NCBI RefSeq assembly: GCF_014204415.1
Contig: NZ_JACHLE010000001.1
Coordinates: 310,001 to 374,000 of the forward strand
Direction of reading: 5' to 3'
Source of the DNA: Chryseobacterium defluvii
Lineage (GTDB): Bacteria; Bacteroidota; Bacteroidia; Flavobacteriales; Weeksellaceae
DNA: 64,000 nucleotides
Shown here: piece after piece, positions 1 through 64,000 of the stretch
Layout: each line of letters begins with the position of its first letter
How positions within the stretch are numbered: position 1 is the first letter of the stretch
Notes under the pieces: generated by a model
What the model saw: the letters and a program-made list of their open reading frames with translations, nothing else
Database searches by the model: none
Told to the model about the DNA's origin: nothing
Made by a program: the position numbers and the translations under genes

Positions 1-1
1 T

Positions 2-1120
2 GATGAATTGGATAAATACCACAGAGGGCAGTATTTTGACATTGATGTGGCCGGCAGAACCAATCTTGAGAGGTTGTTGAGGTATGGCCAAAGCTTTCAG
101 GAAAGTAAAAATGAAGTGGAAAATTCTCTTTTTGCAGATTTTGCAGAAGAGATCCAAATTGAGCAGCCTAAACTGGCTCCTTGTCCGGAATGGCCGAACA
201 TGCATAAATTAAACAAGGAGAAGGAGATTATAGGATTCTACCTTTCTGCGCATCCTCTGGATGAATTCAGGTACCAGTTTCAGTTTATGCAGGGCCAGCT
301 TTCCAAAAAAACAGTACTGGAGAAAGAAGAAGGAGAAAAAATAGTAGTGGATGAAGCTCCGATCCTTGAAAGAGATTCTCAGGACGAAACAGCAGATATA
401 GCAGAAATAGCTTCTGATGAACTATTGACCGGAGAAGAAGAAATAATAGAAGAAGTTACTAAAAAAGCAGAACCTAAAGGAAATTTTGGATTTTTAAACC
501 TTGATGAGGTGGATGCTTATAAAGAACAGGCCTTTTCAAATAAACCTCCGGAATTGTTTGAAGAAAAAAAGAAGGACTGGAAACAGATCCAGAAAGAAAG
601 AGAAAATGGAGGCGGAGGCAAAGAATTTACTGTTGCAGGCCTCATTACGGAATATAGGGTGCAGGATGGTTTCAAAAGTGGTGAGAAGGTGGCTTTTCTT
701 ACTTTGGAAGATTATACCGGTTCCTATTCTTTCCGGTTAGGGGACAGAGATTATATGCGGTTGAAAGAAAAGCTCGAAGTGCAGCGTTTTGTAGTTTTAA
801 AAATAAAATTTGCACAGGTGAAAGATGGGCGCGTTTTCGTTAATGTAAATGAAGTCATTGAACTTAAGGAAGCTTTTGAAAGATTTGCAAAAAGCATCTC
901 TCTGGTGATGGATGTAATGGATTTCAGGAAGGAAGATCTGGAGTTTTTCAGGGAAGTGCTTGAAAGGAATAAAGGAGATCAGAAGTTTAAATTTTATCTT
1001 AAAAATATAGAAGACGACTCCCATATAGAGCTGCAGTCGATGAAATATTCAGTTGACCTGAACGGGGATCTGATCAAAGAGATCCAATTGCTGAATAAAT
1101 ATGAATTTTATTTAAATTAA
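2..1120 (+). CDS. dnaE: DNA polymerase III subunit alpha, C-terminal part (5' truncated by window)
   Basis: This is the 3' end of the replicative polymerase catalytic subunit; the frame is open from base 2 and the gene starts upstream of the window. About residues 60-95 of the visible part carry the DnaE segment with the GFYLSAHPLDEF motif that follows the helix-hairpin-helix region. A Glu/Lys-rich linker follows, and then an OB-fold-like domain from about FTVAGLITEYR, which in DnaE binds single-stranded DNA. The last residues match a complete C-terminus. The acidic linker (about residues 105-200) separates two conserved blocks and is probably flexible. A hairpin terminator lies 26 bases after the stop, so this is the end of its transcript. 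The family call is firm; polymerase and PHP domains are outside the window. Confidence 0.93.
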   Translation, partial: DELDKYHRGQYFDIDVAGRTNLERLLRYGQSFQESKNEVENSLFADFAEEIQIEQPKLAPCPEWPNMHKLNKEKEIIGFYLSAHPLDEFRYQFQFMQGQLSKKTVLEKEEGEKIVVDEAPILERDSQDETADIAEIASDELLTGEEEIIEEVTKKAEPKGNFGFLNLDEVDAYKEQAFSNKPPELFEEKKKDWKQIQKERENGGGGKEFTVAGLITEYRVQDGFKSGEKVAFLTLEDYTGSYSFRLGDRDYMRLKEKLEVQRFVVLKIKFAQVKDGRVFVNVNEVIELKEAFERFAKSISLVMDVMDFRKEDLEFFREVLERNKGDQKFKFYLKNIEDDSHIELQSMKYSVDLNGDLIKEIQLLNKYEFYLN

Positions 1121-1145
1121 TGTATATATTAATTACGATGTAAGA

Positions 1146-1169
1146 GCAGTCAGGAAGACTGCTTTTTTT
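1146..1169 (+). terminator. Rho-independent terminator after dnaE
   Basis: A 6-bp stem (GCAGTC at 1146-1151 with GACTGC at 1157-1162) and a 5-base loop are followed directly by a run of seven T. Confidence 0.85.
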
Positions 1170-1430
1170 ATGCATATAAGTTTTTTACTGGCTGCCGGAA
1201 ATTGGAGTTATTTTGTTAATCTTGTGGTTTTTAGGCTGTTTATAGATAATCTGAATATCATTTATAGATGGGTTGGATATTATTAACTTTTTATTCCATT
1301 GAAAATATATTTGGTTTATCCTTAATTAAAATCATTATAAATTAAACATTATTGAATTAAATTTTAAATTTGATGTTACGCATATAATTTATTTTGTATT
1401 TTTAAGGCCTTGAAATTTAATTGACTAAGC
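1170..1430 (+). other. A+T-rich intergenic space before a T9SS cargo gene
   Basis: No open frame of useful length is seen here. The space is very A+T-rich and should hold the promoter of the downstream secreted-protein gene. I see no full TAnnTTTG match; the closest is the TTATTTTG stretch near 1390-1397. Confidence 0.5.
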
Positions 1431-4400
1431 ATGAAAAAACTACATTTACTCTTTCTGCTTTTGATGAGTTTGGTTACTTATCAATCGTATTTTGGGCAAA
1501 CTTTTACGTTAGGTACCTGTTCCACTCACGTGGACTCCTTTTCGTATGGTACACCATTGAGAAGCAGTACTACTGCAAATGACAAAAGCAGGGCTTCTTA
1601 TATTATTCCCGCATCACAGCTGCTTGCTATTGCGGACGGTACTATCACTTCAACTTATTTCTACAGGTATACCCCTACGGGTACTCTGAATGCGGGGACG
1701 ACCCTGAAGATTTACCTGAAAAATACTTCTGCAGTAGATTATCCAACTGCGCCAAGCTGGGCAACTGAAATTGGAACCGCTACATTGGTATATAGTGGCG
1801 ACCCGCAGGCGGCTGTAGGAAGCACAGCAGGGTATAAGCAATTTGTACATTCAACGAATTTTGTATATACCTCAGGAAGTAATTTAGCAGTTTTTGTGGA
1901 ATATGTACAAACTACCGCACAGGCTTCCAGTATCTATTGGACGTATGATTATACTGGTCCTTGTGTTAATACTTCTAATAATAATATCGGTAGATATGAA
2001 GCTACAACCGGAGCTTTTACCGGAAACCTTCCGACAGCAAATTACAGAAGGCCATTTACTGGTTTTGATGTAACAATGCCGCCCGCTACTACAGCGCCCG
2101 CGTGTACTACAGTTAGTTCGCCTGCAAATGCTGCAACGGGTGTTTCTCTTACTCCGTCTGTTTCCTGGGCTGGAGTTTATGGGGCAAACGGGGCTTCCAG
2201 TTATTTAATTAATCTTGGGACAACGCCTGGTGGAACAGATATACTGAATGGATACAATGCCGGAAACACAACTTCTTACAGTATTCCTGCGGGAACTTTA
2301 CAGTATAGCACCACTTACTATTTAACAGTAATCCCTACAAATAATATAGGTCCTGCAACAGGTTGTACGGAAACTTCATTTACTACTTTATCCGTACCTT
2401 GTCCTTCTTTTGGGTCTCCGGCCAATAATGCAACGGGGGCTTCTCTTCAGCCTACTATAAACTGGACTGCCGTGGCAAGTGCATCGGGGTACAGATTGAC
2501 TGTAGGTACTGCTCCAGGGGGTAGTGATATATTACCCAATATAGATCTTGGAAATGTTACTTCTTACACATTTGCTGCTCCTTTGAGTCCTTCTACTCAA
2601 TATTTTTATACTTTAGTAGCTTATCAGGGGGCTAATGCATCAACCGGGTGTACAGAAAGAAACTTTACTACCGGTACGGCTACTCCGCCAGCCAATGATA
2701 ATTGTTCGGGGGCAGTTGCATTAACTGTAAATGCGGATCTGGCCTGTGGGGTTGTTACTCCGGGCAATACTTTGGGTGCTACTTTATCTATGGCAGCAGC
2801 TCCTTGTAATGGAAACCCTGATGATGATGTTTGGTTCTCATTTACTGCAACCAGCACGGCTCATATGGTTAGCTTATTAAATGTTGTTGCTACCGGTACA
2901 GGCACATCTACGGATATGTATTTCCAAGTATTAAGCGGAACCTGCGGATCAATGACCAGTGTACTGTGCAGTGATCCTAACAGTGCTATGGTTAGTGGTT
3001 TGGTTCCGGGAACCGTATACTATGTAAGAGTTTACAATTATGGTTCGGCAGGAGCTAATAATAGTTTTAATATCTGTATAGGAACGCCGCCTCCGGCTCC
3101 TGCAAATGATAACTGCGCGAATGCAGTAGTTCTTACTCCAAGTGTTAACGGAACCTGTGCAGGAACTGTTTCCGGAACAACTTATTATGCTACCAATTCG
3201 GGGGTTGCCATATCTCCTTGTACAGGAACGGCAGATGATGATGTTTGGTATTCTTTTGTTGCAACCGGTACTTCGCATATCGTAACGGTTTCTAACGTAG
3301 TTTCCGTGGGAACTACATCTGATACTTCATTGTATCTTCAGGTACTTACCGGTGCTTGCGGATCTTTAACGAATGTTATCTGTGATACTTCGTATGCTTC
3401 ACCTACGGGGCTTACCGGATTGACAGTCGGACAAACTTATTATGTGAGAGTATATAATTCCAATACAGGTACAGCTTATGCCAATACGTTTAATATTTGT
3501 ATAACTACGCCTGTTGTTCCTGCCAATGATGATTGTTCGAACGCTGTTGTCCTTACTCCGAGTGCTACTGCAACTTGTGCGGGTGTTGTATCCGGAACTA
3601 CTTTGGGGTCTTCGGCTTCATCGGATGCACTTACACCATGTAGTGGAACGGCGGAGGATGATGTGTGGTATTCTTTTGTTGCAACCAGCACTAATCATAC
3701 CGTTACTCTGTCTAATGTTGTTTCTACAGGGATTACATCCAGTACTTCATTATATCTTCAGGTTCTTTCCGGTGCTTGCGGGTCTTTAACAAATGTTATT
3801 TGTGATACAACTTATGCGACTCCGACTTTGCTGGCAGGCTTAACGGTAGGGCAGACTTATTATGTAAGAGTATATAATTCGAATTCAGGAGGATCTTTAA
3901 CCTATTCAAATTCATTTGATATCTGTGTTACCACTACGCCACCTCCACCTGCCAATGATGAATGTGCTAATGCGGTTTCATTAACGCCGAGCAGTACGGG
4001 GATGTGTAGCTCACCGGTATCAGGTTCTACAGTAAGTGCTACAGCCAGTACGGGGACAGCGCCAACTTGTAGTGCAACAGGTATTAATGATGATGTTTGG
4101 TATACATTTGTGGCGACTGCTACGACTCATATGGTAAATGTAAATTATAGTGATAATGCAACTGCTACACAGGTTTATTCCGGATCTTGCGGAAGTCTGA
4201 CAGCTATTGCATGCTATACCGGAGCCTATGGAAATTCAAATATACTACTGGAGAGCTTAACTGTCGGGCAGGCTTATTATGTGAGGGTATTTTCATCCAG
4301 CAATACAGCTGATTTATTCTCAAATTTCCAGATTTGTATTACTTCACCGGCTGCTGTGGCTAATGATACCTGCGATACGGCTGCTGCTATTTCCTGTGGA

Positions 4401-5039
4401 GGTACAGTTGAAGGGAATAATGCTCTTGCAACAAATGAAACATTACCATCTTCATCTTGTGGAGGTACAGGTACTACTGCAAGTTATAAAGGAGTTTGGT
4501 ACACAATAACAGCTACTGCTAATGGACCAATTACGATCAATGGATGTGGAAGTCAGTTTGATGCTTACCTGAGAGTCTATACGGGAAGTTGTGCAGGTCT
4601 TACATGTTTAGGCAATACTTCGGGAGTGGGGTATGCAGATTCCGGCTGTCCGGGTGCTAATCTTAATAACTCTCCTACGCTGACATTTACCGCGACTGCC
4701 GGTACAACATACTATGTATTGTTGTCCAGTTATTCTGCGGCACAATTCGGTAAGTATGTTATTTCTGTTACGCAGGATTGTTCAACAATGGGTACAGCAG
4801 AAGTTAGTCGTAAGGATAATGTTAAGGCTTATCCAAACCCATTCACTGATACTTTGAATATTTCTGATATCAGTAATGTGAAATCTGTTGCAATTATTGA
4901 TACAGCGGGAAGATTGGTGAAAACTATTGATAAACCTTCATCAGCTCTTCACCTTGGAGAATTGAAATCAGGAATGTACCTGGTAGCTCTTTATATGAAA
5001 GATGGTTCTAAACAGACCATTAAAGTAATTAAAAAGTAA
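1431..5039 (+). CDS. Large secreted repeat protein with T9SS type A sorting domain
   Basis: A 1202-residue exported surface or secreted protein. Residues 1-23 form a Sec signal peptide ending near YFGQ. Two fibronectin-III-like units follow (about 222-320 and 322-413). Five repeats of about 140 residues then begin with PANDNC-type motifs near residues 420, 556, 697, 840 and 977; each contains a conserved DDVWYSF block and a YYVRVYN strand. From about 1122 the C-terminus is a T9SS type A sorting domain (YPNPFTD, GRLVKTI, GELKSGMYLV, KVIKK). The protein is inferred to be a beta-rich adhesin or binding protein exported by T9SS; no catalytic motif is visible. The gene stands alone, with its own terminator, and is the first of three neighbouring genes with nearly the same sorting domain. 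Confidence 0.85.
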   Translation: MKKLHLLFLLLMSLVTYQSYFGQTFTLGTCSTHVDSFSYGTPLRSSTTANDKSRASYIIPASQLLAIADGTITSTYFYRYTPTGTLNAGTTLKIYLKNTSAVDYPTAPSWATEIGTATLVYSGDPQAAVGSTAGYKQFVHSTNFVYTSGSNLAVFVEYVQTTAQASSIYWTYDYTGPCVNTSNNNIGRYEATTGAFTGNLPTANYRRPFTGFDVTMPPATTAPACTTVSSPANAATGVSLTPSVSWAGVYGANGASSYLINLGTTPGGTDILNGYNAGNTTSYSIPAGTLQYSTTYYLTVIPTNNIGPATGCTETSFTTLSVPCPSFGSPANNATGASLQPTINWTAVASASGYRLTVGTAPGGSDILPNIDLGNVTSYTFAAPLSPSTQYFYTLVAYQGANASTGCTERNFTTGTATPPANDNCSGAVALTVNADLACGVVTPGNTLGATLSMAAAPCNGNPDDDVWFSFTATSTAHMVSLLNVVATGTGTSTDMYFQVLSGTCGSMTSVLCSDPNSAMVSGLVPGTVYYVRVYNYGSAGANNSFNICIGTPPPAPANDNCANAVVLTPSVNGTCAGTVSGTTYYATNSGVAISPCTGTADDDVWYSFVATGTSHIVTVSNVVSVGTTSDTSLYLQVLTGACGSLTNVICDTSYASPTGLTGLTVGQTYYVRVYNSNTGTAYANTFNICITTPVVPANDDCSNAVVLTPSATATCAGVVSGTTLGSSASSDALTPCSGTAEDDVWYSFVATSTNHTVTLSNVVSTGITSSTSLYLQVLSGACGSLTNVICDTTYATPTLLAGLTVGQTYYVRVYNSNSGGSLTYSNSFDICVTTTPPPPANDECANAVSLTPSSTGMCSSPVSGSTVSATASTGTAPTCSATGINDDVWYTFVATATTHMVNVNYSDNATATQVYSGSCGSLTAIACYTGAYGNSNILLESLTVGQAYYVRVFSSSNTADLFSNFQICITSPAAVANDTCDTAAAISCGGTVEGNNALATNETLPSSSCGGTGTTASYKGVWYTITATANGPITINGCGSQFDAYLRVYTGSCAGLTCLGNTSGVGYADSGCPGANLNNSPTLTFTATAGTTYYVLLSSYSAAQFGKYVISVTQDCSTMGTAEVSRKDNVKAYPNPFTDTLNISDISNVKSVAIIDTAGRLVKTIDKPSSALHLGELKSGMYLVALYMKDGSKQTIKVIKK

Positions 5040-5063
5040 TTTAAATACATATTGAATAAGTGG

Positions 5064-5090
5064 ATAGCGGCTAAATTGGCCGCTATTTTT
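5064..5090 (+). terminator. Rho-independent terminator
   Basis: Perfect 8-bp stem (ATAGCGGC at 5064-5071, GCCGCTAT at 5079-5086), a 7-base loop and a T run. It closes the 1202-residue cargo gene. Confidence 0.9.
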
Positions 5091-5366
5091 TATAAAAAAG
5101 ATTGAAAGTTTTTTTATGTTAAATTATTGAATTTCCCATGTAGGGATTGAGAAGATTAATGATGAGTGTTTTATTAAATAGCTGTAAATCATTTTTTTAC
5201 AATAAATCATTAAATTATGAATAAAGTGTTAAAATTAAATGATTGTTTGACTTTGAATAAAAAATCAAATTATTTTTTCTTTTAATTTCAATAAATTATG
5301 ATAATTTTTGAGTTTAATTGAAAAAATATACCTACCTTTAGTTCGCTAATTTTTAATTTATAACAG
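5091..5366 (+). other. A+T-rich intergenic space with candidate promoter
   Basis: No gene is seen. A TTG at 5308-5310 and a TACCTTTA at 5333-5340, 22 bases apart, resemble the Bacteroidota -33/-7 pair and would start transcription shortly before the ATG at 5367. Confidence 0.45.
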
Positions 5367-7268
5367 ATGAGAAAACTATTATTTTTTATCTTGGGATTGC
5401 CGGCATTAAGCTTTGGGCAATGGACGGAAAACTTTGATGCTGGTACGACGATGCCGGCGGGTTGGGCTGTAATCAATAACGGAGGAGCTAATGGTTGGGT
5501 ATTCGGAACTCCGGGTACCGGGACTGCGCAATCAGGGACTAATGTTGCATCTCTTACGTATAATGCGACGGCTCACGATGATTATTTGATCACGAAAGCT
5601 ATTACTGTAACTGCGGGAGTGAGTGACAGAATTTCTTTTTATGTAAAATCAAGAAGTGCTTCTTTCCTTGAAAACTATGAGGTGTTGCTTTCTACAACGG
5701 ATCAGACTGCAGGAGCTTTCACCACAGTGCTTCAGGCTTCTCAGGATGCACCAACGGCTTGGACGCAGAATACCTTTGATTTGTCGGCTTATGTAGGGCA
5801 AACGGTGTATGTTGCTATCCATGCAACGGATACTGATCAATGGCAATTGTATGCAGATACATTTGTAGTAGATTCAGTTCCAACTACACCTCCATCATGT
5901 ACTACTATTACTTCGCCGACAAACGGAGCTACAGGAGTGAATCCGGATGGAATTCTAAATTGGACTATGATTCCTGCAGCAACTGGTTATAAAGTTAGAG
6001 TAGGAACTACCCCTGGAGGAACTGACATTGTAAATAATACTGATGCTGGTAATGTGCTTACTTATAATATCACAGGTAATCTTAATACAAATACCCTGTA
6101 TTATGCTACCATTATACCGTATAATGGTATTGGTGATGCAACAGGATGTTCTGAGATTTCCTTTACAACAGTTGCTGCACCGGCAAATGATGACTGTGCA
6201 GGTGCGGTTTCTCTAACTGTAAATTCTGATCTTGCCTGTGGTACTGTAACAGCTGGAAATACTTTGGGTGCATCTGCATCTGCAGATGTTTTAGCGCCAT
6301 GTACAGGAACTGCAGACGATGATGTTTGGTATAGCTTCACGGCTACAGGTACTACACATCAGATCTCGCTTACTAACCTGGTTTCAACAGGTACTACAAC
6401 GGCTTCTTCTATCTACTTCCAGGTATTATCAGGAGCATGTGGAGCATTAACGAATGTAAACTGTTCAACAACTGCAACCAAAACAATAACAGGTCTTACA
6501 GCGGGGCAAACTTATTATGTAAGAGTTTATACATCTTCAGGTGCAGGGTATAATATGAGCTTCAATATCTGTGTAGGAACTCCGCCACCGCCACCTGCAA
6601 ATGATAATTGTGCAAGCCCGATTGCATTAACTGTGGGTACAGACTTTGCTTCAGGAGCTATTACAACGACCAATGTGAGTGCAACTAGTGATGGAACACC
6701 TGAGTCATGTCAGACAAGTTCTAATAATAATGTTTGGTATTCAGTAGTGGTGCCTTCATCCGGAATGCTTACCATAGAAACTAAAGCAGCAACAGGATCT
6801 GCATATACAGACTCGGTTATTAATGTATTCTCTGGTTCTTGTGGTGCTTTAACAGGTGTTGGATGCGATGATGATAATGGAGATGGTAATTTTTCTTTAC
6901 TTTCTTTAACAGGACAAACGCCCGGAACTGTATTATTGATCAGTGTTTGGAGATGGAGTAATGCTTCTGTATTCGATGGCGAATTCCAGCTTTCGGCTTA
7001 TGATAGCTCTACTTTAGCTACTACAGAGGTTTCAAAAACTAAGAATAGCATTCAAGCTTTCCCTAATCCGTTTAGTGAAGTATTGAATATTTCTGATATA
7101 TCCAATGTGAAGTCTATTTCTGTAATGGATGTTGCGGGAAGATTGGTGAAAACTATTGAAAAACCATCATCTACACTTCATTTAGGAGAATTGAGATCAG
7201 GAATGTATATGGTAACATTAACTATGAAAGATGGTACTATGCAGACTATCAAAACAATTAAGAAATAA
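5367..7268 (+). CDS. Secreted choice-of-anchor-J/adhesin-like protein with T9SS type A sorting domain
   Basis: A 633-residue exported protein. The signal peptide ends near SFGQ at residue 18. Residues 20-168 look like a cleaved-adhesin or choice-of-anchor-J beta-sandwich (WTENFDAG, PAGW, and a DNFVVD-like strand at the end). A fibronectin-III-like unit follows (about 171-268). Two PANDDC/PANDNC repeats begin near residues 272 and 410, related to the repeats of the gene upstream. The T9SS type A sorting domain starts near 553 (FPNPFSE, GRLVKTIEKPSS, GELRSGMYMV). No catalytic residues are recognised, so a binding or adhesion role is an inference. It is monocistronic, between two terminators, and clearly shares ancestry by duplication with its neighbours. 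Confidence 0.85.
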   Translation: MRKLLFFILGLPALSFGQWTENFDAGTTMPAGWAVINNGGANGWVFGTPGTGTAQSGTNVASLTYNATAHDDYLITKAITVTAGVSDRISFYVKSRSASFLENYEVLLSTTDQTAGAFTTVLQASQDAPTAWTQNTFDLSAYVGQTVYVAIHATDTDQWQLYADTFVVDSVPTTPPSCTTITSPTNGATGVNPDGILNWTMIPAATGYKVRVGTTPGGTDIVNNTDAGNVLTYNITGNLNTNTLYYATIIPYNGIGDATGCSEISFTTVAAPANDDCAGAVSLTVNSDLACGTVTAGNTLGASASADVLAPCTGTADDDVWYSFTATGTTHQISLTNLVSTGTTTASSIYFQVLSGACGALTNVNCSTTATKTITGLTAGQTYYVRVYTSSGAGYNMSFNICVGTPPPPPANDNCASPIALTVGTDFASGAITTTNVSATSDGTPESCQTSSNNNVWYSVVVPSSGMLTIETKAATGSAYTDSVINVFSGSCGALTGVGCDDDNGDGNFSLLSLTGQTPGTVLLISVWRWSNASVFDGEFQLSAYDSSTLATTEVSKTKNSIQAFPNPFSEVLNISDISNVKSISVMDVAGRLVKTIEKPSSTLHLGELRSGMYMVTLTMKDGTMQTIKTIKK

Positions 7269-7290
7269 AACTTAATTTATTAAATAATGA

Positions 7291-7320
7291 ATAGGGGCTA
7301 GTACTAGCCCCTATTTCTTT
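7291..7320 (+). terminator. Rho-independent terminator
   Basis: Perfect 10-bp stem (ATAGGGGCTA at 7291-7300, TAGCCCCTAT at 7305-7314) with loop GTAC, followed by a T-rich stretch. Confidence 0.88.
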
Positions 7321-7394
7321 TGTTAAATATTAGAATTTTTAGAAGGGATAGAGGTTTTTATTATTAAATTAGTGACAAATTAAAAAATATTTAC

Positions 7395-8981
7395 ATGAAA
7401 AGAATTCTATTATTAAGCTTTTTAGGAATCGGAATGAGTGCGTTTGCTCAGACGTATTGTGTTCCCGAATTTGAAAATGGGTGTGATGATGGGGATCAGA
7501 TTGACAGTTTTGAAATTCCCAGTGCAAGTTTCAGCCATTTAAATACCGGCTGTTCACTGGATGCTTATGGTGATTTTACTGCTCAGACCATTAGTATGAA
7601 TGCAGGAGTTAATTATCCTTTTACCGTTACTCATAATTATGAAGACCAGAATATCCGGATCTGGATAGATTTTAATAATGATGGGACTTTTGATGATGCG
7701 GCTCCTGAGCTTGTTGCTACCGCAAGCAGTATTACATCCGGAACAACAGTGACTACTAACGGGACAATTGCAATTCCTTCTACTGTAACCCCCGGAACCT
7801 ATAGAATGAGAGTCGGAGACCGGTATTCCAGTCAGCCGATACCTTGTAATCTGTATGGTTTTGGAGAAGCTCATGATTATACTGTCTCTATTGGTGCAGC
7901 ACCAAGCTGTGTAGCACCGGGGAATATATCATCAAGTGGAGTTACTTCAAACTCGGCAACTATTAATTGGACAGCCTCTACAAGTACTATTGGAGTTGGG
8001 TATGAATATTTTGTTTCTACTTCCATTACGGCCCCTACCACGGCTACAACGGCCACTGGAAGCGTAGGAGCATCAGCTACTTCGGTAACGTTACCTAATA
8101 ACCTCCAGTCAGCTACTACCTATTATGTATGGGTACGTTCCGTATGTACAACTGTTGAAAAAAGCCAATGGTCGCTGGAAACAACCTTTACAACAGATTG
8201 TGCTACTATTACACCTTCCTATACCAATGATTTTTCCTCATTCCCGCTTGTATGCTGGGAGCAGGTATCAGGAGGTTCTCCAACAGCTCCTCCTACAGGA
8301 ACAGACGAGTATTGGTATGAAGACGGTTTCCTTAATTCAGGGTTTGACGGTGCCGTGAAGATCAATTTATATGATACGGATCAGGTGGGGTGGTTGAAAA
8401 CAGTTCCTTTCAATTTGTCAGGAGGCGGATACCGTGTTAAATTTGATTATGGTGTGACTGAGTATGCAGATACGACACCGGCAACAATGGGGTCTGATGA
8501 CGTGATCCATTTCCTTGTTTCCAGTGACGGAGGAAATACCTGGACTGTATTGCAGACCTGGAATGCCTCTAATACTCCTTCCAATGTTTCTACGGAATAT
8601 TTATTGGATCTGACCTCATATACAGGAGCTAATACTATTTTTGCTTTTTACGGTTCAGATGGTACTGTAGATGACTCAGAAGACTACGAATTCTTTGTGG
8701 ATAACTTTGTAGTTGAACAGGCATCATTATCAACTGCTGAAGTGGCAGGGGTTAAAAACAGCATCAAAACTTATCCGAATCCATTTACGGAAGTACTGAA
8801 TATTTCTGATGTAGCCAATGTGAAATCCGTTTCCATTATGGATGTGTCAGGAAGATTGGTAAAAACTATTGAAAACCCTTCTTCTGCTTTACATTTGGGA
8901 GAACTAAGACCGGGAATGTATGTTGTGAGCTTAAATATGAGAGATGGCTCTAAGCAGGCAGTCAAAGTGATTAAAAAATAG
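7395..8981 (+). CDS. Secreted GEVED-domain protein with T9SS type A sorting domain
   Basis: A 528-residue exported protein. Signal peptide MKRILLLSFLGIGMSAFA is cut before Q19. Residues about 80-168 form a GEVED-type domain: IRIWIDFNNDG, then GTYRMRVGDR, then GFGEAHDYTV. A fibronectin-III unit covers about 172-268 and a choice-of-anchor-J-like beta-sandwich about 270-445, ending in EFFVDNFVVEQ. The T9SS type A sorting domain starts near 448 and closely matches those of the two genes upstream (GRLVKTIENPSS, GELRPGMYVV). GEVED domains are common in secreted Bacteroidota proteins and have no fixed catalytic role, so I do not assign one. It is the third member of the cargo array and has its own terminator. 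Confidence 0.85.
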   Translation: MKRILLLSFLGIGMSAFAQTYCVPEFENGCDDGDQIDSFEIPSASFSHLNTGCSLDAYGDFTAQTISMNAGVNYPFTVTHNYEDQNIRIWIDFNNDGTFDDAAPELVATASSITSGTTVTTNGTIAIPSTVTPGTYRMRVGDRYSSQPIPCNLYGFGEAHDYTVSIGAAPSCVAPGNISSSGVTSNSATINWTASTSTIGVGYEYFVSTSITAPTTATTATGSVGASATSVTLPNNLQSATTYYVWVRSVCTTVEKSQWSLETTFTTDCATITPSYTNDFSSFPLVCWEQVSGGSPTAPPTGTDEYWYEDGFLNSGFDGAVKINLYDTDQVGWLKTVPFNLSGGGYRVKFDYGVTEYADTTPATMGSDDVIHFLVSSDGGNTWTVLQTWNASNTPSNVSTEYLLDLTSYTGANTIFAFYGSDGTVDDSEDYEFFVDNFVVEQASLSTAEVAGVKNSIKTYPNPFTEVLNISDVANVKSVSIMDVSGRLVKTIENPSSALHLGELRPGMYVVSLNMRDGSKQAVKVIKK

Positions 8982-9003
8982 ATATTATAATCATATATAA
9001 TTT

Positions 9004-9041
9004 TAGTAGCAGTTAAATTTTTTAGCTGCTACTATTTTTTA
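9004..9041 (+). terminator. Rho-independent terminator
   Basis: Perfect 9-bp stem (TAGTAGCAG at 9004-9012, CTGCTACTA at 9026-9034), a 13-base A/T-rich loop and a T run. Confidence 0.85.
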
Positions 9042-9094
9042 AGCGTATATCGTAATTGCCCAAATTAGAGAAGGAGGTCTGCGTCCCTTGCTTT

Positions 9095-9253
9095 TTATTT
9101 ATTAGGTACAGGCTGTATATCACCTGTATTCATACTACTGAATACCGCCGGGAAGAAGGTCACCAGTATAAAATAGATGATTACCATTAAAACAACCAGG
9201 GCAAATAGTATAATGACTAAACTGTTGGGTTTGTTTTTCTTTTTTGGTTCCAT
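9095..9253 (-). CDS. 52-residue single-pass membrane peptide
   Basis: A small gene read from ATG at 9253 to TAA at 9095. The product starts MEPKKKNKPNSLVIILF: a Lys-rich cytoplasmic head, one hydrophobic helix of about 22 residues (about 12-33), and a short polar tail ending NTGDIQPVPNK. It lies 42 bases downstream of the K+ channel gene on the same strand with no terminator between, so the two are probably co-transcribed. The basic-head/hydrophobic-helix pattern and complete frame make it a credible gene, but I do not recognise the family. It could be an auxiliary subunit of the channel or an unrelated membrane peptide; that is only inference. Confidence 0.6.
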   Translation of the reverse strand: MEPKKKNKPNSLVIILFALVVLMVIIYFILVTFFPAVFSSMNTGDIQPVPNK

Positions 9254-9295
9254 GATATTGCGTGTTTGGTTAATAGATCAGTTTAATAAATAATA

Positions 9296-10123
9296 TTAAG
9301 CTAATTTCTTGCCACACTGTTTGCAATACCTTGCATCATCATCAATATCCTCATTTCCGCACCGGTCGCATACCTTTTCAAGATTCTGTCTTTTATTACG
9401 CATTTCAGCTGTAACAATTCCTGTAGGAACTGCAATGATGGAATATCCGGCCAGCATGAGAACCACTGCAAAAAATTTCCCCATCGGAGTTATGGGTGAA
9501 ACATCTCCGTATCCTACAGTCGTAACGGTTACAACAGCCCAGTAGATAGACTGTGGTATGGTTTCAAAACCTTCTCTGCCTCCTTCTACCATGAACATCA
9601 TAGAGCCTACGATCACAGAAAAAATGATCAGGAATAACAGGAAAATATAAATCTTTCTTGAACTGTTCTTTAAGGCTCTAACAATGACAAAACCGTCATT
9701 CATAAAATCCAGCAGGTTAAAAATCCTGAAAACCCTCAACATTCTCAGCATTCTGAAGATCAGGAAATATTTTGTAACAGGAAAGAAAAGGCTTAGATAA
9801 AAAGGAACCAGGGCCAGGAAGTCCATGATCCCGAAAAAGCTGAAAATGTAATGCTTCTTATTTTTTACCACGGCAATCCGCAGCCAGTATTCCGCAGTGA
9901 AGATCAATGAAATGATCCATTCAAGAATAAGAAAGATGGTGTGGTACTTTTTGTCAAATTTAGGTACGCTTTCCAGCATAATGATAGCTGTACTCAAAAA
10001 AATAAGGGATAAAAGTACAATGTCAAACAATCTTCCAAGCCGCGTATCGGAACGGTAGATAATACGGTAAAGAAACCTTTTCCAGAGTGTATCTCCGGGA
10101 ATGAGATTATGTTCTCTCTCCAT
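9296..10123 (-). CDS. Voltage-gated-type potassium channel with C-terminal zinc ribbon
   Basis: A 275-residue inner-membrane ion channel of the six-helix (S1-S6) type. Hydrophobic helices lie at about 32-50, 62-80, 94-112 and 158-178, with S6 at about 217-237. The S4-like segment FRMLRMLRVFRIF (123-135) has Arg at every third position, as in voltage sensors. The pore helix and selectivity filter TTVGYGD are at 201-207, the K+ signature. After S6 the chain ends in a four-Cys zinc ribbon (C252, C255, C267, C270) instead of a long regulatory domain. The family call is firm; voltage gating is inferred from S4. The ribbon is an uncommon tail and may be a metal or redox-sensing or assembly element. 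Confidence 0.92.
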   Translation of the reverse strand: MEREHNLIPGDTLWKRFLYRIIYRSDTRLGRLFDIVLLSLIFLSTAIIMLESVPKFDKKYHTIFLILEWIISLIFTAEYWLRIAVVKNKKHYIFSFFGIMDFLALVPFYLSLFFPVTKYFLIFRMLRMLRVFRIFNLLDFMNDGFVIVRALKNSSRKIYIFLLFLIIFSVIVGSMMFMVEGGREGFETIPQSIYWAVVTVTTVGYGDVSPITPMGKFFAVVLMLAGYSIIAVPTGIVTAEMRNKRQNLEKVCDRCGNEDIDDDARYCKQCGKKLA

Positions 10124-10185
10124 TTTCAGAGTTTTTTTAAAATTAACAAATTATCCCTATTTTCGTGACAAACATACAGAATAAA

Positions 10186-11283
10186 ATGACAATAGGCGAA
10201 GTAATTTCAAAAATAGAAAAACGTATACCTTTGCAGCAGGCGGAAGACTTTGACAATGTAGGACTGTTATGCGGGATTCCTTCCCGTAATGTGAGCGGAA
10301 TACTGGTTTGTCATGATGCTTTGGAAAATGTTGTGAGTGAGGCAGTTGATAAAAATTGTAACCTTATTGTGTGCTTCCATCCGATTATTTTTTCGGGGTT
10401 AAAATCATTAACAGGAAAAAACTATGTAGAGAGGGCGGTTTTGAAAGCTATTGAGAATAAAATTGCCATTTACGCTATCCATACTGCTTTTGACAATGAT
10501 CTTTTTGGAGTAAATGAAGGAATTTGCAGGCAGTTGGGTTTAAAAGACCTTAAAATCCTTCAGCCGAAAAAAAATAACCTGAAACAGCTGACGGTTTACG
10601 TTCCGAAAGAGTATTCGGAACAGCTGAAAGAAGCTCTTTTTTCATCCGGAGCCGGAAGTATCGGGTTTTATGATGAATGCAGCTTCACTGCTGATGGAAA
10701 CGGAACTTTCAGGCCGGCTGAGGGTTCAAACCCGTTTTCCGGGCAACAAGGTGTTCGTGAAAATGCTGATGAAAATATGATCTCCGTAATTTTTGAAGGC
10801 TATAAGCAGGGCCAGGTCATAGCGGCAATGAAAGCTGCTCATCCTTACGAAGAAGTGGCTTATCAGATCTATAGCCTGGAAAATGAGAACCAATATTCGG
10901 GATTGGGAATGTATGGTGAATTGGATGAAGAGATGGAGGAAAAGGATTTTTTGATGTTGGTGAAAGAAAAATTCAATCTGGAAATAATAAGGCATTCTGA
11001 CTTTAACGATAAAAAAATTAGGAGAGTAGGGGTTCTGGGCGGTTCCGGGGCCAGTGGTATAAAATCGGCTTTATCGAAGAAATGCGACGCCTATCTGACG
11101 GGAGACGTTAAATATCATGATTTTTTTCTGGCGGAATCCAAAATGCTGATCTGCGATATCGGGCATTACGAGTCGGAACAATTTGTTGTTCATCAATTAT
11201 TTGAAATTTTGTCACAAAAATTTAGTACATTTGCAATCTCAAAATCTAACGAAAAAACAAACCCAGTAAATTATTTCCTTTAG
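10186..11283 (+). CDS. Nif3-like dinuclear metal centre hexameric protein
   Basis: A 365-residue Nif3/YqfO family protein, a ring-forming metal-binding protein linked to GTP cyclohydrolase I type 2 annotations but of uncertain function. The N-terminal half carries DFDNVGLLCG, the CFHPIIFSGLK motif (H65), and HTAFDNDLFGVN. A PII-like insert occupies the middle (about 125-240), with AAHPYEEVAYQIY. The C-terminal half has GDVKYHDFFLAE and IGHYESEQ, where the His and Glu are metal ligands in the family. The usual HH pair of the first motif is FH here. I chose ATG 10186 over the in-frame GTG at 10165 because that GTG overlaps a -7-like TATTTTCG (10158-10165). The next gene starts 2 bases after the stop. 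Confidence 0.88.
   Translation: MTIGEVISKIEKRIPLQQAEDFDNVGLLCGIPSRNVSGILVCHDALENVVSEAVDKNCNLIVCFHPIIFSGLKSLTGKNYVERAVLKAIENKIAIYAIHTAFDNDLFGVNEGICRQLGLKDLKILQPKKNNLKQLTVYVPKEYSEQLKEALFSSGAGSIGFYDECSFTADGNGTFRPAEGSNPFSGQQGVRENADENMISVIFEGYKQGQVIAAMKAAHPYEEVAYQIYSLENENQYSGLGMYGELDEEMEEKDFLMLVKEKFNLEIIRHSDFNDKKIRRVGVLGGSGASGIKSALSKKCDAYLTGDVKYHDFFLAESKMLICDIGHYESEQFVVHQLFEILSQKFSTFAISKSNEKTNPVNYFL
11200..11233 (+). promoter_or_regulatory. Candidate internal promoter for the coiled-coil gene at 11286
   Basis: TTTG at 11200-11203 and TACATTTG at 11226-11233 are 22 bases apart, matching the Bacteroidota TTTG / TAnnTTTG pair. They lie inside the 3' end of the Nif3-like gene, about 50 bases before the next ATG, so the second gene could be expressed alone. 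Confidence 0.5.
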
Positions 11284-11285
11284 AT

Positions 11286-12062
11286 ATGGCAAAAATCATC
11301 GATATTTCAGTTGAAGAGAAATTAAGAGCTTTATACGATTTACAGATCATTGATTCAAGATTGGATGACATCCGGAATACAAGAGGAGAATTGCCGATCG
11401 AGGTAGAAGATCTGGAGATCGAAATCGAAGGGCTTGAGAAAAGAGCTGAAAAATTTCATGCAGATATCAAAGATCAGGACGATCAGATCAAGACCAAGAA
11501 TGAAGTGATCAACCATGCAAAAACCTTAATTGAAAAGTACAAATCTCAGCAGGATAATGTAAGAAACAATAAAGAGTTTGAGGCACTAAGCAAAGAAATG
11601 GAATACCAGGAGCTTGAAATACAGCTTGCTGAAAAAAGAATTAAAGAATTCGGGGCTAAGATCGCTCACAAAAATGAAACATTAAGTGACCTTAATACTA
11701 AGATTGATGAGCTGAAAAATCACCTGAAGTTCAAAAAAGAAGAATTGGAAGGTCTTATTTCTGAAACTCAGAAAGAAGAAGAATACCTACTGGATCAGTC
11801 TAAGGAATTTGCTTCCAAGATCGATGACAGATTATTGGCTTCTTATAACAGGATCAGAACCAATTCTATCAACGGATTGGCAGTAGTGGGACTGGAAAGA
11901 GGGGCTCCAAAAGGCTCATTCTTTACCATTCCGCCTCAAAAACAGATGGAAATTGCCCAGAGAAAGAAGATCATCATTGATGAGCATTCAGGGAAAATCC
12001 TTGTTGACGACGAGTTGGTAATGGAAGAAAACGAAAGAATGAAGTCTGTGATTAAGTTCTAA
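11286..12062 (+). CDS. Coiled-coil protein of the C4 zinc-ribbon (zf-RING_7) family lacking the cysteines
   Basis: A 258-residue protein with a long charged coiled-coil hairpin (about 10-180) and a short C-terminal domain. The C-terminal part RTNSINGLAVVGLERGAPKG, followed by IPPQKQMEIAQ and then HSGKILVDDEL, matches the frame of the C4-type zinc ribbon family. In that family the corresponding sites are Cys (GACGGC and CEYCGRIL type motifs); here they are Pro, Ser, Asp and Ser, and the whole protein has no Cys. Zinc binding is therefore very unlikely, while the fold and coiled coil are kept. It is tightly coupled to the Nif3-like gene (2-base gap), an arrangement common in Bacteroidota. The role of the family is unsettled. 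Confidence 0.85.
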   Translation: MAKIIDISVEEKLRALYDLQIIDSRLDDIRNTRGELPIEVEDLEIEIEGLEKRAEKFHADIKDQDDQIKTKNEVINHAKTLIEKYKSQQDNVRNNKEFEALSKEMEYQELEIQLAEKRIKEFGAKIAHKNETLSDLNTKIDELKNHLKFKKEELEGLISETQKEEEYLLDQSKEFASKIDDRLLASYNRIRTNSINGLAVVGLERGAPKGSFFTIPPQKQMEIAQRKKIIIDEHSGKILVDDELVMEENERMKSVIKF

Positions 12063-12080
12063 TTAAGATTTAAAAAATAA

Positions 12081-12121
12081 AAAGGCTCCGGCGGAAACTT
12101 TGTTTCCGCCGGAGCCTTTTT
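12081..12121. terminator. Strong bidirectional terminator
   Basis: Perfect 18-bp stem (12081-12098 with 12102-12119) with a 3-base TTT loop, A-flanked on the left and T-flanked on the right. It serves the converging genes that end at 12062 and 12139. Confidence 0.95.
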
Positions 12122-12138
12122 ATTTTCCTTCTCAATTT

Positions 12139-12810
12139 TTATTCATATTGTTTATAATGAAAATTCAGTTCTTTACATAAATCAATGATTGCCGCTTTAC
12201 CGGAATCGGTGAAACCGGTCATTGCATATTCATGTTCGGTGCCGGCATTCACTTTTTTATGGGTTACGGCAGGGATTTCAATGTCAGAGATCAAATAATT
12301 GCAGTCCAGGCAAATATCAATTTCATTGATTTTTTTATTTTCTTTAAAAAATACCAATGCCAGATGAGGCCTAAAGCATGCTGCCGTTGATCCTCCGTAA
12401 GCTGAATTTCTGGTTAAAACAGATAAAATCCTGTCTGCCTGTTCCTGTGTGAGGGATTGTTGCTTTATGATAGCAGGAATAAACTTTCCTTTCTCGTTGA
12501 TTACATTAAAATATTCCTCTTCATTACCCTCATAATCATAGGCAATGATCTTATCATAATCAAGCTTATCAAAAGGAATCCCGTTTTTAGGATCAGGCCT
12601 GATCAGCCCTGCGGCCGGAATATAGGCAAGTAAGGTTTTTTCCTTTAAAGTTTTGGATGTATCAATTCTTAAAGGTGGTGGCGGTGGTTCTTCGGTTTTT
12701 TCCTCTGAAATTGTATTGCTGTTTTCAATTTTAGTCTGGCAGGAAAATATAAAAAAAGCCAATCCAAAAAATATGGATCGGCTCATGAATGTATTGTTGA
12801 ATAATTTCAT
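12139..12810 (-). CDS. Putative lipoprotein of unknown function
   Basis: A 223-residue protein with a hydrophobic signal segment ending in a lipobox-like FIFSC (Cys24), so probably an outer-membrane or periplasmic lipoprotein. A disordered linker with a five-proline run (about 43-47) follows. The globular part has paired Cys (CLDC near the middle) and no motif that I recognise. An internal Met at residue 9 could be the true start and would leave a more typical lipoprotein signal. It lies 8 bases downstream of the acyl-CoA ligase gene on the same strand and may share its transcript, but nothing in the sequence links it to fatty acid use. Confidence 0.7.
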   Translation of the reverse strand: MKLFNNTFMSRSIFFGLAFFIFSCQTKIENSNTISEEKTEEPPPPPLRIDTSKTLKEKTLLAYIPAAGLIRPDPKNGIPFDKLDYDKIIAYDYEGNEEEYFNVINEKGKFIPAIIKQQSLTQEQADRILSVLTRNSAYGGSTAACFRPHLALVFFKENKKINEIDICLDCNYLISDIEIPAVTHKKVNAGTEHEYAMTGFTDSGKAAIIDLCKELNFHYKQYE

Positions 12811-12818
12811 TGTAATGA

Positions 12819-14597
12819 TTACTGTTGGTGCTCATACATTTTGTTATAAAGATCAATGAACTTTTCCTTGATGGCTTTTCTTTTCAGCTTTAAGGTAGGA
12901 GTGAGCAGGCCTGCTTCAATGCTCCATGCTTCAGGGGTCAATTCAATTTTCTTGATCTTCTCCCAGCCGCCCAGATGCTCATTGATATCACCGATCTCTT
13001 TTTCTATCCGGTCTTTTAATTCAGCGCTTTTGGCAATTTCCTGAGGGGTAGAGCCAATATTTAAATTGTTGCGCATCGCCCAGTTTTTAGCAAACTCAAA
13101 ATCCGGCTGAACGAGTGCACAAGGCATTTTTTCTCCGTCACCCACCACCATGATCTGCTCAATGAATTTTGAGGCTTTGGCAAGATTTTCAATAGTTTGC
13201 GGTGCGATATATTTTCCGCCTGAGGTTTTGAACATTTCCTTTTTACGGTCGGTGATCTGTAAAAATCCGTCACTATCGATATGTCCGATGTCCCCGGTTT
13301 TGAAATATCCGTCTTCCGTAAATGCTTCTTTGGTCTGTTCCTCATTTTTAAAATACCCTTTAAAAACAGAAGGTCCTTTCACGGTAATTTCACCGTCTTC
13401 CTGGATTTTCACATCCAGATTATCTAAAGGTAACCCTACAGTCCCGATCTTTATTTTATCAAAGCTATTCACAGAGATAACAGGCGAAGTTTCCGTTAAG
13501 CCATATCCTTCAAGAATAGGGATCCCGGCATTCTGGAACATTAAATTCAATCTTGTGGATAAAGCAGCGGAACCCGAAACCAAAGTAATGATCTCACCTC
13601 CCAAGCCTTCTCTCCATTTGGAAAACACGAGCTTGTCCGCAATGATCTCCTGTAGCCCGGAAGGTTTGGAAACCTCTTTCTTTTTAGTAATTAAATTTAA
13701 AGCCCAGAAAAATATTTTAGATTTCATTCCTCCTGCAGAAGATCCGGTGTTATAGATCTTATCATACACTTTTTCTACAAGCCTAGGTACCACACTCATA
13801 TAATGAGGCTTTACCTCTTTTACGTTTTCACCCATTTTCTCAATACTTTCAGCGAAATACACTGAAAACCCGTTGTATTGGAATAAATAGAAGAGCATTC
13901 TTTCAAAAATGTGACAGATAGGCAGGAAGCTGAGTACCCTTGTATCTTTATAATCTAAGCTTTTCTTTCTGGGAATTCTTGGGTTTGAACCAATGACGTT
14001 AGAGACAATATTATGATGCGTAAGCATTACGCCCTTAGGTTTTCCCGTAGTTCCCGAAGTATAAATAATGGTCGCCAGGTCTTCAGAATTGATCGTATTG
14101 GCCAGATCTTCTACCTCAATCTGTGTGGAATCATCTTCTCCCAGATCCAGGATCTCCTTCCAGTTGGCAGCACCGGTGATGCTATCGAAAGTAAAAATTC
14201 CCTGTAAGGTCGGAATATTGTGCTTTACTTTCACTACTTTATCCAAAAGATCTTTATCAGAGACAAAGCAATATTTTATTTCGGCATCATTAAAGATAAA
14301 CTGATAATCCTCGGAGGATATACTCGGATAAACAGGTACGGAAACCACCCCGATCTGGGATAACCCAAGATCCATAATGGCCCATTCTGTGCGGGAGTTG
14401 GTCGTGATGAGTGCAATTTTATCACCGGGTTTTATACCCAGCTTCAAAAGCCCTCTTGATATCTTATTTCCCTCGTTGATAAACTCCTGCGTAGATGTTT
14501 TTTTCCATTCACCGTGATACTTTGTAACAAACATATCATTTTTAGGAAATTTCTCTAAAGCATGGTGGGGTATATCGAATAATCTCTTGATGGTCAT
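12819..14597 (-). CDS. Long-chain fatty acid-CoA ligase (AMP-forming)
   Basis: A 592-residue adenylate-forming enzyme that activates fatty acids to acyl-CoA at the membrane or cytosol. The P-loop-like A3 motif YTSGTTGKPKG is at 179-189, followed by THHN. Further C-terminal come GYGLTETSP, the TGDIG motif and DRKKEMFKTSGGKYIAPQ, the hinge and catalytic-lysine region of the family. Length and motifs fit the bacterial FadD15-like, long-form group rather than short acetate ligases. It faces away from the acyl-CoA dehydrogenase at 14856, the second step of beta-oxidation, with about 260 bases between. Chain-length preference cannot be read from sequence alone. Confidence 0.92.
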   Translation of the reverse strand: MTIKRLFDIPHHALEKFPKNDMFVTKYHGEWKKTSTQEFINEGNKISRGLLKLGIKPGDKIALITTNSRTEWAIMDLGLSQIGVVSVPVYPSISSEDYQFIFNDAEIKYCFVSDKDLLDKVVKVKHNIPTLQGIFTFDSITGAANWKEILDLGEDDSTQIEVEDLANTINSEDLATIIYTSGTTGKPKGVMLTHHNIVSNVIGSNPRIPRKKSLDYKDTRVLSFLPICHIFERMLFYLFQYNGFSVYFAESIEKMGENVKEVKPHYMSVVPRLVEKVYDKIYNTGSSAGGMKSKIFFWALNLITKKKEVSKPSGLQEIIADKLVFSKWREGLGGEIITLVSGSAALSTRLNLMFQNAGIPILEGYGLTETSPVISVNSFDKIKIGTVGLPLDNLDVKIQEDGEITVKGPSVFKGYFKNEEQTKEAFTEDGYFKTGDIGHIDSDGFLQITDRKKEMFKTSGGKYIAPQTIENLAKASKFIEQIMVVGDGEKMPCALVQPDFEFAKNWAMRNNLNIGSTPQEIAKSAELKDRIEKEIGDINEHLGGWEKIKKIELTPEAWSIEAGLLTPTLKLKRKAIKEKFIDLYNKMYEHQQ

Positions 14598-14653
14598 AAT
14601 TTTTTAAGCATTTTATTATAGAAATCTAAATATAAGCATTTTTTTTAATTAGA

Positions 14654-14796
14654 GAAGTTAGAAAATAGAAGTTAGAAAATAGTTAAATGTTTACCATAAT
14701 ATATTTACTAATTACCGGGCTGTAAACATGTCTTATGAATGATTGGAAAAGAGCCAGATACCTCATTAACTTCCAACTTCTGGCTTCTGGCTTCTA
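14654..14796. repeat. Paired heptamer-repeat tracts in inverted orientation
   Basis: Left tract 14654-14681 reads as heptamers GAAGTTA, GAAAATA, GAAGTTA, GAAAATA. Right tract 14769-14796 reads AACTTCC, AACTTCT, GGCTTCT, GGCTTCT, which is the complement of AGAAGYY-type heptamers. They fill the space between the divergent fatty-acid genes. Similar 7-base phased tracts occur near 43168 and 49741. Confidence 0.7.
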
Positions 14797-14855
14797 ATAT
14801 TATTTTCAGATTTCCCCAAAAAGTGTAAATTAGCGAGCATCTAATTATTATTTTT

Positions 14856-15995
14856 ATGGACTTTAATTTATCGGAAGAACAGCTGATGATTCAGCAGGCA
14901 GCAAGGGATTTTGCGCAAAACGAACTATTACCGGAAGTCATCGAAAGAGACCGTGACCAGAAGTTTCCTGCCGAGCAGGTAAAGAAAATGGGAGAAATGG
15001 GGCTTTTGGGAATGATGGTAGACCCTAAATACGGAGGAGCCGGTATGGACAGTGTTTCTTACGTATTGGCAATGGAGGAGATTGCAAAAATTGATGCTTC
15101 TGCAGCTGTTGTAATGTCTGTAAACAATTCCCTGGTTTGTGCAGGTCTTGAAAAGTTCGCTTCTGAAGAGCAAAAAGTGAAATACCTTACTCCTTTGGCA
15201 AGCGGTCAGGTGATCGGGGCATTTGCTTTATCTGAGCCTGAGGCCGGTTCTGATGCTACTTCTCAGAAAACGACCGCAGAAGATAAAGGAGATCATTACC
15301 TTTTGAACGGGATCAAAAACTGGATCACAAACGGGGGAACGGCTTCTTACTATATTGTAATTGCACAAACGGATCCTGAGAAAAAACATAAAGGAATTAA
15401 TGCATTTATCGTAGAAAGGGGCTGGGAAGGTTTTGAGATCGGGCCAAAAGAAGATAAATTAGGGATCAGAGGAAGTGATACACACTCTTTGATCTTCAAC
15501 AATGTGAAAGTGCCGAAAGAAAACAGGATTGGGGAGGACGGATTCGGATTCAATTTTGCGATGGCGGTATTGAACGGTGGAAGAATCGGGATTGCTTCCC
15601 AGGCTTTGGGTATTGCTTCAGGGGCTTATGAACTGGCTTTGAAGTATGCTAAAACAAGAAAAGCTTTCAGAACAGAGATCATCAATCACCAGGCAATTGC
15701 TTTCAAACTGGCAGATATGGCTACCCAGATCACGGCGGCAAGAATGCTTTGCTTTAAGGCTGCTACTGAGAAAGATGCCGGGAAAGATATTTCTGAAAGC
15801 GGGGCTATGGCGAAATTATATTCCTCTCAGGTGGCTATGGATACTACCATTGAAGCGGTACAGATCCATGGTGGATACGGGTATGTAAAGGAATACCATG
15901 TGGAAAGAATGATGAGGGATGCCAAGATCACCCAGATCTATGAAGGAACTTCCGAGATCCAGAAAATTGTGATCTCAAGAAGCATTGCTAAATAA
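14856..15995 (+). CDS. Acyl-CoA dehydrogenase (short-chain/butyryl type)
   Basis: A 379-residue FAD enzyme that makes the 2,3-double bond of acyl-CoA in beta-oxidation. The usual three domains are all present: the N-terminal helical domain (FNLSEEQLMIQQAARDFA), the middle beta domain with AFALSEPEAGSDA and NGIKNWITNGG, and the C-terminal helical domain. The catalytic base motif YEGTSEIQ is at 362-369, making E363 the expected base. Length is normal for short-chain acyl-CoA dehydrogenases. It lies opposite the acyl-CoA ligase gene and 21 bases before a small anchored protein that may share its transcript. The exact substrate is inferred only. Confidence 0.94.
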   Translation: MDFNLSEEQLMIQQAARDFAQNELLPEVIERDRDQKFPAEQVKKMGEMGLLGMMVDPKYGGAGMDSVSYVLAMEEIAKIDASAAVVMSVNNSLVCAGLEKFASEEQKVKYLTPLASGQVIGAFALSEPEAGSDATSQKTTAEDKGDHYLLNGIKNWITNGGTASYYIVIAQTDPEKKHKGINAFIVERGWEGFEIGPKEDKLGIRGSDTHSLIFNNVKVPKENRIGEDGFGFNFAMAVLNGGRIGIASQALGIASGAYELALKYAKTRKAFRTEIINHQAIAFKLADMATQITAARMLCFKAATEKDAGKDISESGAMAKLYSSQVAMDTTIEAVQIHGGYGYVKEYHVERMMRDAKITQIYEGTSEIQKIVISRSIAK

Positions 15996-16016
15996 ACCAT
16001 TTACTATTACTGCATT

Positions 16017-16379
16017 ATGAAATATTTGTGGATTACTCTTGGAGCCATTCTCTTACTTTTAGGAGTATTTGTGTGGTATAAGTATTATTTTGTTTTCGGG
16101 GAAGGAGTGAAATCCGGTTACCTGAATTATGCCATTAAAAAAGGCTATGTCTTCAAAACCTATGAAGGAAAACTGATCCAGGAAGGTTTCGGAAGAGGAA
16201 AAACAGGAACGGTGACCAGCTATGAGTTTGAATTTTCCGTCGAAGATCCCGCGATCTTCAAACAATTGGAAACCAATAGCGGTAAAACCTTCGACCTTCA
16301 TTATAAAGAATATAACGGAGCTTTACCATGGAGGGGAAATACCAAATATGTAGTGGATAAAGTAGTAAGTATGAAATAA
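16017..16379 (+). CDS. Small membrane-anchored protein of unknown function
   Basis: A 120-residue protein with one N-terminal hydrophobic helix (about 3-25) and a soluble, probably extracytoplasmic domain (GEGVKSGYLNYAIKKGYVFK, later GALPWRGNTKYVVDKV). I recognise this as a family seen in Bacteroidota genomes that is sometimes labelled 6-phosphogluconate dehydrogenase; nothing in it resembles that enzyme (no Rossmann fold, far too short), so I treat that name as an error. It follows the acyl-CoA dehydrogenase by 21 bases and ends at a strong bidirectional terminator. Confidence 0.72.
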   Translation: MKYLWITLGAILLLLGVFVWYKYYFVFGEGVKSGYLNYAIKKGYVFKTYEGKLIQEGFGRGKTGTVTSYEFEFSVEDPAIFKQLETNSGKTFDLHYKEYNGALPWRGNTKYVVDKVVSMK

Positions 16380-16380
16380 T

Positions 16381-16416
16381 AAAAAAGCCTTCCAGAATTT
16401 TCTGGAAGGCTTTTTT
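16381..16416. terminator. Bidirectional terminator, left border of the XRE cassette
   Basis: Perfect 16-bp stem (16381-16396 with 16401-16416), loop ATTT, with A and T runs at the ends. Its core AAGCCTTCCAG is repeated in the terminator at 17762-17796. Confidence 0.93.
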
Positions 16417-16417
16417 A

Positions 16418-16756
16418 TTATTTTTCTTTTTCAAGTTTATTTTTAATAACTTTTATTAAATCTTCTACACTATTTTTATCAGTTATAATAAGAATAGCTC
16501 CATTTAACAAGGAACTATCTTTTCCTTCATTGTGTTGTTGAATAATTTCAATTTTGGAATCCAAATCATGAAATAAATCTTTTATTTCCACATCAAAAAT
16601 AGTTGCCAATTTAGGAATGTATTCAGACTTAACATCGTTCTGATCATTTTCCCAATTGACGTATGTTTTTCTATCTATATCTAATAAATCTGCAATCTCT
16701 TGTTGAGATTTACTTTGACGTGTTCTTAGCTTTCTAAGATTATATCCAATACTCAT
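16418..16756 (-). CDS. XRE-family helix-turn-helix regulator
   Basis: A 112-residue DNA-binding protein. Residues about 5-62 form the Cro/CI-type helix-turn-helix (LRKLRTRQSKSQQEIADLLD, then IDRKTYVNWENDQ), and a short C-terminal tail may dimerise. I start it at ATG 16756, because the longer frame from 16804 would begin upstream of a good -7 box. The promoter on this strand is TTTG (16802-16805), 22 bases, TATTTTTG (16772-16779, as complement). A perfect TTGCACAA palindrome (16797-16815) overlaps that TTTG, so self-repression is likely. The divergent lipoprotein gene starts 128 bases away and is the natural second target. Confidence 0.85.
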   Translation of the reverse strand: MSIGYNLRKLRTRQSKSQQEIADLLDIDRKTYVNWENDQNDVKSEYIPKLATIFDVEIKDLFHDLDSKIEIIQQHNEGKDSSLLNGAILIITDKNSVEDLIKVIKNKLEKEK

Positions 16757-16771
16757 ATATGAAAGTTTTAT

Positions 16772-16855
16772 CAAAAATATGAAAATGTCCAAGAAGTTGC
16801 ACAAAAATTGTGCAATTAATTGTATATTAGTTCACGCACAAAAGAATTATATTTG
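16772..16855. promoter_or_regulatory. Divergent promoter region with palindromic operator
   Basis: Minus strand: -33 TTTG as CAAA at 16802-16805 and -7 as CAAAAATA at 16772-16779, 22 bases apart. Plus strand: -7 box TATATTTG at 16848-16855. The palindrome TTGCACAA, spacer AAA, TTGTGCAA (16797-16815) covers the minus-strand -33 box, and a further GCACAA half-site lies at 16836-16841, between the plus-strand -33 and -7 positions. This is the expected design for an XRE repressor acting on itself and on the divergent gene. Confidence 0.65.
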
Positions 16856-16884
16856 TTTAGTTTAACAATTTAAAAATTCAATTT

Positions 16885-17568
16885 ATGAAAAAAATTATTT
16901 TAATGATTAGCTTTACTCTTACTTTGTTCCTTTTATCCTGCACTCAGGATTCATTTGATAGTTCGGTTGAAAAGTCTACTGTTGAGAATAAAGATTCAAA
17001 TCAATATTCCAAAGATGGCTCAAATGATGAGGTTTTAAAAGCTAATTTGAAAATTTTTTATGACCAGAATAAAGATTATGCTGAAAAAATAGGTCAGATA
17101 TTAGATCAAAATCCTAATTTTAAAGGTGGAAATTATTTTTATGCAGAAATAAATCAGGCTCAAAATGACGAGGATATTATTCAGACTTTCAGTAAATATG
17201 GAGTAGTAAGTAATGCTCAGGAATTGCTTAGATTGATTAAAGAAAAAGATGGTTTAAGTGAAGATTTTAGTAACTCAAATCCTTATTTATATCAATTGGA
17301 CGAAGCTACTCGTGAGCAATATATCAATGAGATTGTTCAAAATGATGTTAATAATGAGTCTATAGTGGCAAAACCCACATGCTATCAGCAATATCAGATG
17401 GATAGAACAAGATGTTATAGAAATTATGCTGTAGCAAGTGTTGTAGCAGTAGCATCAGCTCCCTTTACAGCCGGAATAGTTACTGCAATTGTTGGAGGAG
17501 GTGCAGTTGCAGTGTATGCATTTTGTTTAGGTGATGCTAATGAAGATTATGAAAATTGTTTAAAATAA
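16885..17568 (+). CDS. Lipoprotein with CX10C-hydrophobic-CX10C C-terminal hairpin
   Basis: A 227-residue protein of no family that I can name with certainty. The signal segment ends in lipobox LLSC (Cys19). The middle is polar and helical. The C-terminus has a striking layout: C166 and C177 (10 residues between), a Gly/Ala/Val-rich hydrophobic stretch (about 181-212, with APFTAGIVTAIVGGGAVAV), then C214 and C225 (again 10 between). This suggests two helices stapled by disulfides around a membrane-active or buried segment. It is divergent from the XRE gene and its stop is 5 bases before the next start. A bacteriocin-like or envelope-stress role is possible but unproven. Base composition looks more A+T-rich than the flanking genes. 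Confidence 0.75.
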   Translation: MKKIILMISFTLTLFLLSCTQDSFDSSVEKSTVENKDSNQYSKDGSNDEVLKANLKIFYDQNKDYAEKIGQILDQNPNFKGGNYFYAEINQAQNDEDIIQTFSKYGVVSNAQELLRLIKEKDGLSEDFSNSNPYLYQLDEATREQYINEIVQNDVNNESIVAKPTCYQQYQMDRTRCYRNYAVASVVAVASAPFTAGIVTAIVGGGAVAVYAFCLGDANEDYENCLK

Positions 17569-17573
17569 ATTTT

Positions 17574-17759
17574 ATGGAAAATAAATGGAAAAAAATATGG
17601 AATAAATGGTGGACTGCAATTTTGTTTTTCATCGCAATAGGAATTAGCCAAATAATGGACCCTGCTATAAACTGGATACCTCTAGCAATAAATTTATTAA
17701 TTGTTGTTCTCTATTTTTATGTGTTTAAATTTCATAAAAAACAACAACATAATAATTAA
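17574..17759 (+). CDS. 61-residue two-helix membrane protein
   Basis: A small protein from ATG 17574, 5 bases after the lipoprotein stop, so very probably translated from the same mRNA. The N-terminal tail is Lys/Trp-rich (MENKWKKIWNKWW), followed by two hydrophobic helices (about 14-28 and 35-52) and a basic end (FHKKQQHNN). No family is recognised. Its size, position and topology recall immunity or partner proteins found next to membrane-active peptides, which is inference only. An in-frame ATG 18 bases upstream would overlap the previous gene and is less likely. Confidence 0.68.
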   Translation: MENKWKKIWNKWWTAILFFIAIGISQIMDPAINWIPLAINLLIVVLYFYVFKFHKKQQHNN

Positions 17760-17761
17760 AG

Positions 17762-17796
17762 AAAAGCCTTCCAGGATTTCTGGAAGACTTTTTTAT
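17762..17796. terminator. Bidirectional terminator, right border of the XRE cassette
   Basis: 13-bp stem with one mismatch (17762-17774 with 17780-17792), loop GATTT, then T run. It is a near-copy of the 16381-16416 terminator and separates the 61-residue gene from the converging DUF4349 gene. Confidence 0.88.
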
Positions 17797-17798
17797 TA

Positions 17799-18767
17799 TT
17801 AAGTATTTTGATCATTTCCGTTTGAAGGGCGTTGTGTGTTTTTCTTTTTATAGAAATAATATCCTATTCCGGTAATCAGGAACAGAGGCCAAAACGGAAG
17901 AAGAAAGAGAAATATGGAGGTAATGACACCCCAGCCGGAAGAGATTGCGGCAAAAGATTTTTCTCCGAATGTTTTAGGCTCTTTTTCAGCTTCGGATTTA
18001 TCGGTAAGGGTTACGGTGAGCTTACAGATCGTATTATTGATATAATTGCTTCCGGAAACGTCAATGTTTTTGCTTTCAATATCCCCGAGATTGCTGCTTA
18101 GATCATTTACCAGGTCATCGAAATTCTGGATAGGCACTTTTATCTGCATATAATAAATCTTTTGGCTGGTTTCCGCATCTGATCCGTTTTTTACCGGTTC
18201 ACTGGCTACGTAAGAAAGCTCTTCGCTGGTGATATAAGCATTGTTTTTTTCTGCTTCTTCCCTGATGATCTCCTTTACTGTTTCTGCATTTTCAGCGTTG
18301 ATTGAGATATGGCCGGTCTTTACCATCCTGTTTTTGGCAGTGCTAAGTTCATAATCATCTTTTTTAGGCAGATCTTTATAAACTACTTTTGTTTCTTTAA
18401 TGACCTTGGGAGCAGGTACATTTACCACTATTTTTTCAGGTTTCGGGTCTGTGGAATCCTTCTTTTCCGGTTTTGATTCCAGTTTTGTGGAAGAAATCTT
18501 TTCAGCAAGAGAATCTATGCTTTTCGAAGTGGTCTCTATCTTTTCCCGGATGTCTTCTTTGGTATTTTCAAATTCTTTTATTTTAATATTGGCGGAATCT
18601 AAAACCTTGTTGGCAGTATTGCTGACCTCATCAACGGTATTGGAGGCAACTGCGACGGCGCTGTCTGCAGCATGTACGGCTTCTTCCAGTTTAGATTGTG
18701 CGATATCTGATTTTTTGCACATAATGAATGTACACGATACTACTGCTAATAGAATGAACTTTTTCAT
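17799..18767 (-). CDS. DUF4349 lipoprotein
   Basis: A 322-residue envelope protein. The signal segment ends in FIMC (Cys17 lipobox). An Ala/Ser/Glu-rich helical, probably coiled-coil, region (about 20-95) is followed by a Pro/Lys linker. The DUF4349 domain spans about 140-300 (MVKTGHISINAENAETVKEI, later IYYMQIKVPIQNFDDLVNDL and the NTICKLTVTL strand). A C-terminal hydrophobic helix at about 280-302, followed by YFYKKKN, anchors it to the inner membrane, which makes the lipobox less certain. The function of DUF4349 is not known to me. The gene converges on the cassette at 16381-17796 and shares its right-hand terminator. Confidence 0.85.
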   Translation of the reverse strand: MKKFILLAVVSCTFIMCKKSDIAQSKLEEAVHAADSAVAVASNTVDEVSNTANKVLDSANIKIKEFENTKEDIREKIETTSKSIDSLAEKISSTKLESKPEKKDSTDPKPEKIVVNVPAPKVIKETKVVYKDLPKKDDYELSTAKNRMVKTGHISINAENAETVKEIIREEAEKNNAYITSEELSYVASEPVKNGSDAETSQKIYYMQIKVPIQNFDDLVNDLSSNLGDIESKNIDVSGSNYINNTICKLTVTLTDKSEAEKEPKTFGEKSFAAISSGWGVITSIFLFLLPFWPLFLITGIGYYFYKKKNTQRPSNGNDQNT

Positions 18768-19013
18768 AACATTAATTTTTTTGATGAGATAAAATTAGTC
18801 TGTAGTGATATTTTTCCTTTGTAAATGGCAAGTATTGTTCTCGTAAAGTTATAAGTATAATGAAACCAGTGTTTTATGTTTGTTTTACAAATGATTTACA
18901 AAATATTTAAATGTGGGAAATATGTAATAATATTTAATTTATGTATAAAATTTTATAATTATATTTTAATATATTATTAAATTAGATAACTTTGTGGCTC
19001 AAAAATTAAACTG

Positions 19014-19955
19014 ATGTCAAGAGTTATACCCTTTTTATTCTTTTTTATAACTATATTAATCAAATCCCAAATCGGAATAAACACAGCTAATCCAACAGAG
19101 ACATTGGATGTGAACGGCACCATGCGTGTAAGAAATATTTCATCTTTAGGCTCTAATGCTTCTGCAAAAGATTCTATTCTGGTGTTTGATAATGACGGTG
19201 TATTGAAGAGGGTGACCGCTTCCCAGATCCTCACTCAGGCGAACGGTATTACTTCAATCTCTACTTCCGGGGTAATAAGCGGAAACGGGACAAGCTCCAA
19301 TCCTGTTACTTTAGGACAGAATGGGGCTGCAAACGGGCAGCTGCTTCAATGGAATGGTACGGGATGGGTTCCGGTTTCTGCTTCTTCTTTAGGGACTATA
19401 TCTTTAAATACTGGAACTTCAGGAGCCAATATCAATGTCTCCGGCTCGCCCGCTGCTTTGGGAGGAAGTATTACACTCAATATTCCGGATGCAGGTGCTG
19501 CTGCGAGGGGAGTAGTAAATACGGCAAGCCAGGTGTTTGCGGGAACAAAAATGTTTTCGGCAGTAGGAATTAATACAACCACTCCTAATGCTTCTGCGAG
19601 TTTAGATGCAAATGGCGCCTACAAACTTGGGAGTACGGGAACTGTCAATAAAAATATGATCAGTTTTTCTGCAACGGTAAATAATAATATAAATAGCGGG
19701 ACCTCTGCATTTTTAGGAGGGTTGTCCGCATCAAGGGTTTTAGATATTGATATTACAGTACCTGCTGCAAACAGGCCAACCTCTACACAGGCCGTTGTGA
19801 ATGTATCGCCGGCTTTTGATTTGCCGGGATCGGTCTCAATAGCATCGGCAAGACTTACCTCTGTATCAAACGTAAGGGTACGCTTTCTGAATAATGATGT
19901 TTCAAACAGTCAAACCATTTCCGGTACTCTTTACGTTAAAATCAATGAATTTTAG
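19014..19955 (+). CDS. Secreted beta-rich surface protein of unknown function
   Basis: A 313-residue exported protein. The signal peptide ends near IKSQIGIN (about residue 19). It has the N-terminal IGINTANPTETLDVNGTMRV motif seen at the start of many Bacteroidota surface proteins that resemble phage tail-fibre heads, and a second partial copy, GINTTTPNASASLDANG, near residue 185. The rest is Gly/Ser/Asn/Thr-rich beta structure. No T9SS sorting domain is seen at the end. A TAACTTTG at 18987-18994 is a good -7 box 20 bases before the ATG. Adhesion or structural use at the surface is inferred. Confidence 0.7.
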   Translation: MSRVIPFLFFFITILIKSQIGINTANPTETLDVNGTMRVRNISSLGSNASAKDSILVFDNDGVLKRVTASQILTQANGITSISTSGVISGNGTSSNPVTLGQNGAANGQLLQWNGTGWVPVSASSLGTISLNTGTSGANINVSGSPAALGGSITLNIPDAGAAARGVVNTASQVFAGTKMFSAVGINTTTPNASASLDANGAYKLGSTGTVNKNMISFSATVNNNINSGTSAFLGGLSASRVLDIDITVPAANRPTSTQAVVNVSPAFDLPGSVSIASARLTSVSNVRVRFLNNDVSNSQTISGTLYVKINEF

Positions 19956-19971
19956 CTTTGTTGAGATTGAA

Positions 19972-20192
19972 TTAGAATTATTTAAATCCTTCGATCTCTC
20001 ATCAGCTTCAATCCGAAAGATTTTTGAGGCAAGGTTTCAAGACTGCATTTTGCATCGTATTTATGATTTAAAAGTTATAGGTACAGCTGTTCCGATGATC
20101 TTTTTCCGTTCATTTCAGGAGTGAATAGGTGAACCATACTCTTGTTCATCAGCCGATCGATACCTTCTGCCGGCAGTTTGGACTTCAAAAGT
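19972..20192 (-). pseudogene. Decayed fragment of prfC (peptide chain release factor 3)
   Basis: On the minus strand this intergenic stretch matches the intact prfC at 23459-25054 over roughly codons 405-483. In one frame it reads PAEGIDRLMNKSMVHLF and then TPEMNG, against intact LAKGIDQLMDEGVAQLF and TLEMNG. A 1-base loss then shifts the frame to KIIGTAV (intact KIIGTVG), and later NHKYDAKC (intact EHEYGAKC). The nucleotide match is also plain: GTTCCGATGATCTTT against GTTCCTATGATCTTT, and CGTTCATTTCAGGAGTGAA against CGTTCATTTCAAGAGTGAA. Stop codons, a frameshift and internal deletions show that it is non-functional. Both ends of the gene are missing. It lies on the same strand as intact prfC, about 3.4 kb away. 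Borders are approximate. Confidence 0.85.
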
Positions 20193-20304
20193 TTTGTAAA
20201 TGATTGACAACAGCTTTATAAATTTCTAAAAAAAATCAAAAAAATGTTCAAAATGCTAATTATGAATAATTTAATAATTACATTTGTGTATTAATATTTT
20301 ATTA

Positions 20305-20805
20305 ATGAAAAGAGGAGTTTTATTAATGGTTTTCTCATTGTTTTTTGGATCTGGCAGCGGGTTGAGCTGTACAAATGTTTCTGCCGCAAAGAATATCGTT
20401 GAAATAGAACCGGCCATGAGTAAAAATGATAGTGAAATAAAATTTTCAGAAGTACGAAGATTAAATAAAAATATCTCCCTAAAAGAGTGTATGATTGTAC
20501 AGTCCTTGGAGGAAACGGTTAAGTTATACGGTTTGCTGGAAGATAAAAGGTTTTCCCGGTCAGAGCCAATTCCTTCACTTTCTGAAAATGAATTTCTTCT
20601 TATGCTGAAACCTGAACTGAAAAAACAGCAATACGGGGATATTGAAGTAATTAAAATAGAAGAAGAACAATCGGTTTTTAATGTTTATTATAAAGAAATT
20701 AACAACGAAGAATACTTACTGAACAAAGAAAAGAATCCTATACTGATTCTTAAAATAGAAGGGGAAATTCCTTCAAGTGTTAAACTAATACCTCTTAATT
20801 TGTAA
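20305..20805 (+). CDS. Exported protein of unknown function, upstream partner of a metalloprotease
   Basis: A 166-residue protein with a hydrophobic N-terminal signal (MKRGVLLMVFSLFFGSG); GLSC at 19-22 could be a weak lipobox. The mature part is charged and has no motif that I recognise (SLEETVKLYGLLEDKRFSR, ENEFLLMLKPELKKQQYG). I start it at ATG 20305. A -7 box TACATTTG at 20279-20286 lies 18 bases upstream and excludes the earlier start. The stop is 15 bases before the protease gene, so the two form one transcript. A role as inhibitor, chaperone or processing partner of the protease is possible but unproven. Confidence 0.68.
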   Translation: MKRGVLLMVFSLFFGSGSGLSCTNVSAAKNIVEIEPAMSKNDSEIKFSEVRRLNKNISLKECMIVQSLEETVKLYGLLEDKRFSRSEPIPSLSENEFLLMLKPELKKQQYGDIEVIKIEEEQSVFNVYYKEINNEEYLLNKEKNPILILKIEGEIPSSVKLIPLNL

Positions 20806-20820
20806 AAAAATGAAAATCAT

Positions 20821-23139
20821 ATGAAGAAAAAACTACTCATTTTGAGCACTTTGCTTGTATTTTCAGCGGCAGGATTTGCTCAACAAAATCACTGGAAGAA
20901 ATTTGATTCGAAAATTGGCAGCGAAATTCGTGAAAGCGGGGTAAGAATTACTGATTTCACTCTGTTTACGCTTAACGTTAAAGAGATCCAAAATCAACTC
21001 AAAAATTTGCCGGACAGTGATTTCCATTTGTCCCGCAAAGGAGTTCTCTTAAACTTTCCAAATCTTGAAGGAGGTTTTGATACTTACGAGGTTTTCGAAT
21101 CATCAACGATGCATCCCGATCTTCAGAACAGATATTCTGAAATCCGATCCTACACCGGTTTCAAAAAAGGTGACAAATCAACAGTTTTAAAGTTTAGTAT
21201 AGATCCTTATTTCGGATTTAACGGGATGATCAGAACTAATCAGGGAATTTATTATATAGATTCTTATACAAAAGATAATCAGGTCTATAAACTGTATGAT
21301 AGGAAAAAAGCTTCATCTCCTAACCAGTTTGAATGTCTTTTTAATGGCGACAGTGAGCTGAAAGAATCCGCTTTAAATGCCCAGAAAACAGTTGTTGATG
21401 CATTAAACAGAAAGTACAGGCTATCCATTACCACAACAATAGAATATACGGCTTATACTGCAACACAAGCTGGTGTGGGCTCAGGAACGGATGCCCAGAA
21501 AAAAGCGGCAGTTCTTGCGGCGGTTAACCTGGCTGTAACAAGATTGAATGAAGTTTTTGAAAGAGATATTTCTGTAAGATTACAGCTTATTGCAAATACA
21601 GACGCTTTATTCTTTATCAGTTCAGATACTTTCAATACCCTGAATGCAGGGCAGATGCTTACTGAGAATATTACAGTGACCAATAATATCATTGGTGCTG
21701 CTAATTATGATATTGGCCACTTGTTCTTTCAGGCAGCTGCAGGAAATGATAATGGTTTGGCATCCACTCCTTCAATCTGTGGAAACAACAAAGCCGGGGG
21801 CGTGACGGGTTCTGCAATTCCGGTAGGAGATCCTTTTGTGATAGACTTTGTAGCCCATGAAATGGGGCATCAGTTTGGGGCTATGCATACCCAAAATAAT
21901 AACTGTAACAGAAATGTACCTACATCTATAGAACCGGGAAGTGCAAGTTCTATTATGGGATATGCAGGAATCTGTCCTCCAAACGTACAAAATAACAGTG
22001 ATGCTTATTTTCATTCAATAAGTATTGCTGAAATGTACACAAGACTTACTTCAGGTTCCACTGCTACCTGCGGTGTTAAAACACCAATTAACAACGCAGA
22101 ACCTATTGTAAATGCAGGAGCTGATAAAAGTATACCGAAGAGTACGCCATTTATGCTAACGGCAACCGCAACGGATGCAAATAATGATGCACTTACCTAT
22201 ACCTGGGAGCAGATTGATGCGGGAATTGCTACTATGCCGCCTCAGCCGACAAGTGCCGTAGGGCCTCTTTTCAGATCTGTAATGCCTACAGCATCGCCGT
22301 CAAGATATTTTCCAAGATTATCAACCATTGTTGCAGGATACGACCCTACAATTGTAGCTCCTACAGATGTAAGAGCATGGGAGAAACTTTCTTCCAGAGC
22401 AAGAGATCTTAATTTTTCAGTTCTTGTCAGGGATAATAATCCTGTGGGAGGCCAGACGGGGCGTGACGATGTGAAACTTACCGTTGTAGATGGTGCAGGG
22501 CCGTTTGTGGTTACCTCGCAAAATACGACAGGAGTTGTCTGGAATGAAGGGCAGGCATATGCCATTACCTGGGATGTAGCCAATACAACAGCTGCGCCCG
22601 TAAGTACACCTAATGTAACGATCCTGTTATCAAAAGACGGAGGTCTTACTTTCCCGACTGTCCTGGTGGCGAGTACACCTAATAACGGGACTTATAATTA
22701 TACAGTTCCGGGAGGCCTTGGAACTATTAATAATGCCAGAATTATGGTGAAAGCGGTGGATAATGTATTTTTGAATGTTAATTCAAGAAACTTTACGATC
22801 AATTCATCTGTGGTGGTAATTCCTCCGGGAAATCCGGGAACTAATCCTGTGAAGGTATATCAGGGGCTGATGATCTATCCGGTGCCTTCAAGTGATGGAT
22901 ATGTTTATATTAAAGCTGATTTCCCGAGATTGCTTCCGGTTCGTCCTTATGTGGTTACGTATGAAATATACGCAATGGACGGAAAGCTTATAGTACCTAA
23001 GAAGACAAAATATATATTTGAGCAGCATTTGGAGCAAATAGACTTAAGACATTTGCCTACGGAAACTTATATGATTCATGTGACAGTAGATGGAGAAAAA
23101 ATTGTTAAAAAATTAGTAATGACTCCCTCTTCTAAGTAA
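20821..23139 (+). CDS. Secreted reprolysin-like zinc metalloprotease, T9SS cargo
   Basis: A 772-residue exported protease. The signal peptide ends at GFAQ (about 21). A propeptide-like region covers about 22-190. The zinc site HEMGHQFGAMH gives H346, E347, H350 and H356, the HExxHxxGxxH pattern of metzincins, with a downstream SIMGYAG (Met-turn) near 384. A beta-sandwich module (about 430-675) and a terminal domain (YPVPSSDGYVYIKADFP, later LPTETYMIHV and KKLVM) that fits T9SS type A sorting follow. It probably degrades host or environmental proteins outside the cell. It follows the 166-residue exported protein by 15 bases. The protease at 45653 is a paralog with the same layout. Confidence 0.88.
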   Translation: MKKKLLILSTLLVFSAAGFAQQNHWKKFDSKIGSEIRESGVRITDFTLFTLNVKEIQNQLKNLPDSDFHLSRKGVLLNFPNLEGGFDTYEVFESSTMHPDLQNRYSEIRSYTGFKKGDKSTVLKFSIDPYFGFNGMIRTNQGIYYIDSYTKDNQVYKLYDRKKASSPNQFECLFNGDSELKESALNAQKTVVDALNRKYRLSITTTIEYTAYTATQAGVGSGTDAQKKAAVLAAVNLAVTRLNEVFERDISVRLQLIANTDALFFISSDTFNTLNAGQMLTENITVTNNIIGAANYDIGHLFFQAAAGNDNGLASTPSICGNNKAGGVTGSAIPVGDPFVIDFVAHEMGHQFGAMHTQNNNCNRNVPTSIEPGSASSIMGYAGICPPNVQNNSDAYFHSISIAEMYTRLTSGSTATCGVKTPINNAEPIVNAGADKSIPKSTPFMLTATATDANNDALTYTWEQIDAGIATMPPQPTSAVGPLFRSVMPTASPSRYFPRLSTIVAGYDPTIVAPTDVRAWEKLSSRARDLNFSVLVRDNNPVGGQTGRDDVKLTVVDGAGPFVVTSQNTTGVVWNEGQAYAITWDVANTTAAPVSTPNVTILLSKDGGLTFPTVLVASTPNNGTYNYTVPGGLGTINNARIMVKAVDNVFLNVNSRNFTINSSVVVIPPGNPGTNPVKVYQGLMIYPVPSSDGYVYIKADFPRLLPVRPYVVTYEIYAMDGKLIVPKKTKYIFEQHLEQIDLRHLPTETYMIHVTVDGEKIVKKLVMTPSSK

Positions 23140-23159
23140 ACTCTCAAAATATATCCATA

Positions 23160-23187
23160 AAAAAACCGTTCATTGAACGGTTTTTTT
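23160..23187 (+). terminator. Rho-independent terminator
   Basis: 12-bp stem (23160-23171 with 23175-23186), loop ATT, core ACCGTTC/GAACGGT, followed by T run. Confidence 0.9.
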
Positions 23188-23227
23188 ATTTTTTATTACA
23201 AAATCTGTTTAAACTGATCAAAAGGAA

Positions 23228-23432
23228 TTAAACTACAAAGCGATAAGGGCTTTTACAGACACTTAAGTTGATGATAAGACCCTTTAATAGTATAAGAAGA
23301 TAGTCGTTGAAAATCTAATATTGATATTGAGTTTAAACGAAATATTCTACTTATATGAACTTTTATGCCAATCAAATTTTAACTTTCTTAGTGCCCTAAA
23401 ATGTTTTATAAATAAGAAACTTTTGTGGTTAA
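23228..23432. repeat. MITE-like intergenic element, copy A
   Basis: About 205 bases between the protease terminator and prfC. It begins TTAAACTACAAAG and ends CTTTTGTGGTTAA, and shares CAGACACTTAAG, CTTATATGAACTTT and TTTTAACTTTCTTA with the element at 26688-26833. It carries about 60 extra bases in the middle and has no reading frame of note. This explains most of the gene-free 23140-23458 space. Confidence 0.6.
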
Positions 23433-23458
23433 AATAAAAATTTAAACAACCTTACAAC

Positions 23459-25054
23459 TTAATCCGGCTTGAATTCACTGATGAAATGAAGTTTTACATT
23501 CGGGAACTTTTCCTGGGTCATATGAATAGTGAAAGAAGAATCTGCCAAAAATACCAGTTGGTCGTACTTATCCCTGGCAAGGAATCTTTGTTTTAATCTG
23601 GCAAACTCCTTAAATTCTTCAGATTTTTCATCTGCTTCTACCCAGCAGGCCTTATGCATGGCAAGAGGCTCATAGGTGCATTTTGCACCATATTCATGCT
23701 CCAGACGGTATTGGATCACCTCATACTGAAGGGCACCTACTGTTCCTATGATCTTTCTGCCGTTCATTTCAAGAGTGAAGAGCTGGGCGACACCCTCATC
23801 CATTAGCTGATCGATCCCTTTTGCCAGTTGTTTGGCTTTTAAAGGGTCATTATTGTTGATATAGCGGAAATGCTCCGGAGAGAAGCTCGGAACTCCCTTG
23901 AAGTTTAGCTTTTCGCCTCCCGTTAGTGTATCTCCGATTCTGAAATTGCCAGTGTCGTGCAAACCAACAATATCTCCTGGATAACTTTCGTCCACTACTT
24001 CTTTTTTATCAGCAAAGAAAGCATTGGGAGAAGAGAATTTCATTTTTTTGCCCTCTCTCACCAGTAAATAGTTCTCATTTCTTTTGAAAGTTCCTGAAAC
24101 AATTTTTACGAAAGCCAGACGGTCTCTGTGTTTCGGGTCCATATTCGCGTGGATCTTGAAGACAAACCCGGTGAACAGATCTTCTTCAGGTTTTACAAGG
24201 CGCGTATCGCTCTCTTTAGGCTGAGGCATCGGAGCAATTTCGATAAAGGCATCCAGTAATTCCCTTACCCCGAAATTATTCAATGCAGAACCGAAGAACA
24301 CAGGCTGCAGATCTCCTCTCATATAATCTTCACGGTTGAATTCAGGATATACGGATTGTACCAGTTCAAGCTCATCACGTAAAGTCTGTGCAGCTTTGGA
24401 ACCGATGACCTCATCAATCGAAGGATCATTGATATCATCAAACTTAATTGTTTCTCCTACTTTTTGCTTCTTTTCCTCCAAAAATAACTGGATATTGTTT
24501 TCCCAGATATTGTATATACCCTGAAAGTCGCTCCCCATACCGATCGGAAGAGAAAGCGGAACCACACTTAATCCCAGTTTTTGCTCCACTTCATCCAGAA
24601 GGTCGAACGCATCTTTACCTTCACGGTCAAGTTTATTAATGAAAACAAGCATCGGGATGTTTCTCATTCTGCATACCTGAACCAGTTTTTCCGTCTGCTC
24701 CTCAACCCCTTTGGCAACATCAATTACTACGATCACGGAATCTACGGCCGTTAAAGTCCTATAGGTGTCTTCTGCAAAATCTTTGTGGCCGGGAGTATCG
24801 AGAATATTGATCTTATGATCTTTATATTCGAAAGCCAGCACGGAAGTCGCTACCGAGATCCCTCTCTGTCTTTCGATCTCCATAAAGTCGGAAGTGGCTC
24901 CTTTTTTTATTTTGTTCGATTTTACCGCACCTGCTTCCTGAATGGCACCTCCAAAGAGTAGCAGCTTTTCGGTAAGAGTGGTTTTTCCGGCATCCGGGTG
25001 GGAAATAATCCCGAAAGTCTTTCTTTTTTCTATTTCTTTGATTAAGTCTGACAT
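23459..25054 (-). CDS. prfC: Peptide chain release factor 3
   Basis: A 531-residue translational GTPase that recycles release factors 1 and 2 from the ribosome. GTPase motifs are intact: G1 SHPDAGKTT (18-26), G2 region RQRGISVATS, G3 DTPGHKDF (about 86-93) and G4 NKLD (about 140). Domain II and the C-terminal domain follow (EMNGRKIIGTVGALQYEV, EHEYGAKCTYEPLAMHKA). Length is normal. The gene is alone on its strand, with an intergenic repeat element behind it and the P-loop kinase gene divergent ahead. A decayed second fragment of the same gene lies at about 19972-20192. Confidence 0.96.
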   Translation of the reverse strand: MSDLIKEIEKRKTFGIISHPDAGKTTLTEKLLLFGGAIQEAGAVKSNKIKKGATSDFMEIERQRGISVATSVLAFEYKDHKINILDTPGHKDFAEDTYRTLTAVDSVIVVIDVAKGVEEQTEKLVQVCRMRNIPMLVFINKLDREGKDAFDLLDEVEQKLGLSVVPLSLPIGMGSDFQGIYNIWENNIQLFLEEKKQKVGETIKFDDINDPSIDEVIGSKAAQTLRDELELVQSVYPEFNREDYMRGDLQPVFFGSALNNFGVRELLDAFIEIAPMPQPKESDTRLVKPEEDLFTGFVFKIHANMDPKHRDRLAFVKIVSGTFKRNENYLLVREGKKMKFSSPNAFFADKKEVVDESYPGDIVGLHDTGNFRIGDTLTGGEKLNFKGVPSFSPEHFRYINNNDPLKAKQLAKGIDQLMDEGVAQLFTLEMNGRKIIGTVGALQYEVIQYRLEHEYGAKCTYEPLAMHKACWVEADEKSEEFKEFARLKQRFLARDKYDQLVFLADSSFTIHMTQEKFPNVKLHFISEFKPD

Positions 25055-25150
25055 AATGTATTTTGAGGTTGCAAAAATCGTGATTTTTTATGGAAAATGA
25101 AAACTTTCTGAAATTACGGATTGAACCCGTATGGTAAAACCCGATTTTTG

Positions 25151-25181
25151 TTTGACAGGATGTTTTTAACCATTATATTTG
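25151..25181 (+). promoter_or_regulatory. Promoter of the P-loop kinase-like gene
   Basis: TTTG at 25151-25154 and TATATTTG at 25174-25181, 19 bases apart, are a full match to the Bacteroidota consensus, 17 bases before the ATG at 25199. Confidence 0.7.
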
Positions 25182-25198
25182 TTTAAAAATTCTTTTAA

Positions 25199-25792
25199 AT
25201 GAAGACCAAAAGATTAATTCTTGTTACTTCGCCACCCGCTTCGGGAAAAACATATATTTCAAAGAAAATTTCGGAAAAGCTTAAGAACATTGTTTATCTT
25301 GATAAAGATACGCTGATCCCTTTGAGCAAACAGATCTTCGCAGTTGCAGGGGAAGAGTACAACCGGAGTTCGGATTTTTTTGAAAAGCACATCCGGGATT
25401 ATGAATATACTACGATCGTAGACCTGGCGCTGGAAGCTTTGAATTATGATGATAAAGCTCTGATCAATGCTCCTTTTACCCGGGAAATACGTTCACCTGA
25501 ATACATGAATGCCTTAAAAGCGAGACTGAAAGACTATAACGCAAAGCTTACCGTGATCTGGGTAATCACAAGACCTGAGATTATTCATCAGCGTATGATC
25601 GAACGGAATTCTGACCGTGATACATGGAAACTGGAAAATTGGGATCAGTATATCTCCGAAGTAGATTTTTCCATACCTTCTGCCATTGACGATAAGAATG
25701 ATGACCTGGACTTCCTGGAATTTTATAACTCTTCGGAAGAAGAATATACTGAATCTATGGAAAGAATTGTTTCTTTGCTGGAAAATGAGTGA
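25199..25792 (+). CDS. P-loop NTPase, small-molecule kinase-like
   Basis: A 197-residue cytoplasmic protein with an N-terminal Walker A loop TSPPASGKTYIS (10-21), followed by a VYLDKDTL strand-end Asp as in nucleoside and shikimate kinase folds. Downstream VIWVITRPEIIHQRMIERNS has the Arg-rich lid of this fold. The substrate is not evident; the size and layout fit AAA/zeta-toxin-like or chloramphenicol-phosphotransferase-like kinases. There is no antitoxin-like partner next to it, so I do not call it a toxin. It has its own well-formed promoter and is followed 46 bases later by a CPBP protease gene. Confidence 0.78.
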   Translation: MKTKRLILVTSPPASGKTYISKKISEKLKNIVYLDKDTLIPLSKQIFAVAGEEYNRSSDFFEKHIRDYEYTTIVDLALEALNYDDKALINAPFTREIRSPEYMNALKARLKDYNAKLTVIWVITRPEIIHQRMIERNSDRDTWKLENWDQYISEVDFSIPSAIDDKNDDLDFLEFYNSSEEEYTESMERIVSLLENE

Positions 25793-25838
25793 TGTATTAA
25801 AGGGTAATTAATTTATATTTGACAAAATTTAAAAATTG

Positions 25839-26669
25839 ATGGAAAATAGTAGATATCCGAAGTTTACCTTTACATGGATAGGCGGGCTCGTTTTACTGGG
25901 CGGATTGTTTATGGGGACGATGCTGGTCTCATTATTTAATGTTTTCTGGATGTTTGTGTTTAAAGAAAATCTTCAGTACAGGGATTGGTTTCTTATGATT
26001 GCCAATGCGGCGGGATTTCTGACGGCTATTGCTTTCTTTGATTTTTTTATCGTAAGGCGGACTACAAATAAAAAACTGAACTTCAACTTTTCCCCGACGA
26101 ATTTTTATACTTATCTCCTGATATTTCCTTTAATGCTGGGAATGATGTTCATTGCGGAATTCATTACAGCTCAAATTCCTGTAACAGGGCCCTTCTTCGG
26201 GAAATATTATGAGTTCTTTTCCGAGCTGATGAATCAGCTGACAGATAATAGGGCCGTAATGATCATTACGGCGGTCATCATGGCCCCGATCTTTGAGGAG
26301 ATTATTTTCAGGGGAATCATTCAGAAAGGGTTGATTAATAAAGGAGTAGAACCCTGGAAAGCCATTGTATTTGCATCTGTCGTTTTTGGCTTGGTTCATG
26401 CCAATCCGTGGCAGTTTGTAGGAGCGGTGTTATTGGGATGTGTTTTAGGGCTGGTGTATTACAAGACCAAATCTTTATTGTTGCCTATGCTGCTGCATGC
26501 ATTTAATAATTTATGCTCTTCATTGCTCATTATTTATACTAAAAATGAAAATTTTGCAGATGCTTTTAAGGTTCCTGAATGGGTGATGCTGGCTATCGGA
26601 ATTGCACTTTTTTCTATATTCTATTACCTGTTTATGAAAAAGTATAAGGTGCATTATTCTGAGATCTGA
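25839..26669 (+). CDS. CPBP family intramembrane glutamic endopeptidase
   Basis: A 276-residue inner-membrane protease-like protein with six to eight hydrophobic helices. The three family motifs are present: EEIIFRG (E153, E154, R158), FGLVH with H187, and HAFNN with H220 and N224. These residues form the active site in the CAAX-protease/bacteriocin-processing (CPBP or Abi) family. Start ATG 25839 is preferred to the TTG one codon earlier. A -7 box TATATTTG (25814-25821) lies 17 bases ahead. Members process prenylated or signal-like peptides or affect bacteriocin immunity; the substrate here is unknown. Confidence 0.88.
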   Translation: MENSRYPKFTFTWIGGLVLLGGLFMGTMLVSLFNVFWMFVFKENLQYRDWFLMIANAAGFLTAIAFFDFFIVRRTTNKKLNFNFSPTNFYTYLLIFPLMLGMMFIAEFITAQIPVTGPFFGKYYEFFSELMNQLTDNRAVMIITAVIMAPIFEEIIFRGIIQKGLINKGVEPWKAIVFASVVFGLVHANPWQFVGAVLLGCVLGLVYYKTKSLLLPMLLHAFNNLCSSLLIIYTKNENFADAFKVPEWVMLAIGIALFSIFYYLFMKKYKVHYSEI

Positions 26670-26687
26670 GAAAAACAATAACTAAAA

Positions 26688-26833
26688 TTAAACCACAAAA
26701 GTCACAAAAGCTTCAGACACTTAAGCGAAATCTTTGGTTTTTCTTATATGAACTTTATTAAAGACTACATTTTAACTTTCTTAAGTGCTCTAAAGTGTTT
26801 AAACTAAAGAGCTTTTGTGACTTTTGCGGTTAA
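26688..26833. repeat. MITE-like element with 24-25-bp terminal inverted repeats, copy B
   Basis: A 146-base non-coding element. The left end (26688-26712) contains CACAAAAGTCACAAAAGC; the right end (26810-26833) is its complement, with core GCTTTTGTGACTTTTG, so the two ends can pair over about 24 bases with one or two mismatches. The interior matches blocks in copy A (23228-23432). It lies between the CPBP gene and rdgB. Confidence 0.72.
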
Positions 26834-26865
26834 AAAAATAAAGCAACGTAGAAATGAAAATAAAT

Positions 26866-27444
26866 ATGGAGCTATTGGTAGCTACCCACAACAAACACAA
26901 AAAAGAAGAGATTCAGCAGATCCTGGGAAACGATATTATTGTTAAAAGCCTTACGGACTATAATATCCACGAAGAGATCGTGGAAGACGGAGATTCATTT
27001 AATGCCAATGCTTTGATCAAAGCCAAATACTGTTTTGAAAAGACCGGAATTCCCAGCCTCGGAGATGACAGCGGACTGGTAGTTGAAGCGCTGGACGGAA
27101 GGCCCGGAATTTTTTCCGCCCGTTACGCAGGAGACCACGATTTTGCTAAAAATATTGAAAAAGTGCTGAGAGAAATGCAGGAGATCGATAACAGGCGTGC
27201 TTATTTTATTACGGTATTGTGCTATTATGATGAAAACGGAGCACAATATTTTGAAGGCAGAGTGTACGGTAACTTATTATCGGAAAATAAAGGGCTTAAA
27301 GGATTCGGCTACGACCCGGTCTTTGTTCCTGAAGGCTATGACCGGACTTTTGCAGAAATGGATCCTGAAGATAAAAATAAGATCAGCCATCGGAAAAGAG
27401 CTTTGGATTTGTTCTTAAATGACCTGAAAGTGACTGATAAATAA
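26866..27444 (+). CDS. rdgB: Non-canonical purine NTP diphosphatase (RdgB/HAM1 type)
   Basis: A 192-residue enzyme that cleaves dITP, ITP and XTP to the monophosphate and pyrophosphate, keeping these bases out of DNA and RNA. Family motifs: ATHNKHKKEEI near the start (substrate and phosphate binding), GDDSGLVVEALDGRPGIFSARYAG (given here as GDDSGLVVEAL then GRPGIFSARYAG), GFGYDPVF and the final SHRKRAL. I use ATG 26866, which gives the usual MELLVATHNK start, instead of ATG 26854. It leads a run of same-strand genes (rdgB, RNase Z, TIGR02757, membrane protein), but the next gene has its own -7 box. Confidence 0.94.
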   Translation: MELLVATHNKHKKEEIQQILGNDIIVKSLTDYNIHEEIVEDGDSFNANALIKAKYCFEKTGIPSLGDDSGLVVEALDGRPGIFSARYAGDHDFAKNIEKVLREMQEIDNRRAYFITVLCYYDENGAQYFEGRVYGNLLSENKGLKGFGYDPVFVPEGYDRTFAEMDPEDKNKISHRKRALDLFLNDLKVTDK

Positions 27445-27499
27445 TAAAAATTCGGGTTTCGGATTTTCTGTTGTACATTTGTTCTAATAAACTATTAAT

Positions 27500-28414
27500 T
27501 TGAGTACTTATTTAACGATATTAGGTTTTAATTCAGCGATTCCTACCATCAATTCTTCTCCCACATCGCAGCTTTTAGAAATGGAAGAAAGGCACTTTCT
27601 GATTGATTGCGGCGAAGGAACGCAGGTTCAGCTGAGAAAAGCAAAGGCAAGGTTTTCAAAGATCAATCATATTTTTATTTCCCATCTTCACGGGGATCAT
27701 TGCTTTGGGCTTCCGGGGCTTATTGCCTCCTTCCGGTTATTGGGAAGAGAAACACCGCTGCATGTATATGGCCCCAAAGGAATTAAAAATATGCTGGAAA
27801 CCATTTTTACAATCACGGAGACCCACCGTGGTTTTGAAGTGGTTTATCATGAGCTGGACAGCAGCCACTCCGAGAAGATCTATGAAGATAACAGGGTAGA
27901 GGTGTATACGATCCCGCTGGACCACAGGATTTACTGTAACGGTTATCTTTTTAAGGAAAAGCCGAAAGACAGGCACCTCAATATGAAAGAAATTGCTAAA
28001 TACAGTGAAATAGAAGTCTGTGATTATCATAACCTTAAAGCCGGAAAAGATTTTGTTCTGAGCGATGGTTATGTGCTTAAAAATGAAGTGCTGACCATAG
28101 ATGCGGCCCCTTCTGTTTCATATGCTTTCTGCAGTGATACAAGATATCTTGAAAGTGTGATTCCGATCATCAAGAATGTAACCGTGTTGTATCATGAGTC
28201 CACATTTTTGCATGATCTGAAAGAAATGGCTGATTATACAGGGCACTCAACCGCTTTGGAAGCCGCTAAAATTGCACAAAAAGCAGAAGTGGGTAAGCTG
28301 ATCTTAGGACATTTTTCTAACCGGTATGCAGATCTTACCGTATTTACAGATGAAGCGAGAAACGTTTTTCCGAATACATTCCTGCCAAAAGCACTGGAAT
28401 GTGTGAAAATTTAA
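27500..28414 (+). CDS. rnz: Ribonuclease Z
   Basis: A 304-residue metallo-beta-lactamase-fold endonuclease that trims the 3' ends of tRNA precursors. The zinc motif HLHGDH is at 62-67; further His and Asp ligands lie in DAAPSVSYAFCSDTR and in GHSTALEAA, and the final His in LGHFSNRY. The start is a TTG at 27500 (STYLTILGFNSAIPT); a stop codon four codons upstream in frame and the absence of any nearby ATG make TTG the only good choice. A -7 box TACATTTG (27474-27481) leaves a leader of only about a dozen bases. Confidence 0.94.
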   Translation: MSTYLTILGFNSAIPTINSSPTSQLLEMEERHFLIDCGEGTQVQLRKAKARFSKINHIFISHLHGDHCFGLPGLIASFRLLGRETPLHVYGPKGIKNMLETIFTITETHRGFEVVYHELDSSHSEKIYEDNRVEVYTIPLDHRIYCNGYLFKEKPKDRHLNMKEIAKYSEIEVCDYHNLKAGKDFVLSDGYVLKNEVLTIDAAPSVSYAFCSDTRYLESVIPIIKNVTVLYHESTFLHDLKEMADYTGHSTALEAAKIAQKAEVGKLILGHFSNRYADLTVFTDEARNVFPNTFLPKALECVKI

Positions 28415-28421
28415 AGATTAT

Positions 28422-29189
28422 ATGAATTTCGAGGAATTGAAAAGCTTTTTGGATGAAAAGGCAGATCAGTATAATCATTCAGATTTTATTGAAAATGATC
28501 CCATACAGATCCCGCACCGGTTTTCCGCAAAGCAGGATATAGAGATCGCAGGATTTTTATCGGCTGTTATTTCCTGGGGAAACAGGAAGTCGATTATTAA
28601 ATCAGCTGAAAAGATACTGGATATCATGGGAAATGCTCCCTATGATTTTGTATTGAACCATTCCGGGAAAGATATGACGGCAATTGAAGATAAAAGTATT
28701 CACCGGACATTCAATGGTCAGGATTTTGTATACTTTATCAGGCAGTTTAACAGGATCTATAAAGAAAATGACAGCCTTGAGGATTTATTCAGGATCGATG
28801 AGCAGGAGATTAATTTCTACCATGCCATTGAAAGGTTCAGAAACCATTTTTTAGAACCTGAGAAACACAGGAGCCATAAACATATAAGCTCGCCTTATAA
28901 AAATTCTTCGGCTAAAAGGATCATTATGTTCCTGCGTTGGATGATCCGGAAAGATAAAAGAGGAGTAGACTTCGGGATATGGGAAAATACAGATCAGAAA
29001 TACCTTTCGATCCCGCTGGATGTACACACCGGTAATATTTCAAGAAAACTGGGGCTTATCACAAGAACACAGAATGATTGGAAAACAGTGGAGGAACTGG
29101 ACAGGATGATAAGACAGTTTGATGAAAAAGATCCCGCAAAATATGATTTTGCCTTGTTTGGATTAGGAGTGACTAAAGAACTACAATAA
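28422..29189 (+). CDS. TIGR02757 (DUF2400) family protein
   Basis: A 255-residue cytoplasmic protein of a family widespread in Bacteroidota. Seen in the sequence are the N-terminal DPIQIPHRFS and GFLSAVISWGNRKSI blocks and the C-terminal IPLDVHTGNISRKLGL, then FALFGLGV. These are the conserved motifs of TIGR02757, whose helical fold resembles helix-hairpin-helix DNA glycosylases; the activity is unknown. It begins 7 bases after the RNase Z stop, so the two are co-transcribed, and a membrane protein gene follows after 11 bases. Confidence 0.85.
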   Translation: MNFEELKSFLDEKADQYNHSDFIENDPIQIPHRFSAKQDIEIAGFLSAVISWGNRKSIIKSAEKILDIMGNAPYDFVLNHSGKDMTAIEDKSIHRTFNGQDFVYFIRQFNRIYKENDSLEDLFRIDEQEINFYHAIERFRNHFLEPEKHRSHKHISSPYKNSSAKRIIMFLRWMIRKDKRGVDFGIWENTDQKYLSIPLDVHTGNISRKLGLITRTQNDWKTVEELDRMIRQFDEKDPAKYDFALFGLGVTKELQ

Positions 29190-29200
29190 AAGTAAGAGAG

Positions 29201-29731
29201 ATGAAAATGTACAATGAAAAAACAGAAGCTTTAGAAAAGATCGCTAACGGCATTACGTGGTGGATTGGTTCTATCCCGTCTCTTATCGCCCATACCTTAT
29301 TTTTTATCATTTCATTTCTTCTTCCCCTGTTGAATATCGTTGAATTCGATAAGATGTTGCTGATTCTTACGACCGTGGTTTCACTGGAAGCGATCTATCT
29401 GGCTATTTTTATCCAGATGTCCGTTAACAGGAGCCATGAAAAAATTGAAGATATCCAGGAAGACATCGAGGATATTCAGGAAGACATCGAAGAGATCAGC
29501 GAGGATATTGAAGAGATCAGTGAAGATATAGAGGAAATTAATGAGGATATCGAAGACATCCAGGAAGATATAGAAGAAATTAATGATGAAGAGGATGATG
29601 ATAATCATAATGAAAGAGCAAAAAACGTAATGCTCAAAAGCAACGTAAATTCGAATAAAAACGAAATCAAAGCCTTAAAAGATAAGATCCAGGAACTTCA
29701 GGGTAAAATTGACGAGCTGAAAAAGGACTGA
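29201..29731 (+). CDS. DUF1003-like membrane protein with acidic heptad-repeat tail
   Basis: A 176-residue protein. Two hydrophobic helices (about 20-46 and 50-70) resemble small membrane proteins of the DUF1003/low-affinity iron permease-like type. Residues 82-130 are seven perfect heptads of the form IE(D/E)I(Q/S/N)ED, then a DEEDDDN run, and the tail returns to a mixed coiled coil (NEIKALKDKIQELQGKIDEL). This should make a long, highly acidic coiled coil in the cytoplasm. The repeat DNA is 21 bases per unit. It is the last gene of the rnz transcript. The acidic coil could bind cations or basic partners; function is not known. Confidence 0.72.
   Translation: MKMYNEKTEALEKIANGITWWIGSIPSLIAHTLFFIISFLLPLLNIVEFDKMLLILTTVVSLEAIYLAIFIQMSVNRSHEKIEDIQEDIEDIQEDIEEISEDIEEISEDIEEINEDIEDIQEDIEEINDEEDDDNHNERAKNVMLKSNVNSNKNEIKALKDKIQELQGKIDELKKD
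29444..29590 (+). repeat. Seven tandem 21-bp coding repeats
   Basis: Seven 21-base units encode IEDIQED, IEDIQED, IEEISED, IEEISED, IEEINED, IEDIQED and IEEINDE. Adjacent pairs of like units suggest recent step-wise duplication. Confidence 0.85.
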
Positions 29732-29984
29732 TTTGCCAATCATTCTTCCATATTGACGATTGGTAATTCAATAATTTATTTTTGAAAAATTAATATTTAA
29801 GAAAAAATTCTTTATTTTAAATTAATTGTAAATAATTTATTTAAAAAATGTGTATGTTTTTTAATTTAACTGCTGTTAATTTCAAAATATAACGATGTTT
29901 TATCTGATTTTATTCTGATGTCTTATTTTTAAAAATTTAAAATCATAAGTTTATTTTTGCTATTTTTGGATAAACAATAACAAA

Positions 29985-32327
29985 ATGTTAAACTATAGAT
30001 TAAAAAACTACTTTTTCTTTCTGGTACTGCTATTGATTTCCACTTCTGCGTTTTCTCAAAACAAGAGAAAGTCTCAAAAGGAAAAATCTACTACCGGAAG
30101 CATGAAAGCAGGAGCATTTATAGATGTAAATGTAGCTCCTTATGCAGCATCCGGTTACACACCTACCCAGTTAGTAAGAGATGTGCTGATCACAGGGGGA
30201 AATACCTGTACAACACCCAATGTCTCGAATGTTACGGTTTCTCCCAACCAGCCTGTAACAGATCCCAACAGAGTATGGGGGTACTTTAATAAAGGAACAA
30301 CCAATTTCCCTTTTACCGATGGAATTGTTTTAGTAACAGGAGCTGCCAACAAGGCAGGAAATGCCTTTGAGGCTAATTCACTGGGTGATAGTCCCGGAAC
30401 GGGAAGTGATGCTGACCTGGTAGCTGCCATCAACCCGTTGGCAGGCCTTCATGATGCTGTTGCTCTGGAATTTGACTTCGTACCTAACAGTACACAGGTT
30501 AAGTTCAATTATTTATTTGCTTCCGAAGAATATACCTCCAACTTTCCTTGTGGGAACTTTTCTGACGGCTTTGCGCTGTTGCTGAAAAAAGTAGGAGATC
30601 CTACCTATACCAATATGGCTATTCTTCCGGGTGGGGCAGGGCCAGTGAGTGTAACCAACATTGTGCCTTCCAACTATTCGTGCGGGCCTATCAATGCACA
30701 ATACTTTGCCGGGCAGAATACCGCAAACATAGAAACAAATTTTAATGGTAGGACAATTCCGTTAACGGCTGTTGCAGATGTAATTCCGGGACAGACCTAC
30801 CACTTTAAAATGGTGTTGGCAGATGCTTCGGATTCCAGTTTTAACTCTGCTGTTTTCCTTCAGGGAGGCTCTTTTGATATAGGGATCAGTTTTGTGGATG
30901 AAAACGGAGTTCCGCTTCCGGATACGATCAATATGTGTGATAACTCACCAAAGATAATTAAAGCCCAGGTGGCCGTTGTAACCGGAATGACTTTCCAGTG
31001 GTATAAAGACGGAGTTCTTATTCCGGGAGCTACCAATATTTCCTATACGGCTACACAGCCGGGTGTTTATGAAGTAAGGGTGACTGTTCCGGGAAATCAG
31101 TGCCCGGGAACAGCTGAAATTACAATTGTAGGAGGGACAACGCCGGTAGCTCAGAATGCTTCATTAAAGCTGTGCAGTACGCCAACGCTCTCAACATTTA
31201 ACCTGAATGATGCCATCCCGTCCATAAGCACTACACCGGGTGCCGTATTCCGTTTTTACCAGAACCAGACAGATGCGGTGGCTCAAAACAGTAACTTTAT
31301 TGCCAACCCGACAAATTATAACGGGACCGATGGGCAAACCTTATATGTAGTAGTTTCTAACGGAGGCTTCTGCAGCAAAATGGTTACATTGGCCCTGATA
31401 AAAGAAGAAACCCCGGTTGCCCAGCTTACTGCTTCAAAACCGAGGATCTGTGCAGGGGAATCTGTGGTGTTAACGGCTTTGGGAGGAGCAACGTATCAGT
31501 GGGATAATACTTCAAATACGGCAGCTATCCAAACCCTTACCCTTACTCAGACTACAACATTTACAGTATATGCTATCGGTCCGAAAGGATGTAAATCCTT
31601 GCAGCCGGCAACCGTAACCGTACAGGTGGTTCCGGCACTTAAATCCGATCTTAAAGGGGGAATGATCTGTCTTGGGGATGAAATTACCCTGGATGCAGGA
31701 GCGGGGCCTAATTATACCTATACATGGAATACAGGAGAAACAACACAGACGATTGTGGCCGATACACCGGGTGCTTATACGGTTACTATCGATAACGGTG
31801 TCTGTACCAAGGCATATACCACTGAGGTGATCTTGGCTCTGGTTCCTCAGATCACTAATATAGATTATAATGAGAATGGTACGCTAACCATTACTGCAGT
31901 GAGTAACGGGCCTATGGAATATTCCGTAGATAATGGACTGACGTGGCAATCTTCCAATGTGTTTTCCAATATTCCTAAAAATGCAATAATTCCTATTAGG
32001 GTAAGGGTGAAGACTACAACCTGTGTAGGTGTTTTAGATTATTTCACATTTGTAGTAAAGAATGTAATTACCCCTAACGGCGATAATGTTAATGATATTA
32101 TTGACTTCAGGCCGGTGATCAATTACAAAGATTTCAAAGGAGTCATTTTTGACCGTTATGGAAAAGCAGTGTACAACGCGGAAAAAGTAAGGCCGTATTG
32201 GGACGGATATTTCCAGGGAAAACGGCTTCCTACGGCTTCCTACTGGTTCCAGGTATCCTATGAAGATCCTGCCAATAAGACAACAGCAGTGAAAACCGGC
32301 TGGATTCTGCTGAAAAATATAGAATAA
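29985..32327 (+). CDS. Choice-of-anchor-L adhesin-like protein, T9SS type B cargo (paralog 1)
   Basis: A 780-residue exported protein. The signal peptide ends at AFSQ (about 25). Residues about 40-300 form the choice-of-anchor-L domain (MKAGAFIDVN, GIVLVTGAANKAGN, LEFDFVP, FNYLFASEEY, FKMVLAD). Ig-like/PKD-like modules follow (TFQWYKDGVLIPGATN, then GGATYQWDN and PNYTYTWNTGETTQT). The end is a T9SS type B (gliding-motility-associated) sorting domain: ITPNGDNVNDIIDF, IFDRYGKAVY, WDGYFQGKRLPTASYW. A -7 box TATTTTTG lies at 29961-29968. It is probably a surface adhesin displayed by T9SS. First of three tandem paralogs, each with its own promoter and terminator. Confidence 0.88.
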   Translation: MLNYRLKNYFFFLVLLLISTSAFSQNKRKSQKEKSTTGSMKAGAFIDVNVAPYAASGYTPTQLVRDVLITGGNTCTTPNVSNVTVSPNQPVTDPNRVWGYFNKGTTNFPFTDGIVLVTGAANKAGNAFEANSLGDSPGTGSDADLVAAINPLAGLHDAVALEFDFVPNSTQVKFNYLFASEEYTSNFPCGNFSDGFALLLKKVGDPTYTNMAILPGGAGPVSVTNIVPSNYSCGPINAQYFAGQNTANIETNFNGRTIPLTAVADVIPGQTYHFKMVLADASDSSFNSAVFLQGGSFDIGISFVDENGVPLPDTINMCDNSPKIIKAQVAVVTGMTFQWYKDGVLIPGATNISYTATQPGVYEVRVTVPGNQCPGTAEITIVGGTTPVAQNASLKLCSTPTLSTFNLNDAIPSISTTPGAVFRFYQNQTDAVAQNSNFIANPTNYNGTDGQTLYVVVSNGGFCSKMVTLALIKEETPVAQLTASKPRICAGESVVLTALGGATYQWDNTSNTAAIQTLTLTQTTTFTVYAIGPKGCKSLQPATVTVQVVPALKSDLKGGMICLGDEITLDAGAGPNYTYTWNTGETTQTIVADTPGAYTVTIDNGVCTKAYTTEVILALVPQITNIDYNENGTLTITAVSNGPMEYSVDNGLTWQSSNVFSNIPKNAIIPIRVRVKTTTCVGVLDYFTFVVKNVITPNGDNVNDIIDFRPVINYKDFKGVIFDRYGKAVYNAEKVRPYWDGYFQGKRLPTASYWFQVSYEDPANKTTAVKTGWILLKNIE

Positions 32328-32344
32328 TTTATAAAATATATTGT

Positions 32345-32371
32345 AAAAAGGCTGACATTTTGTTAGCCTTT
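32345..32371 (+). terminator. Rho-independent terminator
   Basis: Stem AAAAAGGCTGACA pairs with TGTTAGCCTTTTT with one G-U pair and a TTT loop, ending in a T run. Confidence 0.85.
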
Positions 32372-32448
32372 TTTGTTTTTCAGATAAAACCAAATTAATA
32401 TTTGAAAATAAATAAGTTTATATGAGTAATAATACAATTTATATTGAG

Positions 32449-32480
32449 TTGAATTTCAATCAAAAAAAATAGTATTTTTG
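32449..32480 (+). promoter_or_regulatory. Promoter of the second choice-of-anchor-L gene
   Basis: TTG at 32449-32451 and TATTTTTG at 32473-32480 are 21 bases apart, 16 bases before the ATG at 32497. Confidence 0.65.
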
Positions 32481-32496
32481 TTGAAAATAATATAAA

Positions 32497-35400
32497 ATGT
32501 TAAATAGGAGGATGAGAAGTTTATTTTTAACTTTATTTTTAGCTCTTATAAGCAATTTTGCCTTTTCGCAAAACAGAGGTAAAAGCGTTAGTATTCAAAA
32601 ACCTTCAGCTTCAACTATGAAAGCCGGTGCTTTTATAGATGTCAATACCAGCAATTATCCTGAATCCGCTTATAGCATTACACAGCTGGTAAAGGATGTT
32701 CTGATAGCCGGAGGTTCCACGTGTACTAATCCTAATGTGAGCAATGTTGTGGTATCCCCTAATTTAGCGCCTGCTGATCAGAGCAGAACATGGGGGTATT
32801 TTAACAAAGGGACAACGAATTTTCCATTTGCAAAAGGGATCATACTTACCACGGGACATGCACGCAAAGCAGGGAATTCATTTCAATCCGGAAATCTGGG
32901 AGATGCTTTTGGACAGATTGGGGATACAGATCTTGCAACCGCTTTAAATGTGGCGAATAGCTCATTATATGATGCCACCTATATAGAATTTGATTTTGTA
33001 CCTACTTCCACAGAAGTTAAGTTCAGGTATTTATTTGCTTCAGAAGAATATGAAGGGACCTTTCCGTGTAATATTACAGACGGGTTTGCTCTTCTCCTAA
33101 AAAAAGTAGGGGATCCCAGCTATACCAATCTGGCTGTCCTTCCCGGTGGGGCAGGACCTGTGAGTGTGACAAACATAGTTCCTTCCACATATCCATGCGG
33201 ACCTAAAAACGCACAATATTTCGGAGGGCAGAATACATCGAACATTGAAACAAATTTCAGCGGACGTACGGTCCCATTAACAGCAAGTGCTACTGTAATT
33301 CCGGGGCAGACCTATCATTTTAAAATGGTTCTGGCAGATTTTTCTGACTCCAACTATGATTCAGGGGTATTTCTGGAAGCCGGATCTTTTGATATAGGTG
33401 TTCAAATCTTAAACCCTGCGGGAGTAGCTTTGCCGTCATCCATCAATGTATGTGATAATGCACCTCAGACTTTTACGGCATCAGCACAAATTCCTAATGC
33501 TACCTATCAATGGCTTTTTAATAATAACCCAATTCCGGGGGCGACTTTCGCTACATATACCGCTACACAGCCGGGATTATATACGGTTCAGGTGTTTATA
33601 CCGGGCAATACATGTCCGGGAACAGCCAGTGTAACCATTGTGGGAGGGACTTCTCCTACCGTACAGAATGCCACTTTAACCAGTTGTTATGTCCCGGGAA
33701 ATGCCATATTTAACCTTACTACGGCTGAGTCTTCCATCAGTACTACTCCCGGGGTAACCTATGCTTATTACGTAAACCAGGCAGATGCCAATGCTGGAAA
33801 TACCAGTACAATTGCCACTCCGACGGCATTTTCAAGCCCCGGTAACCAGACCGTATATGTACTAGTTAAAAACGGATTTTGTTCAAAGGTGGCTCAATTG
33901 CAGCTTATAAAGGCTCCTCAGATGACAGGAACCATTGCGACACCTCCGGCTTTAACGTGTACCAGTTCACAGACTACGCTGGATGCTACTGCTTCCGTAT
34001 ATCCTACGGGATCTACTTTCAACTGGACAACCACAGGAGGAAATATCGTTTCAGGTGGGACTACGTTAACCCCGGTAGTGAATGCGGCAGGAACTTATAC
34101 TCTGACAATTTCCAATACCTACCAGCCAGGAAATGTAAATTGTACTGCTACTGCAACTGTAACTGTTGTTGGAGACAGCGCACCGCCTAGTACAGGGCTT
34201 ACGGCTAGTAAAGTACAAATTTGTGCCGGTGAATCAGTGACCTTAACGGCTTCCGGAGGAGCAACCTATAATTGGACAGGATTGCCGGGAACAGGAAATA
34301 CACAGATAGTTTCTCCTACTGTAAATACAACATACACGGTAACCGCGGTTGGAGCTAATGGTTGCGTTTCCCAGAGTCCGGCGACCCTAACGATAGAGGT
34401 TTTTCAGCCTATTACGGTGCAGAATGCTACATTGCTTAAATGCTACGAACCGGGAAATATTATTTATGACCTAACTTTGGCCCAGGCTCAGATTACTCCG
34501 GCTAACCCTGGGGTAACATTTACCTATTATGTTGACCAGGCAGATGCCAATGCGGGAAATGCCAATACGATTGGGACTCCTACGGCATATTCAAGCCCCG
34601 GCAACCAGACTGTATATGTTCTGGTGAAGAACGGTGGCTGTAGATATGTAGTGTCTTTACAACTACTGAAAACTGCTGCAACGACTTTAACGATAGCAAC
34701 ACCGCAAACCATAACCTGTACAACCCCTCAGATTACGTTAAATGCTTCTGCCTCTGTAATTCCTGCGGGCTCTACCATAGCATGGACTACAACAGGAGGG
34801 AATATTGTTTCAGGAGCAGGTACCCTGACACCGGTTGTAAATGCCGGCGGAACGTATACTTTAACCGTTCAGAATACAACCCAGCCTGAAAACCTGACCT
34901 GTACCTATACTTCAAGTGTCAATGTAATTGAGGATAAGGTTTTGCCGGTTGCTGCAGTTACATCCTCCCACGCTCAGATTTGTATAGGAGAATCGGTAAC
35001 CTTAACGGCTTCAGGGGGAGCTACCTATAACTGGACGGGACTTCCGGGTAATGGAAACACTCAAGTGGTTTCCCCAACTGTAACTACAACTTATACGGTG
35101 CATGCAGTAGGAGCCAATGGATGTATTTCTGCAAACCCTGCTACAGTTACTGTAATTGTAGGGCCTCCAACGGCGATGGTGGCGGCCTCAAAATCAAAAA
35201 TATGTGTGGGTGAATCAGTGACACTCACTGCTTCAGGTGGTATTACTTATAACTGGGTAGGACTTCCGGGTAATGGAAATACCCAAGTGGTTTCTCCTAC
35301 GGTTACTACTACATACTCTGTATACGCATTAGGCGGAAACGGATGTAGTTCTATTGATCCGGCAACCATCACTATTGAAGTTGTACCGGCTATTACTTCA

Positions 35401-36084
35401 ACATTACAGGATGTATACGTTTGTGCCGGTGATAATGGAATTTTAGATGCAGGGGCAGGTCCTAATTATACTTATGTATGGAGTACGGGAGCTACTACCC
35501 AGACAATTTCTACAAATGTTGTAGGAACCTATACGGTAACAATCAGCAACGGGGTGTGTTCCAAAATCTTTTCAGCACAATTATTGAATCCCAATCTTCC
35601 GAAATTTACCAATATAGTATATGAAAATCATGTGCTTACGCTTACGGCTTCCAACCCTACAGGAGGAATTCTGGAATATTCTATTGATGGAGGAGTGACC
35701 TGGCAGGCGTCAAATATTTTTTACAATGTCTTGGATAATACCAGTTATAATCTGATGGTAAGGGTGAAAGATGCAAAATGCAGCACCTCCTTAGAGTACT
35801 ATACCTTTGTGGTCAGCAATGCGATTACACCGAATATGGATGGGTATAATGATGTAATTGATTTTTCAGGCATCAGCAAGTATAATAGTTTTGCTGCTTC
35901 TATATTTGACAGATATGGAGCTGAGTTATTCAGGGCTACAAAATCCGAAACGGTATGGCGGGGCTCTCTGAAAGGTATGAATCTTCCTACGAGTACCTAT
36001 TGGTATAGGGTACAGTGGGAGAATCCGGCCAGTAAGAAGCTTGAGCTCCGGTCAGGATGGATATTATTGAAAAACAGAAATTAA
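32497..36084 (+). CDS. Choice-of-anchor-L adhesin-like protein, T9SS type B cargo (paralog 2, expanded)
   Basis: A 1195-residue exported protein. Signal peptide ends at AFSQ. The choice-of-anchor-L domain (about 38-300) closely follows paralog 1. The middle is longer than in the other two paralogs, because two module types are repeated: a QADANAG-containing unit (near 389 and 642) and an Ig-like unit with GESVTLTASGG(A/I)TYNW (near 570, 822 and 896). The last part is a PNYTYVWSTGATTQT module and a T9SS type B sorting domain (ITPNMDGYNDVIDF, IFDRYGAELF, LPTSTYWYRV). Surface adhesion is inferred. The DNA of repeated modules is alike enough that recombination could change their number. Confidence 0.88.
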   Translation: MLNRRMRSLFLTLFLALISNFAFSQNRGKSVSIQKPSASTMKAGAFIDVNTSNYPESAYSITQLVKDVLIAGGSTCTNPNVSNVVVSPNLAPADQSRTWGYFNKGTTNFPFAKGIILTTGHARKAGNSFQSGNLGDAFGQIGDTDLATALNVANSSLYDATYIEFDFVPTSTEVKFRYLFASEEYEGTFPCNITDGFALLLKKVGDPSYTNLAVLPGGAGPVSVTNIVPSTYPCGPKNAQYFGGQNTSNIETNFSGRTVPLTASATVIPGQTYHFKMVLADFSDSNYDSGVFLEAGSFDIGVQILNPAGVALPSSINVCDNAPQTFTASAQIPNATYQWLFNNNPIPGATFATYTATQPGLYTVQVFIPGNTCPGTASVTIVGGTSPTVQNATLTSCYVPGNAIFNLTTAESSISTTPGVTYAYYVNQADANAGNTSTIATPTAFSSPGNQTVYVLVKNGFCSKVAQLQLIKAPQMTGTIATPPALTCTSSQTTLDATASVYPTGSTFNWTTTGGNIVSGGTTLTPVVNAAGTYTLTISNTYQPGNVNCTATATVTVVGDSAPPSTGLTASKVQICAGESVTLTASGGATYNWTGLPGTGNTQIVSPTVNTTYTVTAVGANGCVSQSPATLTIEVFQPITVQNATLLKCYEPGNIIYDLTLAQAQITPANPGVTFTYYVDQADANAGNANTIGTPTAYSSPGNQTVYVLVKNGGCRYVVSLQLLKTAATTLTIATPQTITCTTPQITLNASASVIPAGSTIAWTTTGGNIVSGAGTLTPVVNAGGTYTLTVQNTTQPENLTCTYTSSVNVIEDKVLPVAAVTSSHAQICIGESVTLTASGGATYNWTGLPGNGNTQVVSPTVTTTYTVHAVGANGCISANPATVTVIVGPPTAMVAASKSKICVGESVTLTASGGITYNWVGLPGNGNTQVVSPTVTTTYSVYALGGNGCSSIDPATITIEVVPAITSTLQDVYVCAGDNGILDAGAGPNYTYVWSTGATTQTISTNVVGTYTVTISNGVCSKIFSAQLLNPNLPKFTNIVYENHVLTLTASNPTGGILEYSIDGGVTWQASNIFYNVLDNTSYNLMVRVKDAKCSTSLEYYTFVVSNAITPNMDGYNDVIDFSGISKYNSFAASIFDRYGAELFRATKSETVWRGSLKGMNLPTSTYWYRVQWENPASKKLELRSGWILLKNRN

Positions 36085-36089
36085 ATATG

Positions 36090-36115
36090 AAAGCGCCTGT
36101 ATATAGGCGCTTTTT
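36090..36115 (+). terminator. Rho-independent terminator
   Basis: 8-bp stem (AAGCGCCT at 36091-36098, AGGCGCTT at 36105-36112), 6-base loop, then T run. Confidence 0.88.
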
Positions 36116-36194
36116 GTTTGTTGTGCATTAAAAAAACTTAAATATATGTGTGATATATTCAAAAAAAAATTAAATTTGTTAAAACAAAAAGATT

Positions 36195-38561
36195 ATGAAT
36201 AGATATCTACTCCTTTTTCTCTTTTTACTTATTACACCCACCTTTTTACTTTCACAGAATGTCCAGTCAAGGAAGCCCCAGAAAGAAAATGCTTCTTCAT
36301 TATCAATGAAGGCAGGGGCATTTATTGATGTAAATGCAGCCGGGTACAATGAAACCGGTTATACGATTACGCAACTTGTAAAAGATGTTTTAATCTCTTC
36401 AGGAACAAATTCTTGTGTTACCCCAAATGTTTCCAATGTTCAGGTAAATCCAAACCTGCCTGCAACAGATGTTAACAGATCGTGGGGATATTTTCATAAA
36501 GGGACCACCAACTTCCCTTTTAAAGATGGTATAGTCTTATCCACCGGTTTTGCTGTTAAAGCTGGAAACAGTTTTAATGGAACAACACTAAGTGATAATT
36601 TGCCAACAGGAAGTGATCCTGATTTGGTTGCTGCTACAAACCCGAGCGGAAGCTTAAACGATGCGGTAATACTGGAATTTGACTTTGTTCCTACGTCCAG
36701 TCAGGTAAAATTTAATTATCTGTTTGCTTCAGAAGAATACACAGGAGGTTTTCCGTGCAGCTTCTCAGATGCATTTGCATTATTATTAAGACCGGTTGCA
36801 GGAGGACCTTATATTAACATGGCTGTACTGCCAAGTGGTGCAGGGCCTGTAAGTGTGACCAATATACATCCTGCCAATCAGGACAATGGCTTGCCGCTTT
36901 CTTGTGGAGCTTCTAATCCGGCTTTTTTTGCAGGATATAATAATGCCAATATAGAAACTAATTTCAACGGGAGAACAATTCCTCTTACGGCTACTGCTAC
37001 TGTAGTTCCGGGGCAGGCATATCATTTTAAAATGGTATTGGCTGATGCAATTGACAGCAGCTGGGATTCTGCCGTTTTCCTAGAAGGAGGGTCTTTTAAT
37101 ATTGGTGTGGAATTATTAGACAACAATGGAGCTACGCTTCCTTCAGATATTAATGTTTGTGATAGTGTTCCTCAGATATTAACTGCTTCTGTGAGTGACC
37201 CTATTATGACTTTCCAATGGTTCTTTAATGGAACAGCTATAACGGGTGCTACATCCAACACAATTACGGCGGTTCAGCCGGGAACTTACACCATTGAGGT
37301 AAGTGTTCCAGGAAATCCTTGTCCGGGGACGGCTTCAATCCAGATTCATGGAGGTACAACGCCTTTGGCACAAGATGCCACGTTGTTGCTCTGTACCACA
37401 CCGGATATTACAACCTTTGACCTGAACCATGCCAAACCATTGATCAGCCCGACCACGGGAGCCGTATTCCGTTTTTATGAGAATCTGGCGGATGCACAAG
37501 CCCAGAATAACAATTTTATAGCCAATATATTAAGCTATAACGGTGCTGATGGCCAGATCTTATATGTAGTGGTTTCCAATGGAGGTTTCTGCAGCAAATT
37601 GATTGAATTGACACTACAGAAAGAAGTTACACCTACAGCACATCTTACTTCTTCCAGAATAAAGATATGTCCGGGAGAGACTGTGAATTTTACAGCATCC
37701 GGAGGAGCAACTTATTTATGGAGCAATTTCCCGGGGACGGGCAGTACCCAATCCGTTACGCTGCATAATACAACAACATTTACAGTGTACGCCATAGGGC
37801 CGAAAGGATGTAAATCTTTACAGCCGGCAACCGTAACGGTAGAAGTAACTCCTGAAATAACATCCCCATTAGCGGATGTTGAGATTTGTATTGGTGACAG
37901 AGTTACGCTGGATGCAGGTGCAGGGCCTAACTATAAATATCTATGGAGTACCGGAGCTACTACTCAGACTATTAATGTGGATCAATTAGGAGTCTATACG
38001 GTAGCTATTGATAACGGATACTGTATCAAAACTTTCACAGCTAAAGTAATGGCAGCAGCCACACCGTATGTTACCAATCTTCAGTATGCCAACAATACAC
38101 TGACCATTACGGCGCAAAATACTTCAATCAATAATATTCAGGGAACTTTGGAGTATTCCATCGATGGAGGTTTGACTTGGCAGGATTCAAATGTGTTCAC
38201 AGGCTTGCAGAATAATACAACCTATCAGATACTGGTAAGAATAAAAGGAACTCATTGTACAGGAGGAATTGAATTCTATACCTTACATATCAGCAATCTT
38301 ATCACTCCTAATCAGGATGGTGTCAATGATGTGTTAGATCTTGCCACTTTTGGCCAATTTAAAAACTTCACCGGGTCAATTTATGACCGATATGGAGTGG
38401 AAATGTTCAGATTCTCAAAAGAAACTCCGATCTGGGACGGTACGGTAGGAGGTAAGAGATTGCCTACAGCTACGTATTGGTACAAGTTCAATTTTGAATA
38501 TCCAAAATCAAAAACACAAATGAACTGGTCAGGATGGATAATGCTGAAAAACAGAGAATAA
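36195..38561 (+). CDS. Choice-of-anchor-L adhesin-like protein, T9SS type B cargo (paralog 3)
   Basis: A 788-residue exported protein, the same length class as paralog 1. Signal peptide ends near LLSQ. The choice-of-anchor-L domain covers about 38-305 (MKAGAFIDVNAAGYNETGY, GIVLSTGFAVKAGN, FNYLFASEEYTGG, FKMVLADAIDSS). Ig-like modules follow (TFQWFFNGTAITGATSN, GGATYLWSNFPGTGSTQ, PNYKYLWSTGATTQT). The C-terminus is a T9SS type B sorting domain (ITPNQDGVNDVLDL, IYDRYGVEMF, WDGTVGGKRLPTATYW). A -7 box TAAATTTG lies at 36171-36178. It converges on rsmA and shares a palindromic terminator with it. Surface adhesion is inferred. Confidence 0.88.
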   Translation: MNRYLLLFLFLLITPTFLLSQNVQSRKPQKENASSLSMKAGAFIDVNAAGYNETGYTITQLVKDVLISSGTNSCVTPNVSNVQVNPNLPATDVNRSWGYFHKGTTNFPFKDGIVLSTGFAVKAGNSFNGTTLSDNLPTGSDPDLVAATNPSGSLNDAVILEFDFVPTSSQVKFNYLFASEEYTGGFPCSFSDAFALLLRPVAGGPYINMAVLPSGAGPVSVTNIHPANQDNGLPLSCGASNPAFFAGYNNANIETNFNGRTIPLTATATVVPGQAYHFKMVLADAIDSSWDSAVFLEGGSFNIGVELLDNNGATLPSDINVCDSVPQILTASVSDPIMTFQWFFNGTAITGATSNTITAVQPGTYTIEVSVPGNPCPGTASIQIHGGTTPLAQDATLLLCTTPDITTFDLNHAKPLISPTTGAVFRFYENLADAQAQNNNFIANILSYNGADGQILYVVVSNGGFCSKLIELTLQKEVTPTAHLTSSRIKICPGETVNFTASGGATYLWSNFPGTGSTQSVTLHNTTTFTVYAIGPKGCKSLQPATVTVEVTPEITSPLADVEICIGDRVTLDAGAGPNYKYLWSTGATTQTINVDQLGVYTVAIDNGYCIKTFTAKVMAAATPYVTNLQYANNTLTITAQNTSINNIQGTLEYSIDGGLTWQDSNVFTGLQNNTTYQILVRIKGTHCTGGIEFYTLHISNLITPNQDGVNDVLDLATFGQFKNFTGSIYDRYGVEMFRFSKETPIWDGTVGGKRLPTATYWYKFNFEYPKSKTQMNWSGWIMLKNRE

Positions 38562-38581
38562 CAAATAATACAATAATCAAT

Positions 38582-38613
38582 AAAAAGCCTGTCAAAATTT
38601 TGACAGGCTTTTT
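38582..38613. terminator. Bidirectional terminator between the adhesin gene and rsmA
   Basis: A perfect 32-base palindrome (38582-38597 with 38598-38613), A-rich on the left and T-rich on the right. In RNA the central AAAATTTT would open as the loop. Confidence 0.93.
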
Positions 38614-38629
38614 ATTTGTTTAAATTCTT

Positions 38630-39400
38630 CTATAGGTTTTCTTTCCAGAGTCTTGTAAATGCTATAAAATCAGATACGCTTAGTTCTTCGGCTCTTTTAT
38701 CCATAAACTCATGTGTTTTTAAAGCTTCAGGGATATTAAGAGGTTTTAAGGCATTCGAAAGTTTTTTTCTTCTCTGGTTAAATCCGGTTTTTACGATTTG
38801 CTTAAAAAGAACTTCATTGCCGGCCAGACCTTCCTTCGGGTTTCTTGTAAGCTTGATCACCCCCGATTTTACCTTCGGTGGAGGATTAAAAACATTCTCA
38901 TGTACCGTAAATAAGTAGGAAACATCATAATAAGCCTGGATCAGAACCGAGAGTATGCCATAATCCTTTGTTCTGGGAATCGCAGCTGTTCTTTCCGCGA
39001 CCTCTTTCTGGAACATTCCTACCATTTCGGGGATCAGTTCATAATGATCAACGATCTGGAACAGGATCTGAGAAGAAATATTATACGGAAAATTGCCTAT
39101 GATGGCGATCTGTTCACCATTAACAAAAGCAAAATCCTGTTTCAGGAAGTCTCCCACAAAAGCCTTTTCGGTAATGGTGGAGTAGTTTTTCTTCAGGTAT
39201 TCTATGGATTCCATATCGATCTCGGCAAGATAAACGGTCTGATCCTTTTCAAGAAGATATTTGGTAAGCACTCCCATTCCGGGACCCACTTCCATTACAT
39301 TAGGATAGCCGGTAAAGCTCAGTCCTTCCACAATTTTTCTTGCGATATTTTCATCCGTCAGAAAGTGCTGCCCGAGATGTTTTTTTGCTTTTACACTCAA
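38630..39400 (-). CDS. rsmA: 16S rRNA (adenine1518/1519-N6)-dimethyltransferase
   Basis: A 256-residue enzyme (RsmA/KsgA) that dimethylates two adjacent adenines near the 3' end of 16S rRNA during small-subunit maturation. The N-terminus has AKKHLGQHFLTDENIARKIV, the family start. The S-adenosylmethionine site follows as EVGPGMGVLT, and the catalytic IIGNFPYNISSQILF (NxPY type) at about 100. The C-terminal helical domain has FNPPPKVKSGVI. Length is normal. It converges with the third choice-of-anchor-L gene and is divergent from ftsX. Confidence 0.95.
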   Translation of the reverse strand: MSVKAKKHLGQHFLTDENIARKIVEGLSFTGYPNVMEVGPGMGVLTKYLLEKDQTVYLAEIDMESIEYLKKNYSTITEKAFVGDFLKQDFAFVNGEQIAIIGNFPYNISSQILFQIVDHYELIPEMVGMFQKEVAERTAAIPRTKDYGILSVLIQAYYDVSYLFTVHENVFNPPPKVKSGVIKLTRNPKEGLAGNEVLFKQIVKTGFNQRRKKLSNALKPLNIPEALKTHEFMDKRAEELSVSDFIAFTRLWKENL

Positions 39401-39491
39401 AGTTTTTTATGATTTTGTTAACAATGATTTTCTGAATTTCGTCCCAAATTTCGGAAGTTTTTTTCTATTTTAGCCAAAAATTTTAATATTA

Positions 39492-40391
39492 ATGGCTAAA
39501 TCTGTAGATGAATTTAATAAGAAAAGGCTTCGGTCCAGCAATATTACTGTAGTAGTAAGTATCGCCTTAGTGTTATTTTTGTTGGGATTAATGGGGTTGA
39601 TTCTGATAAATGCTCAAAAGTATTCCGATTATATTAAAGAACAACTGGTAGTGAATGCTTATTTTGATGAGAATTATGACGCTAAGGATTCCCTGAAAAT
39701 TGCAAAACTTGAAGAAGAAACTTTTAAAAAAGTACAGACTCTGGCACCCGTTAAAAAAGCTACCTATATTTCCAGAGAAAGGGCATCCCAGGAAGCCAGG
39801 AAAAGTATGGGAATAGACAGCGATGCACTTTTCGAAGAAAATATATTCCCCTCGTCTATTGAAGTAGCTTTGAAGCCTGAATTTGTAGATCCTGCAAAAA
39901 TTGATGAAGCTATCAAGACTATCAAATCCGTTCCGGGAATTGTGGATGTTAAAAATGACAGTACCCTGATGGTTGAGGTCTACAATAACCTGAGCAGGAT
40001 CCTGAAATGGATCTTGGGATTCTCTATTTTATTTCTGATTCTGGCGATTGTTTTGATCAATAACTCAATCCGTCTGAAAATATTCTCAAAGAGGTTTATC
40101 ATCAAAACTATGCAGCTGGTAGGAGCTAAGAGAAGATTTATCCTGAAACCTTTTATTGTGGAAGCAGTGGTTTTAGGAGCTATAGGTGCTGTTATAGGCC
40201 TTATTGCCCTGTTTGGGGTGTGGTATTATTTTACAAATCAGATCGGTTCGGCTTTCGTACAGGATGATCAGCAATATTTCTGGCTGATCTTGCTGGTGCT
40301 TGGAGTAGGTATTCTGATCACGGTTTTAAGTACGATTATTGCTACCTGGAGATTCTTAAAATCAAACGTTGACGATCTATATTATTCTTAA
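39492..40391 (+). CDS. ftsX: Cell division protein FtsX-like permease
   Basis: A 299-residue inner-membrane protein with the FtsX layout: first helix at about 20-42, an extracytoplasmic domain (about 45-165, with PVKKATYISRERASQEARKS), then three helices at about 170-190, 222-247 and 263-287. The loop LVGAKRRFILKPFIVEAVVLG is the conserved coupling segment that contacts the FtsE ATPase. In the cell FtsEX links cell-wall hydrolysis to division. FtsE is not in the window. The next gene (DUF3098) starts 2 bases after the stop, and uppP, truB and the RluF-type gene follow on the same strand, a gene order I regard as typical for Flavobacteriia. Confidence 0.93.
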   Translation: MAKSVDEFNKKRLRSSNITVVVSIALVLFLLGLMGLILINAQKYSDYIKEQLVVNAYFDENYDAKDSLKIAKLEEETFKKVQTLAPVKKATYISRERASQEARKSMGIDSDALFEENIFPSSIEVALKPEFVDPAKIDEAIKTIKSVPGIVDVKNDSTLMVEVYNNLSRILKWILGFSILFLILAIVLINNSIRLKIFSKRFIIKTMQLVGAKRRFILKPFIVEAVVLGAIGAVIGLIALFGVWYYFTNQIGSAFVQDDQQYFWLILLVLGVGILITVLSTIIATWRFLKSNVDDLYYS

Positions 40392-40393
40392 TA

Positions 40394-40690
40394 ATGAGCA
40401 AGAAAACAAATAAATTTTCGGCCGCAGACTTTGGCAAAGGTGCTGAAGCTCCACAAGAAAACACTTTTTACTTCGGACAGCAGAACTTTAAATGGATGCT
40501 GATAGGACTGGCATTTATTGTAGTAGGATTCCTTTTAATGATGGGTGCTGATGCTAATACTGTTGACGGGAAATTTGATCCTAACCAATGGAATGATGAT
40601 ATTTTCTCCATCCGCAGGATCAGAATTGCACCATTGTTTGTCGTTATAGGCTTTGCGATAGAAGTATATGCGATCTTAAAAAGAAAATAA
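40394..40690 (+). CDS. DUF3098 membrane protein
   Basis: A 98-residue protein with two hydrophobic helices (about 34-54 and 76-93) joined by a short loop containing PNQWNDDIFSIRRIRIAPL. This matches the DUF3098 family found beside ftsX in Bacteroidota. The function is not known; tight coupling (2 bases) to ftsX suggests a link with division or envelope synthesis. Confidence 0.85.
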   Translation: MSKKTNKFSAADFGKGAEAPQENTFYFGQQNFKWMLIGLAFIVVGFLLMMGADANTVDGKFDPNQWNDDIFSIRRIRIAPLFVVIGFAIEVYAILKRK

Positions 40691-40704
40691 TAAATTTTTG
40701 ATTT

Positions 40705-40852
40705 AAGGATTAAAAGATTAAAAAATTAAAGGTTAGGTCAGTTAAGAAATTGGATAGAGTGTAAGAGGAATGATATACTTCCTTGCTTCTTTCGAATATT
40801 AACATTTTTAGACATAAATCAAAGACCTTAATTTTTTAATCTTTTGATCCTT
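40705..40852. repeat. Intergenic inverted repeat, 25-bp arms
   Basis: The left arm 40705-40729 (begins AAGGATTAAAAGATTAAA) is the complement of the right arm 40828-40852 (ends AATCTTTTGATCCTT) with one mismatch. About 100 bases lie between. A shorter AATCTTTTAATCTTT stretch of the same kind lies near 49779. It has no T run or promoter match and separates DUF3098 from uppP. Confidence 0.7.
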
Positions 40853-40867
40853 TTAATTTTAAAAAAT

Positions 40868-41686
40868 ATGGATTTAATAAAAGCAATTATTATTGCCATT
40901 ATAGAAGGACTCACCGAATATCTGCCGATCTCTTCTACGGCACACATGGGATTTACAGCAAATCTGCTGGGATTGCAGGATGACGAATTTTTGAAAATGT
41001 TTCAGGTTTCCATTCAGTTTGGTGCCATACTTTCTGTGGTAGTGGCCTACTGGAAGAAGTTTTTTGATTTTAAGAACATCCAGTTTTATTTTAAACTTGC
41101 TTTTGCGGTAGTACCGGCACTGGTTTTAGGATATTTATTTGATGATAAAATAGAAGCCGTACTTGGAAATCAGATTGCTATTTCGTCAGTATTGGTTTTA
41201 GGGGGAGTGGTTTTATTGTTTGCTGATAAATGGTTTAAAAATGCCACTATTAATGATGAAAAGGGGATCACTACAAGAAATGCAATTACCATAGGGGTCT
41301 GGCAATGTCTGGCGATGATGCCGGGAACCAGCAGAAGTGCAGCTTCTATTATTGGAGGGATGGCCCAGGGACTGACTAGAAAAGCGGCGGCCGAATTTTC
41401 TTTCTTCCTAGCGGTTCCTACCATGCTGGCTGTTACGGTATATTCGGTTTTTCTTAAAACATGGGGTAAGGGAACGGGCAATCCGCAGAAAGGATATGAA
41501 ATGATCCTTGCTTCACAAGACCATATCACTATTTTTATTGTAGGGAATATTGTTGCATTTATTGTGGCTCTTATTGCGATAAAAGCTTTTATAGGAGTAC
41601 TGAACAAATATGGTTTCAGGCCGTGGGGCTGGTACCGCATTTTTGTGGGAGTGGCTTTACTGATCTATTTTTATTATTTCAAATAA
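40868..41686 (+). CDS. uppP: Undecaprenyl-diphosphatase
   Basis: A 272-residue inner-membrane enzyme that removes a phosphate from undecaprenyl diphosphate, so that the lipid carrier can be reused for cell-wall synthesis. Conserved motifs: EGLTEYLPISSTAHM near residue 12-26 (the catalytic Glu-rich loop), and MPGTSRSAASIIGG in the second half. About eight hydrophobic helices are visible and the length is normal. Start ATG 40868 gives the usual MDLIKAIIIAIIEG; the longer frame from 40844 would extend back into the inverted-repeat arm. It lies between DUF3098 and truB on the same strand. Confidence 0.95.
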   Translation: MDLIKAIIIAIIEGLTEYLPISSTAHMGFTANLLGLQDDEFLKMFQVSIQFGAILSVVVAYWKKFFDFKNIQFYFKLAFAVVPALVLGYLFDDKIEAVLGNQIAISSVLVLGGVVLLFADKWFKNATINDEKGITTRNAITIGVWQCLAMMPGTSRSAASIIGGMAQGLTRKAAAEFSFFLAVPTMLAVTVYSVFLKTWGKGTGNPQKGYEMILASQDHITIFIVGNIVAFIVALIAIKAFIGVLNKYGFRPWGWYRIFVGVALLIYFYYFK

Positions 41687-41738
41687 AAAGAAAAGCAGTA
41701 TTGCTTATTACTGATTACCCATTACTTATAATACAATC

Positions 41739-42464
41739 ATGACAGCTGAAGAATTACAGTCGGGACAGATATTTTTATTGGACAAGCCTTTGGATTGGAC
41801 TTCTTTTCAGGCGGTCAATAAGATGAAATACAAACTCAAAAGAGAATTTAAACTTCCAAAAAAGTTTAAAATAGGTCATGCCGGAACATTGGATCCAAGG
41901 GCAACGGGGCTTCTTATCGTTTGCTGTGGGAAATTCACAAAAAAGATCCCTGAAATACAGGATGCACCGAAGGAATATTGGACAGAAATAAAAATAGGAG
42001 TTCAGACAGAAAGTTACGACACTGAAAAACCCGAAATACTACACCAGGATATTTCCCATATTTCAGAAGAGTTTATTAAAGAAACCATAATCAGTAAGTT
42101 TGTCGGAGAAATAGAGCAGAAGCCGCCTGTTTTTTCAGCGATCAAGATCGATGGTGAAAGGGCTTATAATTTAGCCAGAGAAGGGCAGGAAGTAGAAATG
42201 AAATCCAGGAAAACGACCATTTTTTACATTGAAGATATTAAAATAAATCTTCCTTATGTAAGTTTTATGGTAGGATGCTCAAAAGGAACTTATATCCGGA
42301 GCCTTGCCCATGACATCGGGCAGGAATTAGGGATTGGAGCGTATTTAACCCAATTGAGAAGGACTAGGATAGGAGAATATGCCATAACAGATGCTACCGA
42401 TCAGTTTTTGAATAATGATTTTAGATTTGAAACTTTGAGCAATGCAGGAGAAAACACGTATTAA
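41739..42464 (+). CDS. truB: tRNA pseudouridine(55) synthase
   Basis: A 241-residue enzyme that makes pseudouridine 55 in the T loop of tRNAs. Motifs: [17 protein letters not shown] at the start, [14 protein letters not shown] with catalytic D52, [19 protein letters not shown], and [15 protein letters not shown]. It lacks a long C-terminal PUA domain, as is common in Bacteroidota. Its last 23 bases overlap the following pseudouridine synthase gene in another frame, so translation of the two is coupled. Confidence 0.95.
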
Positions 42465-43167
42465 TAAATATCTTTCAGAAGTGGGTTACTGCTCAAGAAG
42501 GGCGGCAGATAAACTGTTGGAAGAAGGCAGGATAACCATTAACGGAAAGATCCCTGAGCTGGGTACTAAAGTTTCCGATGAGGACGTGGTGGAGGTCGAC
42601 GGGAAACCTATCCGGGAACCCCAGGAACAACCTGTTTACATAGCATTCAATAAACCCGTAGGAATTGTCTGCACTACAGATACGAAACGGGAAAAAAACA
42701 ATATTGTCGATTATATCAACCACCCGAAAAGAATTTTCCCCATCGGCAGATTGGATAAGCCCAGTGAAGGCCTGATTCTCCTTACAAGTGACGGGGATAT
42801 CGTTAATAAAATTCTCAGAGCCCGAAACAACCACGATAAAGAATATCTGGTAAGGGTAGATAAGCCCATTACTCCTAAGTTTCTGGAAAAAATGCGAAAC
42901 GGAGTTCCAATTTTAGATACGGTCACAAGAAAATGTGAAGTGGAGAAAATTGATGAAATGAACTTCAGGATTATCCTTACTCAGGGGCTTAACAGGCAGA
43001 TCCGTAGAATGTGTGAGTACCTGGGATATGATGTGAAAAAACTTAAAAGGATCCGTATCATGAATATCAAACTGGATCTTCCGGTCGGGAAATGGAGGGA
43101 TTTAACAAATGATGAACTTTCTTTGCTCAATAAACTTTTAGAGGATTCCAGTAAAACGGTAGATTAG
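42442..43167 (+). CDS. RluF/RsuA-family pseudouridine synthase
   Basis: A 241-residue rRNA (possibly also tRNA) modifying enzyme. An S4 RNA-binding domain covers about 5-55 ([19 protein letters not shown]). The catalytic motif [18 protein letters not shown] has D105. The ending [19 protein letters not shown] matches the family. Sequence and length fit RluF, which in E. coli modifies U2604 of 23S rRNA; I do not name the target for certain. The ATG at 42442 lies inside truB (23-base overlap), but the S4 domain requires it, and no later Met would leave that domain intact. Confidence 0.92.
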
Positions 43168-43222
43168 TTATAAAAGTTAGGAGTTATGAGTTTTGAATTA
43201 TAAGTTATAAACTAAGAAGAGT
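43168..43222. repeat. Heptamer-repeat tract
   Basis: Just after the RluF-type stop codon the sequence is phased in sevens: AAGTTAG, GAGTTAT, GAGTTTT, GAATTAT, AAGTTAT, AAACTAA. The rest of the 43168-43412 space shows no gene; it holds a TCTGCATAATCTGC stretch near 43358 of the kind often scattered in such genomes. Confidence 0.65.
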
Positions 43223-43412
43223 TATAAAGATAAATAATCTACCTATACTCGTAAATCTATCACTTAGATGCTTTGTAAACTTTCAATGTATGCTCAGCAG
43301 GATAATTCCCAAAATCATAAATTCTCAAAATTTAATTCGTCACATAATCATCAAAAAATCTGCATAATCTGCCCGATCAGCGGGAGTAAACCATACTTAT
43401 AACTCTACTCAA

Positions 43413-44678
43413 TCATTTTAAATACAATTTCATTCGCGTTTCATATTCCGGTTTTACTTTCAGAAGCTTCCATATCTTCTTATCATCAGGATTGCTTATG
43501 CGATAAAAAATGATCCTGTCCGCAGAATATTTAAAATAAGGATGATTTTTCAGCCATTCCTCAGGAGCATCTGTTAAAGTATATTTTTGAACCTGAGAAG
43601 AATTTAGCTGACAGATGGAGATTAATTTCTGTGCCAGTTCTTTGTCTATATTATAGGTATCCAAAACCTGCTGTTTGTCTGCAAAACCACCTAATTTTTT
43701 CCTGAATCCCAACAAAGATCCTGCGCTTTTCTCATCCAGACCAAACTCTAAAAGCTGTTTGAAGGTAATGGCATTCAGATCAACTTTGGAAAAATCTGTT
43801 CTTTCCTGCTTCACTTCAATGACTGAGGGGGCTATTCTTATATAGGGCTTTAACTCTTCAAATTTATCCGGTGAGATCACAAAGCATTTTTTTATATCTT
43901 CCGGGCTTTTAAACTTTCCCTTAAGATTTCTGTCACGATAATTTACGATGACTTTGGCCTGATTGTATGAAAATCCTAATGACTGCCACCCTTCGATATC
44001 AAGACTGTTGGGATCAAAATAATGCTGTGTTTTAGAAGGTATAGTAGTTGATTTTGCAGTTGATACATAATTTTGTGGCGTTTTTTCGGGCAATAACAGA
44101 TAAGGGGCTAATTGCTGATAATTTTCGGGACTGATGATGAAACACTCTTTGAATTTTTCTTTGCTGATAAAGCTTCCGCCCAGATAATCTTTATATTTTA
44201 GAATAGCTTTTGCCTGCCTGTCACTGAATCCCATTTTCATCCAGCCGTCCACTTGAAGATGATCGGGATTAAATTTTTTCAAAACATTGACGGGTTTCTT
44301 TGAGAAACTTTTAAAATGATCAGATGGGATTTCCTGATTATTTTCAGGAAGTAACAGGTAAGGTTCTATTGCTGCAAATTTTTGTGAAGAAATGGCATAA
44401 CATTTTTTTAGCTGCTCTTTTGAGGTGAATTTCCCGCCCACAATTTCCTTGTAATTGAGGATGGTTGAGATCTGTTTTTCAGAAAAGCCTAAACTTTGCC
44501 ATTGCTTTACATCCAGATTGTTCGGGTCAAACTCAGATAAAGGAACGGTATTTTCTGAAATGAACTGTATGTCGGAAAAATCCTCTTTTCCCCTGCTGGT
44601 ATATTTTTGATAGGCAGACAGAACTATCAGCAATATTCCTAAGAATACGGCCTTTTGGTAATAACTTTTTTTCATCAT
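43413..44678 (-). CDS. Helix-hairpin-helix repeat protein (ComEA-like units)
   Basis: A 421-residue protein with an N-terminal hydrophobic anchor (about 10-22). Three long repeats of about 85-90 residues follow, each with FDPN-LD-WQ-LGFS followed by Q---I-NYK or KDY motifs and GG-F-SKE--K-C--IS (near residues 50, 132 and 223). A fourth, shorter unit comes near 295 (VDLNAITFKQLLEFGL). These are paired helix-hairpin-helix units as in ComEA, which bind DNA without sequence preference. Four or more units in one anchored protein is unusual for a simple DNA-uptake receptor. ATG 44675, one codon later, is an equal start. It is downstream of the MerR gene on the same strand. Confidence 0.82.
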   Translation of the reverse strand: MMKKSYYQKAVFLGILLIVLSAYQKYTSRGKEDFSDIQFISENTVPLSEFDPNNLDVKQWQSLGFSEKQISTILNYKEIVGGKFTSKEQLKKCYAISSQKFAAIEPYLLLPENNQEIPSDHFKSFSKKPVNVLKKFNPDHLQVDGWMKMGFSDRQAKAILKYKDYLGGSFISKEKFKECFIISPENYQQLAPYLLLPEKTPQNYVSTAKSTTIPSKTQHYFDPNSLDIEGWQSLGFSYNQAKVIVNYRDRNLKGKFKSPEDIKKCFVISPDKFEELKPYIRIAPSVIEVKQERTDFSKVDLNAITFKQLLEFGLDEKSAGSLLGFRKKLGGFADKQQVLDTYNIDKELAQKLISICQLNSSQVQKYTLTDAPEEWLKNHPYFKYSADRIIFYRISNPDDKKIWKLLKVKPEYETRMKLYLK

Positions 44679-44811
44679 ACCGTAAACTTAATAATAAAAT
44701 TAAATTTTTCACAATCGGATGATAAAAAATTGATTAACAGCTGGTTTTGTTGTAAAATTGAGTGGTTTTGATTGTTAAAATCAACCTTAACAATAGTTTG
44801 GCAAAATTATT

Positions 44812-45165
44812 TTAAGAAGATATTTCGGTATCCCTTTCCGTCAGCGATTCTTTAAGTTTTAAAAGTTCGGCTTTCACAAATTCCAGCCTGTCGATGAGGG
44901 TAATAGTTTCAGAAACCTTGCTGTTGGTCGTCAGGGCAATACGGGCTCCATCTAAGGTATAACCTTTTTCTTTTACCAGGTGGTAGATGATCTGAAGGTT
45001 CTTGATGTCTTCCGGAGTAAAATAGCGATTCCCCTTTTTATTCTTTTTAGGCTTAATGATAGGGAATTCCTGTTCCCAATAACGTATTAATGAGGTATTC
45101 ACGTCAAATGCCTTGGCTACTTCGCCTATTGAATAATACAGCTTATCAGGTAAGTTTATCTTCAT
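44812..45165 (-). CDS. MerR-family transcriptional regulator
   Basis: A 117-residue DNA-binding protein. The MerR winged helix-turn-helix occupies about 10-78 (YYSIGEVAKAFDVNTSLIRY, KGNRYFTPEDIKNLQIIYHL). A short helical tail (VSETITLIDRLEFVKAELLK) replaces the usual effector domain, so it probably dimerises through this tail and senses no small ligand. ATG 45165 is chosen: a -7 box TATCTTTG (as complement, CAAAGATA at 45184-45191) lies between it and the earlier possible start. The same short form of MerR is common in Bacteroidota. Confidence 0.87.
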   Translation of the reverse strand: MKINLPDKLYYSIGEVAKAFDVNTSLIRYWEQEFPIIKPKKNKKGNRYFTPEDIKNLQIIYHLVKEKGYTLDGARIALTTNSKVSETITLIDRLEFVKAELLKLKESLTERDTEISS

Positions 45166-45309
45166 TATATAAATCCTAAAGCCCAAAGATAAAAATTTTT
45201 TAAAGTTTATTACACATCTTATGATTTTAAGTATAGAATCTGTCTCAACTAAATTGGAGAGTGAAAAAAATTATAGTTTCAGTATTGAGATCAATAAAAA
45301 TATCAAAAA

Positions 45310-45436
45310 TTAAACACTATATAAAGCTTTGAGTATCTCTAATTTCCTTCTTATGTGAATTTTTTTACTTTTTTCGGAAACTGATTTTTGAAATTAAGAC
45401 TACTAAAATGTTTCTTTAATAAGAGGTTTTTGTAGT
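45310..45436. repeat. Degenerate MITE-like element, possible copy C
   Basis: Within the gene-free 45166-45652 space. It starts TTAAACACTATATAAAGC and contains CTTCTTATGTGAA and CTACTAAAATGTTT, then AGGTTTTTGTAGTAAAA. These echo copies A and B in order, but with many changes. The rest of the space is A+T-rich and holds the promoter of the protease gene at 45653; no other gene is seen. Confidence 0.4.
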
Positions 45437-45652
45437 AAAATACAATATTAAATATAGGCGGTGATTTAAAAATTTAATTACAGTTAATTATAATAGAAAA
45501 ATGTTTTGATATATGCCTGAACAGAATTATTGATTAATCAATTTAACATAAAAAATATAGAGAAAAATTTAAAAAAGTATCATTTCTTTTTACTAACTTG
45601 TAAGAATATTTTTAAACCAAATCTTCCTTAATTAAATTGTAAAGCATAATAT

Positions 45653-48322
45653 ATGAAACGGTTTTTATTTATTTCTGCACTATTGGCTCCCATTTTAGGA
45701 TTTGCACAGTGGTCAAAAACAGAGTTACGCTCTCAGGCTGTCAAAAAATCACAGGAGAAACTGGAGTTTTCTGCCTTGTATAATTTGGATGTTGAGAAGC
45801 TGAAAAACTCATTAAAAGATGCTCCTTCACGTTCTTCGAGCCAGAAGGGGATTATTATTTCTATTCCGGGTGTCAATGGAAAAGTTGAGAGATTCCGGGT
45901 ATGGGAGTTTTCGAATATGGCTCCCGAATTACAGGCAAAATATCCTGATATCAGATCCTATGTGGGAACAGGAGTAGATAACCCTTCTGCTTATCTGAGA
46001 TTTAGTTTATCACCCGTAGGCTTTTCCTCTATGATTTCCCGTGGCGGGATCTCTGAATATATAGAACCTTATACTGACGACAGGGCGGTATATGCTGTTT
46101 TTGATTCAAATGCCAGAAAAAATCAGCCAAAAGAACCTTTTGAATGTACCACACCAGATGAACTTGGAGTTTCTTCGGAGAAAGGCAACAGTGCTGCCGC
46201 TACCAATAAAGCAGCAGGTTTTAATGTTTTCAGATTGGCGATCTCCTGTACCAATGAGTACGCACAGTACCATATAACAGCAGCAGGCCTTCCCGGAACA
46301 GCTACTGAAGCACAGAAAAAAGCGGCTGTGCTGGCTGCCATGAATGCTACTGTAACACGTTTAAACAGTGTTTTCGAGAGAGATTTATCATTGCATTTCA
46401 ATCTGGTTGCCAATAATGACCTTATTATTTTTACAAGTGCAGGTACGGACCCTTATACAGATGGGGATGAGATCACAGATGTACAAAGCGTTATAGATAC
46501 CAATATAGGCTCTGCTAATTATGATATGGGGCATATATTTGATAAAGAAGGAGGTAACGGATATGCTCCGGGAGATATATGTGACAGTTCTTCAAAAGCA
46601 GAAGGATGGACAGCCAGTAATTTTCCGGACGGGGACAGGTTTGACATCGATTATGTAGCCCATGAGATGGGACACCAGCTGGGCGCTAACCACTCATTCA
46701 GCTATAGTACAGCAAGTGGTAACTTGGCCTCATTAGTAGAGCCGGGAAGTGGTTCCACCATCATGGCTTATACGGGGATAACGGATGCCTATGATGTTCA
46801 GTTTAACTCTGATGATTATTACCATACTTTCAGTGTTACAGAAATAAAAAACAGGATCAACAGCCTTGCATGTGGGGTAAACACTCCTTTTGCAGGAGCA
46901 GCACCTAATATTAATGCAGGAGCGGATTATGTAATCCCTAAATCTACTCCTTTTGTACTGAGAGGTACTACAACCGATGCGAGCACTGCTGCCTATACCT
47001 ATACATGGGAACAGATGGATTCCGGATCTTCTCAGACAGGAAACAACTCCATTCCATATGCTACAAAAGCTTCCGGCCCTACTTTCAGGTCTGTGAAACC
47101 AACAAGCAGTCCGGTAAGATACTTTCCTGATTTTAACAAAGTACTGGCAGGAGTTTTAACAACCAAGTGGGAAACGGTATCCAGTGTAGGAAGAAACCTG
47201 AATTTTGCCGTTACGGTAAGAAGTAATCATCCGACAAGTCCACAGACAAGCAGAGATGCTATGATCGTAACCGTTAATGCAGCGTCAGGTCCGTTCAGAG
47301 TTACTGCTCCTACATTCGGGCAGGCACTTCTCTCTGGAACTCCAACTACAGTAACATGGGATGTTGCGAATACAACCGCAGCTCCGGTAAGTACGGCAAA
47401 TGTGAATATTAAACTTTCTACAGACGGCGGACAGACATTCACTACCTTATTGGCCAATACAGCTAATGACGGAACTGAATCAGTAATGATCCCTGCAGGC
47501 TCCGTATCACCTAATGCATTTATTATGGTGGAAGCTGTGAATAACATTTATTATGCACTAAGCCCAAGTTTTGTAGTTGATTATACCGTATCCGGAGAAA
47601 CATGTAATAACTATACTTATAGTGGTCCGGCAGTAACTATTACTGATGGGCCTGGAGGTGACGCCATATCCGCACCAAAAGTAAGTGCTCCTCTGATGGT
47701 TAACAATACAGGAGTGATTACCAGTATAAAAGTTACCCCATCCATCGCACATACTTATGTACAGGATCTTTCGGTTGGAATAGAAAGCCCTGTAGGTACT
47801 TCTGCCCTTATCTGGAACAGATCATGTACCAATCAGGATAACATTATTGGTTCCTTCAGTGATACCGGAACTACTGCTACATGTACTACTCCGATCCAGG
47901 GAGAAATAAGATCCAGTGAATCTTTAGCGGTGTTCAAAGGTCATTCGGCTCAGGGACAGTGGAAACTGTTTGCTTCCGATAACTATACAGGAGATCAGGG
48001 AACGATCAACTCATGGACTTTACAGGTATGTACCCGTAATGCGCAGGCTGTTTTAGGTGTTAATGATGCCAATGCACAGTCAGACGATATAAAAATCTAT
48101 CCTAATCCTAGCAACGGTAACTTCTTTATCAAATCCAGAAATATATCCGGAGAAATTAAAGTTACCCTGTTCGATTCAAGCGGCAGGCTGATCCATTCTT
48201 CTGCTTATAAAGGTAATGGAGATACAACTGAAGAATTTAACTTAAACATTTCGAAAGGAGTATATATGATCAATGTAAACTCTTCTAAAGGAGTCTATAA
48301 TCAAAAATTACTGATCAAATAA
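45653..48322 (+). CDS. Secreted reprolysin-like metalloprotease with P-domain, T9SS type A cargo
   Basis: An 889-residue exported protease. The signal peptide ends at GFAQ (about 18), followed by a propeptide (about 20-185). The zinc site HEMGHQLGANH gives H337, E338, H341 and H347, followed by a TIMAYTG Met-turn. A middle beta module follows, then a proprotein-convertase P-domain (about 649-795: VTSIKVTPSIAHTYVQDL type block, GEIRSSESLAVFKGHSAQGQ, WKLFASDNYTGDQGTINSW). The C-terminus is a T9SS type A sorting domain (IYPNPSNGNFFIKS, GRLIHSS, ISKGVYMINV). It is a paralog of the protease at 20821, but that one lacks the P-domain. Role: extracellular proteolysis, inferred. Confidence 0.9.
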   Translation: MKRFLFISALLAPILGFAQWSKTELRSQAVKKSQEKLEFSALYNLDVEKLKNSLKDAPSRSSSQKGIIISIPGVNGKVERFRVWEFSNMAPELQAKYPDIRSYVGTGVDNPSAYLRFSLSPVGFSSMISRGGISEYIEPYTDDRAVYAVFDSNARKNQPKEPFECTTPDELGVSSEKGNSAAATNKAAGFNVFRLAISCTNEYAQYHITAAGLPGTATEAQKKAAVLAAMNATVTRLNSVFERDLSLHFNLVANNDLIIFTSAGTDPYTDGDEITDVQSVIDTNIGSANYDMGHIFDKEGGNGYAPGDICDSSSKAEGWTASNFPDGDRFDIDYVAHEMGHQLGANHSFSYSTASGNLASLVEPGSGSTIMAYTGITDAYDVQFNSDDYYHTFSVTEIKNRINSLACGVNTPFAGAAPNINAGADYVIPKSTPFVLRGTTTDASTAAYTYTWEQMDSGSSQTGNNSIPYATKASGPTFRSVKPTSSPVRYFPDFNKVLAGVLTTKWETVSSVGRNLNFAVTVRSNHPTSPQTSRDAMIVTVNAASGPFRVTAPTFGQALLSGTPTTVTWDVANTTAAPVSTANVNIKLSTDGGQTFTTLLANTANDGTESVMIPAGSVSPNAFIMVEAVNNIYYALSPSFVVDYTVSGETCNNYTYSGPAVTITDGPGGDAISAPKVSAPLMVNNTGVITSIKVTPSIAHTYVQDLSVGIESPVGTSALIWNRSCTNQDNIIGSFSDTGTTATCTTPIQGEIRSSESLAVFKGHSAQGQWKLFASDNYTGDQGTINSWTLQVCTRNAQAVLGVNDANAQSDDIKIYPNPSNGNFFIKSRNISGEIKVTLFDSSGRLIHSSAYKGNGDTTEEFNLNISKGVYMINVNSSKGVYNQKLLIK

Positions 48323-48344
48323 TTTACTTTTTAGTAAATATTTT

Positions 48345-48370
48345 GGGGTACCACATGGTACCCCTTTTTA
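48345..48370 (+). terminator. Rho-independent terminator
   Basis: 9-bp stem (GGGGTACCA at 48345-48353, TGGTACCCC at 48356-48364), very small loop, then T run. Confidence 0.88.
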
Positions 48371-48412
48371 TTTTATAAAAGCATTTGTCTTTACGTTTCT
48401 TTCATAGTTCAA

Positions 48413-49720
48413 TTAATAAGCAATCTCCATTTTTACTTTTTTATTCTTGAGCCTTTCAGAAGATAATTTTTTCAGAAGAGCCTTTACCTTACTCCTTGAA
48501 ACGGCAACATAAGAAGTAGTGTCTTTTACTTCGATCAGGCCGATATCTTCTTTTTGCAGTTCTCCTTTTTTAATCAAAAAGCCTACAATATCCACCTTAT
48601 TGACCTTATCTTTCTTTCCGGCACTGATGTAGACCGTCTGAAACGGTGTAGGCCCGGGAATCTTATGGTAGCCTGTGACATCTTCTTCGGGGATTGTATT
48701 TTTAATGAAGGGGAAATTTTCATCCTCGGCCATGATCAGATAGGCAAAACCTTTGGCGCTCATTCTGGCAGTACGTCCGTTTCTGTGGATGAAAGCGTCT
48801 TCTTTTGGAGGCAGCTGATAATGGACGATTGATTCCACTTCAGGAACATCTAATCCACGGGAAGCAAGATCAGTGGTAATTAGGATTCTGGCAGAATCAT
48901 TCCTGAATTTTAACAGGGCACGCTCCCTTTCATCTTGTTCCATTCCACCGTGGAAAGTTTCACAATCGATTCCTTTTCCACGCAGAAGTTCAGAGATACG
49001 GTCCGTTGCCTCACGGTGGTTGCAGAATATCAATGTCCTTTTGTTTCCGATTTTGCAGATGAGGTTAAAGAGAGTATCCAGCTTCTCTTCCGGAATGGTC
49101 ATCACTTTTTTGAACTGGATATCAGGCCTTACTTCACTAAGCTTTAGAAAATCAATCCTTTTTTCATCTTTCAAGCTGGTGAATGACGGGATCTCATCCA
49201 TTGCAGTGGCGGAAGTCAGGATACGTTGTGAAAGATTGCTTAATGAACTGATGATAAACTCCATATCATCATGAAAACCCAGTTCCAGGGCTTTATCAAA
49301 TTCATCCAGAACCAGTGTTTCAATAGCTTTGGGATCAAAATTCTTATTCCTAAGATGGTAAGCCACTCTTCCAGGTGTTCCAATCAGTACTGCAGGAGCT
49401 TCTATTAAGTTATTGATCTCGATCTTCTTATCATGGCCGCCATAGCAGACAGAAATCTTAAAATCAGTACCCATCGTTTTGAATACCTGTTCGATCTGTA
49501 ATGCCAGCTCCCTTGCAGGAACTAATATTAGAGCCTGTATTCCCAAGGTTTTCTTTTTAAGATTCCTGAGTACAGGAAATAAAAATGCAAGGGTTTTTCC
49601 TGAACCTGTAGGAGAGAGCAGGAGTACATCATTTTTATTTTCAGAGGCTTTGTATGTAGATTTTTGCATCTGATTCATCTCCTGAATCTGCAGTTTTTTG
49701 TAAATAGTTTCCAGTTCCAT
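48413..49720 (-). CDS. DEAD-box-type RNA helicase, DbpA-like
   Basis: A 435-residue ATP-dependent RNA helicase. Motif I SPTGSGKT is at 36-43, PARELA near 69-73, TPGR near 115, and motif II is DEFD (139-142) instead of the usual DEAD. Motif III SAT and motif VI HRNGRTARM follow. The last about 75 residues (VDIVGFLIKKGELQKEDIGL, TSYVAVSRSKVKALLKKL) match the DbpA RNA-binding domain, which in E. coli DbpA recognises a 23S rRNA hairpin. A role in large-subunit assembly is therefore likely. It is divergent from rpsA, which also fits a translation role. Confidence 0.9.
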   Translation of the reverse strand: MELETIYKKLQIQEMNQMQKSTYKASENKNDVLLLSPTGSGKTLAFLFPVLRNLKKKTLGIQALILVPARELALQIEQVFKTMGTDFKISVCYGGHDKKIEINNLIEAPAVLIGTPGRVAYHLRNKNFDPKAIETLVLDEFDKALELGFHDDMEFIISSLSNLSQRILTSATAMDEIPSFTSLKDEKRIDFLKLSEVRPDIQFKKVMTIPEEKLDTLFNLICKIGNKRTLIFCNHREATDRISELLRGKGIDCETFHGGMEQDERERALLKFRNDSARILITTDLASRGLDVPEVESIVHYQLPPKEDAFIHRNGRTARMSAKGFAYLIMAEDENFPFIKNTIPEEDVTGYHKIPGPTPFQTVYISAGKKDKVNKVDIVGFLIKKGELQKEDIGLIEVKDTTSYVAVSRSKVKALLKKLSSERLKNKKVKMEIAY

Positions 49721-49740
49721 TTTGCAAAGGTAGTGATTGA

Positions 49741-49768
49741 GTTATGAATTATGAGTTATGAGTTAGAA
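49741..49768. repeat. Heptamer-repeat tract
   Basis: Four 7-base units in phase between the helicase gene and rpsA: GTTATGA, ATTATGA, GTTATGA, GTTAGAA. It is related to the tracts at 14654 and 43168. Confidence 0.65.
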
Positions 49769-49854
49769 GCAGAGCTAATCTTTTAATCTTTCAATTTTTT
49801 AAATCTTATCTCATTATCAATTGTTTAAAGAAAAATTCCGATGTCGGTATAATA

Positions 49855-49885
49855 TTGCTTATCTCAAATAAATTTCATATCTTTG
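49855..49885 (+). promoter_or_regulatory. rpsA promoter
   Basis: TTG at 49855-49857 and TATCTTTG at 49878-49885, 20 bases apart, fit the Bacteroidota consensus. The start point would be near 49892, leaving a leader of about 115 bases before the ATG at 50006, long for this genome. GGTTTGA (49905-49911) and TCAAACC (49965-49971) in the leader can pair. Confidence 0.7.
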
Positions 49886-50005
49886 CACCCACTTTTGGGG
49901 TAAAGGTTTGAAGAAGTAAAACTTTAATTATTAATAACTTCCGTATTTTTTAATCCGCATTTATTCAAACCGTTAAAAAAGAAGGAATACAAATTTTATT
50001 AGAAA

Positions 50006-51790
50006 ATGTCAAAAGAGACAAATTCAGCAGAGGTTTTATTAAACCAAAACGTAGCACCAGAACAATTTGATTGGGATTCTTTCGAATCAGGTCTTGATGC
50101 AGATGCGAGAAAAGAAAAAAGCGATTTAGAAGAAATCTATAACGGATCTCTTAACAACCTGGACGATAATGACGTTCTTGTTGGAAAAGTTGTAAGATTA
50201 ACTGACAAAGAAGCTATCGTAGACATCAACTTCAAATCTGAAGGTGTTATTTCTCTTAACGAATTCCGTTACAACCAGGGCCTTAAAGTAGGTGATGAAG
50301 TAGAAGTAATGGTAGACAGAAGAGAAGACAAAACAGGCCAGTTACAATTATCTCACAAAAAAGCTAGAACTCTTAAAGCTTGGGATAAAGTAAATGAGCT
50401 TCACGAAACAGGAGAAATCGTTAACGGTTTTGTGAAATCAAGAACTAAAGGAGGTATGATCGTTGACGTTCACGGAATTGAAGCATTCTTACCAGGTTCT
50501 CAAATTGACGTTAAGCCAATTAAAGATTACGATCAGTTCGTAGGTAAAACTATGGAGTTCAAAGTTGTGAAAATCAACCCTGAGTTCAAAAACGTAGTAG
50601 TATCTCACAAAGCATTGATCGAAGCAGATATCGAAGGTCAGAAAAAAGAAATCATCGCTCAGCTTGAAAAAGGTCAGGTTCTTGAAGGTACTGTTAAGAA
50701 TATCACTTCTTACGGTGTGTTCATCGACTTAGGTGGTGTAGACGGATTGATCCACATTACAGACCTTTCATGGTCAAGAGTGAACCACCCGTCTGAGATC
50801 CTTGAGGACGGACAAACTGTGAAAGTGGTTATCCTTGATTTCGATGATGAGAAAACAAGAATCCAGTTAGGTATGAAGCAATTAGAAGCTCATCCTTGGG
50901 ATGCTCTTTCTGCTGACATGAAGGTTGGAGATAGAGTAAAAGGAAAAGTAGTAGTTCTTGCTGACTATGGTGCATTTGTAGAAATTGCTCCGGGTGTAGA
51001 AGGATTGATCCACGTTTCTGAAATGTCTTGGTCTACTCATTTAAGATCTGCCGGAGATTTCGTAAAAGTAGGTGATGAAGTGGAAGCTGAAGTATTGACT
51101 TTGGATAGAGAAGAAAGAAAAATTTCTCTTGGTATCAAGCAATTATCTAAAGATCCATGGGAAAATATTGAAGTTAAGTACCCTGTGGGATCCAAGCATG
51201 TAGGAACGGTAAGAAACTTCACTAACTTTGGTGTATTCGTAGAGTTAGAAGAAGGGATTGACGGATTAATCTACATCTCTGATCTTTCTTGGACTAAGAA
51301 AATCAAGCATCCATCTGAATTCTGTGCAGTAGGTGACAAATTAGATGTTATCGTATTAGAATTAGATATTCAGGCTAGAAGATTATCTTTAGGTCACAAG
51401 CAATTGACTGAGAACCCTTGGGATACATTCGAAACTAAATATGCTGAAGGAACAATCCATGCCGGTAAAGCTACAGAAGTTCACGATAAAGGAGCTTCAG
51501 TGCAGTTCGAAGATGTTGAGGTTGAGGCATTCTGCCCTTCAAGATTATTAGAGAAAGAAGATGGATCTAAAATCAAGAAAGGTGAAGAAGCTGATTTCAA
51601 AGTGATCGAATTCAACAAAGAATTCAAGAGAGTAGTAGTATCTCACACAGGTATCTTCAGAGATGAGGAGAAGAAGCATGCTAAAGAAGCTATTAATAAA
51701 GCTGCAGCATCTTCAGGTGAAGAGAAAACAACTCTTGGTGACATCGATGCATTGGCAGAGTTGAAAAAGAAAATGGAAGAAGGTAAATAA
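50006..51790 (+). CDS. rpsA: 30S ribosomal protein S1
   Basis: A 594-residue RNA-binding protein of the small subunit that helps load mRNA, especially important where Shine-Dalgarno sites are weak, as here. Six S1 (OB-fold) repeats are visible. The best are YGVFIDLGGVDGLIHITDLS, YGAFVEIAPGVEGLIHVSEM and FGVFVELEEGIDGLIYISDL; two diverged repeats lie before and one after. The N-terminus (SKETNSAEVLLNQNVAPEQF) is the Bacteroidota form. Codons look strongly biased (AAA, GAA, GTA, few G/C-ending), as in highly expressed genes. Confidence 0.97.
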   Translation: MSKETNSAEVLLNQNVAPEQFDWDSFESGLDADARKEKSDLEEIYNGSLNNLDDNDVLVGKVVRLTDKEAIVDINFKSEGVISLNEFRYNQGLKVGDEVEVMVDRREDKTGQLQLSHKKARTLKAWDKVNELHETGEIVNGFVKSRTKGGMIVDVHGIEAFLPGSQIDVKPIKDYDQFVGKTMEFKVVKINPEFKNVVVSHKALIEADIEGQKKEIIAQLEKGQVLEGTVKNITSYGVFIDLGGVDGLIHITDLSWSRVNHPSEILEDGQTVKVVILDFDDEKTRIQLGMKQLEAHPWDALSADMKVGDRVKGKVVVLADYGAFVEIAPGVEGLIHVSEMSWSTHLRSAGDFVKVGDEVEAEVLTLDREERKISLGIKQLSKDPWENIEVKYPVGSKHVGTVRNFTNFGVFVELEEGIDGLIYISDLSWTKKIKHPSEFCAVGDKLDVIVLELDIQARRLSLGHKQLTENPWDTFETKYAEGTIHAGKATEVHDKGASVQFEDVEVEAFCPSRLLEKEDGSKIKKGEEADFKVIEFNKEFKRVVVSHTGIFRDEEKKHAKEAINKAAASSGEEKTTLGDIDALAELKKKMEEGK

Positions 51791-51814
51791 TTCCTGATCC
51801 ATTATGAATATAAG

Positions 51815-51840
51815 AGCCACTCGGAAGAGTGGCTTTTTTA
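51815..51840 (+). terminator. Rho-independent terminator after rpsA
   Basis: 7-bp stem (AGCCACT at 51815-51821, AGTGGCT at 51828-51834), loop CGGAAG, then T run. Confidence 0.9.
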
Positions 51841-51890
51841 TCTAGATAAAGTAAGTTGATCGTCTTTGTCTATCAGGATAATGGAACGGG

Positions 51891-51920
51891 TTGTTTTTTA
51901 ATTAGGATATCGTACCTTTG
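51891..51920 (+). promoter_or_regulatory. Promoter of the EamA transporter gene
   Basis: TTG at 51891-51893 and TACCTTTG at 51913-51920, 19 bases apart. Because the TTG at 51918 is part of the -7 box, it cannot be the start codon; the ATG at 51939 is. Confidence 0.7.
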
Positions 51921-51938
51921 CAGCCGTTAAAGAAAACT

Positions 51939-52919
51939 ATGAAGAAGAGAAATATACTGAGAGGAGTTTTATTTGTAGGTGTAGGTGCCAGTATATATGG
52001 TATGTTGGCTACATTCGTGAAAATGGCCTATGAGGAAGGCTATACTACTTCTGAAGTTACCACGTCGCAGTTTGTACTTGGGCTTATAGGCCTGTTACTC
52101 CTCAATTTTATTCAAACCATAACCTCAAGACAAAAATTATCATCTCCAACTGGTAAAGAGTTCAGAATGCTTATGCTGGCGGGCACTTCCATGGGATGTA
52201 CAAGTCTGTTTTATTACCTTGCCGTCCAGTACATCAATGTTTCTATTGCCATTGTGCTTTTGATGCAGTCGGTCTGGTTCAGTGTGGTGGTGGAAAGCTT
52301 TTTGATCAAAAAACTGCCTAACGCCAGAAAAATCTTTGCAACAATGGTTGTCCTGCTGGGAACAGTATTGGCTACCAATCTTATCAATGCCGATGTAGAG
52401 CTGGACTGGAAAGGTATTTTCTGGGGGCTGATGGCTGCGGCATCTTATACATTGACGATGTTTACCTCCAACACTCTTGCGACCCATTTGCCGGTCTTCA
52501 GGAAAAGTATCATTATGCTTTCCGGAGGTGCGGTTGTTGTATTTGCCTTCCTGTTCTTTGCCCAGATAGGGCCTCTTTATTCCGATAGCCTGAAATCGGT
52601 TTACCTTAATTTTACGGAGAATACACAGCATATTCGTTCTTTTGATTATTCCATACTCTGGAAATATGGTTTTGTTCTGGCTTTATTTGGGACTATTATC
52701 CCTCCTGTTTTATTTAATATTGGATTTCCTGATGCAGGTTTGGGGTTGGGAAGTATAGTCTCTTCATTGGAACTTCCTGTTTCTGTAACGATGGCTTTTG
52801 TGCTATTAGGGGAAAAAGTATTATTGATCCAATGGGCGGGGATTGTACTGATCCTTTTTGCCATAGTTCTTATGAACCTGCCATCCAAAAAAGAAATTGC
52901 AGTCGCTGAATTATCTTAG
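51939..52919 (+). CDS. EamA/DMT-family membrane transporter
   Basis: A 326-residue inner-membrane protein with ten hydrophobic helices in two EamA halves. The first half begins with RNILRGVLFVGVGASIYGML and ends near NARKIFATMVVLLGTVLATN; the second begins WKGIFWGLMAAASYTLTMFT and ends with LGEKVLLIQWAGIVLILFAI. This is the drug/metabolite exporter superfamily, which moves amino acids, metabolites or drugs; the substrate is unknown. The ATG at 51939 is fixed by the promoter just ahead. It has its own promoter and terminator, and so is separate from rpsA. Confidence 0.9.
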   Translation: MKKRNILRGVLFVGVGASIYGMLATFVKMAYEEGYTTSEVTTSQFVLGLIGLLLLNFIQTITSRQKLSSPTGKEFRMLMLAGTSMGCTSLFYYLAVQYINVSIAIVLLMQSVWFSVVVESFLIKKLPNARKIFATMVVLLGTVLATNLINADVELDWKGIFWGLMAAASYTLTMFTSNTLATHLPVFRKSIIMLSGGAVVVFAFLFFAQIGPLYSDSLKSVYLNFTENTQHIRSFDYSILWKYGFVLALFGTIIPPVLFNIGFPDAGLGLGSIVSSLELPVSVTMAFVLLGEKVLLIQWAGIVLILFAIVLMNLPSKKEIAVAELS

Positions 52920-52944
52920 AAATTAGAATTAAATTTAAATAAAG

Positions 52945-52979
52945 AACCATCTTGTAATATAGATGGTTTTATTTTTTTA
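52945..52979 (+). terminator. Rho-independent terminator
   Basis: 8-bp stem (AACCATCT at 52945-52952, AGATGGTT at 52961-52968), an 8-base loop, then a long T-rich run. Confidence 0.82.
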
Positions 52980-53065
52980 TAGATTGAGATTTTGCAGTTT
53001 TTCACAATAGTATACACAAACATCAACGTGGTCTGCTAATCTGCGAGATATTTTTAAAGTAAAAT

Positions 53066-53100
53066 AAAAAGAGACCATTCGAAATGAACAGTCTCTTTTT
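53066..53100 (-). terminator. Rho-independent terminator after rplS
   Basis: 10-bp stem (AAAAAGAGAC at 53066-53075, GTCTCTTTTT at 53091-53100), read on the minus strand just past the rplS stop. Confidence 0.85.
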
Positions 53101-53121
53101 GTATGTATTGTTGTCTGAATT

Positions 53122-53475
53122 TTATTTCTTGAAAGCAGCGTCTTTGATTCTTGCTTTTTTACCTCTAAGGTCTCTGAAATAGTAGATTCTTGATCTTCTA
53201 ACTTTACCTCTTCTGTCAACTTCAATTTTCTGAAGAGCCGGCATGTTGATAGGGAATACTCTTTCTACACCTACATCACCGCTCATTTTTCTGATAGTGA
53301 AAGTTTTGGTAGAACCTGTACCTCTTAATTGAATCACTGTTCCTTTGAAGAACTGGGTTCTTGTCTTTTGTCCTTCTTTAATTTCGTAATACACCGTAAT
53401 GGTATCACCTGCTTTGAATTCGGGGAATTCTTTTTTCGCAATGTACTTATCCTGTACGTACTTTAATAAATCCAT
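53122..53475 (-). CDS. rplS: 50S ribosomal protein L19
   Basis: A 117-residue protein of the large subunit at the interface with the small one. Seen motifs: PEFKAGDTITVYYEIKEGQK, RTQFFKGTVIQLRGTGSTKT and the ending VRRSRIYYFRDLRGKKARIK, all family hallmarks. Length is normal. A full promoter lies 71 bases upstream on the minus strand, and a terminator follows. It is transcribed alone, without the rpsP-rimM-trmD neighbours seen in many other bacteria. Confidence 0.97.
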   Translation of the reverse strand: MDLLKYVQDKYIAKKEFPEFKAGDTITVYYEIKEGQKTRTQFFKGTVIQLRGTGSTKTFTIRKMSGDVGVERVFPINMPALQKIEVDRRGKVRRSRIYYFRDLRGKKARIKDAAFKK

Positions 53476-53545
53476 TATTAATTAAAATAAAATGTTAAAG
53501 CTAAGCAACTTACACGTTGATCGTCAGAGGTTGAATAACAGGTTG

Positions 53546-53578
53546 CAAATATACAAATTAGTTTTTGAATTCGCCAAA
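53546..53578 (-). promoter_or_regulatory. rplS promoter
   Basis: On the minus strand TTTG (CAAA at 53575-53578) and TATATTTG (CAAATATA at 53546-53553) are 21 bases apart, a full consensus match. Confidence 0.7.
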
Positions 53579-53644
53579 TATTTAATGTGTAAAAAACTAT
53601 AATTTTTCAGGTGAACTGAGGCTGAAAATTAACACATCTTTTAA

Positions 53645-53684
53645 GTTCCCATTAAACTGGGTTTACATGGGAACTCTACTTTTG
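53645..53684 (+). promoter_or_regulatory. Promoter with operator-like palindrome ahead of the phosphoesterase gene
   Basis: A nested inverted repeat, GTTCCCAT-TAAAC (53645-53657) with GTTTA-ATGGGAAC (53661-53674, one C bulged at 53666), lies directly before the -7 box TACTTTTG (53677-53684). No TTG or TTTG stands at the proper -33 distance; the palindrome occupies that place. This suggests a promoter that depends on, or is blocked by, a dimeric regulator. Confidence 0.5.
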
Positions 53685-53751
53685 CCCGGAGTAAAATGGC
53701 TTCATTATCAAATCATTGCATACTTACAACATCACTTAAATTAAATCCATT

Positions 53752-56499
53752 ATGAGACTTTCCTTATTCCTTCTTTGTTTTGTCGTCCAGATCACTTTTG
53801 GGCAGGCATTATTTCCTTATTTACAGACCCCGACTTCCAATTCTATCATTGTGAACTGGAAAACAGCTTCCAATAATGAAACTACTATCATTTATGGAGA
53901 TTCGCCGGCCAATCTGAATGTTACCGTTACAGGAACTACCAATATATTTTCAGATACGGGATATAATAACAACTATTATTATCATACGGCCAAAATCAAC
54001 AACTTACAGCCCAATACAAAATACTACTATAAAATAAAGACCGGAACCACTGAGTCTGCAATTTATAACTTCAGAACACTGCCTTTACCGGGACAGCCTG
54101 CAACAGCAGATGGCAAAATACGTTTCCTGATCATGGGAGACAACCAGATCAAGGCGGAACCGAGATATGATACTCTTACGCTAAATGCATTTAAGAAACT
54201 GAAACAAAAATTCGGCGCCAATTCCGATCCTTCAGACCATATTTCGCTTACATTCATGGTAGGAGATCAGGTGGATGTGGGAACGCTGGATCATTATGAA
54301 AATGTTCACTTTAAAAAGAATACCAAACTATCCCCTTATTTGCCTATTCAGACAACCGTAGGAAATCATGAAACGTACGGAAGTTTGGGAATGAATTCTT
54401 ACTATGCTCACTTTTACATCGATGAAATTAAATATAAAAACATTTCATCAGGAAATGAGAATTATTATGCCCAGCAGGCCGGAAATGTATTGTTTATAAG
54501 CCTTAGTTCAGAACATACAGGTTCTGCACAGCAAACGTGGCTGCAACAGATCTTAAGCGAAGCCAACAATGATCCTACGGTAGACTGGATCATTTCACTA
54601 AGCCACAGGCCTTACCAGGCGGAGCAATATGTAGGAGACATTTCGTCTTGGATAAGGAATAATGCAGTTCCGCTTTTAACTGCTTCTAACAAATATTTAA
54701 TGCATGTAGGGGCGCATCACCATTTATACCACAGAGGACAATTGAAGAATACCCCGAATTACCAGATCATTTCAGGAGGAACTGCTTGGGATCAATATTG
54801 GGGAATGTCGAACGAACAGGATTTTGATGATGTTCAGAAAACCTTGACAGACTGGACCTATCAAATTGTAGAAGTAGACGTCAACAATGGAAAAGTAGAT
54901 GTGGAATGCTATTCTATCGGAGGAATTTATACTAAAAAATATAATGAGTTAGTAGATACTTTCCACCGATATAAAAACCAGCCAAAACCTGAAAAACCAT
55001 CTATTACAAACACTTTCACAGCACCAATAACATTGCCATTAACTCTGAATGGAAGCCCATTTTCATCCTCAAACGGAGAGCTGTTAAACACCACTCAATT
55101 CCTGATCAGTAAAGCAGCTGATTTCTCAGTTATTGAAAAAGAATTTTACCGGGATTATGAAAACTGGTTTGGGAAAGACGGAAACGGAAATCCGGATCTT
55201 ACCAAAAACCTGAATGCAGGTGTAGATATCACAAAAGCAACATTTGCTGCCAATTCTATATCAAACGGAATATATTATGTGAAAATCCGTTACAGGGACA
55301 GAAACCTGGAATGGAGCGACTGGAGCGATGTAAAACAGTTTGAAGTAATAGGAAGCGTAGTTTCTAACCCGACTTTTTCATTAAATAAAACAGAGTACTT
55401 ACAGAATGAGCCTATAACCGCTACTTTTACCGGCGGTCCGGGAAATCAGCAGGATTGGGTCGGGATCTATAAAAAAGGACAGACTCCTGCAGCCATAATA
55501 TCCCAGGCATATTCTTACACCAATGGACAAACTGCAGGAACAGTTAATTTCAATAATGGTTTACCCAGTAAAGGACAATATTTTGCTGGTTTTTTTGCCA
55601 ATAACGGTTATACAGAAATCACTGCAAGAAAAAACTTCTATGTAGGTCCGAATGTGCAGTTACAGGCAACCTCAGACACCTATCCGGTGGGAGGAACAGT
55701 TACCATCAATTATAACAACGGTCCGAACTTGGTAAAAGACTGGATCGGGATCTATAAAATGGGGCAGGTTCCGGGAACTAATACTTCCATCCAATGGAGC
55801 TATGTGGCAGCTGCTTCGGGAACGCTTAATTTTACAGGGCTTCCAAAAGGATATTATTACGCACAGTATTTTCTTGAAGACGGATATACCGCAATAGGTG
55901 AAAAAATATTCTTTAAGGTAGGAGATATCGTTACGGAATTATGGATCAATAAGCCGGTGTATACATTAGGAGAAAATATTACCGCTTCATGGACGGATTC
56001 TCCGGGGATCATCAAAGACTGGCTGGGAATTTATCCGCAAAATATACAGACACCCGACGATCAGTTTATCTCTTATACCTACTTCGACGGAGTAACGCAA
56101 GGTACCAAAACTATTACAGGAAATGTAAATGGCATACCAACCGCGCCGGGCAACTACTACATGGTCATGTTTACCAATGATTCCTATATGGAAGTTTCCA
56201 ACAGGGTACAGTTTCAGGTAACTTCACCAACTCTGGGAACAGATGAAGTGAAAAACAGTACGGAGAAAAATGTGATCCTATATCCAAACCCTTCAAAACC
56301 GGGAGAACCCACCTTTATCAAAAGTGATTACCCGATCGAAAAAATAGAATTGGTCTCTGCTTCAGGAGAATTGTTATATGAATCTAAAAACATTCACAAC
56401 CAGCGCTTCTCTTTAGTGAATGAAAACCTTCCGAAAGGAGTGTATTTCGTGAAAGTTCATACCAGAAAGCTGTTTACGCTGAAACTAATCATTCAGTAA
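53752..56499 (+). CDS. Secreted metallophosphoesterase, T9SS type A cargo
   Basis: A 915-residue exported enzyme. Signal peptide ends at TFGQ (18). A fibronectin-III-like purple-acid-phosphatase N-domain (about 22-110) precedes the calcineurin-like metal site: MGDNQ (first Asp), FMVGDQVD (second Asp), TVGNHETYG (Asn-His), SLSHRPYQ and VGAHHHLYHRG (late His ligands). Three repeated beta modules follow (about 540-630, 637-725 and 730-825), each with a Y-x-xG/NEPI start and DW(V/I/L)GIY. The end is a T9SS type A sorting domain (YPNPSKPGEPTFIKS, LPKGVYFVKV). It probably releases phosphate from organic phosphates outside the cell. Its promoter carries a palindrome, so it is likely regulated, perhaps by phosphate. 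Confidence 0.87.
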   Translation: MRLSLFLLCFVVQITFGQALFPYLQTPTSNSIIVNWKTASNNETTIIYGDSPANLNVTVTGTTNIFSDTGYNNNYYYHTAKINNLQPNTKYYYKIKTGTTESAIYNFRTLPLPGQPATADGKIRFLIMGDNQIKAEPRYDTLTLNAFKKLKQKFGANSDPSDHISLTFMVGDQVDVGTLDHYENVHFKKNTKLSPYLPIQTTVGNHETYGSLGMNSYYAHFYIDEIKYKNISSGNENYYAQQAGNVLFISLSSEHTGSAQQTWLQQILSEANNDPTVDWIISLSHRPYQAEQYVGDISSWIRNNAVPLLTASNKYLMHVGAHHHLYHRGQLKNTPNYQIISGGTAWDQYWGMSNEQDFDDVQKTLTDWTYQIVEVDVNNGKVDVECYSIGGIYTKKYNELVDTFHRYKNQPKPEKPSITNTFTAPITLPLTLNGSPFSSSNGELLNTTQFLISKAADFSVIEKEFYRDYENWFGKDGNGNPDLTKNLNAGVDITKATFAANSISNGIYYVKIRYRDRNLEWSDWSDVKQFEVIGSVVSNPTFSLNKTEYLQNEPITATFTGGPGNQQDWVGIYKKGQTPAAIISQAYSYTNGQTAGTVNFNNGLPSKGQYFAGFFANNGYTEITARKNFYVGPNVQLQATSDTYPVGGTVTINYNNGPNLVKDWIGIYKMGQVPGTNTSIQWSYVAAASGTLNFTGLPKGYYYAQYFLEDGYTAIGEKIFFKVGDIVTELWINKPVYTLGENITASWTDSPGIIKDWLGIYPQNIQTPDDQFISYTYFDGVTQGTKTITGNVNGIPTAPGNYYMVMFTNDSYMEVSNRVQFQVTSPTLGTDEVKNSTEKNVILYPNPSKPGEPTFIKSDYPIEKIELVSASGELLYESKNIHNQRFSLVNENLPKGVYFVKVHTRKLFTLKLIIQ

Positions 56500-56521
56500 A
56501 TATTCAAAATCATAATAAATC

Positions 56522-56548
56522 AAAGCGGGAATTTCTCCCGCTTTTTCC
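56522..56548 (+). terminator. Rho-independent terminator
   Basis: 9-bp stem (AAAGCGGGA at 56522-56530, TCCCGCTTT at 56536-56544), loop ATTTC, then T run. Confidence 0.9.
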
Positions 56549-56640
56549 ATATATGGGAAATTGAAAATTCAAACCTGTGCCAGATATCTCAGATATAAGA
56601 AAAATGATTAAATTTAGCCAATAGAAAAATCTAATATTTC

Positions 56641-57342
56641 ATGATAGATAAAAGAGTAAAAAATGCAAAAGAAGCCATCGAAGGAATTAAAGACGGAATG
56701 ACATTAATGCTGGGCGGGTTTGGTCTTTGCGGTATTCCTGAAAACTCCATTAATGCTTTAGTAGAAAGCGATGTGACAGACTTAACATGTATTTCAAATA
56801 ATGCAGGTGTCGATGATTTCGGGTTAGGTTTATTGCTTCACAAAAGACAGATCAAAAAAATGATCTCTTCATATGTGGGAGAAAATGCTGAATTTGAAAG
56901 ACAAATGCTTTCCGGGGAATTGGAAGTCGAGCTTACTCCACAAGGAACTTTGGCAGAAAAATGCAGAGCTGCACAGGCGGGAATTCCGGCATTTTATACC
57001 CCAGCCGGCTTTGGAACAGAAGTAGCAGAAGGCAAGGAGGTGAAGGACTTCGATGGAAAGCCTCATATTTTAGAACATGCCTACAAAGCAGATTTTTCTA
57101 TTGTAAAAGCCTGGAAAGGAGATCATGTAGGAAACCTGATCTTCAAAGGATCGGCAAGAAACTTTAATTTTCCAATGGCTGGTGCAGGAAAAATTACCAT
57201 TGCTGAAGTAGAAGAATTGGTAGAGCCGGGGCAATTGGATCCGAACGAAGTGCATATTCCGGGAATTATGGTCCAGAGAATTTTCCAGGGTGAGAAATTT
57301 GAGAAAAGAATAGAACAAAGAACAGTTAGAGCAAAAGAATAG
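56641..57342 (+). CDS. scoA: 3-oxoacid CoA-transferase subunit A
   Basis: A 233-residue subunit of the enzyme that moves CoA from succinyl-CoA to acetoacetate (ketone body use). It has the family's [15 protein letters not shown] glycine-rich loop and [20 protein letters not shown], the [20 protein letters not shown] block and [20 protein letters not shown]. Subunit A lacks the catalytic Glu, which is in subunit B. Normally the B gene follows directly; here it comes 2 kb later at 59340, after an ABC transporter gene on the other strand and a terminator. Both halves look intact, so the enzyme should still assemble. Confidence 0.93.
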
Positions 57343-57375
57343 ATTTTTATCTTTTGTGTTTAATATTAATAAAAA

Positions 57376-57408
57376 AATAAAGCGCTGATATTATTTCAGC
57401 GCTTTATT
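57376..57408. terminator. Bidirectional terminator between scoA and the ABC transporter
   Basis: Perfect 13-bp stem (57376-57388 with 57396-57408), core AAGCGCTGA/TCAGCGCTT, loop TATTATT. It ends transcripts from both sides. Confidence 0.9.
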
Positions 57409-57412
57409 TATG

Positions 57413-59218
57413 TTATGCTTCCGGTGAAATAAGAATTTTTCTTTCTCCGATCTGTTGTCGCCACATCGCATAGTATAGTCCTTTTTCGGCAATTAAATTA
57501 TCGTGAGATCCCATTTCTATCACTTGTCCGCGTTCAAGTACATAAATTCGGTCTGCATGCATGATGGTGCTTAAACGATGGGCAATAAGAACCGTAATCT
57601 GCTCCTTTTCTTTTGAAATATTTTTTATTGTAGAAGTTATTTCCTCTTCGGTAATACTGTCTAAAGCAGATGTAGCTTCATCAAAAATTAATAAATGAGG
57701 CTTCCTTAAAAGTGCCCGTGCAATGGCGATTCTTTGTTTTTCTCCACCACTCAGCTTCAGTCCGCCTTCACCGATAACGGTTTCGATGCCTTTTTCTGCT
57801 CTTTCTAATAATGCGGTACAACTTGATTTTTGCAAAGCAATCTCCAGTTCAGATTCTGTAGCGTCAGGATTTACAAAAAGAAGGTTTTCTTTGATGGTAC
57901 CTGCAAAAAGCTGAGTATCCTGGGTAACAAAACCAATTTGATTTCTCAGTTCATCAAAATCAAATTCTTTTCCATTAATGCTATTGTAAAAAATATTTCC
58001 TTCCTGTGGCCTGTAAAGCCCGACCAGCAATTTGACCAATGTACTTTTCCCTGAACCGCTTGGCCCCACAAAAGCGATGGTCTCTCCATTGTTAACATCA
58101 AAAGAGATATTATTTAAGGCTTTATACTGGGCTGACTGGTGTTTGAAAGAAACATTCCTGAATTCTAATTCTTCAATAGCACCAATTTGTTTTGGATCAA
58201 GAGGTTTTTCTTCCACATCTTTTTTCATTAAACGGTCAAAATTCTGAAGAGATGCTTCCGCCTCACGATAAGAGATAATGATGTTCCCGATTTCCTGCAT
58301 CGGTCCGAAAATGAAAAAACCATAAAACATAAGAGACAGGTATTGTCCGGGAGTAACAATATTCTTAAAAATTAATAATAACAGAGTCATGGTGATCATC
58401 TGTTGAAGAAAATTGACCATAGTTCCCTGAATAAAACTTAAAGAGCGTATGCTTTTTACCTTTCTGAGCTCCAGTCCAAGGATCTTGTAGGTATTATTAT
58501 TTAAACGGATAACTTCCTGGTTGGTTAATCCTAAACTTTTAACAATCTCGATATTCCTTAAACTTTCTGTAGTACTTCCTGCTAAAGCCGTGGTTTCCGA
58601 AACAATATTTTTCTGGATGTTTTTTATTCTTTTGCTCAGTAAGTTGGTAATAAATGCGATCAGGAAAATTCCGCAGATGTATACTGGCATGATCGACCAG
58701 TGTAAACGAATTGCATACACGGAAACGAAAATAATGCTTACTAAAATTCCAAAGAAAATATTGATAAAACTGTTAATGAATTTTACAGAATCTTCTCTTA
58801 CTTTCGTTAAGATCGACAGGGTTTCGCCGCTTCTTTGATCCTCAAATTCTTGATAGGGTAATGCCATTGAATGTTTTAAACCGTCTGTAAAGATTTTCGC
58901 ACCGAATTTTTGAGTAATAACATTTACTACATAATCCTGGAAAGCCTTGGCAATTCGGCTGACCATTGCTGTACCGATAAGTAGTCCTAAAAAATAGAAT
59001 ACTCCATGATAGATTCCTTCACCATATAAATATTGGTTTAGATTTCTGGGCAAAAGCTTTTCCTTATCAAAAAAATTAGGATGAGTGACCAGCTTATCAA
59101 GGATATTACCTGTAATGGCCGGAGCAAATAAAGAAAAAACCTGATTAATGGTTGCCAATAGCAAAGAGAGGATAATCAACCATTGGTAAGGTTTAAGGTA
59201 TCTTAAAAGTGTTTTCAT
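57413..59218 (-). CDS. ABC exporter, fused membrane and ATPase domains (MsbA-like)
   Basis: A 601-residue half-transporter that works as a homodimer or heterodimer in the inner membrane. Six hydrophobic helices occupy about 15-320. The ATPase domain has Walker A GPSGSGKST, Q-loop FVTQDTQLFAG, signature LSGGEKQR, Walker B LLIFDEATSALD and the switch His in VLIAHRLSTI. This layout fits lipid or drug exporters such as MsbA; the substrate is unknown. I use ATG 59218 because a -7 box (CAAAATTA at 59236-59243, as complement) lies just upstream and excludes the longer start. The gene sits between the two CoA-transferase subunit genes, on the other strand. Confidence 0.92.
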   Translation of the reverse strand: MKTLLRYLKPYQWLIILSLLLATINQVFSLFAPAITGNILDKLVTHPNFFDKEKLLPRNLNQYLYGEGIYHGVFYFLGLLIGTAMVSRIAKAFQDYVVNVITQKFGAKIFTDGLKHSMALPYQEFEDQRSGETLSILTKVREDSVKFINSFINIFFGILVSIIFVSVYAIRLHWSIMPVYICGIFLIAFITNLLSKRIKNIQKNIVSETTALAGSTTESLRNIEIVKSLGLTNQEVIRLNNNTYKILGLELRKVKSIRSLSFIQGTMVNFLQQMITMTLLLLIFKNIVTPGQYLSLMFYGFFIFGPMQEIGNIIISYREAEASLQNFDRLMKKDVEEKPLDPKQIGAIEELEFRNVSFKHQSAQYKALNNISFDVNNGETIAFVGPSGSGKSTLVKLLVGLYRPQEGNIFYNSINGKEFDFDELRNQIGFVTQDTQLFAGTIKENLLFVNPDATESELEIALQKSSCTALLERAEKGIETVIGEGGLKLSGGEKQRIAIARALLRKPHLLIFDEATSALDSITEEEITSTIKNISKEKEQITVLIAHRLSTIMHADRIYVLERGQVIEMGSHDNLIAEKGLYYAMWRQQIGERKILISPEA

Positions 59219-59339
59219 TCGAGCAAATAATTTTGCAAAATTAGAGATATTATTTTGACTTATGATATTAATAATTTTGAATAACAAAGCCCTTTTGTAT
59301 TCAAGTGAAAATAATTAAATTGCGGTCTAAGTTTTAAAT

Positions 59340-59993
59340 ATGCTTACAAAAGAACAAATTGCTAAAAGAATTTCAAAAGAACTGAAAGACCGTTACTATG
59401 TAAACTTAGGAATAGGAATTCCCACTTTGGTCGCTAACTATGTTCCGGAAGGCATTTCCGTAGAATTCCAGAGTGAGAACGGAGTATTGGGTATGGGGCC
59501 TTTCCCTTACGAAGGAGAAGAAGATGCAGACATCATCAATGCCGGAAAACAAACCATTACCATATTACCTGGAGGATCATTTTTTGACTCCGCATTCAGT
59601 TTCGGCATGATCCGTAGTAAGAAAGTAGATCTAACGATCTTGGGAGCCATGGAAGTTTCGGAAAACGGAGATATCGCCAACTGGAAAATTCCGGGGAAAA
59701 TGGTAAAAGGAATGGGAGGCGCGATGGATCTGGTTGCTTCTGCCGAAAATATTATCGTAGCTATGATGCACGTAAACAAAGCAGGAGAAAGCAAAATTCT
59801 AAAGAAATGTACACTTCCTTTAACAGGAGTTAACTGTGTAAAAAGAGTAGTTACGGAATTAGCGGTTTTAGATATCACTCCGGCTGGTTTTAAACTGGTG
59901 GAAAGAGCGCCGGGAATTTCAGTAGAACATATTATACAAGCTACAGAAGCAGATCTGATTATTGAAGGAGAAATTCCTGAAATGCAGTTTTAA
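59340..59993 (+). CDS. scoB: 3-oxoacid CoA-transferase subunit B
   Basis: A 217-residue subunit carrying the catalytic Glu, in the motif QSENGVLGMGPFPYEGEED. The start LTKEQIAKRISKELKDRYYV and YVNLGIGIPTLVANYVP are typical, and KVDLTILGAMEVSENGDIANW and PGKMVKGMGGAMDLVASAE complete the family pattern. It partners subunit A at 56641 although 2 kb of unrelated, opposite-strand DNA lies between. It must have a promoter of its own in the 120 bases between the divergent ABC transporter start and this ATG. No full consensus was found there. Confidence 0.93.
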   Translation: MLTKEQIAKRISKELKDRYYVNLGIGIPTLVANYVPEGISVEFQSENGVLGMGPFPYEGEEDADIINAGKQTITILPGGSFFDSAFSFGMIRSKKVDLTILGAMEVSENGDIANWKIPGKMVKGMGGAMDLVASAENIIVAMMHVNKAGESKILKKCTLPLTGVNCVKRVVTELAVLDITPAGFKLVERAPGISVEHIIQATEADLIIEGEIPEMQF

Positions 59994-60004
59994 TGTAATT
60001 GGAG

Positions 60005-60100
60005 ATGCTTCGACTCCGCTCAGCATGACATCGCTAAAAATTTACCGTTAAATATGGCAGGTAGTAATTAGATATGTCATGCTGAGCGGAGTCGAAGCAT
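60005..60100. repeat. REP/BIME-like inverted repeat with perfect 27-bp arms
   Basis: The left arm 60005-60031 (starts ATGCTTCGACTCCGCTCAGC) and the right arm 60074-60100 (ends GAGTCGAAGCAT) are exact complements, with 42 bases between. The arm sequence (GTCATGCTGAGCGGAGTCGA) is a type of dispersed repeat seen widely in Bacteroidota intergenic DNA. It lies between the converging scoB and DUF4197 genes and may also act as a terminator for both. Confidence 0.85.
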
Positions 60101-60136
60101 TTTAATTTTTATTTCAATACAAAAGAACTTACTGTC

Positions 60137-60931
60137 TTATTTCACCCCAAATACCTTCTGCAAAAGAGAAGTCGTTCTCAATGCAGGATTATTACGAATT
60201 CCATTCTCTTTTTCCGCGATCATTTTAAAGACCCCATTAATGGTTTCTGTCGTAACATATTCATTAAGATCGGTAGTTACAGACTGTCCAGTCAATAAAT
60301 TGTATTTTGAAATTAAATTTTTCCAAACTGTGTCAGCACCTACTTTTCCCAATGATGCTTTTACCTTCGGCTGAAAGGCCGTAAATAACTGACTTTGGGT
60401 TTTGGTTTGTAAATAATTCGTAGCGGCATTATTAGAACCTAGCAAAATATTTTTTGCATCCGTAATCGTCATTGAAGTAATAGCATTGGCAAAAATGGGA
60501 GCAGATCCCGTTACTGCATCTTCAGCAGCCCGGTTCAGTAATTTTACGCCCTGATCCGCAAGGCTTCCCAGGCCGACTGCGCGAAGCTTGGTGTCAATCA
60601 CCCTTAATTTTTCAGGCATTAAGATCTTCACCATCTCATTTTTATAAAAACCGTCAGCAGTCCCTAATTTTTTTACACCCTCCGTTACTCCAAGATTTAA
60701 AGCTTCTTTTAACCCAGATGAAATTTGGGTCGAGGTAAGACTGCCAAGATTTACGGAAGAACTATTTTTTGTTGTTGTGGAACCTGATGCTGTGGAGCTG
60801 GTTGCTTTTACAGGAGCGTTAAGATCAATACCCGTTTTATCTTTGATGGTTGATTTTATAGCATCTAAGATCTGTGCCTGAGTAGAAACTGAAAATGACA
60901 GGCAAACAGCCAGAACAAAAGTTTTTTTCAT
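60137..60931 (-). CDS. DUF4197 exported protein
   Basis: A 264-residue periplasmic protein. The signal peptide MKKTFVLAVCLSFSVSTQA is cut before Q20. A Ser/Thr-rich linker (about 45-60) precedes the helical DUF4197 domain (SSGLKEALNLGVTEGVKKLG, then EKLRVIDTKLRAVGLGSLAD and NRAAEDAVTGSAPIF, ending GVFKMIAEKENGIRNNPALR). The family is widespread in Bacteroidota and Proteobacteria, but its role is not known to me. A -7 box (CAAAGTTA at 60945-60952, as complement) lies just upstream and leaves a very short leader. Confidence 0.87.
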   Translation of the reverse strand: MKKTFVLAVCLSFSVSTQAQILDAIKSTIKDKTGIDLNAPVKATSSTASGSTTTKNSSSVNLGSLTSTQISSGLKEALNLGVTEGVKKLGTADGFYKNEMVKILMPEKLRVIDTKLRAVGLGSLADQGVKLLNRAAEDAVTGSAPIFANAITSMTITDAKNILLGSNNAATNYLQTKTQSQLFTAFQPKVKASLGKVGADTVWKNLISKYNLLTGQSVTTDLNEYVTTETINGVFKMIAEKENGIRNNPALRTTSLLQKVFGVK

Positions 60932-61035
60932 TATCGTATTTTTGCAAAGTTAGATATTCGGTTATTGAATAAGTTAAATTAATCAATAAATTTTTTAGAA
61001 AATAAGTATATTCGCTTAAATCTTAATCTAATAAA

Positions 61036-63297
61036 ATGCAACGCTTTTTACTGGTCTTTTCCATTCTGATTTCCAATGTATTTTTTTCACAAATTAAGCC
61101 TAATTTAATTCCGAAACCTCAGAAAAATGAGATCCTGAAAGGAAACTTTACGCTTCCGGAAATATTAGTATTAAGTGGAGATCTTCCGAAAGAGGAGACA
61201 GAGTATTTCAAAAAAAGATTAAGTTCTCAGTTGAAATTTCAGTATGCTCAAAAAGGAGGTGGAATTCATTTGACAAATTCCATAATTACAAGCTTGCCAA
61301 AAGATTATGATCAGAAAAAAGAGTATTATTCTTTGGAAATTTTGCCCAAACAAATTCATATAAAATCCTATACCGAACAAGGATATTTCCGTGCACTTCA
61401 GACATTGAGCCAGTTATTTGAAGAGCATTGGGACAACAGAAAAATTCCATGCCTTAAAATTGAAGACCATCCGGAATTTTCATGGCGGGGAATGCACCTC
61501 GATGTATGCCGCCACTTTTTTACGGTGGATGAAGTAAAACAATACATCGATTATCTTGCGATGTACAAACTGAATACCTTTCACTGGCATTTGACAGACG
61601 ATCAGGGATGGAGAATCGAGATCAAAAAATATCCGAAACTTACCCAAATAGGTTCAAAAAGAAAGGAATCCATGATAGGGGCTTATGTTGATGATACCTT
61701 TGACGGAAAACCTTACGGGCCCTTCTTTTACACTCAGGAACAGATCAGGGATGTTGTTCAGTATGCCCAAAAAAGACACATTACCATTGTCCCTGAAATA
61801 GAAATGCCGGGACACGCTTTGGCGGCATTATCGGCCTATCCGGAGTTAGCCTGCACAAAAGGGCCTTTTGAACCGGCAACGAAATGGGGCGTTTTTGATG
61901 ATGTTTTCTGTCCGAAAGATGAAACATTTACTTTCTTGGAAAATGTTTTGGATGAGGTCATTCAGCTTTTCCCATCGCAATACATTCATATCGGAGGCGA
62001 TGAATGCCCGAAAACAAGATGGAAAGTATGTACCCATTGCCAGGAACTGATCAGGAAAAATAATTTAAAAGATGAACATGGCCTGCAGAGCTATTTCATT
62101 CAGAGAATTGAAAAATATGTCAACAAGAAAGGCAGAAAAATTATCGGCTGGGATGAAATTTTAGAAGGCGGACTGGCTCCCAATGCAGCAGTGATGAGCT
62201 GGACAGGTATTAAAGGCGGAATTGAAGCTGCCAAAACCGGCCATTTTGCCGTAATGACCCCGGGAGCTTACTGTTACTTTGATCATTATCAGGGAGATCC
62301 GCAATCCGAACCCAATGCTTTCGGAGGGTTCACTCCTTTAGATAAAGTCTATTCCTATAATCCTATTCCATTAGAACTCAATGCAGAGCAGGCAAAATAT
62401 ATTTTAGGCGTTCAGGCTAACTTATGGACAGAGTATATCCAGGATTTCAAACAGGTTCAGTATATGATCTTCCCGAGGATAATGGCACTTTCGGAAGTGG
62501 CTTGGGGAACAGCAGATTCAAAAAACTATAGGGAATTTGAAAACAGGGTAATACAACAATTTAAAGTACTGGATAAGATGAACATCAATTATGCAAAAAG
62601 TATCTACAATATTTCAGTAAAAGTTATTCCAAATAATAGTGGAGTAGCTTATGAGCTTTCAACTTCGCAGGATCCAAAAGGAATAAGATATACTTTGGAT
62701 GGTACAGAACCTACAGCAAGCTCTCAGGTTTATCAAAATGCTGTTCCCGTTTCAGAATCTTTAATTATTAAATCGGCTTATTTTGAGAACGGGCAATTAA
62801 AAAGTGCAGTTTCCTCCCAACAATTTTCGGTTTCGAAGACAACAGGAAAAAGTATTACTTTAGAACAGCAGCCCAATGAAAATTACTCCTTCGGTGGAGC
62901 TTTCACCCTAGTAGATGGGATTATTGGAAACCCGGGACAGCTCGGAAAAACATGGCTGGGCTTTCAGGGAAAAGACGTGGTAGCGACCATTGATTTGGGC
63001 CAGAAAACTGATTTTTCAGAAGTGTATTTCAATACCTTGGACAATAAAGGAAGCTGGATTCATCTGGCAAAAGCTGCACAGGTTTTTATCTCGGATGACA
63101 ATAAAAATTTCAAAAAGATCAAAGAAATAGGAAGAGAAGAAATCTTAAAGGGCAAAGGAAAAATTAAACTGAATATAGGAAACCAAACCTCAAAATACAT
63201 TAAGGTTAAAATAGAAAACGCAGGAATTATCCCTGCCGGAAATCCAGGCGCAGATTCAAAAGCCTGGCTTTTCGTAGACGAAATCGGAGTATTATAA
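61036..63297 (+). CDS. Beta-N-acetylhexosaminidase, GH20
   Basis: A 753-residue exported glycoside hydrolase that removes terminal GlcNAc or GalNAc from glycans or chitooligosaccharides. The signal peptide ends near FFSQ (19). A GH20b domain (about 20-145) precedes the TIM barrel, with WRGMHLDVCRHFF, FHWHLTDDQGWRIEI and the catalytic pair D322-E323 in HIGGDECPK; WTGIKGG and VQANLWTEYI follow. After about 510 comes a chitobiase C-terminal-like unit (RYTLDGTEPTASS) and a carbohydrate-binding F5/8-like domain (DLGQKTDFSEVYFN). It is 21 bases ahead of the glycosylasparaginase gene; together they would take apart N-linked glycan cores. No T9SS domain is seen. Confidence 0.93.
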   Translation: MQRFLLVFSILISNVFFSQIKPNLIPKPQKNEILKGNFTLPEILVLSGDLPKEETEYFKKRLSSQLKFQYAQKGGGIHLTNSIITSLPKDYDQKKEYYSLEILPKQIHIKSYTEQGYFRALQTLSQLFEEHWDNRKIPCLKIEDHPEFSWRGMHLDVCRHFFTVDEVKQYIDYLAMYKLNTFHWHLTDDQGWRIEIKKYPKLTQIGSKRKESMIGAYVDDTFDGKPYGPFFYTQEQIRDVVQYAQKRHITIVPEIEMPGHALAALSAYPELACTKGPFEPATKWGVFDDVFCPKDETFTFLENVLDEVIQLFPSQYIHIGGDECPKTRWKVCTHCQELIRKNNLKDEHGLQSYFIQRIEKYVNKKGRKIIGWDEILEGGLAPNAAVMSWTGIKGGIEAAKTGHFAVMTPGAYCYFDHYQGDPQSEPNAFGGFTPLDKVYSYNPIPLELNAEQAKYILGVQANLWTEYIQDFKQVQYMIFPRIMALSEVAWGTADSKNYREFENRVIQQFKVLDKMNINYAKSIYNISVKVIPNNSGVAYELSTSQDPKGIRYTLDGTEPTASSQVYQNAVPVSESLIIKSAYFENGQLKSAVSSQQFSVSKTTGKSITLEQQPNENYSFGGAFTLVDGIIGNPGQLGKTWLGFQGKDVVATIDLGQKTDFSEVYFNTLDNKGSWIHLAKAAQVFISDDNKNFKKIKEIGREEILKGKGKIKLNIGNQTSKYIKVKIENAGIIPAGNPGADSKAWLFVDEIGVL

Positions 63298-63318
63298 CTT
63301 TAAACCCTAAACCTAACT

Positions 63319-64000
63319 ATGAATTCAAGAAGAAAATTTATAAAAAGCACAGCCTTATTATCTTCAGCCTTATTAATTGATCCTCTCGATCTGATTGCCA
63401 AAGATTTGCAGGAAAATAATAAAACGGTTAACAAGCCGATCGTACTTTCCACATGGAATTTCGGGTTAAAAGCCAATGAAGAAGCATGGACGGTTTTAGG
63501 AAAAAACGGGCGGGCATTGGATGCTGTTGAAAAAGGAGTTCGTTTAGTGGAACTAGATCCCAGTGAAAGAAGTGTAGGCTATGGAGGCCGCCCGGACAGA
63601 GACGGAAGAGTGACTTTAGATGCCTGCATTATGGATGAAAACTATAATATTGGTTCCGTTGCCTGCTTAGAAAATATTAAAAACCCGATTTCAGTAGCAA
63701 GAGCGGTGATGGAAAAAACACCACACGTAATGTTGGTAGGAGACGGAGCGTTTCAATTTGCCATTTCTCAAGGTTTTAAAAAAGAGAACCTTCTCACTCC
63801 TGAATCGGAAAAAGAATGGAAAGAATGGCTAAAAACCAGCCAGTATAAACCCATTGTGAATGTTGAGAATCACGATACTATAGGAATGATCGCACTGGAT
63901 GCACAGGGAAACCTTTCAGGAGCGTGTACAACCAGCGGAATGGCGTTCAAAATGCATGGCAGAGTAGGAGATTCCCCGATTATCGGAGCCGGATTATTTG
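63319..64000 (+). CDS. N4-(beta-N-acetylglucosaminyl)-L-asparaginase (glycosylasparaginase), 3' truncated by window
   Basis: The first 227 residues of an Ntn-hydrolase that cuts the GlcNAc-asparagine bond. It opens with a twin-arginine signal, SRRKFIKS, then a hydrophobic stretch ALLSSALLI. The mature alpha part has IVLSTWNFGL, ALDAVEKGVRLVE, and SVGYGGRPDRDGRVTLDACI. The self-cleavage site is HDT with T187 as the new N-terminal nucleophile (HDTIGMIALD), followed by CTTSGMAFKMHGRVGDSPI. These features match the enzyme known from Elizabethkingia meningoseptica. The open frame runs through the last base of the window, so the end is missing. It follows the GH20 gene by 21 bases, and a joint role in glycoprotein breakdown is likely. 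Confidence 0.93.
   Translation, partial: MNSRRKFIKSTALLSSALLIDPLDLIAKDLQENNKTVNKPIVLSTWNFGLKANEEAWTVLGKNGRALDAVEKGVRLVELDPSERSVGYGGRPDRDGRVTLDACIMDENYNIGSVACLENIKNPISVARAVMEKTPHVMLVGDGAFQFAISQGFKKENLLTPESEKEWKEWLKTSQYKPIVNVENHDTIGMIALDAQGNLSGACTTSGMAFKMHGRVGDSPIIGAGLF

Follow-up and report, generated by a model that had tools for sequence, protein, structure and literature searches.

A decayed fragment of the release factor 3 gene prfC near the intact gene in Chryseobacterium defluvii, with similar fragments in relatives

Chryseobacterium defluvii carries, about 3.4 kb from its intact release factor 3 gene prfC and like it on the minus strand, a real, nonfunctional prfC pseudogene fragment that has lost coding constraint. 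Most likely (with a probability of about 0.6), this drifting piece of the prfC 3' region stems from a partial duplication within its own lineage, which would have placed it, in the same orientation, in the spacer between a gene for a DUF4349 protein and a gene pair consisting of a metalloprotease and its small partner. The homology of the relic, its orientation, its position, and its decay are all directly visible in the 64,000-nucleotide stretch of DNA analyzed here (the window), where the locus includes the following features.

17799..18767, minus strand: DUF4349 gene, the left border of the variable interval (Pfam, synteny)
19014..19955, plus strand: g19014, coding for a 313-aa protein without a family match, between DUF4349 and the relic
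19977..20191, minus strand: prfC relic, decayed codons ~403 to 483, part of the RF3 C-terminal domain (alignment, tblastn, DNA profile)
20228..20307, plus strand: DNA upstream of the partner gene, also conserved in related genomes; it bounds the extra DNA (g19014 and relic) on the right (alignments)
20308..20805, plus strand: small partner gene of the protease, which it adjoins in relatives
20821..23139, plus strand: reprolysin-like (M12B) metalloprotease with a secretion-system sorting tail, between the relic and the intact prfC (Pfam Reprolysin_4, Por_Secre_tail)
23459..25054, minus strand: intact prfC, peptide chain release factor 3, 531 aa (Pfam RF3_C; NCBIfam TIGR00503 and NF001964, above cut-offs)

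Identity and decay of the prfC relic

The minus strand of positions 19956 to 20290 aligns to codons 404 to 482 of prfC (23459-25054) with a Smith-Waterman score of 92, well above rather than level with 1,000 dinucleotide shuffles (mean, 23.1; standard deviation, 2.5; maximum, 36) and with 812 other pieces of the window taken on both strands (maximum, 33). A DNA profile of prfC 3' ends, built from 58 loci that include the window's own, places the relic at 19977-20191 on the minus strand and at codons 403 to 483, with E values of 2e-25 in the set of spacers and 8e-24 in 1.25 Mb of flanking DNA. The match is thus far beyond chance, and it lies in the RF3-specific C-terminal part of the gene.

Three-frame translation and gapped alignment reveal frame-shifting gaps, deletions near codons 440 to 447, and a stop (one TAA), and the matched length contains no open frame, which confirms the original prediction of a prfC fragment decayed by a frameshift, stops, and deletions. 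Mismatches between the relic and the resident prfC are spread almost evenly over codon positions 1, 2, and 3 (13/70, 15/71, and 23/68, respectively), whereas in the same columns the resident gene differs from those of other species with mean mismatch values of 0.062, 0.009, and 0.421. Together with the frameshifts, deletions, and stop, this even distribution identifies the relic as a pseudogene fragment that drifts without coding constraint.

A tblastn search of the whole genome (3.87 Mb in 16 contigs) with RF3 as the query gave 9 matches and revealed no extra piece of prfC other than the relic, which was matched at residues 405 to 465 with an E value of 1.4e-4 and one TAA. Seven further matches fall in long open frames of 396 to 976 aa and, judging by these lengths and by the parts matched, we take them to be other GTPases. 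Functions unrelated to coding were also considered for the relic and rejected: no Rfam family matches positions 19800 to 20500 at an E value of 1, and neither promoters nor terminators are in excess over shuffled sequences (2 versus 3.5 and 0 versus 0.7, respectively).

Source of the relic

Several measures point to the resident prfC as the source. The relic differs from it at 51 of 209 columns, compared to 53 for the next species. The resident gene departs from the genus majority at 27 sites, and the relic shares 16 of these derived states while having the majority state at 8, which ranks the resident gene 1 of 157 by shared derived sites. Against this, the share of the column bootstrap that favors the resident gene as the source is only 0.62 to 0.63 by log-odds and 0.46 by mismatches. 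Some rankings also differ by a narrow margin: the gapped score puts L049 (160) and L054 (156) just ahead of the resident gene (155), and the count of third-position mismatches is 22 for L052 versus 23 for the resident gene.

Of the two trees that include the relic, the one based on third positions makes it the sister of the resident prfC (SH-aLRT, 87.7; the node is not starred). In the full-gene tree, its branch has a length of 10 and falls within another set of 53 rows, a placement that we read as a long-branch failure and hence as uninformative. For the resident gene itself, the end branch measures 0.2, with 85% identity to the closest of the 156 other rows. The possibility that the functional prfC is a mosaic was considered and dropped, as its nearest species differ from segment to segment and none of them is close. 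Derivation of the relic from the resident prfC, at a time when the sampled relatives had already branched off, is therefore supported but not proven, and the old duplication suggested by the original prediction gains support from the mismatch count, the shared derived sites, and the third-position tree, at a bootstrap share of only 0.62.

The interval between DUF4349 and prfC

We compared 193 loci and the window; removal of 3 without prfC and of 30 duplicates left 161 distinct loci, which come from 160 of the 173 genomes of the genus (counting the window's own) and from one further named contig. DUF4349 lies to the left of prfC in 153 of the 161 loci. A reprolysin-family protease is encoded between them in 60 of these 153 (54 with a single copy and 6 with two) and was not found in the other 93. 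The intervals that lack the protease are at least 700 bases long in 24 cases and shorter in 69, and 21 of the 24 long ones hold reading frames of at least 90 aa, of different kinds. Thus, the DUF4349-prfC interval is variable across the genus in general. The six loci with tandem proteases (L043, L048, L133, L094, L206, and L230) indicate that this site can retain additional copies; the less similar copy is only 46 to 62% identical to the window's protease, so these are not fresh duplicates.

The arrangement in the window differs from the short DUF4349-partner spacer seen in nine loci, where only 223 to 234 bases, free of any prfC signal, precede the first aligned residue of the partner protein. 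Alignment to one such spacer (L039) shows that g19014 and the relic lie in extra DNA of the window, which runs from about 18880 to about 20230; these borders are rough, as a gappy alignment to L039 extends to 18985. On the right, the upstream region of the partner gene is 84% identical to that in genome G109 over 73 bases (20228-20300), and positions 20190 to 20232 weakly resemble protease-free spacers (z of 3.1 to 5.9 in four of the five tested). The g19014 gene is located to the right of DUF4349 in the window and to the left of it in all 7 relatives that carry it. Its upstream DNA matches neither the DNA upstream of g19014 in those relatives (z of up to 2.3) nor spacers of the protease pair (up to 1.4), and it matches a single protease-free spacer (L049; z of 4.0). 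The partner gene (20308-20805) has no family match in Pfam or NCBIfam; its relatives adjoin the protease in many genomes.

The original prediction held that a local rearrangement could have brought in the protease pair (20305-23139) that now separates the relic from prfC. The comparison does not support the pair being a product of the event that formed the relic: of the 60 loci (among 153) that have the protease, 55 are free of prfC signal in the spacer preceding it, and the block of DUF4349 and the pair is also found in three loci without prfC in the respective stretch (L119, L272, and L274). On the prfC tree, proteases of this family adjacent to prfC occur in branches far apart, and the pair has a patchy distribution; the proteases in loci bearing a relic belong to a class with 84% or higher identity to that of the window. 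Nor do prfC fragments appear to travel with the pair, as 20 loci with the pair away from prfC, plus L119, yielded no significant match (best E value, 0.38). At fourfold sites, the window's protease diverges from those of 11 class-A relatives by 0.41 to 0.50, only slightly below the 0.42 to 0.75 of six flanking genes, which argues against a recent import; the partner gene shows 0.25 to 0.47, lower than neighboring genes, from only 28 to 32 sites in each comparison.

Similar fragments in related genomes

Scanning up to 8.5 kb to the left of prfC in the 161 loci with the profile, on both strands, gave significant hits only in the window (E value, 8e-24), in Chryseobacterium sp. JM1 (L047; 1.2e-8), and in Chryseobacterium oleae (L073; 0.0036). 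The next hit had an E value of 0.99, the best one in the right flanks had 0.57, and reversed flanks gave nothing at an E value of 10. When each prfC was compared by blastn to its own flanks in 153 loci, the same three stood out, with E values of 1e-16, 2e-13, and 8e-12, and the next prfC match had 2.5e-4. These three fragments are clear and share the same place and strand. In the profile, they cover codons 403 to 483 (window), 468 to 499 (JM1), and 484 to 500 (C. oleae).

A shuffle test on the prfC strand covered 144 spacers (60 preceding a protease, 78 from intervals with no protease, and 6 between two proteases; those with fewer than 60 or more than 1,500 bases were dropped). Five of them, all among the 60 before a protease, had z above 4: the window (34), JM1 (18), C. 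oleae (16), OV279 (L042; 6.8), and Chryseobacterium herbae (L046; 5.2). A repeat with 138 spacers and both strands returned the same five on the prfC strand (z of 42, 26, 14, 7.4, and 4.7) and, on the opposite strand used as a control, one spurious signal of z 5.0 in L053. The C. herbae signal is of equal size and hence indistinguishable from chance, so it was dropped. The OV279 piece is a probable, if weaker, prfC relic, since its alignment covers the same stretch as that of C. oleae. A weak piece at another prfC locus (L234; codons 460 to 484; E values, 0.99 and 0.28) was not counted, because L284 and L288, at other places, produced matches to almost that codon range (0.38 and 1.3). A search for partial DUF4349 copies as a parallel yielded only matches of 16 to 43 bases (lowest E value, 4e-5), and these were likewise set aside.

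In a tblastn search of the 173 genus genomes with the RF3 C-terminal part, 11 had more than one match. Besides the window's genome, these are JM1, with its relic (one TGA and three TAA; E value, 0.009), genome G063, with a split prfC, and 8 genomes in which the additional matches are weak and lie elsewhere, in most cases within open frames of 270 to 437 aa; the C. oleae piece (genome G141) is below the reach of this search.

Origin of the relic

A partial duplication with one end inside prfC, at a breakpoint that we place near codon 403, and the other in the DUF4349-partner spacer would produce the observed order, orientation, and truncation, neither breakpoint being exactly readable. The route could have been a tandem duplication of the pair together with the prfC 3' end, followed by loss of the upstream copy of the pair; the codons after 483 would have disappeared when g19014 came to adjoin the relic. 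A search to the left of the relic for remains of another copy of the pair gave no match above a z of 2.6 in the window, L042, L046, L047, or L073, so that this tandem route with loss is one that we infer; full deletion of the upstream copy would likewise leave no remnant.

The same end structure would result if incoming DNA carrying the partner, the protease, and prfC had recombined by a homologous joint inside prfC and an illegitimate joint at the other end, leaving the 3' end of the recipient's prfC as the relic. Patchiness of the pair across the prfC tree and the low fourfold divergence of the partner gene fit such an exchange. Riemerella and Elizabethkingia presumably belong to the same family as the window organism. 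Natural competence is reported for these two genera, and one-ended, homology-facilitated illegitimate recombination has been described (PMC3240628). Nevertheless, the divergence of the protease reveals no recent import, and the relic resembles the resident prfC, the 3' part of which would in that case be the donor's; we regard an exchange of this kind as possible but unlikely. The alternative in the original prediction, namely, that the relic is what is left of an ancestral prfC superseded by the present gene, agrees with the gapped score, which slightly favors two other species over the resident gene. It appears very unlikely, given that the relic resembles that gene, as the mismatch and derived-site counts indicate, and that the resident prfC keeps its usual neighbors. 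Further, prfC is matched in 172 of the 173 genomes of the genus, only once in 161 of these at an E value of 0.05, and the sole genome without a match is 73% complete.

The fragments in the relatives bear on whether the partial duplication favored here was confined to the window's lineage. A single ancestral duplication common to the window and the JM1/C. oleae clade, with a different course of decay in either lineage, would account for the same place, the same strand, and the shared use of the prfC 3' part, and the different codon ranges are what the remains of one longer piece would show. Yet the 21-row clade to which JM1 and C. oleae belong takes in their relics in 83.5% and 99.8% of bootstraps, respectively, but the window relic in 0.65%, and a shared origin would need gene conversion from the resident gene; we disfavor it and consider it improbable. 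Since the JM1 and C. oleae relics group with the prfC of their own clade, two independent events, one in the window's lineage and one in that clade, are the simplest reading and a likely one, a pattern that gene conversion could mimic.

Relation to known systems

The prfC relic is an ordinary gene relic of a kind already known; its parallel elsewhere is mildly unusual. As in bacterial pseudogene fragments that arise by partial duplication, a piece of a gene lies between genes, has a stop as well as frameshifts and deletions, and is free of codon constraint. A pseudogene finder for prokaryotes, Pseudofinder, is available. The relic differs from ordinary fragments of this type in having counterparts from the same gene at the corresponding position of a second lineage. 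In Streptococcus pneumoniae, transformation makes tandem duplications (merodiploids) through unequal crossing-over, which yields a second copy of a segment in direct orientation, as proposed here (PMC3784515). Those duplications are about 100 to 900 kb long and bordered by repeats, whereas the one in the window would span about 3.4 kb, with imprecise breakpoints and only a scar remaining. Homology-facilitated illegitimate recombination (PMC3240628) could also leave a truncated direct copy by the target gene through its combination of a homologous and an illegitimate joint; in contrast to the cases described there, no donor or donor boundary was identified at the window locus. Among the matches listed, literature titles and the openings of abstracts contained no mention of a prfC relic in Chryseobacterium.

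By itself, the relic is minor, but its recurrence at one spot in apparently two lineages, within an interval of widely differing contents, could matter. It is tempting, if rather doubtful, to suppose that cargo genes in the DUF4349-prfC interval of Chryseobacterium are exchanged by recombination that is repeatedly anchored in the prfC 3' end, the truncated copies being scars of independent events. Should the recurrence hold with denser sampling, the interval would represent a chromosomal cargo hotspot in which exchange events leave readable scars.

Two kinds of damage were seen in the genes themselves. In genome G003, a match to the partner gene 2.4 kb from prfC (contig C2, positions 4609956 to 4610216) contains four TGA and one TAA codons and is probably a decayed partner gene. 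The prfC gene is split over two frames in L077 (the same as L199), L114, L128, and genome G063, at a different place in each, which could be due to sequencing errors.
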